Positions 1 through 22,406 of a stretch of DNA of 22,406 bases are shown piece after piece. The stretch is from the IMG/VR virus record IMGVR_UViG_3300030101_001522, positions 1-22,406 of that record; one strand, 5' to 3'. The DNA is from a virus. Numbering within the stretch: position 1 is the first letter of the stretch; each line of letters begins with the position of its first letter. The translations under genes and the position numbers were made by a program. The notes under the pieces were generated by a model. That model had not been told where the DNA came from and searched no databases. It saw only the letters and a list, made by a program, of their open reading frames with translations.

Positions 1-614
1 TCTGGTTTCATACGAGCAGCCTCTAATATTTTTGGCCCAACATTGTCTTCACCAAACTCTTGAACTGCTTGTCTAGCTGTAAGTTTATATTTTCTGTAAA
101 GTGTATCTATGTAACCACTTATGTTTTCGTGTATATAAAATTCTGAAATATGTAAAGTTTGAAAATGTATTGAATCTTCTTTAAAACCTTTATTGCCTTC
201 CTCAACAAACAAACAACCAGTTCCTATTGAACACAAATCTAAATATAATTCATGTACTTCTGTATTAAAATTAGTTTGATTAAAAACATCATACATTCTT
301 TTTGCAGAGTCTTCTAAATATAGCTGTACCTCTCTGTCTTGATTTAAATCATCATCATTTGTAGTTAAGAAAAACCATTGCCTTGATGGTGATGTAAGGG
401 TTCCTTGTAAACTAGCAGCAAGTAACATATTTGCTGTCATAGCTGTAGAATCAAACAAGACCTCTGTTCTTTTATCTCCACTTATTCTTTTTGTAACTAT
501 GTCAGCTTTACGTGGCATTACGTAATCTAAAATTTCTTGCCAATGATCTTCCCAAGTTCCTCTATTAGAACTCATTTCATTATATCTTTTTTTAATGTAA
601 TCGTATTTTTCCAT
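1..614 (-). CDS. T7-like head-tail connector (portal) protein, 3' truncated by window edge
   Basis: The reading frame is open from an ATG at 614 to the left edge, giving 204 N-terminal residues of a protein that is normally around 500 aa. The N-terminus (YDYIKKRYNEMSSNRGTWED), a YVMPRKADI segment, then a LFDSTAMTANMLLAASLQG block followed by LTSPSRQWFFL are hallmarks of the bacteriophage head-to-tail connecting protein family of T7-like phages. This protein forms the dodecameric ring at the packaging vertex, through which DNA enters and leaves the head. The start codon overlaps the stop of the preceding 77-aa gene as TAATG, so translation is probably coupled. It lies downstream of the terminase genes in one packaging/head operon. 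Family identification is from recognised sequence pattern, not a search. Confidence 0.9.
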   Translation of the reverse strand, partial: MEKYDYIKKRYNEMSSNRGTWEDHWQEILDYVMPRKADIVTKRISGDKRTEVLFDSTAMTANMLLAASLQGTLTSPSRQWFFLTTNDDDLNQDREVQLYLEDSAKRMYDVFNQTNFNTEVHELYLDLCSIGTGCLFVEEGNKGFKEDSIHFQTLHISEFYIHENISGYIDTLYRKYKLTARQAVQEFGEDNVGPKILEAARMKP

Positions 615-847
615 TAATAACCACCAAGTAATGTTCTTGATGTAGTAGCTTCTTCTTCAACACCTTGACCACCAGTTAAAATAGTTGATTGCATACCCAT
701 AGCTTTACCAGCTATAAGTCTTTTCTTTTCTTTTGCCAATTCTGCTTCTGCTTGTTTTTCTCTTTCAAGCAATTCTGCATCAGGACCTGGTGGTAGCTTT
801 GGCATTTTTGGTGATAATATTGGTCCTATTATTGGTATGTTACCCAT
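614..847 (-). CDS. Small phage protein with C-terminal EEATTSRTLLGGY motif
   Basis: This is a 77-aa protein. Its N-terminus is rich in Pro, Ile and Met (MGNIPIIGPILSPKMPKLPP), followed by a charged Glu/Lys helix at about residues 27-47 and a C-terminal tail containing ILTGGQGVEEEATTSRTLLGG. The same tail pattern ends the 83-aa protein encoded at 1257-1508, on the other side of the acetyltransferase gene, so the two look like paralogues that share a C-terminal docking peptide. I recognise this tail style from small proteins near portal and terminase genes of other podoviruses, but no function is known to me. The gene overlaps its upstream neighbour by 19 nt and its stop overlaps the portal start. 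Confidence 0.8.
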   Translation of the reverse strand: MGNIPIIGPILSPKMPKLPPGPDAELLEREKQAEAELAKEKKRLIAGKAMGMQSTILTGGQGVEEEATTSRTLLGGY

Positions 848-1257
848 TTACAATCCTCTTTTTGCATTCCATAAATTATAATATCATATAGTGTATCATC
901 TTTTTTTACAAAATTCTTTAATAATCCTTCTTTTTTAAAACCTACACCTTCAATTAGCTTTTGACTACGTTTCTTATTTGCAAGACAAGTAGCAGTTACT
1001 CTCTGACATTTTGCTTGATTAAAAATATAATCAAACATTAATATAATAAATCTTCTTTGTACAGCACCTGGGTACTCTGCAGCTATATGAACATAAATAT
1101 TGTTACCATCATAATTACAAAAAAGTATTACACCTACTATTTCATCTTCATTAACAAAGCCAATAGTTGTATAATCATCTACTTCAATATCTGCTCTAGG
1201 CGAAATCCATTTGTAAAATTTTTCTTTTTGCAACTGATCAAAAACTGGTTCTATCAT
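829..1257 (-). CDS. GNAT-family N-acetyltransferase
   Basis: This 142-aa protein looks like a single GNAT domain. Central beta strands (TTIGFVNEDEIVGVILF) are followed by the C-terminal signature in which NKKRSQKLIEGVGFKKEGLL matches the RimJ/RimL-like pattern N..S..l.ek.GF..EG. Such enzymes transfer acetyl from acetyl-CoA to an amine. GNAT genes next to portal genes recur in podoviruses, and the substrate there is unknown; it could be a virion or a host protein. The canonical Q/RxxGxG/A loop is poorly preserved (PGAVQRRFIILMF), so acetyl-CoA binding may be atypical. Its start overlaps the stop of the 83-aa gene upstream (TAATG). Confidence 0.75.
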   Translation of the reverse strand: MIEPVFDQLQKEKFYKWISPRADIEVDDYTTIGFVNEDEIVGVILFCNYDGNNIYVHIAAEYPGAVQRRFIILMFDYIFNQAKCQRVTATCLANKKRSQKLIEGVGFKKEGLLKNFVKKDDTLYDIIIYGMQKEDCKWVTYQ

Positions 1258-1508
1258 TATCCACCTAATAAAGTTTTGCTTGTTGTTGCTTCTTCTGTAA
1301 TACCAGATGCACCTGTAAGCATGGTTGATCCACCATACTGTGATGCAAGTCTTTGTGCGACTGGCTGTGTTGTAGTTGGCATTTTTTCCAAAAGTTGTTT
1401 TGGCTCTGGTACTTTTCTTTTCTTTTTACCAATACCTACAACACCACTTATTGCTCTGCCTACTACACTACCAATGATTGATGGTACTATTGATGCTACT
1501 GAACCCAT
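1257..1508 (-). CDS. Small phage protein with C-terminal EEATTSKTLLGG motif
   Basis: This is an 83-aa protein. Residues 1-27 are a glycine-spaced hydrophobic segment (VASIVPSIIGSVVGRAISGV) that could be a membrane-active or transmembrane helix. A KKKRKVPEPKQ basic stretch follows, and the tail STMLTGASGITEEATTSKTLL is shared with the 77-aa protein at 614-847. The N-terminal halves differ, so the shared element is the C-terminal peptide. Its position between the basic mini-proteins and the GNAT gene in the head operon suggests a virion or assembly role, which is inference only. The ATG overlaps the preceding stop as TAATG. Confidence 0.78.
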   Translation of the reverse strand: MGSVASIVPSIIGSVVGRAISGVVGIGKKKRKVPEPKQLLEKMPTTTQPVAQRLASQYGGSTMLTGASGITEEATTSKTLLGG

Positions 1509-1642
1509 TATTTTCTCCTAGCAGTCTTTGCAGCTCTTTTAAATGCTGCAGCTGTTGGACTGCCTTTTGCTCCTTTTTTTCTCATTTTTTCACCACGCTT
1601 ACGCTTGGCATGAATATTTGCATATAATCCTGGTTTTTTCAT
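1508..1642 (-). CDS. Very small basic conserved phage protein (44 aa)
   Basis: The frame runs from an ATG at 1642 to a TAA at 1508 and encodes 44 residues beginning MKKPGLYANIHAKRKRGEKM and ending in KTARRK. The protein is extremely rich in Lys and Arg. I recognise the MKKPGLYANIHAKRKR opening from small uncharacterised proteins of marine podoviruses. The start overlaps the preceding stop as ATGA and its stop overlaps the next start as TAATG, so the frame fits exactly between its neighbours. It is short enough to be missed by gene callers. Confidence 0.8.
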   Translation of the reverse strand: MKKPGLYANIHAKRKRGEKMRKKGAKGSPTAAAFKRAAKTARRK

Positions 1643-1881
1643 TTTTTCTTTTTACTTCCTTTTCTTAACAAATCAGCGTCTGCTTTTCTAGCTCCACCCT
1701 TACCTGTTACAAAACTTTTAACTCTACCCATAGCCCATTGATGTGCAGATACTTTTGGCCTAGAACCTGAAGAATAATAAGCTCCAAGGCCACGCTTATA
1801 TACAGCATCTAATTTTGATTTAGAAAATTTTGAAGAACCAGATATGCCACTATACTTACCTGTTTTCTTTTTTACTGCCAT
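1639..1881 (-). CDS. Basic conserved phage protein, DUF5824-like
   Basis: This is an 80-aa Lys/Ser-rich protein. The middle and C-terminal part, with KLDAVYKRGLGAYYSSGSRP, HQWAMGRVKSFVTGKGGARK and DADLLRKG, matches a small phage domain that I recall as DUF5824, in which an H-W-G/A-M-A/G-R-V-x-SF core is followed by a basic DxDL segment. No function is known to me. It ends in a poly-lysine tail (KKKK). A good ribosome site (AGGAG) lies upstream of the TAATG junction at 1881. The domain name is from memory and unverified. Confidence 0.75.
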   Translation of the reverse strand: MAVKKKTGKYSGISGSSKFSKSKLDAVYKRGLGAYYSSGSRPKVSAHQWAMGRVKSFVTGKGGARKADADLLRKGSKKKK

Positions 1882-2066
1882 TATCCTCTGCTCCTTTGCT
1901 TACTAATTTTGTCCATCATGGCTGGAGTAAGTTTGCCTTCTCTATAAAGTTTACGAGTCCTTTTAATTTCTGCTTCACGCTTTTTAGGATTCTTAGCACC
2001 TCTAACATATTTTGTGGGTACACCACCTTTTGTTTTAGCTACTTTTTTAAACTTTCTTTTTGCCAT
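1881..2066 (-). CDS. Basic conserved phage protein (61 aa)
   Basis: This is a 61-aa protein, highly basic over its whole length. The core VRGAKNPKKREAEIKRTRKL followed by YREGKLTPAMMDKISKQRSR is a pattern I recognise from podovirus mini-proteins: a short helix-rich domain with conserved LTPAMMD. Function is unknown. The end of the frame contains an AGGAG ribosome site serving the next gene. Its own start lies inside the 3' end of the GTG-initiated gene upstream, an overlap of 20 nt, and has no clear ribosome site, so coupled translation is likely. Confidence 0.78.
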   Translation of the reverse strand: MAKRKFKKVAKTKGGVPTKYVRGAKNPKKREAEIKRTRKLYREGKLTPAMMDKISKQRSRG

Positions 2067-2178
2067 TTCTTTTTTTATTGCCTTTTAATTTTGCAAAATC
2101 AGCACCAGTAATTTTATTTCTTGGTGATGCAACCCTAGCAATTTTTTTTTGTTTTGGTGATAATTTTTTACCTGGCAC
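2047..2178 (-). CDS. Very small basic conserved phage protein, GTG start (43 aa)
   Basis: The frame runs from a GTG at 2178 to a TAA at 2047 and encodes VPGKKLSPKQKKIARVASPR followed by a segment containing KITGADFAKLKG. I recognise the pattern P-x-K-K-L-S-x-x-Q-K-x-I-A-x-V-A-x-P-R-x-K-I-T-G-A-D-F from small proteins of marine phages. The GTG overlaps the stop of the upstream gene as TAGTG, with a GGGG run just upstream. No ATG is available in this frame near the start. Automated callers that require ATG or more than 50 aa would miss it. Confidence 0.72.
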   Translation of the reverse strand: MPGKKLSPKQKKIARVASPRNKITGADFAKLKGNKKRNGKKKV

Positions 2179-2300
2179 TACATCATCCCCTTTTTCTTTT
2201 TCATCATCATTTTCTTTTTCATGGCTGGTGTCATCTTTGTTTTAGCTTTTTTAGATGGCTTACCTCTTTTACTTCCGTATGTTCCTTTTCCCATTGGCAT
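2178..2300 (-). CDS. Lys/Met-rich mini-protein (40 aa)
   Basis: The chosen start is the ATG at 2300, giving MPMGKGTYGSKRGKPSKKAK and then a run of Lys and Met (KKKMMMKKKKGMM). An AGGAGG ribosome site at 2315-2310 sits nine bases upstream. The frame stays open further upstream, but that part lacks a ribosome site and overlaps the DUF6321-like gene. The MPMGKGTYG opening recalls other tiny phage proteins. The composition suggests nucleic-acid or membrane contact, but that is only inference. Confidence 0.7.
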   Translation of the reverse strand: MPMGKGTYGSKRGKPSKKAKTKMTPAMKKKMMMKKKKGMM

Positions 2301-2313
2301 AATAATATCCCTC

Positions 2314-2598
2314 CTATGCTCTACTAGTTTTTTTCTTCTTGTGTTTATTAGCAAAATTTCTTGCTGCTTCAACACTACCAAAACCCCATTTTTTTAGGGC
2401 TAAGGCTTTTCTGGTTGGTCGGCCCTTGCTATCTTTCATAGGTCCTTTCATACCAGCAAATCTTGCAGCGAAAGAAACACGTCTAGGGTTTGTGCCAGAC
2501 TTAACAGGAGGTTTTAGATTAGATCCTTCTTTTCTTTTAAAGTATCTTCTACCTGCTGCAGTAAGTCCACCAGTTTTACTCTTGTGTTCTTTTCTCAT
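2314..2598 (-). CDS. Basic conserved phage protein, DUF6321-like
   Basis: This 94-aa basic protein contains GGLTAAGRRYFKRKEGSNLK, then PPVKSGTNPRRVSFAARF, then a KGRPTRKALALKKWGFGS segment. This is the arrangement I recall for a phage domain called DUF6321: GGLS..GR..Y.R..GSNL..PV..G...RR.SF.AR.....G...D..G.PTR..L.LK.WG. The function is unknown. The start overlaps the terminase stop by 4 nt (ATGA), placing it directly behind the packaging ATPase. The domain name is from memory and unverified. Confidence 0.78.
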   Translation of the reverse strand: MRKEHKSKTGGLTAAGRRYFKRKEGSNLKPPVKSGTNPRRVSFAARFAGMKGPMKDSKGRPTRKALALKKWGFGSVEAARNFANKHKKKKTSRA

Positions 2599-4007
2599 GC
2601 AAAAATATTAAACTCCGATTCAGCTTGTATGTTCATAGGTTCATAGTTTTTAATTCTTGCTTTTCTTAATGACATAACTGCATAACGCATAGCAGATATA
2701 ACATCATCATGAGCTGCAACAATCTTACCATTTTTCCTATGATACATTCTAAGCTCAGTTAAAAGTTTATCTTGATTCTTAAAAATTTTCAATCTTTTTG
2801 TTTGCATTCTTGTATATAGTTCCATAATACCAGCTTCAACTGAGTTACCACCTGAACCTTCTTTTTGTCCTTGTGCTGGTGGGTTACTAAAATGTTCTCT
2901 TGTCATGTTTACACCCTCTGCTCTGTATTGCTCAGTAAGAGATTTACCAGAACCTTTGTCAGCTTGTCTGCCGTCCATAGGCCAGATCACAGGTATCCAG
3001 TTACCTCTTGATTTTATTGCACTCGCATGGATTGGCACAGCCTCTTGTCTAAGAGCATAGCTATCATAAACATACGCTACATCAGCATCTCTATCCCATG
3101 CAATCCATACGGCAGCAGTTGGGTGATCCCATCCAAAATCTAGCCCACATATTCTTGTCCAATGATCTGGTATATCTATTGGTTCACAAACTATTTCATC
3201 TTCTGCCACAGGAAATACAAGACCAGAACCTATTTGTGGTACACCTTGCTCACGCATCTTTCTTTCGTGTGGTGGTAACGCAGCAAGTATTTGCTCTCTT
3301 ATATTTGATGTCATATGAGGTGCATCATCCCAACCAGCTTGTAACAGTGCTTGGCCAGGTCTAAGGTCATTCATAAACTGTGCTACTGTTTCTGTCATGC
3401 CAGACTCAGGTGTAAATGTCATATACACTATGCCACCTCTGTCTGCAGTTCTTGTAAGTGCTTGAGTATATATTGAGGTTGGTGGTTCTTCATCTAACCA
3501 GACTACATCTACAGCTTCACCCATCCATTTTTCTTTACCCATTTCATATGCTTTGAATGCAAGTCTTGACCACCCACCACTAACGTGCTTGATAACTAAG
3601 CTGTTCATAGCATTTGGCACACCTGGTTTTCTAGTTGTATCTCCTATATCATCAAGTGGTATAGATCCTGTACCTTTAGCACTAGGATCATCTGGTTGAC
3701 CTACAAGTTCTTTCTGACATACATCTCTAGTAGTTTCATTTGACACACCACCTACCCAGGCCCTTATAGGTTTATCAAACTTCTTGCCTTTCCACCAGTC
3801 AGGATATTTGCCAGTTAAATGATATGCCATTTCCATAGCACCACAGAAGGATTTTCCTATCCTATTACCAGCCATAAGTAATCTTTGAGATGCTATGGTA
3901 TTGTGAAAGTTTATTTGATACTCATATGGTTTGTAATGTTTAAGTGTATTAGTCGCTTTTCTTTTCTCTAATTCTTTAGCTATTTCTACTGCTCTTTCTA
4001 AACTCAT
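2595..4007 (-). CDS. terL: Terminase large subunit, T7-like
   Basis: This is a 470-aa packaging motor ATPase with a C-terminal nuclease, which docks on the portal, pumps DNA into the prohead and cuts concatemers. Visible motifs are Walker A GNRIGKS at residues 47-53, Walker B VDVVWLDEE at 166-174, the coupling motif MTFTP at 196-200, and the RNase H-like nuclease start GLDFGWDHPTA with D290. A late acidic pair sits at 434-435 in AHDDVISAMRYA. Length and the GNRIGK form of Walker A match terminases of T7-like and related podoviruses. The start overlaps the methyltransferase stop by 4 nt. All catalytic residues I can identify are intact. Confidence 0.95.
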   Translation of the reverse strand: MSLERAVEIAKELEKRKATNTLKHYKPYEYQINFHNTIASQRLLMAGNRIGKSFCGAMEMAYHLTGKYPDWWKGKKFDKPIRAWVGGVSNETTRDVCQKELVGQPDDPSAKGTGSIPLDDIGDTTRKPGVPNAMNSLVIKHVSGGWSRLAFKAYEMGKEKWMGEAVDVVWLDEEPPTSIYTQALTRTADRGGIVYMTFTPESGMTETVAQFMNDLRPGQALLQAGWDDAPHMTSNIREQILAALPPHERKMREQGVPQIGSGLVFPVAEDEIVCEPIDIPDHWTRICGLDFGWDHPTAAVWIAWDRDADVAYVYDSYALRQEAVPIHASAIKSRGNWIPVIWPMDGRQADKGSGKSLTEQYRAEGVNMTREHFSNPPAQGQKEGSGGNSVEAGIMELYTRMQTKRLKIFKNQDKLLTELRMYHRKNGKIVAAHDDVISAMRYAVMSLRKARIKNYEPMNIQAESEFNIFA

Positions 4008-4552
4008 ACTTCATTACCCCAAACATCCCACCCCTCTCGTTTCTGACGAGCAAAAATGTCTATACGATCATCACCTAATGGTTCTATATAATTATAAAAC
4101 TTATTTGGTTTTTGTGAATGTTTAATGTTTTCTGCTTGAAAAACTAATGGTATTAATTTTCTCTTTGGCCATAGTGGTGGTTTTGGTCCATTGTAACCAA
4201 TAGCTATAAACTCTGCGTTCCATCTATAACCATACAAAGGCATACCTGCAGATTTACCATAAGTTTTTTCCCACACACTCATTACAAGATATTTAAATCC
4301 CCAATTTTCTAAAATATTTTTAACATCAAAAATGTACCTTTGAGTAGTCCACAAAAAAATCCATGCTTGATCTTTAGCTACATCTTTGATATTTAGTTGA
4401 CTTATAAGTTCTACACTTTCGACATGATTTTTACCCATAACTTTATAAGGCATATTTTTTTGATTAGCTCTTGTTTTGTGAACTGCTGTTTTTAACCACC
4501 AAGGTGGATCAACAACTATTACATCATATTTCTTTTTTGGCAGATTTAGCAT
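4004..4552 (-). CDS. MT-A70 family adenine-N6 DNA methyltransferase
   Basis: This 182-aa protein carries the catalytic motif IV DPPW in VIVVDPPWWL at residues 15-18, followed by the MT-A70 landmarks WIFLWTTQRY, VMSVWEKT and the HSQKPNKFY segment that corresponds to the AdoMet-binding H-S-x-K-P motif. Such enzymes methylate adenine at N6 in DNA (phage and bacterial members) or RNA (eukaryotic members). It lies between the zinc-ribbon gene and terL, in the packaging operon rather than in the replication modules, so it could modify DNA just before packaging; that is inference. Its start lies inside the upstream gene, a 29-nt overlap. Confidence 0.88.
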   Translation of the reverse strand: MLNLPKKKYDVIVVDPPWWLKTAVHKTRANQKNMPYKVMGKNHVESVELISQLNIKDVAKDQAWIFLWTTQRYIFDVKNILENWGFKYLVMSVWEKTYGKSAGMPLYGYRWNAEFIAIGYNGPKPPLWPKRKLIPLVFQAENIKHSQKPNKFYNYIEPLGDDRIDIFARQKREGWDVWGNEV

Positions 4553-4742
4553 CTATAAACTCTCTTAGTTCTGCTGGAGTATATAAACAATGATTCCAGC
4601 AGTAAACATAGTCTATTTCATAATCATCACTTTCTGATGTATTTATTAAATCAAGAGCATAGCCACAACAAGGGCAGTTGTAAAACCCCTCGTCATCACT
4701 TGAATTGTTATGTTGCCAGTTTTCTAGTAGGTATTCGTCCAT
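4524..4742 (-). CDS. Small zinc-ribbon-like protein
   Basis: This is a 72-aa acidic protein. The cysteines fall in two clusters, CPCC at residues 23-26 and CWNHC at 48-52, consistent with one zinc-binding ribbon. The N-terminus is rich in Asn and Asp, and the C-terminus is helical. It sits between the two terminase subunit genes together with the MT-A70 gene, and the start overlaps the small terminase stop as TAATG. It could help DNA recognition in packaging or modification, but I do not recognise a specific family. Confidence 0.7.
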   Translation of the reverse strand: MDEYLLENWQHNNSSDDEGFYNCPCCGYALDLINTSESDDYEIDYVYCWNHCLYTPAELREFIDAKSAKKEI

Positions 4743-5155
4743 TAATTTAGATCATCCTTGTCAGGAGATGCTATTTTGATTACAGACAATAAACGACCAA
4801 GTTCTTCTTGTAATTCTTCATCTGTTTTTTTGTTTGTTACATCTTCAATTTTGTTAACTGTTTGATAACCTGTCCTGTCAAGCAATGAATTGATAGCACC
4901 TAGCTTTACTGACTGTGTAGTTTTATCATCTTCTACCAGTTTTATAAGTTTATCTATAGCCAAAGGTGCAGCACTTGCCATTAACTTTCTAGTATGTTCT
5001 GTTATTTCATTAGATAGTTTGTTTTTTAGCTCATATCCCTGCTGTTCTGCAGTTTTTTCTGAATATCCTGCTTTTATTGCAGACGCTTTTGCATTACCTG
5101 TTTGAGAATAGTGTTCTATAAACGCTTTTTGCTTTTCAGTTAGTTGTTTGTACAT
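4742..5155 (-). CDS. terS: Terminase small subunit
   Basis: This is a 137-aa protein if started at the ATG at 5155. The N-terminal LTEKQKAFIEHYSQTGNAKA followed by SAIKAGYSEKTAEQQGYEL is the typical helix-turn-helix of the Terminase_2 family of small subunits, which recognise phage DNA and recruit the large subunit. A C-terminal helical oligomerisation segment follows. The frame extends upstream to a TTG at 5194, but the family alignment starts at MYKQLTEKQ, so ATG 5155 is preferred. There is no Shine-Dalgarno in front of it. It is the first gene of the minus-strand late operon. Confidence 0.9.
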   Translation of the reverse strand: MYKQLTEKQKAFIEHYSQTGNAKASAIKAGYSEKTAEQQGYELKNKLSNEITEHTRKLMASAAPLAIDKLIKLVEDDKTTQSVKLGAINSLLDRTGYQTVNKIEDVTNKKTDEELQEELGRLLSVIKIASPDKDDLN

Positions 5156-5165
5156 TGTTTTTACT

Positions 5166-5194
5166 ACTATAACACTTTTATCTTGTATATACAA
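5166..5194 (-). promoter_or_regulatory. Candidate promoter with palindrome in front of terS
   Basis: A perfect 12-bp palindrome TTGTATATACAA occupies 5183-5194. Reading the minus strand, its second half provides a weak -35 TTGTAT (5194-5189), separated by 17 bp from TATAGT (5171-5166). Transcription would then begin only a few bases before the terS ATG, which fits the absence of a ribosome site. An alternative -35 TTTACA lies at 5212-5207 but its spacing to a -10 is short. This is a candidate late promoter with an overlapping operator. Confidence 0.35.
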
Positions 5195-5648
5195 CCTGTA
5201 TACCTATGTAAACACCTAAAAATACCCCTACAATGCGTGATCGAATCCATATATATATAGCAGTTGCTGTCGTTTTGGGGGGTAGTACCCTTATAGACTA
5301 TACTTTCTTTTTGTACATTATAAACTTTTTATACAGTAGCCCTGGAAATGAGTGTATGGGTGGGGTGGAAAGCATATTTTTATGCAATTTCTGATCCTAT
5401 AGATTATATATTAGATCGTAGTAAAACTTCAATATCGTTAATAGATCCTTTTCTAGATTGTCAGCCGTTCAACTAAAGTAGTTAATAATATTATTAGGTA
5501 ATAAATATAATAAGAATCTATCTATATATAATTATACCTGCTAAAGTTTTTAATTAATATAATAGATGTAAATAAATTATAAAATAAATTTGACAATATA
5601 TTATATAGTATGCTACTATTATGATATCTAAAACTTGGAGGTTTTAAA
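5195..5648. other. Non-coding divergent intergenic region
   Basis: About 450 bases separate the minus-strand late operon from the plus-strand early operon. No convincing coding frame is seen. It holds a G-rich patch (a TTTTGGGGGG run near 5274-5283 and GGGTGGGGTGG near 5358-5368), a 5-bp hairpin GCATA-TTTT-TATGC at 5372-5385, a perfect AT palindrome TAATAATATTATTA at 5483-5496, very AT-rich sequence from 5400 on, and the early promoter at its right end. It could carry an origin or packaging site, but nothing here proves either. Confidence 0.7.
5590..5619 (+). promoter_or_regulatory. Early promoter, sigma70-like with extended -10
   Basis: A perfect -35 TTGACA (5590-5595) is followed after 18 bp by TACTAT (5614-5619), preceded by TG-C, which is an extended -10. 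The predicted start near 5626 leaves a short leader with a GGAGG ribosome site at 5637-5641 before the first early gene at 5649. The architecture closely resembles the candidate promoter at 12452-12481 on the other strand. Confidence 0.65.
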
Positions 5649-5831
5649 ATGTATAAAAGAATGACAAAGGAAGATATAAAACTAGTAAAGGAAAAATATG
5701 ACAATGGGGATTTGGAACTATGGGACGATTGCGTAGAATATGAAATATGGAAAGATTACGCAACAGATAAAAAATATTATGTACCACTTGAGAAGGTAAG
5801 ATTTTGGGAAGAGGTAGAGGAGGAAAAATAA
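5649..5831 (+). CDS. Early mini-protein 1, acidic (60 aa)
   Basis: This is the first gene after the early promoter, with GGAGG seven bases before the ATG. The 60-aa product is charged and rich in Lys, Glu and Tyr (KEKYDNGDLELWDDCVEYEI) and ends in an acidic EEVEEEK tail that is encoded by the ribosome site of the next gene. No family is recognised. By position, first in the early operon, it may act on the host just after infection, which is inference. Confidence 0.7.
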   Translation: MYKRMTKEDIKLVKEKYDNGDLELWDDCVEYEIWKDYATDKKYYVPLEKVRFWEEVEEEK

Positions 5832-6028
5832 TGATTAAAACAAATTTAAATTATGCATGGTTAAAACATCAAATTAAAAATGATTATAATATTAATCTTG
5901 ATGATTTACCAGCGTATCAAGTAGGAATAATAAAATATCTTTATAAACAAGCAATAGACTATAAAAATAAACATTTAAGATTAACAACTTTTAACGAATA
6001 TATAAGGGAGGTAATCCATGGAAGATAA
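5831..6028 (+). CDS. Early mini-protein 2 (65 aa)
   Basis: The start is placed at the ATG at 5831, seven bases after GAGGAGG (5817-5823) and overlapping the previous stop as TAATG. A frame extension to 5804 would put the start before that ribosome site. The 65-aa product is helical, starting MIKTNLNYAWLKHQIKNDYN, with a predicted C-terminal helix ending in EYIREVIHGR. No family is recognised. Confidence 0.68.
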   Translation: MIKTNLNYAWLKHQIKNDYNINLDDLPAYQVGIIKYLYKQAIDYKNKHLRLTTFNEYIREVIHGR

Positions 6029-6227
6029 ATTTACAAAATATTTTAACAATTTTGAAAATGTTGATAAGCTGGTTGATTTATTAGGTGAGTGGTACGAATC
6101 AGAAGTTGAATTCAGTAAAAGGGATTTAAATGAAGATTCAAGCCATTTTAATGATGATGAATTTCACGAGTTAGTAAGTATCATATTAAGTCAAAGAAAT
6201 AAAATTAAAAAAGGAGGTATAAAATAA
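6018..6227 (+). CDS. Early mini-protein 3, acidic (69 aa)
   Basis: A GGGAGG site at 6006-6011 precedes the ATG. The 69-aa product is acidic and helical (KYFNNFENVDKLVDLLGEWY; SSHFNDDEFHELVSIILSQR). It overlaps the previous gene by 11 nt, and its last codons (KKGGIK) are the ribosome site of the next gene. No family is recognised. Confidence 0.68.
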   Translation: MEDKFTKYFNNFENVDKLVDLLGEWYESEVEFSKRDLNEDSSHFNDDEFHELVSIILSQRNKIKKGGIK

Positions 6228-6523
6228 TGTCATTAGTAATTAAAACAAAATTTCTAGCGCCTACAGATACAAAAGGCGAAAGAATAAAATGTTGGACTGA
6301 TACATATAATAGAGGTTCAATGTCTGCAACTATAGGCTGGAATTATTCCCTTGATACTGCAGAAAATCATTTTGAAGCAGTCAAAGAATTTTGTAACAAA
6401 TATAATCTTGATTGGTTAAAAGATGGCAACATGGAAACGGATAAAAAATTAACACATATGGTTTATGGATCAGACAACAAAGGTTATTATTTTTGTTTTC
6501 CATATTCTAAAATTAATATATAA
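6227..6523 (+). CDS. Conserved small protein of the KTKFLAPTDTKGERIK type
   Basis: This 98-aa protein opens with KTKFLAPTDTKGERIKCW. I recognise the pattern T-K-[FY]-L-x-P-T-[ND]-x-[KR]-G-x-R-I-K from a widespread family of small uncharacterised proteins in phages and bacteria, in which a beta-rich N-terminus is followed by a helix (ENHFEAVKEFCNKYNLDW) and a final strand (GYYFCFPY). The function of that family is unknown to me. An AAGGAGGT ribosome site and a TAATG junction with the previous gene support the start. Confidence 0.72.
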   Translation: MSLVIKTKFLAPTDTKGERIKCWTDTYNRGSMSATIGWNYSLDTAENHFEAVKEFCNKYNLDWLKDGNMETDKKLTHMVYGSDNKGYYFCFPYSKINI

Positions 6524-6535
6524 AGGAGGTAAAAA

Positions 6536-6757
6536 ATGATTAAAGATATTAAAAAACATTTACTTAATACAAAAATAGTAGATGTTAAATATATGACAAA
6601 AAAAGAAACGAATGATTATGGATGGTATAAAACACCAATAGTTATTAAATTATCAAATGGTGTTGTACTTGTACCAATCCAAGATGATGAAGGTAATGAT
6701 GGAGGAGCCATAGCAACCAACATAGAAGGATTATCAACGATCCCAACAGATTATTAA
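6536..6757 (+). CDS. Conserved small protein of the YMT..E....GWY type
   Basis: This 73-aa protein contains KIVDVKYMTKKETNDYGWYK, then IVIKLSNGVVLVPIQDDEGN DG. The combination YMT..E....GWY...-.hhL.DG..L.P..DDEGNDGG recurs in small uncharacterised proteins of bacteria and phages, often as a short beta-barrel-like unit. It follows the 98-aa gene by 12 bases, with its own AAGGAGGT site at 6523-6530. Function is unknown. Confidence 0.72.
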   Translation: MIKDIKKHLLNTKIVDVKYMTKKETNDYGWYKTPIVIKLSNGVVLVPIQDDEGNDGGAIATNIEGLSTIPTDY

Positions 6758-6771
6758 AAGGAGGATAAACA

Positions 6772-6927
6772 ATGGAATCATGGAGTATAAAAGATCTTAA
6801 AACATGGATAAATTATTTTGGTAAAAGTAAAACAGCTAATTATTTTTTAGGTGGACCAGATGAAAAAACGATCAAAAAGGTTAAAAGGATCTTAAAAGAA
6901 AAATTAAAGAAAAAATGCAAAAATTAA
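6772..6927 (+). CDS. Early mini-protein, basic (51 aa)
   Basis: The ATG at 6772 follows AAGGAGGATAAACA, a leader nearly repeated before the genes at 7023 and 7218. The 51-aa product begins MESWSIKDLKTWINYFGKSK and ends in a Lys-rich helix (KEKLKKKCKN). A short N-terminal helix-turn-helix-like segment (DLKTWINYFGKSKTANYF) is possible but unproven. No family is recognised. Confidence 0.62.
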   Translation: MESWSIKDLKTWINYFGKSKTANYFLGGPDEKTIKKVKRILKEKLKKKCKN

Positions 6928-7019
6928 TAAAACTAAAAAAAAACAAGGCATTTTTAGCCCGTTTAAGCGATTTTAAAAAGATCGCAAAGGGTAAAGTATG
7001 TCTTTTTGTAGGAGGTTAG
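6915..7019 (+). CDS. Possible 34-aa peptide
   Basis: A frame from an ATG at 6915 to a TAG at 7017-7019 would encode a Lys-rich 34-aa peptide (start MQKLIKLKKNKAFLARLSDF). It fills the otherwise empty 95-base gap and overlaps the previous gene by 13 nt, but has no clear ribosome site. A small hairpin, GCGAT and ATCGC around a 9-nt loop, lies inside it, so the gap may instead act as RNA. Confidence 0.25.
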   Translation: MQKLIKLKKNKAFLARLSDFKKIAKGKVCLFVGG

Positions 7020-7022
7020 ACA

Positions 7023-7202
7023 ATGGAAATATCAAAGGGTGAATATGTAATTTCATGTGTTGCTAGAGATACTTTAGTTAATGAATCAACATTAATGGAC
7101 GATCCATATTTTATAGAAGTAGCAAAAGAAATTATAAAACATTATCCAGATGTTGAAGATGTAGTAATACATTTGATCGATTGGGTTAATGAAAATTATT
7201 AA
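7023..7202 (+). CDS. Early mini-protein, acidic (59 aa)
   Basis: The ATG at 7023 is preceded by GGAGGTTAGACA. The 59-aa product is acidic (DTLVNESTLMDDPYFIEVAK; HYPDVEDVVIHLIDWVNENY) and predicted mostly helical in its C-terminal half. No family is recognised. It lies in the run of short early genes. Confidence 0.65.
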   Translation: MEISKGEYVISCVARDTLVNESTLMDDPYFIEVAKEIIKHYPDVEDVVIHLIDWVNENY

Positions 7203-7217
7203 AAAGGAGGATAGACA

Positions 7218-7400
7218 ATGTTTTATACAAAAAATAAAATTGATCAGTTGATCAAAGATACTTTTAAAAACCAAGAAGAGATCATGAACTTAATTTCAAA
7301 TATTCAAGAGTGTTTAAAAATGCAACTTGAAATGAATAAGGTTTTACGATTAAGAATTGAAAAATTAGAGGAGGAAAACAATGAGCAACACATACAATGA
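7218..7400 (+). CDS. Early mini-protein, coiled-coil (60 aa)
   Basis: AAGGAGGATAGACA precedes the ATG. The 60-aa product is almost entirely heptad-like helix: hydrophobic residues recur in IDQLIKDTFKNQEEIMNLIS and LRLRIEKLEEENN, which suggests a small oligomerising protein. Its acidic end is encoded by the next gene's ribosome site, and the two frames overlap by 20 nt. No family is recognised. Confidence 0.65.
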   Translation: MFYTKNKIDQLIKDTFKNQEEIMNLISNIQECLKMQLEMNKVLRLRIEKLEEENNEQHIQ

Positions 7401-7533
7401 CCAATTTTTAGAAAATAGATATGAGTTATATATTGAAGCTGGATACAGCCCAAAGGACGCAGAAATTATGGCCTGTGAAGATTTAGAATATGAGAACTAT
7501 GATCATGTACCAGAGGAGGAAGATGATGAGTAA
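7381..7533 (+). CDS. Early mini-protein, acidic (50 aa)
   Basis: The ATG at 7381 follows AGAGGAGG (7367-7374). The 50-aa product contains LENRYELYIEAGYSPKDAEI, similar in style to MENLGIKEEEAKELARRDLF of the next protein, so the two may be related short domains. It ends PEEEDDE, which is the translation of the next ribosome site (GAGGAGGAAGATGATGAG). No family is recognised. Confidence 0.66.
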   Translation: MSNTYNDQFLENRYELYIEAGYSPKDAEIMACEDLEYENYDHVPEEEDDE

Positions 7534-7687
7534 AAAATTTGATCTAGAATCCAGAAAACAATATTATATGGAGAATCTGGGAATTAAGGAAGAAGAAGCA
7601 AAAGAATTAGCAAGAAGGGATTTATTTGATTTAGAATTTGATTGGAATGCTTATTCTGATCTAAAGGAGGAAGATGATGAAAAATAA
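7526..7687 (+). CDS. Early mini-protein, acidic (53 aa)
   Basis: The ATG at 7526 lies six bases after AGGAGG (7514-7519); a tandem ATG at 7523 would be only three bases away. The 53-aa product reads MSKKFDLESRKQYYMENLGI, then KEEEAKELARRDLFDLEFDW, and ends KEEDDEK. It resembles its upstream neighbour in layout (Y/helix, G-x-S/I, E-A-x-x, D-L-x-F/Y). No family is recognised. Confidence 0.66.
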   Translation: MSKKFDLESRKQYYMENLGIKEEEAKELARRDLFDLEFDWNAYSDLKEEDDEK

Positions 7688-7856
7688 ATTTAGAGAATTT
7701 AAAGAATTTTGTGAAAAAACAAAACAGCAAAATTTAAATTTTTTAGAATCAACCAAGCCTTATCATCAGGAAAATTATAATTATTATGAAGGTAAAGTTG
7801 ATTTAATTACTGAAATATTAAAATTTATGGAGGAAAAAGATGACAACATTATTTGA
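7677..7856 (+). CDS. Early mini-protein (59 aa)
   Basis: The ATG at 7677 is six bases after AGGAGG (7665-7670), with a tandem ATG at 7674, exactly the same arrangement as at 7523/7526. The 59-aa product is helical and charged (KFREFKEFCEKTKQQNLNFL; GKVDLITEILKFMEEKDDN). It overlaps the following gene by 17 nt. No family is recognised. Confidence 0.65.
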   Translation: MKNKFREFKEFCEKTKQQNLNFLESTKPYHQENYNYYEGKVDLITEILKFMEEKDDNII

Positions 7857-8217
7857 AAAAAAATATGAAGGCGATATCCAAGGATCAACCATGCTACTAA
7901 GCAATGAAGCTGATTTTTTTGGAGTTACTGGAATCAGGCCACGTTGGATTGAGTATTTATATACTGCTGAAGACATGGAAAAAATACAAGAAGGGATTGA
8001 TGAATTAGAAAATCACCTTTCCATATTTAAGGATCTAATAATAAAATACACATCAGCAAAACCAATTTTTACTAAAAAAGAAATGTCAGAGTATTTAAGT
8101 GTTAGCGAGTATGAAACTGAAAAACTTTTAGAATCATACAAAAAATTATACTTAGGAAATCAAATAAAAAATTGTGTAAAAAATACTGGTAGATGTTATT
8201 TTAGGGTGGAGATCTAA
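7840..8217 (+). CDS. Phage protein with possible helix-turn-helix (125 aa)
   Basis: A GGAGG site at 7829-7833 precedes the ATG. The N-terminal third has no recognised motif. Residues 43-70 form an amphipathic helix (DMEKIQEGIDELENHLSIFK), and residues 75-103 (PIFTKKEMSEYLSVSEYETE KLLESYKKL) have the spacing of a winged-helix or excisionase-like helix-turn-helix: T-K-K-E-x-S-E-Y-L-x-V-S-E-x-x-x-E-K. It could be a DNA-binding regulator; this is tentative. Junctions on both sides overlap (17 nt before, TAATG after). Confidence 0.6.
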   Translation: MTTLFEKKYEGDIQGSTMLLSNEADFFGVTGIRPRWIEYLYTAEDMEKIQEGIDELENHLSIFKDLIIKYTSAKPIFTKKEMSEYLSVSEYETEKLLESYKKLYLGNQIKNCVKNTGRCYFRVEI

Positions 8218-8543
8218 TGAAAAATAAACATTTACAAGATTTTATAAAACCACATGACGTTATTTTTTATATCATAAAAAGAATTTCAAACTCAGGTCAA
8301 TATAAACATATTGCTTTTTATTATATGGAAATAAATGATGATAACATTCGTGAAAATGAAAACAGGATTAAACCTTTAAATATTTCAGATCAAATAGCTA
8401 TTGCTACAGGTTATAAATTTGAAAAGAAAACAGAATGTTTAGGGGTTACTTTAAACCAGGACAATCCTGCTCCATTTATAATAACTCAATTAAGTTATTC
8501 ATTATTTGAAGATTATCATGCGTTAAATCATTGTCAGTTGTAA
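8217..8543 (+). CDS. Hypothetical phage protein (108 aa)
   Basis: This is a 108-aa protein starting MKNKHLQDFIKPHDVIFYII. It has a mixed alpha/beta composition with several aromatic residues and no motif I recognise. It is coupled to both neighbours by TAATG junctions, and sits immediately upstream of the helicase, so it may be a helicase accessory protein; this is inference from position only. Confidence 0.65.
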   Translation: MKNKHLQDFIKPHDVIFYIIKRISNSGQYKHIAFYYMEINDDNIRENENRIKPLNISDQIAIATGYKFEKKTECLGVTLNQDNPAPFIITQLSYSLFEDYHALNHCQL

Positions 8544-10075
8544 TGCCACAGTTAAGAGAATATCAAACAACAGCTATTGATAAGATAAGAAACGAGTTTT
8601 CAAAAGGCAAAAAGAAAGTGCTTTTAGTTGCTCCAACTGGATCAGGCAAAACTGTTATAGCCTCTAGCATAATAGATCAAGCCGTAAACAAGGGCAAATC
8701 GTGCATGTTCGTAGCTCATAGAAGAGAACTTGTTATGCAATGTAGCCGTAAATTAGCAGATTTTAATATTTTTCATGGGGTTTTAATGGCAAATAAAAGT
8801 GAAACAGAAGAGGCACGGGTACAAGTAGCTTCTGTTCAAACCTTTACTGCACGAAAAGACAAAACATTTTTTAACAAACCAAAAGCAGATCTTATTATTT
8901 TAGATGAGGCTCACAGATCCGTATCTAATTCTTTTCAGGAATTAATTAAGGAATATCCTGAATCTTATATTATAGGACTTACAGCGACTCCGTGCAGATC
9001 AGATGGGAGAGGACTTGGTAATATCTATGATGAATTAGTTGAGGCCTCATCAATAAAAAAACTGATTAATCAAGGTTACCTTGTACCAAACAGAATATTG
9101 GCTCCAACTGTACCAGATTTAAGGGATATAAAAATTTTAGGAGGTGATTATGAAAAAAGATCTCTTGATCAAAAAATGAATACACCAAAATTAATTGGTG
9201 ATATCGTAACTCATTGGCAACTTTTTGGTGAAAATAGATCCACTGTTGTTTTTGCCTCATCAATAAATCATAGTATGCAAATAGCAAATATGTTTAATAA
9301 TTTTAATATACCTGCTGGACACATAGACGGAGTAATGCCTGAACTTGAAAGAGAACAACAACTTAATGATCTTGATACAGGCAAAATAAAAGTCTTATGT
9401 AACTGTCAAGTGCTTACAGAGGGTTGGGATCAACCGAAGGTATCATGTGTGATTATTGCAAGACCTACAAGATCTTATGTAATGTATCTTCAAATGGTGG
9501 GTAGATCGCTGCGACCTGCTCCAAACAAAAAAGACACATTAATAATAGATCATTCTGGTTGTGTGTATCAACACGGGTTTCCAGAAAATACTCCTTTATG
9601 GCTACTTACAGAGGATAAAATTGACATGATCCCTAAAGAACAACAACCAATAGAAAAACAACCATTTACTTGTGTTAAATGTGATACTGTTTATATGCCA
9701 AGTAAGAACAAACCTGAATGTCCAAATTGTGCATTTGTACCCACTAAAAAAGAAAAAGAATTATTAATAAAACAAGGCCGACTTGTTGAACTTAAAAAAG
9801 AAGAGCCTAAGTATACCACTTTAGACAAACAGATCTTTTATGCAGAACTAAAATATTATGGTAAAGCAAAGGGTTATAAGACTGGGTGGGCTGACTGGAC
9901 TTTTAAGGAAAAGTTTGGTCATTTTCCACATAGCAAACAAGTAGGAATCAAACAACCAACACAAGAGGTAAAGGATTACATAAAACATTTATTGATTAAA
10001 AAAGCAAAAAAAAGAGAAAAGTACAAAAAAATGACCGATTTTAAAGGCCATATGGCAAATCTAAAAGAGCCATGA
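8543..10075 (+). CDS. SF2 DNA helicase with C-terminal zinc finger
   Basis: This is a 510-aa superfamily 2 helicase of the type III restriction/UvsW-like group. Visible motifs are REYQ near the N-terminus (Q-motif), Walker A APTGSGKT at 30-37, FVAHRREL (motif Ia) at 56-63, DEAH at 121-124, TATP at 147-150, a motif IV/V region VLCNCQVLTEGWDQP, and motif VI QMVGRSLRP at 317-325. A four-cysteine zinc finger follows (CVKC 377-380, CPNC 393-396), then a basic C-terminal domain. It probably unwinds or remodels DNA in replication or recombination. The ATG at 8543 overlaps the preceding stop (TAATG); the frame extends only a few codons upstream to a TTG, which is not preferred. Confidence 0.93.
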   Translation: MPQLREYQTTAIDKIRNEFSKGKKKVLLVAPTGSGKTVIASSIIDQAVNKGKSCMFVAHRRELVMQCSRKLADFNIFHGVLMANKSETEEARVQVASVQTFTARKDKTFFNKPKADLIILDEAHRSVSNSFQELIKEYPESYIIGLTATPCRSDGRGLGNIYDELVEASSIKKLINQGYLVPNRILAPTVPDLRDIKILGGDYEKRSLDQKMNTPKLIGDIVTHWQLFGENRSTVVFASSINHSMQIANMFNNFNIPAGHIDGVMPELEREQQLNDLDTGKIKVLCNCQVLTEGWDQPKVSCVIIARPTRSYVMYLQMVGRSLRPAPNKKDTLIIDHSGCVYQHGFPENTPLWLLTEDKIDMIPKEQQPIEKQPFTCVKCDTVYMPSKNKPECPNCAFVPTKKEKELLIKQGRLVELKKEEPKYTTLDKQIFYAELKYYGKAKGYKTGWADWTFKEKFGHFPHSKQVGIKQPTQEVKDYIKHLLIKKAKKREKYKKMTDFKGHMANLKEP

Positions 10076-10096
10076 ATGGTATAAGTCATGTTTTTT
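10071..10096 (+). terminator. Weak hairpin followed by T6 after the helicase
   Basis: CATGA at 10071-10075 pairs with TCATG at 10086-10090 across a 10-nt loop and is followed by TTTTTT at 10091-10096. The helicase stop TGA is inside the left arm. The short AT-rich stem makes this at best a partial terminator. The next gene starts 12 bases later with its own AAGGAG site. Confidence 0.3.
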
Positions 10097-10107
10097 AAGG
10101 AGATTTT

Positions 10108-10458
10108 ATGAGTGAACAATTACAAGAATTTAAAATACAAAAGATGCGTGAATGTGCAGACAGACTAGCTGTTGCCGTATCAGAACACACATTTTTAGAT
10201 CATTATCGCAAGGTTGTATTAGCTGGATTGATGAAAAAGTATATGGTACAATCTAGTGGTAAGGCATTAAGTGTAAATGCTCAAGAAAGGGAAGCACTAA
10301 CTGATCCTGAATACGTAGAGTTTTTAAAAAAATTAAAAGAAGCAGAGAAAGAAAAAGTTTTTTGGCAATCACAATGGACTGTTTTTAAAACTGATTTTGA
10401 AGTCTGGAAAACAAAGTCTATAAATCAGACAGTTGAAATGAAAGCATATGGGACGTAA
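10108..10458 (+). CDS. Conserved phage protein, helical (116 aa)
   Basis: This 116-aa, mostly helical protein has an N-terminal helix (FKIQKMRECADRLAVAVSEH), a middle ALTDPEYVEFLKKLKEAEKE helix and a C-terminal EVWKTKSINQ segment. The pattern D-P-x-Y-x-x-x-L-K-x-L-x-E-A-E followed by F-E-x-W-[KR]-T-K resembles small proteins encoded beside recombination genes in many phages. No biochemical role is known to me. AAGGAG lies six bases before the ATG. Confidence 0.68.
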   Translation: MSEQLQEFKIQKMRECADRLAVAVSEHTFLDHYRKVVLAGLMKKYMVQSSGKALSVNAQEREALTDPEYVEFLKKLKEAEKEKVFWQSQWTVFKTDFEVWKTKSINQTVEMKAYGT

Positions 10459-10738
10459 ATTTACTGTGTCAAAATACGAATGTTGGTGGGAAGATGCTGC
10501 AAGTCATTCAGAGTGGAAAGCAAGATCTGATGCTGCAAAAGATCCACTAAGCATTTGTTTTACTGAAGGGTATTTAATTTACAGAGATGAGGATAGACAC
10601 ATTTTTGTTATGTCATTTACAAATGAAGATGTTGGAGATGAAATAGTTATACCAACACGCAACATTAAAATATTAAACAAGGTTGGTACAAAAACATTTT
10701 ATCCAAAAGATTTTGATTATGGGACATACAAAAACTAA
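10448..10738 (+). CDS. Conserved small phage protein (96 aa)
   Basis: This 96-aa protein is predicted beta-rich. The pattern W-x-D-A..S..W (WWEDAASHSEWK), then C-x-T-x-G-Y-L-I-x-x-D-E-D (CFTEGYLIYRDEDRHIFVMS), then VGDEIVIPTRNIKIL matches a recurrent family of small phage proteins that I know only as hypothetical; the last block resembles a short beta-barrel ending in IP...I. It overlaps the previous gene by 11 nt. Confidence 0.68.
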   Translation: MGRKFTVSKYECWWEDAASHSEWKARSDAAKDPLSICFTEGYLIYRDEDRHIFVMSFTNEDVGDEIVIPTRNIKILNKVGTKTFYPKDFDYGTYKN

Positions 10739-11027
10739 AAAAGAAAAAGAACATATGAATAAAGTTGCTAGATTAGGTTGCATAATATGTAGAAAAGAAG
10801 GCAATCCATTGGTAGATGCTGAGTTACATCACATTAGATCAATGACTGGATTGAGTAAACGAGCAACTAATTTTGAAGTTATCCCATTGTGTGTAAGACA
10901 TCATAGGTTAGGCAAAGAGTCTTTTCATTATTCATCTCGCAATTTTTCTAGCAAATGGGGATCACAACAAGAACTTCTTGATGAAACTTTAGAATTATTA
11001 AAGCTGGAGAATGAATTATGGATATAG
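10719..11027 (+). CDS. Ref-like HNH nuclease (RecA-dependent nuclease family)
   Basis: The start is placed at ATG 10719, giving a 102-aa protein MGHTKTKKEKEHMNKVARLG, since the family commonly begins K-x-E-K-x-H-M-x-[KR]-V-A-x-L-G-C. It has CIIC, then ELHHIR (HH of the HNH core), then IPLCVRHHRLGKESFH, followed by a final helix SKWGSQQELLDETLELL. This layout matches phage P1 Ref and related nucleases that cut RecA-bound displacement loops. It is located beside helicase and recombination genes. The frame is open to 10683, but that upstream part is unlike the family. Confidence 0.8.
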   Translation: MGHTKTKKEKEHMNKVARLGCIICRKEGNPLVDAELHHIRSMTGLSKRATNFEVIPLCVRHHRLGKESFHYSSRNFSSKWGSQQELLDETLELLKLENELWI

Positions 11028-11248
11028 TAAAAAAATCAGGTGAAATACAAGAATTAAATATAGAAAAATTATACAGATTTATAAACAGAATTGTTAAAGA
11101 TGATGAAACTACATGGAAAATAATAAACAAAGTTAAAGATGAAATAGCACAAAGATATTTTGAGTTTTATCCCAATCATGAAAACATGAAAGACATGGTT
11201 GAAAAGTATTTAATATTACATGAAAAGGGAAAATTAGATAATATCTAG
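11018..11248 (+). CDS. Possible stand-alone ATP-cone-like protein (76 aa)
   Basis: This is a 76-aa protein. Its start (MDIVKKSGEIQELNIEKLYR) resembles the first strand, turn and helix of ATP-cone domains (V-K-[KR]-x-G-x-x-x-x-F-x-x-x-K-[IL]), and the remainder (KIINKVKDEIAQRYFEFYPN; ENMKDMVEKYLILHEKG) fits the later helices ending in a V...Li segment. ATP-cones bind ATP/dATP and normally regulate ribonucleotide reductase, yet no reductase gene lies nearby. GGAG precedes the ATG. Its stop shares the CTAG palindrome at 11245-11248 with the converging primase gene. The family assignment is tentative. Confidence 0.5.
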   Translation: MDIVKKSGEIQELNIEKLYRFINRIVKDDETTWKIINKVKDEIAQRYFEFYPNHENMKDMVEKYLILHEKGKLDNI

Positions 11249-12075
11249 TACCTAGCCCATATATCATTTAATTGAAAAATTACTTCTTTGTTATTTTCAG
11301 GGGGATCACAAGCCCTTGCAAATTTAAGTGCCTCCTCTCTTGCATAATCATAACTCTCGCCTCTTTTTTTTATAGCTATTAACATTTTAACTAGTTGTTC
11401 ATGTCGATCACCTTTATTTGCACCATAGCTATAGTTTCCGTTATAATCTAATTTGTATGTTTTATCATAAAATATTTGCTTTTTTTGAGGCCTTTGTAAT
11501 GAAAGTTTTGATTTTATTTCTTCTTTTGTGTATGGTTCTTTTTGTAATCTTTGGATTATCTTTATGGGGTATTTATCTTTTTTGTTGTGAAAAAATCCAG
11601 CAACTCTCATAACTCTAGGTAGATCTTTTACTTTAGGATCTGAATTAAATTTTTTAGCAAGTGCCTCTTGATACAAACTAAAACTTTCTAATGGCATATT
11701 AGAAACCAACCAATAACAATGATATTTACCTGGACTTGTATTAACGATCAGGTGAGGCTGTAACTCAAATCCTTTAGGGAGTGGGACACCATCAAGATCT
11801 ATAAATACAGACCTCACCTTGCGAATGTGCTGACTTGTTCTTCCAAGGAGGTTGGTTTCGTTCACAGTAAAAAACACACCAGCACCTAACAAATTTAGTT
11901 TTGCAATATCATGAAAAAAATTTTTTATTGATCCATGAAACTGTTTAATTAATTTTTTATTTTTACCTTTATCACAAAATGTTTGAAACGTATGTTGCTC
12001 ACCAAATGTAGATAAAAACTTATAATACATATGTTCTGTAGAAAAAAAAGGTTGTTGATAAATGTTATTTTTCAT
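11245..12075 (-). CDS. RepB-type DNA primase (AEP superfamily)
   Basis: The start is taken at ATG 12075 (GGGGA site upstream), giving 276 aa; the frame extends to a TTG at 12114, which is less likely. It shows archaeo-eukaryotic primase motifs: an acidic motif I FIDLDG (D93, D95), a motif II with K-Y-H in SPGKYHCYWLV (H119), and a basic motif III in LPRVMRVAGFFHNK (R154, R157). A C-terminal PriCT-like helical domain follows (GDRHEQLVKMLI to the FARACDPPEN segment). It likely primes phage DNA synthesis. It is paired with the DUF1376 gene, overlapping it by 11 nt, in an operon facing the surrounding genes. Confidence 0.85.
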   Translation of the reverse strand: MKNNIYQQPFFSTEHMYYKFLSTFGEQHTFQTFCDKGKNKKLIKQFHGSIKNFFHDIAKLNLLGAGVFFTVNETNLLGRTSQHIRKVRSVFIDLDGVPLPKGFELQPHLIVNTSPGKYHCYWLVSNMPLESFSLYQEALAKKFNSDPKVKDLPRVMRVAGFFHNKKDKYPIKIIQRLQKEPYTKEEIKSKLSLQRPQKKQIFYDKTYKLDYNGNYSYGANKGDRHEQLVKMLIAIKKRGESYDYAREEALKFARACDPPENNKEVIFQLNDIWARY

Positions 12076-12433
12076 TAGTTCCCCATCTTTTTTTAGCACC
12101 TTTTTTACCAGCAACAGATTTTCTTTTTCTATTAAGTGCTTGTTCTTTTCTTTCTTCCTCTGCTTGAATACAAAATATATAATTATTTTTAAGATAAAAC
12201 ATATATTCTATTTTAGGCCATATTTTTTTTATTTTATCTAAACTGCAATTACACATTCTAGCAAGTATTTCATAATCAAAAGGTATTTTATAGCCAACCC
12301 AACAATGACAATACAATAAAACATAAGCACCTTGCTCCTCTAAAGACATTTTTAATCTACCTGGACTACTAATCCAATCACTAGCATAAAATTGAAAAGC
12401 TGGACTTTGTTCTGTATTAGAGGATTTACGCAT
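12065..12433 (-). CDS. DUF1376 replication-type protein
   Basis: This 122-aa protein starts with the DUF1376 signature: PAFQFYASDWISSPGRLKMS followed by LEEQGAYVLLYCHCW, a winged-helix-like fold often found at the N-terminus of phage replication initiators. The C-terminus (RKRKSVAGKKGAKKRWG) is the basic A-G-x-K/G-x-x-K-x-R-W tail typical of such proteins. It is likely a DNA-binding initiator or loader that works with the downstream primase. An AAGGGG site lies 10 bases before the ATG, and a promoter candidate is just upstream. Confidence 0.82.
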   Translation of the reverse strand: MRKSSNTEQSPAFQFYASDWISSPGRLKMSLEEQGAYVLLYCHCWVGYKIPFDYEILARMCNCSLDKIKKIWPKIEYMFYLKNNYIFCIQAEEERKEQALNRKRKSVAGKKGAKKRWGTNEK

Positions 12434-12451
12434 AATCTATCAACCCCTTCT

Positions 12452-12481
12452 AATGTAACAGAAATAACTACTGCTTGTCAA
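12452..12481 (-). promoter_or_regulatory. Candidate promoter for DUF1376-primase genes
   Basis: On the minus strand, TTGACA (12481-12476) is followed after 18 bp by TACATT (12457-12452), preceded by TG-T, an extended -10 form. Predicted initiation near 12445 leaves a very short leader to the ATG at 12433 and would partly remove the AAGGGG site. It has the same TTGACA-18-TGnTAC layout as the early promoter at 5590-5619. Confidence 0.45.
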
Positions 12482-12494
12482 CACTATCTTGTTT

Positions 12495-12530
12495 GAAGTT
12501 GTAGGTGAAGTTGAAGGTGAAGGTGAAGAG
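12495..12530. repeat. Tandem hexamer repeat, six units of GAAGGT-like
   Basis: Six in-phase hexamers occupy 12495-12530: two GAAGTT, one GTAGGT, two GAAGGT and one GAAGAG. The consensus is GAAGKT. They lie in the spacer between a Cro-like regulator and the replication initiator genes, so they could be initiator-binding iterons or operator half-sites; the sequence alone does not decide. Confidence 0.7.
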
Positions 12531-12535
12531 CTATA

Positions 12536-12552
12536 TTTTGCTATTAGCAAAA
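12536..12552. repeat. Perfect hairpin TTTTGCT-ATT-AGCAAAA
   Basis: A 7-bp perfect inverted repeat with a 3-nt loop sits right next to the hexamer repeats. There is no T-run after it on the minus strand and only a weak AAAAC follows on the plus strand, so it is not a typical terminator. An alternative pairing of GCTATT with AATAGC is also possible nearby. Confidence 0.6.
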
Positions 12553-12571
12553 CAATAGCACAATTTAACAG

Positions 12572-12638
12572 TCGCATAGCTTTGCTATAAAAGTGCGAGG
12601 CAGCAGGAAGATAGACATTGGAGTAGCCACCTCACACT
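12572..12638 (-). other. Two mutually exclusive stem-loops downstream of the Cro-like gene
   Basis: AGTGCGAGG (12592-12600) can pair, with one mismatch, with CCTCACACT (12630-12638) across 29 nt. Its core TGCGA (12594-12598) can instead pair with TCGCA (12572-12576), extended by TAGC-TTT-GCTA (12577-12587). The two structures cannot form together. In a minus-strand transcript the segments appear in the order of an attenuator, between the regulator and replication genes. Confidence 0.45.
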
Positions 12639-12849
12639 AAGTAAAATCAACATTAAAATCAATATCAGGTCTTATGTATGTAGGATCAAAATCTCCTAGC
12701 TGTGCTATTTGAAAAGCACGAAATGGTGGAATTACCTCCCATTTTGATACAGCACCAGGTGTTATTTTTAATATTCTTGATAAATTTCTGCAGCCATATT
12801 TAATCATTATTTCTTTTTTTCTTTTTTTTGCAAGACTGTATTGGTCCAT
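12637..12849 (-). CDS. Cro/YdaS-like helix-turn-helix repressor
   Basis: This is a 70-aa protein. MIKYGCRNLSRILKITPGAV followed by SKWEVIPPFRAFQIAQLGDF shows a Cro/YdaS-type helix-turn-helix in which LSRILKITPGAVSKWE is the recognition unit and IPPFRAFQI the following helix. Such proteins repress or switch phage promoters. The ATG at 12849 has no ribosome site but lies eight bases after a -10 box, so a leaderless message is plausible; an internal ATG at 12807 is an alternative start. It is divergent from the SSB-exonuclease operon and separated from it by the operator at 12872-12885. Confidence 0.82.
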   Translation of the reverse strand: MDQYSLAKKRKKEIMIKYGCRNLSRILKITPGAVSKWEVIPPFRAFQIAQLGDFDPTYIRPDIDFNVDFT

Positions 12850-12857
12850 GACTGTTA

Positions 12858-12885
12858 AGTATAATATTTATTTTACAAAAGTAAA
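12858..12885 (-). promoter_or_regulatory. Promoter of the Cro-like gene
   Basis: On the minus strand, -35 TTTACT (12885-12880), a 16-bp spacer and -10 TATACT (12863-12858) lead to a start only a base or so before the ATG at 12849. The -35 is the right arm of the palindrome at 12872-12885. Confidence 0.55.
12872..12885. promoter_or_regulatory. Candidate operator TTTACAAAAGTAAA
   Basis: This is an inverted repeat of TTTAC and GTAAA around four A residues. It overlaps the -35 boxes of both divergent promoters, so a dimer bound here would block both. The adjacent Cro-like protein is the obvious candidate ligand; binding is inferred, not shown. Confidence 0.55.
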
Positions 12886-12900
12886 TCTATTTGATATACT
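12872..12900 (+). promoter_or_regulatory. Promoter of the SSB-exonuclease operon
   Basis: -35 TTTACA (12872-12877), a 17-bp spacer and -10 TATACT (12895-12900) are followed by an AGGAGGT ribosome site at 12910-12916 and the ATG at 12923. The -35 contains the left arm of the shared palindrome. Confidence 0.65.
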
Positions 12901-12922
12901 TTGGTAAACAGGAGGTAGATGT

Positions 12923-13522
12923 ATGTCTATTATAGCAAAAGGAAATAATAATACAGATAATTTTATAAGTGTATCTTTGGGAGTTCACAAAGCAAGATGT
13001 GTAAGAATGATTGATCTTGGCACTCAAAGAAGTGAGTATCAGGGGGACGTGTCGTGGAAAAGGCAAGTACTTATTTCTTGGGAAGTGCCAAGTGAACTAA
13101 CTAATAGTGGAGAACCAAAGTTAATAAGCAAGTTCTATACTTTATCTTTACATGAAAAATCTAATCTTGGTAAAGATTTAACAGCGTGGAGAGGCAGGGC
13201 ATTTACAGAAATTGAAAAGCAAGAGTTTGATATAACTGCTTTGCTTGGAGTACCTTGTATGCTAAATATCGTGGATGGTAGAAATGGCAATACGAAGGTA
13301 GGTTCTGTAATGCCTTTGCAAAAGAACGATACTTTAGAGCCACAGTTTCATGAAAATCTACACTTTAGTATAGATGACTTTCAAAATGGCTCAAATGAGG
13401 CCTTTATGGCTCTTTCAGAGGGTATACGCAATATAATACTAAGAGCTAAAGAGTTAGAAAATATTAATACAGCTGTTGATAATGAAAATAACGGTGCTGA
13501 CATTGGAGATGTACCTTTTTAA
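12923..13522 (+). CDS. ssDNA-binding-protein-like phage protein
   Basis: This is a 199-aa protein. The first two-thirds are predicted beta-rich (GVHKARCVRMIDLG, SWKRQVLISWEVP, LISKFYTLSLHEKSNLGKDL, FDITALLGVPCMLNIV), consistent with an OB-fold-like domain. The C-terminus is an acidic flexible linker ending GADIGDVPF, very like the D-D-x-I-P-F tip by which bacterial SSB recruits partner proteins. It is the first gene of an operon with a Cas4/RecB-like exonuclease, which supports a role in recombination or replication. I recognise it as a common phage family, but the SSB assignment rests on tail and context. AGGAGGT supports the start. Confidence 0.72.
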   Translation: MSIIAKGNNNTDNFISVSLGVHKARCVRMIDLGTQRSEYQGDVSWKRQVLISWEVPSELTNSGEPKLISKFYTLSLHEKSNLGKDLTAWRGRAFTEIEKQEFDITALLGVPCMLNIVDGRNGNTKVGSVMPLQKNDTLEPQFHENLHFSIDDFQNGSNEAFMALSEGIRNIILRAKELENINTAVDNENNGADIGDVPF

Positions 13523-14421
13523 TGAAACTAACAAACCATTCTAAGTTGCCAGAAACTATTGTACGAGCAATAGAAAATGATCCTTACAGTTCAGAAGGCT
13601 CTGACATATCTGTAACTAGACTCATAGCACCACCTAGAATAAGAGTGTTGGAGCAAAGACATTGGAATGAGTTAGAAGAAGATGTATCTGATAAGATATT
13701 TACTCTTATTGGATCATCTGTGCATCATATTATAGAACGAGCTGTAACTGATAATGACATATCAGAACGCAGATTATTTGTAGATATAGATGGTTGGAAA
13801 CTTAGTGGTCAATTTGATCTACTTACAGCATCAGGTGATCTTATTGACTTTAAGGTTACATCAGCATGGTCTGCTCTTGAAGCACTAGAAAAAGGTAAGT
13901 CTGATTGGGAAAGACAACTTAATGTATTAGACTGGTTAATTAGATGGAATGACACAGAACTTAGAAATAAAAAAGGAAAAGAACTAGCTACAAAAAAAAT
14001 GTATATAATGGCTATCTTGCGTGATTGGTCTAAAATGAAAGTTATGACATCTGATAACTATCCTAGAAAACAAGTTGTTATGATACCTATAAACAAATGG
14101 TCATCTAAAGAACAAGACAAGTATGTAAAACAAAGAATTAGATTGCATCAACTAGCAGAGATACAAGGTGAGGATCTTATGTTATGCACTCCAGAGGAAA
14201 GATGGAGAAAAGAAACTACATATGCTGTTATGAAAAAAAATAGAAGGACAGCAGCTAGAGTCTTGTCCAGTAGGAAAGAAGCTATGAAATGGATAGAGGA
14301 CAATCATTTAAAATATGGTGTAAATGCTACTGTCATAGAGAGGAAGGGCCAAGATGTCAAATGTGAAAACTATTGTAGGGTTAACAAATTCTGCAGTTAT
14401 TATCAAGACACAGCTTTTTAA
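13522..14421 (+). CDS. Cas4/RecB-like PD-(D/E)XK exonuclease with Fe-S cysteines
   Basis: This is a 299-aa protein. It has a histidine motif GSSVHHIIER (H68/H69), the catalytic acidic residue in SGQFDLL (D99), the D-x-K motif IDFKVT (D109, K111) and a RQLNVLDWL segment like the Q motif. Four cysteines, C222, C281, C285 and C291, have the spacing of the iron-sulphur cluster seen in AddB and Cas4 nucleases (one distal Cys, then C-x3-C-x5-C). It probably resects DNA ends for single-strand annealing recombination together with the upstream SSB-like protein, to which it is joined by TAATG. Confidence 0.88.
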   Translation: MKLTNHSKLPETIVRAIENDPYSSEGSDISVTRLIAPPRIRVLEQRHWNELEEDVSDKIFTLIGSSVHHIIERAVTDNDISERRLFVDIDGWKLSGQFDLLTASGDLIDFKVTSAWSALEALEKGKSDWERQLNVLDWLIRWNDTELRNKKGKELATKKMYIMAILRDWSKMKVMTSDNYPRKQVVMIPINKWSSKEQDKYVKQRIRLHQLAEIQGEDLMLCTPEERWRKETTYAVMKKNRRTAARVLSSRKEAMKWIEDNHLKYGVNATVIERKGQDVKCENYCRVNKFCSYYQDTAF

Positions 14422-14423
14422 TT

Positions 14424-14909
14424 ATGGTAGTAAAAAGATACAACAAACCTCTAAGAGAAGTAAGGCCAGATGAGAATAAATTTTATCAAGGAAACGATAA
14501 AGATAAAAAACATTATTGGTTAACACCTCCTGAAATTTACATTCCTCTTGATCAAGAATTTAATTTTGATTTTGATCCTTGTCCTTATCCTCTACCAGAA
14601 GGATTTGATGGATTAACCTGTGAGTGGGGTAAATCTAATTATGTAAACCCCCCTTTTGGATCAATTATTCATGAAGGCAAAAAGAAAGGACCAACAGCAT
14701 GGGCAAGAAAGGCTATGGCTGAAGCTGATAAAGGAAAAGATGTTGTGTTTTTATATCCTATAGATAAATGGATATTAATGTTGCTAGAGTATGGTGCTAA
14801 AGTTCGTAACTTAAAAGATATTAAATGGTTGGCAACAGAAGATAATACTCCAGGCAAAGGCCTAGGTAGGCACATAGCTTGTTTTGTTTTAAAAGGAAAA
14901 ATAGATTGA
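14424..14909 (+). CDS. Dam-family phage DNA N6-adenine methyltransferase
   Basis: This is a 161-aa protein of the phage DNA N6-adenine methyltransferase family (PF05869 type). YWLTPPEIYIPLDQEFNFDF is followed by DPCP at 51-54 and by the catalytic NPPF at residues 75-78 in SNYVNPPFGS. It probably methylates adenine in phage DNA; the recognition site is unknown. No ribosome site is visible, and it starts two bases after the exonuclease stop, so translation is probably coupled. The stop codon lies in the left arm of the inverted repeat at 14901-14952. Confidence 0.85.
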   Translation: MVVKRYNKPLREVRPDENKFYQGNDKDKKHYWLTPPEIYIPLDQEFNFDFDPCPYPLPEGFDGLTCEWGKSNYVNPPFGSIIHEGKKKGPTAWARKAMAEADKGKDVVFLYPIDKWILMLLEYGAKVRNLKDIKWLATEDNTPGKGLGRHIACFVLKGKID

Positions 14910-14952
14910 ACGGTAGTGCCACTCTCGTATGCTTTCTTCGTTGTCAATCTAT
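14901..14952 (+). repeat. 9-bp inverted repeat around a 34-nt loop at the end of the Dam gene
   Basis: ATAGATTGA (14901-14909) is exactly complementary to TCAATCTAT (14944-14952). The left arm is the last nine bases of the methyltransferase gene including its TGA. The loop fills the gap before the MazG-like gene, where no ribosome site is seen. There is no T-run right after it. It may stabilise the message 3' end or control the next gene. Confidence 0.6.
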
Positions 14953-14968
14953 GGGTATATTTTAAACA

Positions 14969-15202
14969 ATGACAAAAAAAATATCAAGACCATTTATTGC
15001 AACTAAAGATCCTATGGTAAGAGATATACTACAACGTATGTCTGATAGATCAGATGAAGGTCTTACTAAATACAAAGTAAATATGGAAATGGCAAAGAAA
15101 CCATTTAGCAAATGGATAGATGATGTGCAAGAAGAAGCATGGGACATGATTGTCTACTTAGAAAAAGTAAGACAAGTTTTAAAAAAAAGTAAAATAATAT
15201 AA
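14969..15202 (+). CDS. MazG-like nucleotide pyrophosphohydrolase-type small protein
   Basis: This is a 77-aa helical protein. MSDRSDEGLTKYKVNMEMAK followed by FSKWIDDVQEEAWDMIVYLE carries the all-alpha pyrophosphohydrolase pattern in which a G-x-x-K-Y segment precedes an E-E-x-x-D-x-x-x-Y-L helix. Related phage MazG-like proteins hydrolyse nucleotides such as ppGpp or (d)NTPs. Only one metal-binding helix is obvious, so activity is uncertain. It lacks a clear ribosome site and follows the inverted repeat. Confidence 0.65.
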   Translation: MTKKISRPFIATKDPMVRDILQRMSDRSDEGLTKYKVNMEMAKKPFSKWIDDVQEEAWDMIVYLEKVRQVLKKSKII

Positions 15203-15239
15203 CTGTTGATAAAATGTGGACAATTTGTTAATATTGGAT

Positions 15240-15938
15240 ATGTACAACAGGGTGCTTGTTATAAGTGATTTGCACATACCTTATCATCACAAAGATGCGT
15301 TTGCATTTTTATTAGAAATTAAAAAACAATTTAAACCTGATTTTATAATTAACATAGGCGATTTGTTAGATTTTCATGCTATGTCTATGCACGATCATGA
15401 TCCTGATTTGCCTAGTCCTGGTGATGAAATGACTAGAGCTAGAGAGTATGTTAAAGAATTAGAATCTATCTTTCCTGAAGTTGTAGAAGTAGAGTCAAAT
15501 CATAGTTCTATGGTATATCGTAGAGCATTAAAGTCTGGTATGAGTAGACAGTTTTTAAAATCATATGGTGAGTTTTTAGGCACAAAAAAATGGACATGGC
15601 AAGACGACTTAACTATAACTTTACCGAACAAACAAAGATGTTTTTTTACACATGGTAGATCTGCAGATGTATTAAAAGTATCACAGTCTATGGGTATGAA
15701 CGCAGTACAAGGACATTACCATACTAAATTTTTAATATCATGGTGGGCTAACCCAGACAATTTATTTTTTGGCATGAATGTAGGATGTCTTATTAATCAA
15801 AAAAGCCTAGCATTTGCTTACGCTAAAAATTTTAAAACAAGATTCATACTAGGCTGTGGTATGATTATTGATGGTATACCTAAACTATTACCAATGGTTT
15901 TAAATAACAAAGGTAGTTGGATAGGCAAATTAGTTTAA
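15240..15938 (+). CDS. Calcineurin-like metallophosphoesterase
   Basis: The start is set at ATG 15240, giving a 232-aa protein that opens MYNRVLVISDLHIPYHH, as usual in this family; a GTG at 15216 would add eight residues. Metal-ligand motifs are visible in order: SDLH (D10, H12), GDLLD (D41), SNH (N87, H88), THG (H138) and GHYH (H159, H161). The usual GNHD/E block reads ESNHSS here, with the acidic residue after His replaced by Ser. Substrate is unknown; phosphodiester or nucleotide cleavage is likely. Its stop overlaps that of the converging gene within TTAA at 15935-15938. Confidence 0.85.
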   Translation: MYNRVLVISDLHIPYHHKDAFAFLLEIKKQFKPDFIINIGDLLDFHAMSMHDHDPDLPSPGDEMTRAREYVKELESIFPEVVEVESNHSSMVYRRALKSGMSRQFLKSYGEFLGTKKWTWQDDLTITLPNKQRCFFTHGRSADVLKVSQSMGMNAVQGHYHTKFLISWWANPDNLFFGMNVGCLINQKSLAFAYAKNFKTRFILGCGMIIDGIPKLLPMVLNNKGSWIGKLV

Positions 15939-16129
15939 ATCCAATATAATAAATAAGAATAAGCTCCAAAGATTACTACTACATACAGTTTTTGTATAAC
16001 AGAAAAACCTTTCCATGCTGCCTTAACAGATTTCCAGAAATGTTTTTTAAGTGCATCTCCAATAACTTCTGCAGCATCTTCAGTAAAGTCTTTAAGCTCT
16101 TCTTTAATTTTTTCTTTATCTAAAGCCAT
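15935..16129 (-). CDS. Small protein with C-terminal transmembrane helix (64 aa)
   Basis: This 64-aa protein has an acidic/basic amphipathic N-terminal half (KEELKDFTEDAAEVIGDALK) followed by a single predicted membrane helix near the C-terminus (LYVVVIFGAYSYLLYW). It is the last gene of the late operon in this window, with AAGGAGG immediately after the stop of the previous gene. Size and topology suit a lysis-associated or inner membrane protein, but no family is recognised. Confidence 0.72.
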   Translation of the reverse strand: MALDKEKIKEELKDFTEDAAEVIGDALKKHFWKSVKAAWKGFSVIQKLYVVVIFGAYSYLLYWI

Positions 16130-16138
16130 GATACCTCC

Positions 16139-16381
16139 TTAATTTTTTAATGGGTTTTGTATTGTAATTCTAAATTCACTAAGACTTGTTTCTAAAACAG
16201 CTATTCTTTTTTCTAACACAGATATTTCTTTTTGCATAGTCTTTATTGTTTTAGTAGATTTTGATTGTTCTAATTCGTCTAGCCTGTTATTAAATACACC
16301 CCATGTATAGAAGCCTCCTCCAATTGTTGAGATAACTCCTATAAGGACTATATATTTTTTTAATGATTCTAATATATCCAT
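16139..16381 (-). CDS. Small protein with N-terminal TM helix and coiled coil (80 aa)
   Basis: Residues about 10-28 (YIVLIGVISTIGGGFYTWGV) form a membrane helix; the rest is a heptad-like coiled coil (LDELEQSKSTKTIKTMQKEI; SVLEKRIAVLETSLSEF). This N-in topology with a cytoplasmic or periplasmic coiled coil resembles some phage lysis accessory or i-spanin-like proteins. No lipoprotein partner frame was found inside it, so a spanin call is not supported. Confidence 0.72.
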   Translation of the reverse strand: MDILESLKKYIVLIGVISTIGGGFYTWGVFNNRLDELEQSKSTKTIKTMQKEISVLEKRIAVLETSLSEFRITIQNPLKN

Positions 16382-16382
16382 A

Positions 16383-16535
16383 TTACCTACCTATTTTTTT
16401 CTGTGTTGCTTTGTGTGCTGCAGTAAAACTTTTACCAGCTCTCATCATTTTTTTCATCATAGTCATATGTTTTGTTGTATGATGTTTGCTATGTTTTTTT
16501 AGTGTAGCTTTTTGCCTGTCTGTTAATGCTGCCAT
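16383..16535 (-). CDS. Very small basic conserved phage protein (50 aa)
   Basis: The frame from ATG 16535 to TAA 16383 encodes 50 residues: MAALTDRQKATLKKHSKHHT, a Met/Lys-rich middle, and GKSFTAAHKATQKKIGR. I recognise this L-T-x-x-Q-x-x-x-L-K-x-H-S-x-H-H-T...M.x.M...M-x-x-G-x-[ST]-F-x-x-A-H-x-x-A pattern from small marine-phage proteins. The start overlaps the preceding stop as TAATG. Function is unknown. Confidence 0.78.
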   Translation of the reverse strand: MAALTDRQKATLKKHSKHHTTKHMTMMKKMMRAGKSFTAAHKATQKKIGR

Positions 16536-17896
16536 TAATAACCTCTTATTTTTCTTAGCTCTTGTTCAGCTATTTGTCTTTTTATTGTAGCATTTCTAAG
16601 TTTATTTTGATAGTCCTTTACAGGATCATTCATAGAAATAGCTGCATACTTTTTGTTATCAGTATAAATCTTTTTAGTATACTCATCAAGTGTTCGTAGA
16701 TCCTCGTAAGTATTGCCCTCATATATAGCTCTGTTATCTGTGTATTGTTTGTAATAACTAGATATATCTACTTGTTGTTTCTCCATGGACTCAGCAACAA
16801 TAATATTAGTAGCAGCTAGTTGTTTATCTATGCCTTTTACTTTGACTGCTACTTGTGCCTGTACGTCTTGCACATCTACTATTGCCATACTGTTTGCCTC
16901 AGGTTGTTCACCTTGAGGTTCTTCCTGAACTGTTGCCACAGAGGTACTTTCAGTCTGTTCAGGTTGTTCTTCCATGAACTCTTCTGTAGCTGCAGTAGTT
17001 TCTGTAGGCGTTTCTTCTGTAGGTTCTGGCTCTTCTTCAACAATTTCTGGTCCTCCAAATACCTGTAATATTTCTACTTCTTCAAACTCTTCTTCTAAAG
17101 TTTGGATCTCTTCAAATACTATCTCTTCTTCTAATGGTACTATACCTAACTCCTCTAATGCAATAGGCATAGGTATAAATTCTTCTATAAAAACTGGTTC
17201 TTCAAACAACTCTTGCCACTCTACAAACTCTTCTATTACATCTTCTATCTCTTCTATAGTTTGTTGTGGTATTACAGTAGGGTTATAAGTCATGGTAAGT
17301 TTAGCACCTAATAAATTAGGACCACCTAAATTTACAGAACTACCTCCGTCTACACCTTCCCATTCCCAGTAGAACTGGTTACTGCCTGTACCTGTGTAGC
17401 TAACAGAATCCTCATACTTAAAAGCATTGTTGCCATATCCAGCATCATTGTTTCTAGTTTGATTTACTATGGCTAAAGTATTGCCTTCATCATCTAATAT
17501 CTTTACTGTTGTTGTGTAACTGTCTTGCCCTGCTCTAGATTGACCACATTGCCAGGCAGACCCTTGCCACTCACAGTTCTGCACTATGGTAGTAGAGTCA
17601 AGTGTAATACCATTGTCTAGTTGCTGTTGGGTAGCGTGGTCAGTTAGGTTACCAGTATAATTAATACTACCTGTACCTGTAGTTTCTAACTCACCACCCC
17701 AGTCTCTTACAGTTCCTACTACATTAAATCCATTTGTAGATACACTAGGTATTGTGTTGTCTACGTTTTGATAAGAACTTGAGCTGCCTGTACCATTTGG
17801 TAACAGGTTTTCTGTGGTTACGTTTCCTGCAGTGGCTGCCCACGTTATCAAGAATGCAATTAACAATAAGAAACCACATTTAATTATCGTCTCCAT
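16535..17896 (-). CDS. Large exported protein with acidic middle region (453 aa)
   Basis: An N-terminal signal peptide (METIIKCGFLLLIAFLITWA, likely cleavage after ATA at residue 23) is followed by a beta-rich domain at about 25-206. That domain contains a cysteine pair (C108, C117) and Trp/Gly-rich strands (VSYTGTGSNQFYWEWEGVDG). Residues 213-333 are extremely rich in Glu and Pro, and residues 337-453 form a mixed-charge helical domain ending KRQIAEQELRKIRGY. The signal peptide implies transport to the periplasm of the infected cell, unusual for a late phage protein that is not a lysin. It overlaps the 207-aa exported protein gene by 17 nt, so the two are likely partners. No family is recognised. 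Confidence 0.8.
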   Translation of the reverse strand: METIIKCGFLLLIAFLITWAATAGNVTTENLLPNGTGSSSSYQNVDNTIPSVSTNGFNVVGTVRDWGGELETTGTGSINYTGNLTDHATQQQLDNGITLDSTTIVQNCEWQGSAWQCGQSRAGQDSYTTTVKILDDEGNTLAIVNQTRNNDAGYGNNAFKYEDSVSYTGTGSNQFYWEWEGVDGGSSVNLGGPNLLGAKLTMTYNPTVIPQQTIEEIEDVIEEFVEWQELFEEPVFIEEFIPMPIALEELGIVPLEEEIVFEEIQTLEEEFEEVEILQVFGGPEIVEEEPEPTEETPTETTAATEEFMEEQPEQTESTSVATVQEEPQGEQPEANSMAIVDVQDVQAQVAVKVKGIDKQLAATNIIVAESMEKQQVDISSYYKQYTDNRAIYEGNTYEDLRTLDEYTKKIYTDNKKYAAISMNDPVKDYQNKLRNATIKRQIAEQELRKIRGY

Positions 17897-18503
17897 ATAG
17901 TTGATACTCCGTTTGTATTGGTTTAAATTCTGTTTTTCTATCTATAGCTGCTCTTCGTTTTAATTTCTGTACGTACTTATCATAGTCAGGTCTTTCTACA
18001 TCATACTTCTTCCATTGCTCCGTTGCTGCTTCACCTATCTGTCCTTCGAATGGACAAGGAGTTCCAGCGTTTTCCATAGCACTAAACACTCTATCATCTT
18101 GACACAGTATAGCTATACTAGCTACACGCATATTAAAATCATACAGTAATTTACTAAGTTTCATTCTTTCACAATTCTCATCTATTATATAGCTTCCTGC
18201 TGCTACTCCAAAACCAGTTACTTGCATTGATCCTGACAAACCTACTATACACAAGTCTTGTGAATAACTACTCATGCTAGGTGCTATTGCAGAGCTTACT
18301 GGTATTGCTTGACTTTCTGTCGTGTTACTCGTGCTATTGGTCGTGGTGTTAGTTTGACCTCCTGAGTATGTGTTCGTGGTCGTTGACGTGTAACCACCCG
18401 ATATAGACGTGTTACTGCCTGAAGTATTGGTCTGATTAGACGTACTATTATCTGTCGCATATACACCTATGGTTAAAAATAAAAAAATAATTATATGTTT
18501 CAT
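17880..18503 (-). CDS. Exported Ser/Thr/Asn-rich protein with four-cysteine domain (207 aa)
   Basis: A short signal peptide (MKHIIIFLFLTIGVYA) leads into a 48-residue low-complexity stretch of Thr, Ser and Asn, then a compact domain with four cysteines (DLCIVGLSGSMQVTGFG, DENCERMKLSK, ILCQDDRVFSAM, GTPCPFEG), which could form two disulphides in the periplasm. A basic helical tail follows (YVQKLKRRAAIDRKTEF). I have seen the DENCE..kLs....C.D.Rvf.Am...GTPCP pattern among uncharacterised phage proteins, but know no function. Its start overlaps the holin-like gene stop (ATGA). Confidence 0.8.
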   Translation of the reverse strand: MKHIIIFLFLTIGVYATDNSTSNQTNTSGSNTSISGGYTSTTTNTYSGGQTNTTTNSTSNTTESQAIPVSSAIAPSMSSYSQDLCIVGLSGSMQVTGFGVAAGSYIIDENCERMKLSKLLYDFNMRVASIAILCQDDRVFSAMENAGTPCPFEGQIGEAATEQWKKYDVERPDYDKYVQKLKRRAAIDRKTEFKPIQTEYQLYGDDN

Positions 18504-18877
18504 TTCTTTCCAAACATACCAGCTGCTGGTTTAAGTCCATATATAGCTCCAAAAATACCTATCAATAACCATTGATACCATTGAGGTAATCCATTAAAGT
18601 ATTGGAAGAACAGATCTAGCTTTTCTTTCATCATGTCATCACCAAAAAATACAGCATATGCTAGTACCAGTATAGGTAATGATACAATGACAAGAACAAA
18701 CTCGTCCTTCCATCCATTATTATTATCTGCTCTTACTTGAGCTTGGTAGTCTATCTCTCCCTGAGCCATGCGATACATATGGTTGCGTTCTGCCATAGCT
18801 TCGTATTTCTTAGTTTCTTGTCTTTGTTTAAAACAATCTACTGCTGTTGATACTACTGCTCCTAACAATCCAAACAT
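18500..18877 (-). CDS. Holin-like membrane protein (125 aa)
   Basis: The start is taken at ATG 18877, where AAGGAG lies just upstream and the previous stop overlaps as TAATG; the frame extends further but overlaps the neighbour. The 125-aa product opens MFGLLGAVVSTAVDCFKQRQ, has a charged helix, then two membrane segments (FVLVIVSLPILVLAYAVFF and WYQWLLIGIFGAIYGLKPAA). This M-F-x-L-L-x-A start with membrane helices in the C-terminal half resembles holin-type proteins of marine and alphaproteobacterial phages and gene transfer agents. The role in lysis is inferred from topology and the neighbouring small membrane proteins. Confidence 0.65.
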   Translation of the reverse strand: MFGLLGAVVSTAVDCFKQRQETKKYEAMAERNHMYRMAQGEIDYQAQVRADNNNGWKDEFVLVIVSLPILVLAYAVFFGDDMMKEKLDLFFQYFNGLPQWYQWLLIGIFGAIYGLKPAAGMFGKK

Positions 18878-19089
18878 TATGTACTCCTTAAAATTAGCTC
18901 TCTTATTACAATAATCATTTGTGTACCCACCACTAAGGCAACAGTCCATATTATTTTTTTAATATTATTAATATCATCTTCTATGTGTCGTAGATGATTT
19001 TTTTCTATAGTTTCTATAGATTTGTGTATCAAACGTATATCACCTTTCATGCGTTCAATCTCTACAGTCAACTCGTTATTGCTCAACAT
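18877..19089 (-). CDS. Coiled-coil protein with C-terminal TM helix, XhlA-like (70 aa)
   Basis: The start is placed at ATG 19089 (70 aa), inside the 3' end of the previous gene; an extension to 19149 reads through that gene's cysteine-coding region in another frame and is unlikely. A coiled coil (LTVEIERMKGDIRLIHKSIE; DDINNIKKI) is followed by one membrane helix (WTVALVVGTQMIIVIREL). This layout matches XhlA-type hemolysin/lysis accessory proteins. Its last codons hold the AAGGAG site for the holin-like gene. Confidence 0.65.
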   Translation of the reverse strand: MLSNNELTVEIERMKGDIRLIHKSIETIEKNHLRHIEDDINNIKKIIWTVALVVGTQMIIVIRELILRST

Positions 19090-19273
19090 GTTCGGCATCA
19101 CAATCCTCGCACATATCATTACATTCACAGTCTGGATATGCGTCTTCACAGATCACATCATCAGAATAGATATCTCCATCTTCAGGTTCTGTTATTTCTA
19201 GTATATCGTATATACCTTCCATGTCATCTTCTAGTTTTTGTATTCTTCTTAACAAATTATCTATTATTGACAT
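19076..19273 (-). CDS. Acidic protein with C-terminal cysteine cluster (65 aa)
   Basis: This is a 65-aa protein. An N-terminal helix (IIDNLLRRIQKLEDDMEGIY) is followed by an acidic segment and a cluster of five cysteines in ICEDAYPDCECNDMCEDCDA (C-x6-C-x-C-x3-C-x2-C), capped by His. It could bind a metal ion. It starts at a TAATG junction with the previous gene and lies between the tail fibre and lysis-like genes. No family is recognised. Confidence 0.72.
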   Translation of the reverse strand: MSIIDNLLRRIQKLEDDMEGIYDILEITEPEDGDIYSDDVICEDAYPDCECNDMCEDCDAEHVEQ

Positions 19274-19812
19274 TAGTTTGTTCTCCTATATATATAAAAT
19301 TCATATCCTTCGATATTATATAGTGTACCTGTGTCTGTAAAACCAAGCGAGTTTTTACACCATGCTTGTACTAAAACATTGGATTTAGGAGGTTCACACA
19401 GGGTTATAGGTATATTCCAACTATCTCTAAACCAGTTCATAAGGTTAATAGTGGCTTCCGTATGTGCTGTGCCAGAGTTATCTCCTGTTACACAAGCTAT
19501 AGATACTGCATCTACATCTAGTGTATATTCTGTTCCTTTAAAATTTTCTCCAGCTCTGTGTATACTGTAATGCCATACCATAGGGATAGATGAATCATAG
19601 ATTATTTTTTCTTTATTAAGTATGTCTGTGTCTGTTACTCCCTTAAAATAACTAACTGACGTAAATAAATCATATGCTGCTTGTGCTTCGTCTGTTGTCA
19701 TATGATGTGGCTCGTTAGTTGTCATATCTATATAGTTACTAGGCACAGGGTTAGCATCACTATTTATTACTTTTATTATTACTCCATTTTCAGTTACTGC
19801 ATATTTTTTCAT
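19273..19812 (-). CDS. Hypothetical protein downstream of the tail fibre genes (179 aa)
   Basis: This is a 179-aa protein. The first 30 residues (MKKYAVTENGVIIKVINSDA) resemble the short beta-hairpin openings of tail fibre assembly or fibre-associated proteins; the rest is mixed alpha/beta with three cysteines and a C-terminal YEFYIYRRT strand. It follows the glycine-rich adhesin gene by a TAATG junction, so a role in fibre assembly or as a tip protein is plausible but unproven. I do not recognise the family. Confidence 0.7.
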   Translation of the reverse strand: MKKYAVTENGVIIKVINSDANPVPSNYIDMTTNEPHHMTTDEAQAAYDLFTSVSYFKGVTDTDILNKEKIIYDSSIPMVWHYSIHRAGENFKGTEYTLDVDAVSIACVTGDNSGTAHTEATINLMNWFRDSWNIPITLCEPPKSNVLVQAWCKNSLGFTDTGTLYNIEGYEFYIYRRTN

Positions 19813-20549
19813 TAATCAATGTACTCCCATTCAAAAACAATTAAACCACTGCCACCAGCAGAACCATTAGCACCACCATTGCCATTACCACCTGAGCCAC
19901 CTACTCCAACACTATAAACATAATTAGCACCTTCAGCAGTAAAATTAGTAAAACTAAATTTTATGGCAGCACTACCACCGCCACCAGCTCCACCTCTACC
20001 TGAGCCATTTCCAGCACCACCTGCTCCACCATTACCTACCCCTGCTTGATATACTGATTCTGTATTTCTTGCACAAACTCCACCAGCTTCCCCAGTTGAG
20101 TCTGTGTCCATATTACTTCCAGCATTACCTGCTACATTATAAACTTGGTTGTTTCCAGTTCCAGTGCCTCCAGCAGCTCCACCACCATTACCATTTCCTG
20201 TAGCATTACCTTTTCTACCAAAGCCATTACCTAAAGATAAATTTATACTTACTCCAGTTCCATCCGTACTACCAGTTACAGTACATGAAGTACCACTACC
20301 ATCTGTACCTGCACTACCATTTCTATGACCTGATTTAACATCAAATGAACCACCACCTTGTCCACCACCACCACCAGCCCACATATAAATATTTAAAAAG
20401 TTATAAAATTTACCTGCCTGAGTGTTAAAAGTAGCGTTAGTACCTGATGTAAATGAAGAGCTACCTGTTACTAGAACAATAGCTGTTGCTGCTCTTTGTC
20501 CAAAAGCATTAGCACTTGCTTGTCCTATTGTTGTAATTATTGGTGCCAT
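19812..20549 (-). CDS. Glycine-rich tail fibre tip/adhesin-like protein (245 aa)
   Basis: This is a 245-aa protein. After an N-terminal segment (MAPIITTIGQASANAFGQRA) and a beta-strand region, most of the protein consists of glycine-rich blocks (for example MWAGGGGGQGGGSFD and GAGNGSGRGGAGGGGSA), ending in GSAGGSGLIVFEWEYID. This composition and the GSGLIVF ending match glycine-rich host-recognition proteins such as the gp38-type adhesins, which form polyglycine II helix bundles with variable loops at the tip of a fibre. It lies directly behind the T7-like tail fibre gene (TAATG), in the position of a fibre tip protein. Confidence 0.8.
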   Translation of the reverse strand: MAPIITTIGQASANAFGQRAATAIVLVTGSSSFTSGTNATFNTQAGKFYNFLNIYMWAGGGGGQGGGSFDVKSGHRNGSAGTDGSGTSCTVTGSTDGTGVSINLSLGNGFGRKGNATGNGNGGGAAGGTGTGNNQVYNVAGNAGSNMDTDSTGEAGGVCARNTESVYQAGVGNGGAGGAGNGSGRGGAGGGGSAAIKFSFTNFTAEGANYVYSVGVGGSGGNGNGGANGSAGGSGLIVFEWEYID

Positions 20550-22406
20550 TATGCGAACTGTGTCTGGCTTGTCAGCATTGTGAAAGCTGCATCTCCTGTT
20601 TTAATTATAGTATATGTATATACATCTATGCTGTTAGCATTACCAGCTGAGTATGCAGTGCCTCCTTGATTCTTTGGAGTAATGCTACTACCATCTACTT
20701 GGAAAGCATTATTGTATTTAGCTGAACTACCATTTGTAACTAAAAATACTGCAGTAACTACATCACCTGTGTCCATAATACTATTTAATGTTGTACTACC
20801 ATCTCCTCTAAAATTAACTGTAAAGTTACCACTTGCATCACTAGTAAAATATAATATTGATTGCGTTTTTAGATCATAATTAATAGTACCAGTTGCAGCA
20901 GTCGCTGATATGGTTGCAGTTTCTTGCACGTGTTTTGTTAGCGTAGCTGAATCTAATGTTTTATTTGTTAAAGTATCAGTTGTTGCTCTACCAACTAATG
21001 TGTCTGTAGCAGATGGCATTGTTAATGTATTGCTACCACTTGCTTGATTTAATGATGCAATAACAGGTGTAGTTAAAGTTTTATTTGTAAGTGTTTGTGT
21101 TCCATCATTTAATGTTACATTTGAACTAAGTCTAGCATCAGCTAGTGTTCCTGATGAAATATCACTAGCACTTGTTGCAGTTGGTGCTACAGCTGCCCAT
21201 GATGAACCACTATATACTTTTAATTCATTTGATGAACTATTAAAATATAATGCACCTGTAATTAAAGAATCTCCATCATTGTCGGCAGAAGGATCAGAAG
21301 ATTTAGCTCCTAAATATCTATCATCAAAATTATCAAAACTAGATGCTGCACTTGTTGCACTTGATGCAGCTGCAGTCGCTGAGTTACCAGCATTTGTTGC
21401 TGAAGTAGCTGCATTAGTAGCTGATGTACTAGCTTCACTAGCTTTTGTTGTGGCAGTAGATGCACTACTACTAGCACCACTTGCACTTGAAGCTGCTGCT
21501 GTTGCTGATGATGCAGCATTAGTAGCAGACGTAGCTGCTGCTGTAGCTGAATTACTAGCATTGGTTTCACTTGTGGCTGCTGCAGTTGCTGAATTACCTG
21601 CATTAGTTTCAGATGTTGCAGCATCAGATGCTTTAGAGGTAGCTGTAGTTGCAGAACTAGCAGCAGAAGTAGCTGATGATGCTGCTGCAGTTGCACTATT
21701 AGAAGCATTAGTTGCCTGTGTACTTGCTGTACTAGCTGAAGTAGAAGCATTTGATGCACTTGTAGATGCTTCAGATGCTTTTGTTGTTGCTGTAGTAGCT
21801 GAAGAGGCAGCTGCTGTCGCAGAAGTAGATGCACTGGTAGCACTTGTTGCTGCACTTACAGCATCTACTAATAATGCAAAATGGTCTGTATCTGTTAAAG
21901 AATCTCCTACAACTGCATCTGCTATACAAATATATACGTTGTTCAGTTCTGATGATGTTGTTGATTTTATTATATCTCTTTGCACATAGGCTTCAGTAGT
22001 TACTGTAGCGTCTGTACCCTTAAAAGTACCTAGTTCTTGTGTAACTGAAATTTCACCACTTGTATCAAAAGCAAGAATTTTACTTGCTCTATCAGTAGCA
22101 GATGTGGTAAAGTCAGTAGAGGTCATAGTATTTGTTCTGGAAATTTTTATGCTTCTATCTATTTGTTCTTGAAGTTCTTGTGCTATTGCTAAGTTTTTAT
22201 CAAATGCACCTTCTACAGAGTCTGCTGTAAATGGATCATTTTCAACAAGATCAAGTGTTTGTGTTTGTGTTGTAGATCTTCTAATAACTACTGTTTCCGT
22301 AGCTGTAGGTATATGTCCAGATTCAAAAACTACATTACCACCTGATGCGTTACCAGCACCAGTTACGGTATAATGTGTTGTTAAAGTTTTTACAGTTTCT
22401 GTACCT
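20549..22406 (-). CDS. T7-like tail fibre protein, 5' end beyond the window
   Basis: The frame is open from the right edge to 20549, so the gene starts outside the window; an internal ATG at 22126 is not the start. The upstream 93 codons hold the T7 gp17 N-terminal pattern: HYTVTGAGNASGGNVVFESG, TETVVIRRSTTQTQTLDL, ENDPFTADSVEGAFDKNLAI, QELQEQIDRSIKIS. This domain attaches the fibre to the tail. Next comes a strand-rich linker, about 175 residues of Ala/Ser/Thr heptads expected to form a trimeric coiled coil, and a C-terminal beta-rich region with repeated TLTNKTL motifs, ending TSQTQFA. At least 618 residues are present. Confidence 0.9.
   Translation of the reverse strand, partial: GTETVKTLTTHYTVTGAGNASGGNVVFESGHIPTATETVVIRRSTTQTQTLDLVENDPFTADSVEGAFDKNLAIAQELQEQIDRSIKISRTNTMTSTDFTTSATDRASKILAFDTSGEISVTQELGTFKGTDATVTTEAYVQRDIIKSTTSSELNNVYICIADAVVGDSLTDTDHFALLVDAVSAATSATSASTSATAAASSATTATTKASEASTSASNASTSASTASTQATNASNSATAAASSATSAASSATTATSKASDAATSETNAGNSATAAATSETNASNSATAAATSATNAASSATAAASSASGASSSASTATTKASEASTSATNAATSATNAGNSATAAASSATSAASSFDNFDDRYLGAKSSDPSADNDGDSLITGALYFNSSSNELKVYSGSSWAAVAPTATSASDISSGTLADARLSSNVTLNDGTQTLTNKTLTTPVIASLNQASGSNTLTMPSATDTLVGRATTDTLTNKTLDSATLTKHVQETATISATAATGTINYDLKTQSILYFTSDASGNFTVNFRGDGSTTLNSIMDTGDVVTAVFLVTNGSSAKYNNAFQVDGSSITPKNQGGTAYSAGNANSIDVYTYTIIKTGDAAFTMLTSQTQFA
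21334..21859 (-). repeat. Ala/Ser/Thr heptad repeat region of the tail fibre
   Basis: Variants of S-A-T-x-A-x-S, such as SATAAASSATSAASSATTAT, recur about every seven residues over roughly 175 residues. The DNA repeats in 21-bp steps. This is a typical low-complexity coiled-coil shaft and a likely site of length variation by recombination. Confidence 0.85.

Follow-up and report, generated by a model that had tools for sequence, protein, structure and literature searches.

Directly after the large terminase gene of the virus record IMGVR_UViG_3300030101_001522 (22,406 nt, the whole of which was analysed and is here called the window), six very small genes for strongly basic proteins follow each other at positions 1508-2598, and the question is what a phage does with such a set. 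On the minus strand, the order is terL (2595..4007; matches to Pfam Terminase_6N and 6C), A94 (2314..2598; a DUF6321 protein), B40 (2178..2300; GTYG family), C43 (2047..2178; ITGADF family, with a GTG start), D61 (1881..2066; PKYxxG family), E80 (1639..1881; a DUF5824 protein), and F44 (1508..1642; YANIHAKRKR family), the number in each name being the protein length in amino acids. The minus strand of the window has a late-type gene order. All 6 ORFs named in a preliminary description of this DNA were found on this strand with the lengths given there (94, 40, 43, 61, 80, and 44 aa), and the proteins are very basic and Lys/Arg-rich, as had been claimed, with a K+R content of 28% to 39%, a pI of 10.7 to 12.0, and a net charge of +15 to +25, the value for A94 being +25. 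The genes had also been called overlapping, which holds for most neighbours (by 1 to 20 bases) but not for A94 and B40, which are separated by a gap of 13 bases. Their placing between terL and an acetyltransferase gene was correct at the first end, where the start region of A94 overlaps the terL stop, but at the other end the gene for a much less basic small late protein of 83 aa, G83 (1257..1508, minus strand), intervenes before the GNAT acetyltransferase gene (829..1257, minus strand; phrog_4470, 9.5e-29). The latter is followed by H77 and by a frame cut by the window end, a putative portal gene judging by where it lies relative to the head-tail connector gene of Pelagibacter phage Baldr. 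Ribosome-binding-like sequences were clear before B40 and E80 and weak or absent before the other 4 genes. It was also noted that an MT-A70 adenine methyltransferase gene (4004-4552, minus strand) is located between the genes for the small and the large terminase, and that a second methyltransferase-like gene (phrog_111) is present at 14424-14909 on the plus strand.

Lysine-rich frames may arise by chance in AT-rich DNA with many AAA codons, and the small genes could be frames of this kind. However, the 6 ORFs of at least 40 aa cover 99% of positions 1508-2598, and such dense packing was absent from 500 sequences randomised with the dinucleotide composition kept, in which the coverage had a mean of 14% and a maximum of 53%, with at most 4 ORFs of 40 aa. 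Furthermore, all 6 proteins have relatives. Residues 5-71 of A94 matched the Pfam family PF19846 (DUF6321) over positions 1-72 of the 72 in the profile with 90.7 bits (cut-off 28.5), and residues 13-70 of E80 matched PF19141 (DUF5824) with 47 bits (cut-off 25), the match covering positions 63-123 of 127 and thereby only the C-terminal half of the profile. F44 was assigned to phrog_16028 (E 6.9e-19, profile positions 3-49 of 50) and D61 matched phrog_38321 weakly, whereas B40 and C43 had no library match, yet clear relatives among viral contigs. Relatives of DUF6321 were present in about 520 phage isolate records, mostly from cyanophages. Translated BLAST with F44 or D61 alone matched no phage record, probably due to composition filtering and short length, since the profiles do find relatives.

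Median pairwise dN/dS values (Nei-Gojobori), which are descriptive and do not amount to a likelihood test because the sequences are related, were 0.17 for A, 0.05 for D, and 0.12 for E within the terL lineage, in which the values were 0.12 for TerL and 0.24 for GNAT. The values were 0.19 to 0.20 for F and 0.33 to 0.34 for B, each within one subfamily, and 0.29 for C over all loci. All 6 genes behave as genes under purifying selection (0.05 to 0.34), in agreement with the earlier view that they are conserved rather than random. With families conserved over hundreds of loci and dN/dS values well below 1, the homology and dN/dS results refute an origin as chance frames, to which we attach next to no probability. 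The same families were also identified in T4-like and siphovirus-like phages, so the patterns ascribed in the preliminary description to marine podoviruses are indeed conserved but not confined to that group. That the set has no assigned role is borne out by the 2 named families, both of which are Pfam domains of unknown function and neither of which was named in any paper in the literature searched.

To place the 6 genes among their relatives, 445 loci were gathered among the matches listed, mostly from viral contigs scanned with TerL, A94, E80, and distant relatives. All small basic ORFs of these loci were clustered, and 16 recurring families were profiled, which included the 6 families of the window as well as HHSxHM, RFG, KWRT, GNYTKP, QAVAIALS, YPSAY, DUF5872, and others. 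The 6 genes are part of a larger pool, of at least 14 families of tiny basic proteins, whose genes are clustered on one strand; in all 839 pairs of close neighbours across the 445 loci, the two genes shared a strand. The order of the families in these loci is shuffled, except that the D gene directly precedes the E gene in 169 loci, none of which was picked by D. Since A, E, or TerL served to select the loci, the remaining co-occurrence counts do not reflect natural frequencies; among the same 445 loci, the B family profile matched 135 and the C family 52.

A further member of the pool, the HHSxHM protein H50 (16383..16535, minus strand, 50 aa; phrog_31838, 1.4e-8), is encoded in the window away from the six. 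Its gene directly follows that for a protein of 453 aa with a signal-like start and an acidic middle, for which no Pfam or PHROG match was obtained. There was likewise no Pfam or PHROG match for a very glycine-rich protein of 245 aa (19812-20549, minus strand), which is encoded beside a tail-fibre-like gene and could be a receptor-binding tip. Single modules are found in marine phages of the podovirus-like and siphovirus-like kinds, and the 99.9 kb read of the siphovirus P-SS2, for which a virion proteome is published, contained none of these families. The pelagiphage myovirus HTVC008M contains F, D-like, E, and I modules in a short gene run (positions 192-3560 of the piece read), where a cytidylyltransferase domain precedes the D-like (weak) and E modules in a fusion. 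Pfam already lists two of the families as DUFs; the exchangeable set drawn from a pool, with its connection to virion proteins, was not found in the literature searched.

Several observations indicate that the genes move between phages. The A94 protein was 84% identical to a protein of the Methylophilales phage MEP401, although no significant match was obtained between the terminases of MEP401 and the window. The nearest isolate by terminase is Baldr (79%), in which terL is accompanied by a G83-like gene, the GNAT gene, an H77-like gene, a single basic protein of the YENIN type, and the connector gene, whereas A to E are absent. The high identity of A94 in a phage with an unrelated terminase, together with the lack of the cassette in Baldr, shows that the cassette has been exchanged as a set between unrelated phages. 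Among the matches listed, 75 relatives had both terL and the GNAT gene in view, and cassette members were located between them in 19 of these and in none of the remaining 56, so heads of this type do not depend on the cassette. The E80 relatives with an adjoining D gene were also present in contigs assigned to Alphaproteobacteria, SAR116, Opitutae, and Flavobacteriaceae.

The adjacency in the window of lysine-rich proteins and an acetyltransferase gene raised the idea that the enzyme acetylates the small proteins and tunes their binding to DNA, like a pair of a small histone and its acetyltransferase. However, the enzyme is kept in place in Baldr and, among the matches listed, in the 56 relatives without the cluster, and other phages have the cassette without an annotated acetyltransferase next to it. 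We reject this partnership, which is very improbable, because the acetyltransferase persists where the cassette is missing; the G83 gene is also present in relatives without the cluster.

The preliminary description had linked the six to the head, as DNA-condensing, prohead assembly, or internal ejected proteins, and this link was examined by scanning the nearest large genes beside the cassettes against PHROGs. For the cassettes with an A gene, terL represented 15 of 55 neighbours. The 60 neighbours in cyanopodovirus-like, MED4-184-like, and HTVC111P-like loci included 10 scaffold genes, 5 capsid genes, and 9 head morphogenesis or minor head genes, the last count being equal to the number of MED4-184-like upstream genes in the list, with the members unnamed in the output. 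The DUF6321 gene is located between the scaffold and capsid genes in HTVC200P, S-CBP4, and S-TIP37 (with psbA between them in the last two), after the capsid gene in P-SCSP1o, and shortly before terL in MEP401, and a YANI protein directly follows DUF6321 in 3 of the 3 cyanopodoviruses read. The neighbours of the E-cassettes were mixed, with endolysin or holin genes often among them, and terL, portal, and head morphogenesis genes surround E in bacterial single-cell and metagenome contigs. The cassette of the window lies by terL and the putative portal gene, which places it in the head and packaging module; the exception to such placing is found in the HTVC111P-like phages, and in HTVC111P itself the D-E pair follows a lysozyme gene.

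The E80 protein is a clear member of DUF5824 and stands alone after D61, whereas the same domain is part of larger proteins elsewhere, as in HTVC008M, where it ends the cytidylyltransferase-like protein, and in CRP-823, where it ends a 238 aa protein encoded between the portal and capsid genes. The CRP-823 gene (3554-4270 of the piece read) is annotated as a major capsid protein and lies between the portal gene and a second gene so named; the gene with the DUF5824-like end probably does not code for a capsid protein. The DUF6321 proteins of cyanophages and pelagiphages resemble A94 in their basic composition and in their placing by capsid, scaffold, or terminase genes. In T4-like cyanophages, however, DUF6321 is located at or near the C-terminal end of a larger protein (165 to 517 aa in the cases read) encoded between terS and terL, whereas A94 stands alone beside terL.

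These larger relatives provide the link to the virion. In S-CREM2, DUF6321 covers positions 415-488 of ORF137 (E 3.5e-10), the gene for which is located between terS and terL, and the published proteome of virions purified with CsCl includes ORF137, at 4.1% coverage from 4 unique peptides (PMC10665884), although these peptides may lie outside its DUF6321 part. The 517 aa ORF29 protein of S-SCSM1, with DUF6321 at 445-515 and its gene likewise between terS and terL, is labelled a virion protein, which we take to reflect the mass spectrometry in which 45 virion proteins of this phage were found (PMC9602691). In contrast, the DUF6321 protein ORF192 of S-SZBM1 is not in the published virion list (PMC9146016). 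The counterpart in Syn33 is annotated as hypothetical, although the proteomes of S-SM1, S-PM2, and Syn9 had been used to mark structural proteins. Proteins rich in Lys and Arg yield few usable tryptic peptides, and trypsin is ill suited to them, so the absence in S-SZBM1 and Syn33 counts only in part. In the cryo-EM paper on P-SCSP1u, no mention of the DUF6321 and YANI proteins of this phage was found under the terms searched. The proposed head link is upheld by the terL, scaffold, capsid, and head morphogenesis neighbours and, for DUF6321, by the large relatives reported in or labelled as part of virions.

For E, any link to the virion is indirect and runs through the fusion in HTVC008M, as cytidylyltransferase-like proteins have been reported in virions of S-SM1, S-SZBM1 (PMC9146016), S-CREM2 (PMC10665884), and S-SCSM1 (PMC9602691). 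E80 was not accepted as a proven virion protein on this ground, as the virion cytidylyltransferase of S-SZBM1 has no visible DUF5824 part. We also noted that the basic, virion-detected ORF160 of S-CREM2 (28343-29236 of the piece read) contains DUF5872-like and WPSAYAS motifs by eye, neither of which was called by Pfam.

The main rival is that the proteins act at the time of assembly and stay in the cell, where they would, for example, coat the replicated DNA late in infection or help the terminase, portal, or scaffold, and would not remain in the particle. The location of the cassettes beside terL, scaffold, and head genes is in line with this possibility, as are the dispensability of the cassette in relatives and the DUF6321 proteins that are missing from the virion list of S-SZBM1 and not marked as structural in Syn33, but the large DUF6321 proteins reported in the virions of S-CREM2 and labelled as virion protein in S-SCSM1 argue against it. 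We consider such a role possible, at well under even odds.

The modelled structures bear on how the proteins might act. The AlphaFold model of A94 (pLDDT 90.4) consists of 4 short helices and a flexible basic tail, so the prediction for this protein is a well-folded domain of helices and not a tail of the protamine type, and the invariant residues include the basic R17, K29, R39, R46, and R63 as well as W71. No solved structure was matched in the structure searches with A94, and the confident matches among viral models were other DUF6321 proteins only. The E80 model (pLDDT 75.7) has 2 main helices and gave only noise-level matches, and no DNA-binding fold was recognised in either protein. None of the six matched the HU, H-NS, or histone families of Pfam at E values up to 1, nor the small-subunit families of terminases; A94 was also rejected as a small terminase, for which a gene with a Terminase_2 match is already present at 4742-5194 on the minus strand. 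The B family has an AT-hook-like GRP core amid lysines in 58 of 59 GTYG-type members, and its unique members contain RGRP in 18 and GRP in 60 of 88 cases, but the copy in the window reads RGKP rather than RGRP, with no match to the Pfam AT-hook.

Such a basic composition is compatible with RNA as well as with DNA, and the proteins could instead be host-directed or RNA-binding effectors, peptides made late or ejected whose targets would be host RNA, ribosomes, or the nucleoid. Ribosomal proteins and the omega subunit of RNA polymerase are among the structural matches of E80, and some cassettes adjoin lysis genes. However, those matches are not significant, and the genes are located with the head genes rather than the early genes, and we regard effectors of this type as unlikely.

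Similar proteins are known from other phages. The internal proteins IPI-IPIII of T4 are small and basic, are packed in the head with the DNA, and vary between relatives; they resemble the cassette proteins in size and charge, whereas the capsid-targeting sequence removed by the prohead protease is a feature of the T4 proteins. No prohead protease gene was found within the window. T7 codes small ejected head proteins late and near its portal gene, gp6.7 and gp7.3, which travel with the particle and are tiny and late like the cassette proteins, but T7 has one or two of them rather than an exchangeable set of six. The 2 genes flanking the acetyltransferase gene in the window (614-847 and 1257-1508, minus strand) are also near the putative portal gene; both match phrog_831, their products have a common C-terminal motif (GGST/QST-LTG--G--EEATTS-TLLGG), and they are fast-evolving, with dN/dS values of 0.47 to 0.69.

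Because DUF6321 relatives were found in purified particles, we favour the six as probable head proteins that bind packaged DNA, and give a probability of about one half to the reading that they are virion-internal DNA-binding proteins of the head module. The strong positive charge, the GRP core of the B family, the folded model of A94, and the clustering, transfer, and selection of the genes also speak for this reading. On this view the cassette is mobile, and its tiny cationic proteins, of which at least A94 is well folded according to its model, would be expressed together with the head and packaging genes. We infer that the window's own proteins bind DNA, which would occur through their charge and small helical modules, and that they are packaged, entering the head either together with the genome or while the prohead is assembled. 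They would then persist in the particle as minor internal proteins that help to neutralise and compact the DNA, and some of them may pass with the DNA into the next cell. More tentatively, the pool of at least 14 cationic modules might be a kind of phage chromatin, from which each phage takes a handful as an exchangeable cassette next to its head genes and packs them with its genome, tuning the compaction or protection of the DNA in the head independently of the capsid type, and from which T4-like phages string some modules together; we hold this wider proposal to be speculative.

The modules are among the common genes of marine phages that have no assigned function, and the proposal is directly testable in culturable phages. 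If it is true, DNA-binding head proteins that are exchanged between phages of SAR11, Methylophilales, cyanobacteria, and others would be a general feature of phage particles in the ocean.

Follow-up and report, generated by a model that had tools for sequence, protein, structure and literature searches.

Spanins such as lambda Rz/Rz1 and T4 PseT.3/PseT.2 are the closest described systems to the locus examined here. They combine a small protein that has an N-terminal transmembrane (TM) segment and a coiled-coil-like body with one or more exported partners carrying Cys and a disordered segment, and their genes overlap; in T7, the holin and Rz/Rz1 lie between the fibre and TerL. Lipoproteins of the T5 Llp/Cor type, Llp being among the known masking lipoproteins, are small phage-made envelope proteins acting on host surface receptors. 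Pelagimyophages and Melnitz carry curli (T8SS) genes, which code for fibre components and a pore in the outer membrane; these are phage-encoded exported systems found in viruses of SAR11 or OM43. SAR11 phages rank with the most abundant viruses of the sea.

We analysed a fragment of 22.4 kb (the window, taken at its full length) whose relatives include Pelagibacter phage Baldr, and in which a preliminary description had proposed that two overlapping genes encode an exported two-component envelope system. The features used below are as follows:

16139..16381, minus strand: P5, 80 aa, TM segment at the N terminus, coiled-coil-like body, ending in ...QNPLKN, third module member
16383..16535, minus strand: P4, 50 aa, basic, Lys/His/Met-rich, between P1 and P5, PHROG 31838
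16535..17896, minus strand: P1, 453 aa exported protein
16544..16873, minus strand: P1 residues 342-451, helical tail, with divergence tracking P2 and P5
16883..17179, minus strand: P1 residues ~240-338, acidic disordered spacer
17279..17824, minus strand: P1 residues 25-206, predicted beta-sandwich head of sugar-binding-type fold, exchangeable alleles I/II (I in the window)
17880..17896, minus strand: overlap of the P2 and P1 genes, 17 nt
17880..18503, minus strand: P2, 207 aa exported protein, PHROG 20531
18009..18257, minus strand: P2 residues 83-165, core with four Cys and the region of highest conservation
18300..18449, minus strand: P2 residues 19-68, Ser/Thr/Asn-rich spacer, low model confidence
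18500..18877, minus strand: P3, 125 aa membrane protein, PHROG 2524, holin-like by context
18877..19086, minus strand: P7, 69 aa, helical, C-terminal TM segment, weak XhlA-type match (E 0.017)
20549..22126, minus strand: tail fibre gene of the same late operon, PHROG 38058

Both overlapping frames, 16535-17896 (453 aa) and 17880-18503 (207 aa), are real, as is their 17-nt overlap; the P1 start call is supported by a GGAG ~10 nt ahead of the ATG and by a P2-P1 gap of -17 being the commonest among relatives (13 loci). The holin-like and XhlA-like genes described upstream are there (P3 and P7), but the XhlA-like gene that matters is P5, downstream. No lysin was found among the 20 proteins scanned in the window, in line with the earlier description, the record being a fragment. 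The fibre gene at 20549..22126 is separate from P1.

In viral contigs, at least 598 stretches code for a relative of P2. From 170 P2 ORFs (95% non-redundant), 33 with less than 2 kb downstream were dropped; 19 loci from genome_contigs, belonging to bins of many phyla with some contigs >100 kb, were taken as phage DNA and included in the locus counts. By profile search, P1 was encoded next to P2 on the same strand in 102 of the 109 pelagiphage-type loci (95% non-redundant) with 2 kb downstream, and P5 came after P1 in 99 of these 102. The triplet was found at 97/100 loci when those fetched by the P1 query were left out, and at 92/92 when the genome-bin loci were also removed. The seven loci counted as being without P1 were L118, L286, L288 and L290 (no match), L202 and L217, whose very weak P2 matches also match the roseophage lipoprotein query, and L121 (HTVC115P), which matches the P1 profile and was not counted as positive because it falls outside the -120 nt limit and its own protein is included in that profile. 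Conversely, P1 occurred without P2 at 9/189 loci, and the seven listed have only 0-171 nt upstream. These data indicated that the two genes do occur together, with homologues side by side at nearly all pelagiphage-type loci with enough flank, and that P2-P1-P5 is a widespread three-gene module in phages of abundant ocean bacteria. The two-component form proposed earlier did not survive, since P5 follows P1 in nearly every case and P2 is kept without P1 in Roseobacter-type phages. Among the literature matches listed, none was a paper recognisably about this module, most subscription journals being outside the coverage.

Like the spanins, the module joins a small TM and coiled-coil-like protein to exported partners with Cys and a disordered segment, has overlapping genes and, in locus L026, sits between the fibre, a holin-type gene and TerL. 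Unlike them, it has a large partner, P1 (409-800 aa among relatives), which is not a lipoprotein and carries a predicted beta-sandwich head together with an acidic spacer; P2 is a further conserved protein, and no Rz profile match exceeded the cut-off. It is spanin-like in place, yet not a spanin by the tests made.

Like an i-spanin, P5 has a single TM segment near the N terminus and a predicted periplasmic domain; by a hydropathy rule only, the segment begins within residues 1-45 in 98/101 proteins. The median net charge of +1 before the TM and -1 after it fits an N-in orientation, and the coiled-coil-like body was judged by eye. A C-terminal NP[LIVMF] was present in 99/101 P5 proteins compared with 282 among 13,510 ORFs 40-250 aa long, a set that contains the P5s, the P5 profile having been built from seven NPL proteins; in a position-only check, the longest ORF after P1 ended in NP[LIVMF] at 93/100 loci. 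The window P5 matched PHROG 739 'Rz-like spanin' at E 0.0018, behind the XhlA-type PHROG 1193 at 0.0011.

Export was judged by a home-made N-terminus rule, not SignalP. Signal-like N termini were present in 129/134 pelagiphage-type P2 and 103/105 P1 proteins versus 59/592 other called genes of >=150 aa near the module, which bears out the signal-like starts described for both. Virion parts assemble in the cytoplasm, and these rule-based counts argue against P1 and P2 being ordinary virion proteins; neither matched a virion family in the scans made. A lipobox at the end of the signal peptide, expected of an o-spanin, was absent from P1 and P2 of the window, and the rule was matched in only 5/105 P1 and 4/134 pelagiphage-type P2 proteins. 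The window P5 likewise showed no lipobox, and the unimolecular-spanin combination of an N-terminal lipobox and a C-terminal TM was not found in these three window proteins. A rule-based genome scan gave no lipobox candidate in Baldr, HTVC202P, HTVC033P, S28-C10, HTVC026P and HTVC010P or in the 30 kb of HTVC106P examined, and one doubtful match in HTVC023P. Rz (PF03245) scored over its cut-off in 0/11 module genomes, with one sub-threshold match in a 463-residue frame. Together with the near-empty lipobox scan, this frames the question of how the outer membrane is opened.

The spacer of P2, described as Thr/Ser/Asn-rich, is indeed 70% S/T/N. The structure alignments comprised 89/198 usable P2 rows and 68/115 usable P1 rows plus the window, L111-L122 being excluded, and P2 Cys 85, 111, 134 and 150 were all invariant in the 90-row alignment. 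The window P2 matched PHROG 20531, a family without assigned function, at 4.3e-14; this family also takes in the P2 relatives of CRP-207, CRP-810 and phiAxp-2, and three roseophage lipoprotein-like proteins match it weakly (0.004-0.007). Pfam gave only a sub-threshold New_glue match to the first 66 residues (17.2 bits versus a cut-off of 31), and a PDB sequence search with P2 gave no match. Nor did a PDB fold search give a usable one, which does not imply a new fold, because the P2 model is confident only from ~residue 101 to 190. A BFVD search returned nine matches at E <=0.001, unnamed or uncharacterised, with phiAxp-2 at 0.0011.

What stays constant is P2 and not the P2-P1 pair, for Roseobacter-type phages retain P2 and mostly a P5-like gene around a different middle gene. 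Directly upstream of P2, all 25 roseophage-type loci carry a small lipoprotein-like ORF that shares part of the four-Cys core (mini-P2; profile match 97.0% versus <=3.2 in 30 column shuffles), and a strict lipobox rule picked out only 6/19 of these ORFs. In CRP-810, the TM gene gp54 lies immediately ahead of the mini-P2 ORF and matches PHROG 462 'lipoprotein' at 4e-10, far better than Rz-like spanins (0.083).

P1 matched no Pfam or PHROG family at E up to 1, and so no CBM sequence family; its PDB sequence matches, five histone H2B sequences, were taken as a composition effect. Its AlphaFold2 model has a whole-chain mean pLDDT of 66, with 10-residue blocks from 51 to 206 mostly at 79-97 and lower at 101-120, 151-160 and 181-190. 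Residues 20-204 of this predicted fold aligned with 2rj2 at Z 16.3 (rmsd 2.6 over 156 residues), and the predicted head with CBM16 and CBM61 at Z 11-12. The P1 head is thus a predicted sugar-binding-type beta-sandwich, and glycan binding is putative. It would share its fold with CBM16, CBM61 and the Fbs1 sugar-binding domain, and differs from them in having no Pfam family and in carrying an attached acidic spacer and helical tail, as part of a phage envelope module. Of the 126 residues from 211 to 336, 42 are Glu, 11 Pro and 1 Asp, with Lys/Arg absent, so that the stretch described as Glu/Pro-rich is Glu-rich with some Pro. As for the periplasmic-type Cys described for both proteins, the four of P2 are invariant as aligned; a conserved disulphide in P1 is not borne out, because among its three Cys C7 lies within the signal peptide and C108/C117 are without counterpart, as aligned, in second-type heads.

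The head has two main homologous alleles, I and II, distributed with 19 parsimony changes on the P2 tree (90 modules), 15 of them forced by well-supported branches. In one pair, the head was replaced between 9.6 kb and 7.1 kb of DNA that are 97.7% and 92.1% identical; such a single-domain swap within near-identical DNA is a natural experiment on the recognition target of the head. The head did not follow the fibre tip in the one pair L026/L037, whose heads are 23% identical while fibre pieces share 74% and their last 56 residues 90-100%. Pairwise identity of P2 correlated with that of the P1 tail (partial r 0.48) and P5 (0.32) and little with that of the intervening head (0.10), pairs sharing descent. 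Among 252 pairs with P2 cores >=90% identical, median identity was 0.69 for the head, 0.58 for the tail and 0.67 for P5; a head >=60% with a tail <42% was seen in 182 of these pairs and the reverse pattern in 74. Thus, the tail is on average no more conserved than the head.

The earlier view of an envelope complex or unusual lysis component remains the best reading, given the exported look of the proteins, their adjacency, the lack of a virion match and the lysis-type neighbours at part of the loci; neither of the two outcomes named in advance as refuting it was observed. We tentatively consider that P2, P1 and P5 may form a late-expressed host-envelope complex working at lysis. The triplet, the P5 features and the correlated divergence of P2, tail and P5 are consistent with this, as are several neighbours: P3 and the HTVC010P gene located after peptidase M15 share 51% identity; in HTVC023P, peptidase M15 comes next after P5, stop and start overlapping; L026 has the order tail fibre, P3-type gene, P2, P1, P5, TerL, lysozyme-domain gene; and Mosig_203, the annotated gene before P2, narrowly passes Pfam GTA_holin_3TM (25.8, also 24.9, versus 24.8 bits). 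The roseophage mini-P2 ORF, CRP-810 gp54 and the lack of an Rz match over the cut-off point the same way.

Other observations weigh against a role in lysis. P1 and P2 as a rule have no lipobox, exchangeable heads are more typical of proteins used in recognition, the tail is not the better conserved part, gp54 is nearer a 'lipoprotein' PHROG, and the correlated pairs share descent. Holin-type genes were near only 19/67 loci, and lysin matches were sparse, ten annotated-lysin queries giving 37 matches over 142 pelagiphage-type loci, none of them >2 kb upstream of P2, with a maximum of 11 per 1-kb bin over 95 loci. The Baldr lysozyme is far from the module, the GTA-holin match of CRP-810 lies ~25 kb from P2, and the L026 lysozyme is closer to tail lysozymes than to endolysins. 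HTVC026P, otherwise arranged like HTVC202P, is without the module and has in its place a gene of the TM/coiled-coil kind plus a pair of small Cys proteins that look exported. The module is therefore replaceable; the replacement families are not strict substitutes, since they co-occur with it (TM/coiled-coil, 17/67; PHROG 24646, 13/67). 'Lysozyme' matches at 28/28 roseophage loci were dropped, the queries CRP-810 gp51 and CRP-207 gp73 being TM proteins ending in NPL, and the S28-C10 'amidase' looks like a hydrophobic membrane protein.

If the module works at lysis, it would act at the stage that requires the outer membrane to be opened. P5 would sit in the inner membrane with its coiled coil reaching into the periplasm and ending in NPL, the helical tail of P1 would join P5, the acidic disordered spacer would span the periplasm, and the head may grip an envelope glycan (LPS or peptidoglycan). 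P2, putatively disulphide-stapled, would be a conserved organiser on the outer-membrane side. After cleavage of the wall, the complex would drag on the outer membrane or puncture it, doing the work of spanins without a lipoprotein o-spanin. We infer complex formation, ligand, disulphides, timing and lysis role. The module is a concrete, testable candidate for the outer membrane breach by SAR11 phages, and gives a hypothesis for PHROG 20531. Rather unlikely, though worth stating, is that it represents a new class of outer-membrane-opening machine, used by phages of the most abundant bacteria in the ocean and made of an inner-membrane P5 coiled coil, a disulphide-stapled P2 organiser and a lectin-headed P1 tether whose glycan-binding head is a swappable two-allele cartridge, in which lysis would be tuned to host surface chemistry and the Roseobacter-type version would use a lipid-anchored copy of the P2 core and another tether.

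The main rival to the lysis reading, possible if on balance doubtful, is that exported P1 and P2, with P5 and P2 anchoring P1, bind a host envelope glycan (LPS, capsule) late and block adsorption of new or sibling virions to the cell or debris, the two alleles matching two glycan types. The predicted fold, the dimorphic head with its 19 changes (15 forced) and its replacement inside near-identical DNA fit such masking. Genes with a 'putative carbohydrate binding domain' are moreover the commonest identifiable ones in Mediterranean metaviromic islands, according to the accessible part of one study (PMC3909814), and a P1 relative carries this label. The neighbours, however, are late and partly lysis-type, the L026/L037 head does not track the fibre tip in the one pair tested, and a cell-surface P1 is a supposition. 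The module resembles Llp/Cor-type proteins in being phage-made and envelope-directed, but consists of three other parts, as a rule without the lipobox of T5 Llp.

An improbable reading is that the module alters the infected cell rather than ending it, as an exported adhesin or nutrient-capture device comparable to pelagimyophage curli. SAR11 phages do carry other exported systems (accessible text of PMC9599517), such as the curli genes of HTVC008M, and head allele and endolysin type are not strictly tied: in a small table excluding S28-C10 'amidase' and 'peptidase', type I occurred with five queries and type II with three, two HTVC033P endolysin queries (3 and 4 loci, small numbers) occurring only with type I. 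Against this stand the late operon, the lysis-type neighbours in part of the relatives and, unlike curli, the lack of an outer-membrane pore gene; P1, P2 and P5 had no curli family match in Pfam and PHROG scans. One phage curli system has been proposed to act in lysis (PMC9004378, in the portion available).

That P1 serves in the virion as a fibre or receptor-binding protein, the interpretation given to island carbohydrate-binding genes in the available part of PMC3909814, is very improbable: the exchangeable sugar-binding-type head and nearby fibre genes fit it, but besides the signal-like N termini and the missing PHROG match, separate tail fibre genes exist, P1 is inherited together with a TM protein, and its exchangeable domain follows the signal peptide instead of being C-terminal. 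Neither the literature search nor the accessible part of PMC11288001 yielded virion mass spectrometry of these genes. The module may cast doubt on reading some marine phage 'carbohydrate-binding' genes as virion receptor-binding proteins.

Beside the module, P4 was present in 1 of the 67 module loci counted and lies outside the core, and a cluster resembling P7 by eye was located upstream of P2 at 23 loci.

The genes concerned lie on the minus strand of the window, a virus record of 22,406 bases, as follows.

17880-18503 (-), P2, 207-aa product
16535-17896 (-), P1, 453-aa product (head, acidic spacer, helical tail)
16139-16381 (-), P5, 80-aa product

P2 and P1 proved to be real genes, lying at these coordinates with the 17-nt overlap that the preliminary description had reported, and their anatomy was borne out: P2 carries a signal-like start, a spacer of 70% Ser/Thr/Asn and four Cys, and P1 a signal-like start, a beta-rich part and a helical end. 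The acidic stretch of P1, described as Glu/Pro-rich, is indeed Glu-rich (42 of 126 residues) and contains neither Lys nor Arg. Export was judged by a home-made signal rule, which was passed by 129 of 134 pelagiphage-type P2, 26 of 28 roseophage-type P2 and 103 of 105 P1 proteins, against a background of 59 passes among the 592 other called genes, 150 aa or longer, near the module.

At 95% non-redundancy, 170 P2 ORFs were collected, 137 of them with at least 2 kb downstream (109 pelagiphage-type and 28 roseophage-type). Co-occurrence of the two genes was confirmed, as a P1 relative was present on the same strand in 102 of the 109 pelagiphage-type loci, at most 60 nt from P2 in 78, up to 300 nt in a further 12 and up to 1,500 nt in another 12. 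The acidic stretch does not account for this linkage, since P1 head and tail profiles, run separately, each detected P1 (matches within 300 nt in 85 and 83 of the 137 loci, respectively). The proposed two-component system had to be given up, since a third gene, P5, followed P1 in 99 of the 102 loci, mostly starting a few bases from the P1 stop, making the module a triplet. Omitting loci fetched by the P1 query left 107 P2 loci, 100 with P1 and 97 with P5; omitting the genome-bin loci as well left 96, 92 and 92. P5 has a transmembrane (TM) segment near its N terminus (98/101) and ends in NP[LIVMF] plus at most four residues (99/101, versus 282/13,510 among all ORFs of 40-250 aa). The P5 profile came from seven proteins, every one with an NPL-type ending; when ORFs were chosen purely by position, the longest one immediately following P1 had this ending in 93 of 100 cases. 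The P5 query matched four phage records, all of which carry the module. P1 occurred without a P2 match at nine loci, with upstream DNA of at most 171 nt in the seven listed. In the window, a 50-aa basic, Lys/His/Met-rich gene (16383-16535, PHROG 31838) lies between P1 and P5, overlapping the P1 stop by one base.

In viral contigs, P2 relatives were found in 152 encoding stretches by a single-sequence query (80 loci kept) and in at least 598 by an alignment query, and each of three queries recovered the identical 11 of 50,697 phage records.

Phage records carrying P2
Pelagibacter phages (six): Baldr, HTVC202P, HTVC033P, HTVC023P, HTVC115P, Mosig (141 kb)
Other carriers: Votkovvirus S28-C10, two Roseobacter phages, two spring-water phages

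A twelfth carrier, Achromobacter phage phiAxp-2, was located by fold and then confirmed by profile (E 2.1e-12); its distant P2 relative stands beside another exported-looking, Ser/Gly-rich gene (locus L299, 44598-45155 and 45216-45710). P1 was detected in six of the 11 records with a P1 profile made without those records or with close relatives, and HTVC115P gp53, of P1-like anatomy, matches a P1 profile that contains gp53 itself. The window phage probably infects SAR11, because the best match to its TerL, among 427 matching records, comes from Pelagibacter phage EXVC032P Baldr (79% identity).

None of the 28 roseophage-type loci matched the P1 profile. An alternative middle gene is common to CRP-207, CRP-810 and ct7L0027, with a signal-like start, judged by eye, in several loci, and 23 of the 28 loci encode a downstream TM protein with an NPL ending. 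CRP-810 gp51 (locus L117, 9162-9584) and CRP-207 gp73 (locus L120, 3292-3873), both annotated as lysozyme, are P5-like TM proteins ending in NPL; Pfam and PHROG scans gave no match to a lysozyme, and the annotation appears mistaken. Upstream of P2, a small ORF matched the lipoprotein-like query from CRP-810/CRP-207 in all 25 loci with 600 nt upstream, its stop falling within the longest P2 reading frame. The strict lipobox rule was passed by 6 of 19 such ORFs, the rest showing, by eye, a Cys after a hydrophobic start; three of the proteins weakly matched PHROG 20531 (0.004-0.007), and relatives among phage records were confined to the three roseophage-type records. Across 39 columns, the mature part aligned with the P2 core with 97.0% probability, against no more than 3.2% for any of 30 controls with shuffled columns; the motifs in the alignment are, in order, C-[EQ]-R, AA and [LM]-C-x-D. 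The P2 core thus seems to come in two forms, one soluble and exported, the other anchored to lipid, and would accordingly act at the outer membrane. The lipoprotein-like gene directly before P2 (L117, 7558-7818; L120, 1725-1940) is unannotated in the CRP-810 and CRP-207 records.

Tentatively, we read the module as an envelope complex, late-expressed by position, whose most likely action is at lysis. An envelope complex serving as an unusual lysis component had been proposed at the outset as one of several possibilities; the late position and the lysis-type neighbours held, the latter at part of the loci only. P3, a membrane protein that is holin-like by context and whose gene lies immediately upstream of P2 in the window, shares 51% identity with the product of the HTVC010P gene after peptidase M15 and 39% with that of an HTVC106P gene close to its M15A. 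The annotated gene that precedes P2 in Mosig narrowly exceeds Pfam's threshold for GTA_holin_3TM, the end of P5 in HTVC023P overlaps the start of peptidase M15, and one relative locus (L026) reads tail fibre, P3-type gene, P2, P1, P5, TerL, lysozyme-domain gene. The module precedes TerL also in Baldr, HTVC202P and S28-C10, a place equivalent to the T7 interval that houses holin, TerS and Rz/Rz1. Counting against lysis, holins near the module were P3-type in only 16 and GTA-type in three of 67 well-flanked loci, lysin queries gave 37 matches over 142 loci, the Baldr lysozyme is distant from the module, the GTA-holin match of CRP-810 lies ~25 kb from P2, and the L026 lysozyme best matches tail lysozymes, with endolysins second. 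A spanin proper was rejected by the tests made, as there is no lipobox as a rule (lipobox-like motifs in 4 of 134 pelagiphage-type P2, 0 of 28 roseophage-type P2 and 5 of 105 P1) and no Rz match over the cut-off in 11 module genomes, but the module may still function like one. The Baldr lysozyme lies beyond phosphodiesterase and one small gene, a position roughly matching that of Dam in the window; a lysin may therefore be encoded in the missing part of the window phage's genome. The module is absent from HTVC026P, although its layout resembles that of HTVC202P; the site is occupied by genes for a TM/coiled-coil protein (PHROG 20984) and two small Cys proteins, one of them exported-looking (PHROG 24646) and the other Cys-rich. 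HTVC202P (L113, 6965-9674) and HTVC026P (L322, 7622-8799) have common flanks and alternative cassettes at one pre-TerL site. The annotated N-acetyl-anhydromuranmyl-L-alanine amidase of S28-C10 (L119, 14532-14840) reads as a hydrophobic membrane protein, and its annotation is doubtful.

Masking of host surface glycans by the module is a possible but doubtful alternative, with which the exchangeable lectin-type head of P1 also fits. The AlphaFold2 model of P1 (69 aligned sequences; mean pLDDT 66, pTM 0.47) comprises a mostly confident beta-sandwich to residue 206, a helix at 211-230, low confidence at 238-338 and helices within 342-451. The closest solved fold to the head was the Fbs1 sugar-binding domain 2rj2 (Z 16.3, rmsd 2.6, 156 residues), followed by phage tailspike domains (Z 12.5) and CBM16 and CBM61 (Z 11-12); the head is thus predicted to have a sugar-binding-type fold, a likeness that is no proof of sugar binding. 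The P2 model was confident only at about residues 101-190, and the fold and sequence searches made in the PDB returned no solved relative of P2. In 92 complete triplets, heads linked at 40% identity fell into types I (56, including the window), II (34) and III (2), I and II being distant homologues (hhalign 98.8%). On the P2 tree of 90 modules the head label changed 19 times, a count that recombination within P2 could inflate, with 15 changes forced by well-supported branches alone; as 500 shuffles averaged 27.6, the label is clustered yet switched often. Five pairs had heads only 16-25% identical despite P2 core at least 93%, tail at least 89% and P5 at least 91% identical. In one pair of loci (L105/L064), 9.6 kb upstream (97.7% identical) and 7.1 kb downstream (92.1%) enclose a replaced stretch comprising the head and the beginning of the spacer, which makes the pair a good natural test of head specificity. 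Partial correlations of pairwise identity, to which common descent contributes, were 0.48 for P2 core-P1 tail, 0.32 for P2-P5 and 0.34 for tail-P5; the head, encoded between P2 and the tail, followed them little, at 0.10-0.13 (0.07-0.18 within 3,133 pairs with P2 core at least 60% identical). At P2 core identity of at least 90%, median identities were 0.69 (head), 0.58 (tail) and 0.67 (P5), the tail being on average no slower than the head. In 182 pairs the head was similar and the tail diverged; 74 showed the reverse. The distinguishing trait of the head is its jumping between modules.

The module is akin to phage envelope or lysis complexes, and that it forms a class of its own is conceivable but unlikely; a literature search returned no paper recognisable as dealing with the P2, P1 and P5 genes. 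P1 is very improbable as a virion component, because P1 and P2 bear export signals and tail fibres are encoded separately. One relative of P1, which has a uvMED name, bears the label "putative carbohydrate binding domain," used for the most frequent identifiable genes in Mediterranean metaviromic islands, which were interpreted as receptor-binding (PMC3909814); if the 14 genes so labelled are P1 relatives, signal-like starts argue for action at the envelope rather than in the virion. The window also encodes two methyltransferases, Dam (PF05869, 14424-14909) and MT-A70 (PF05063, 4004-4552).
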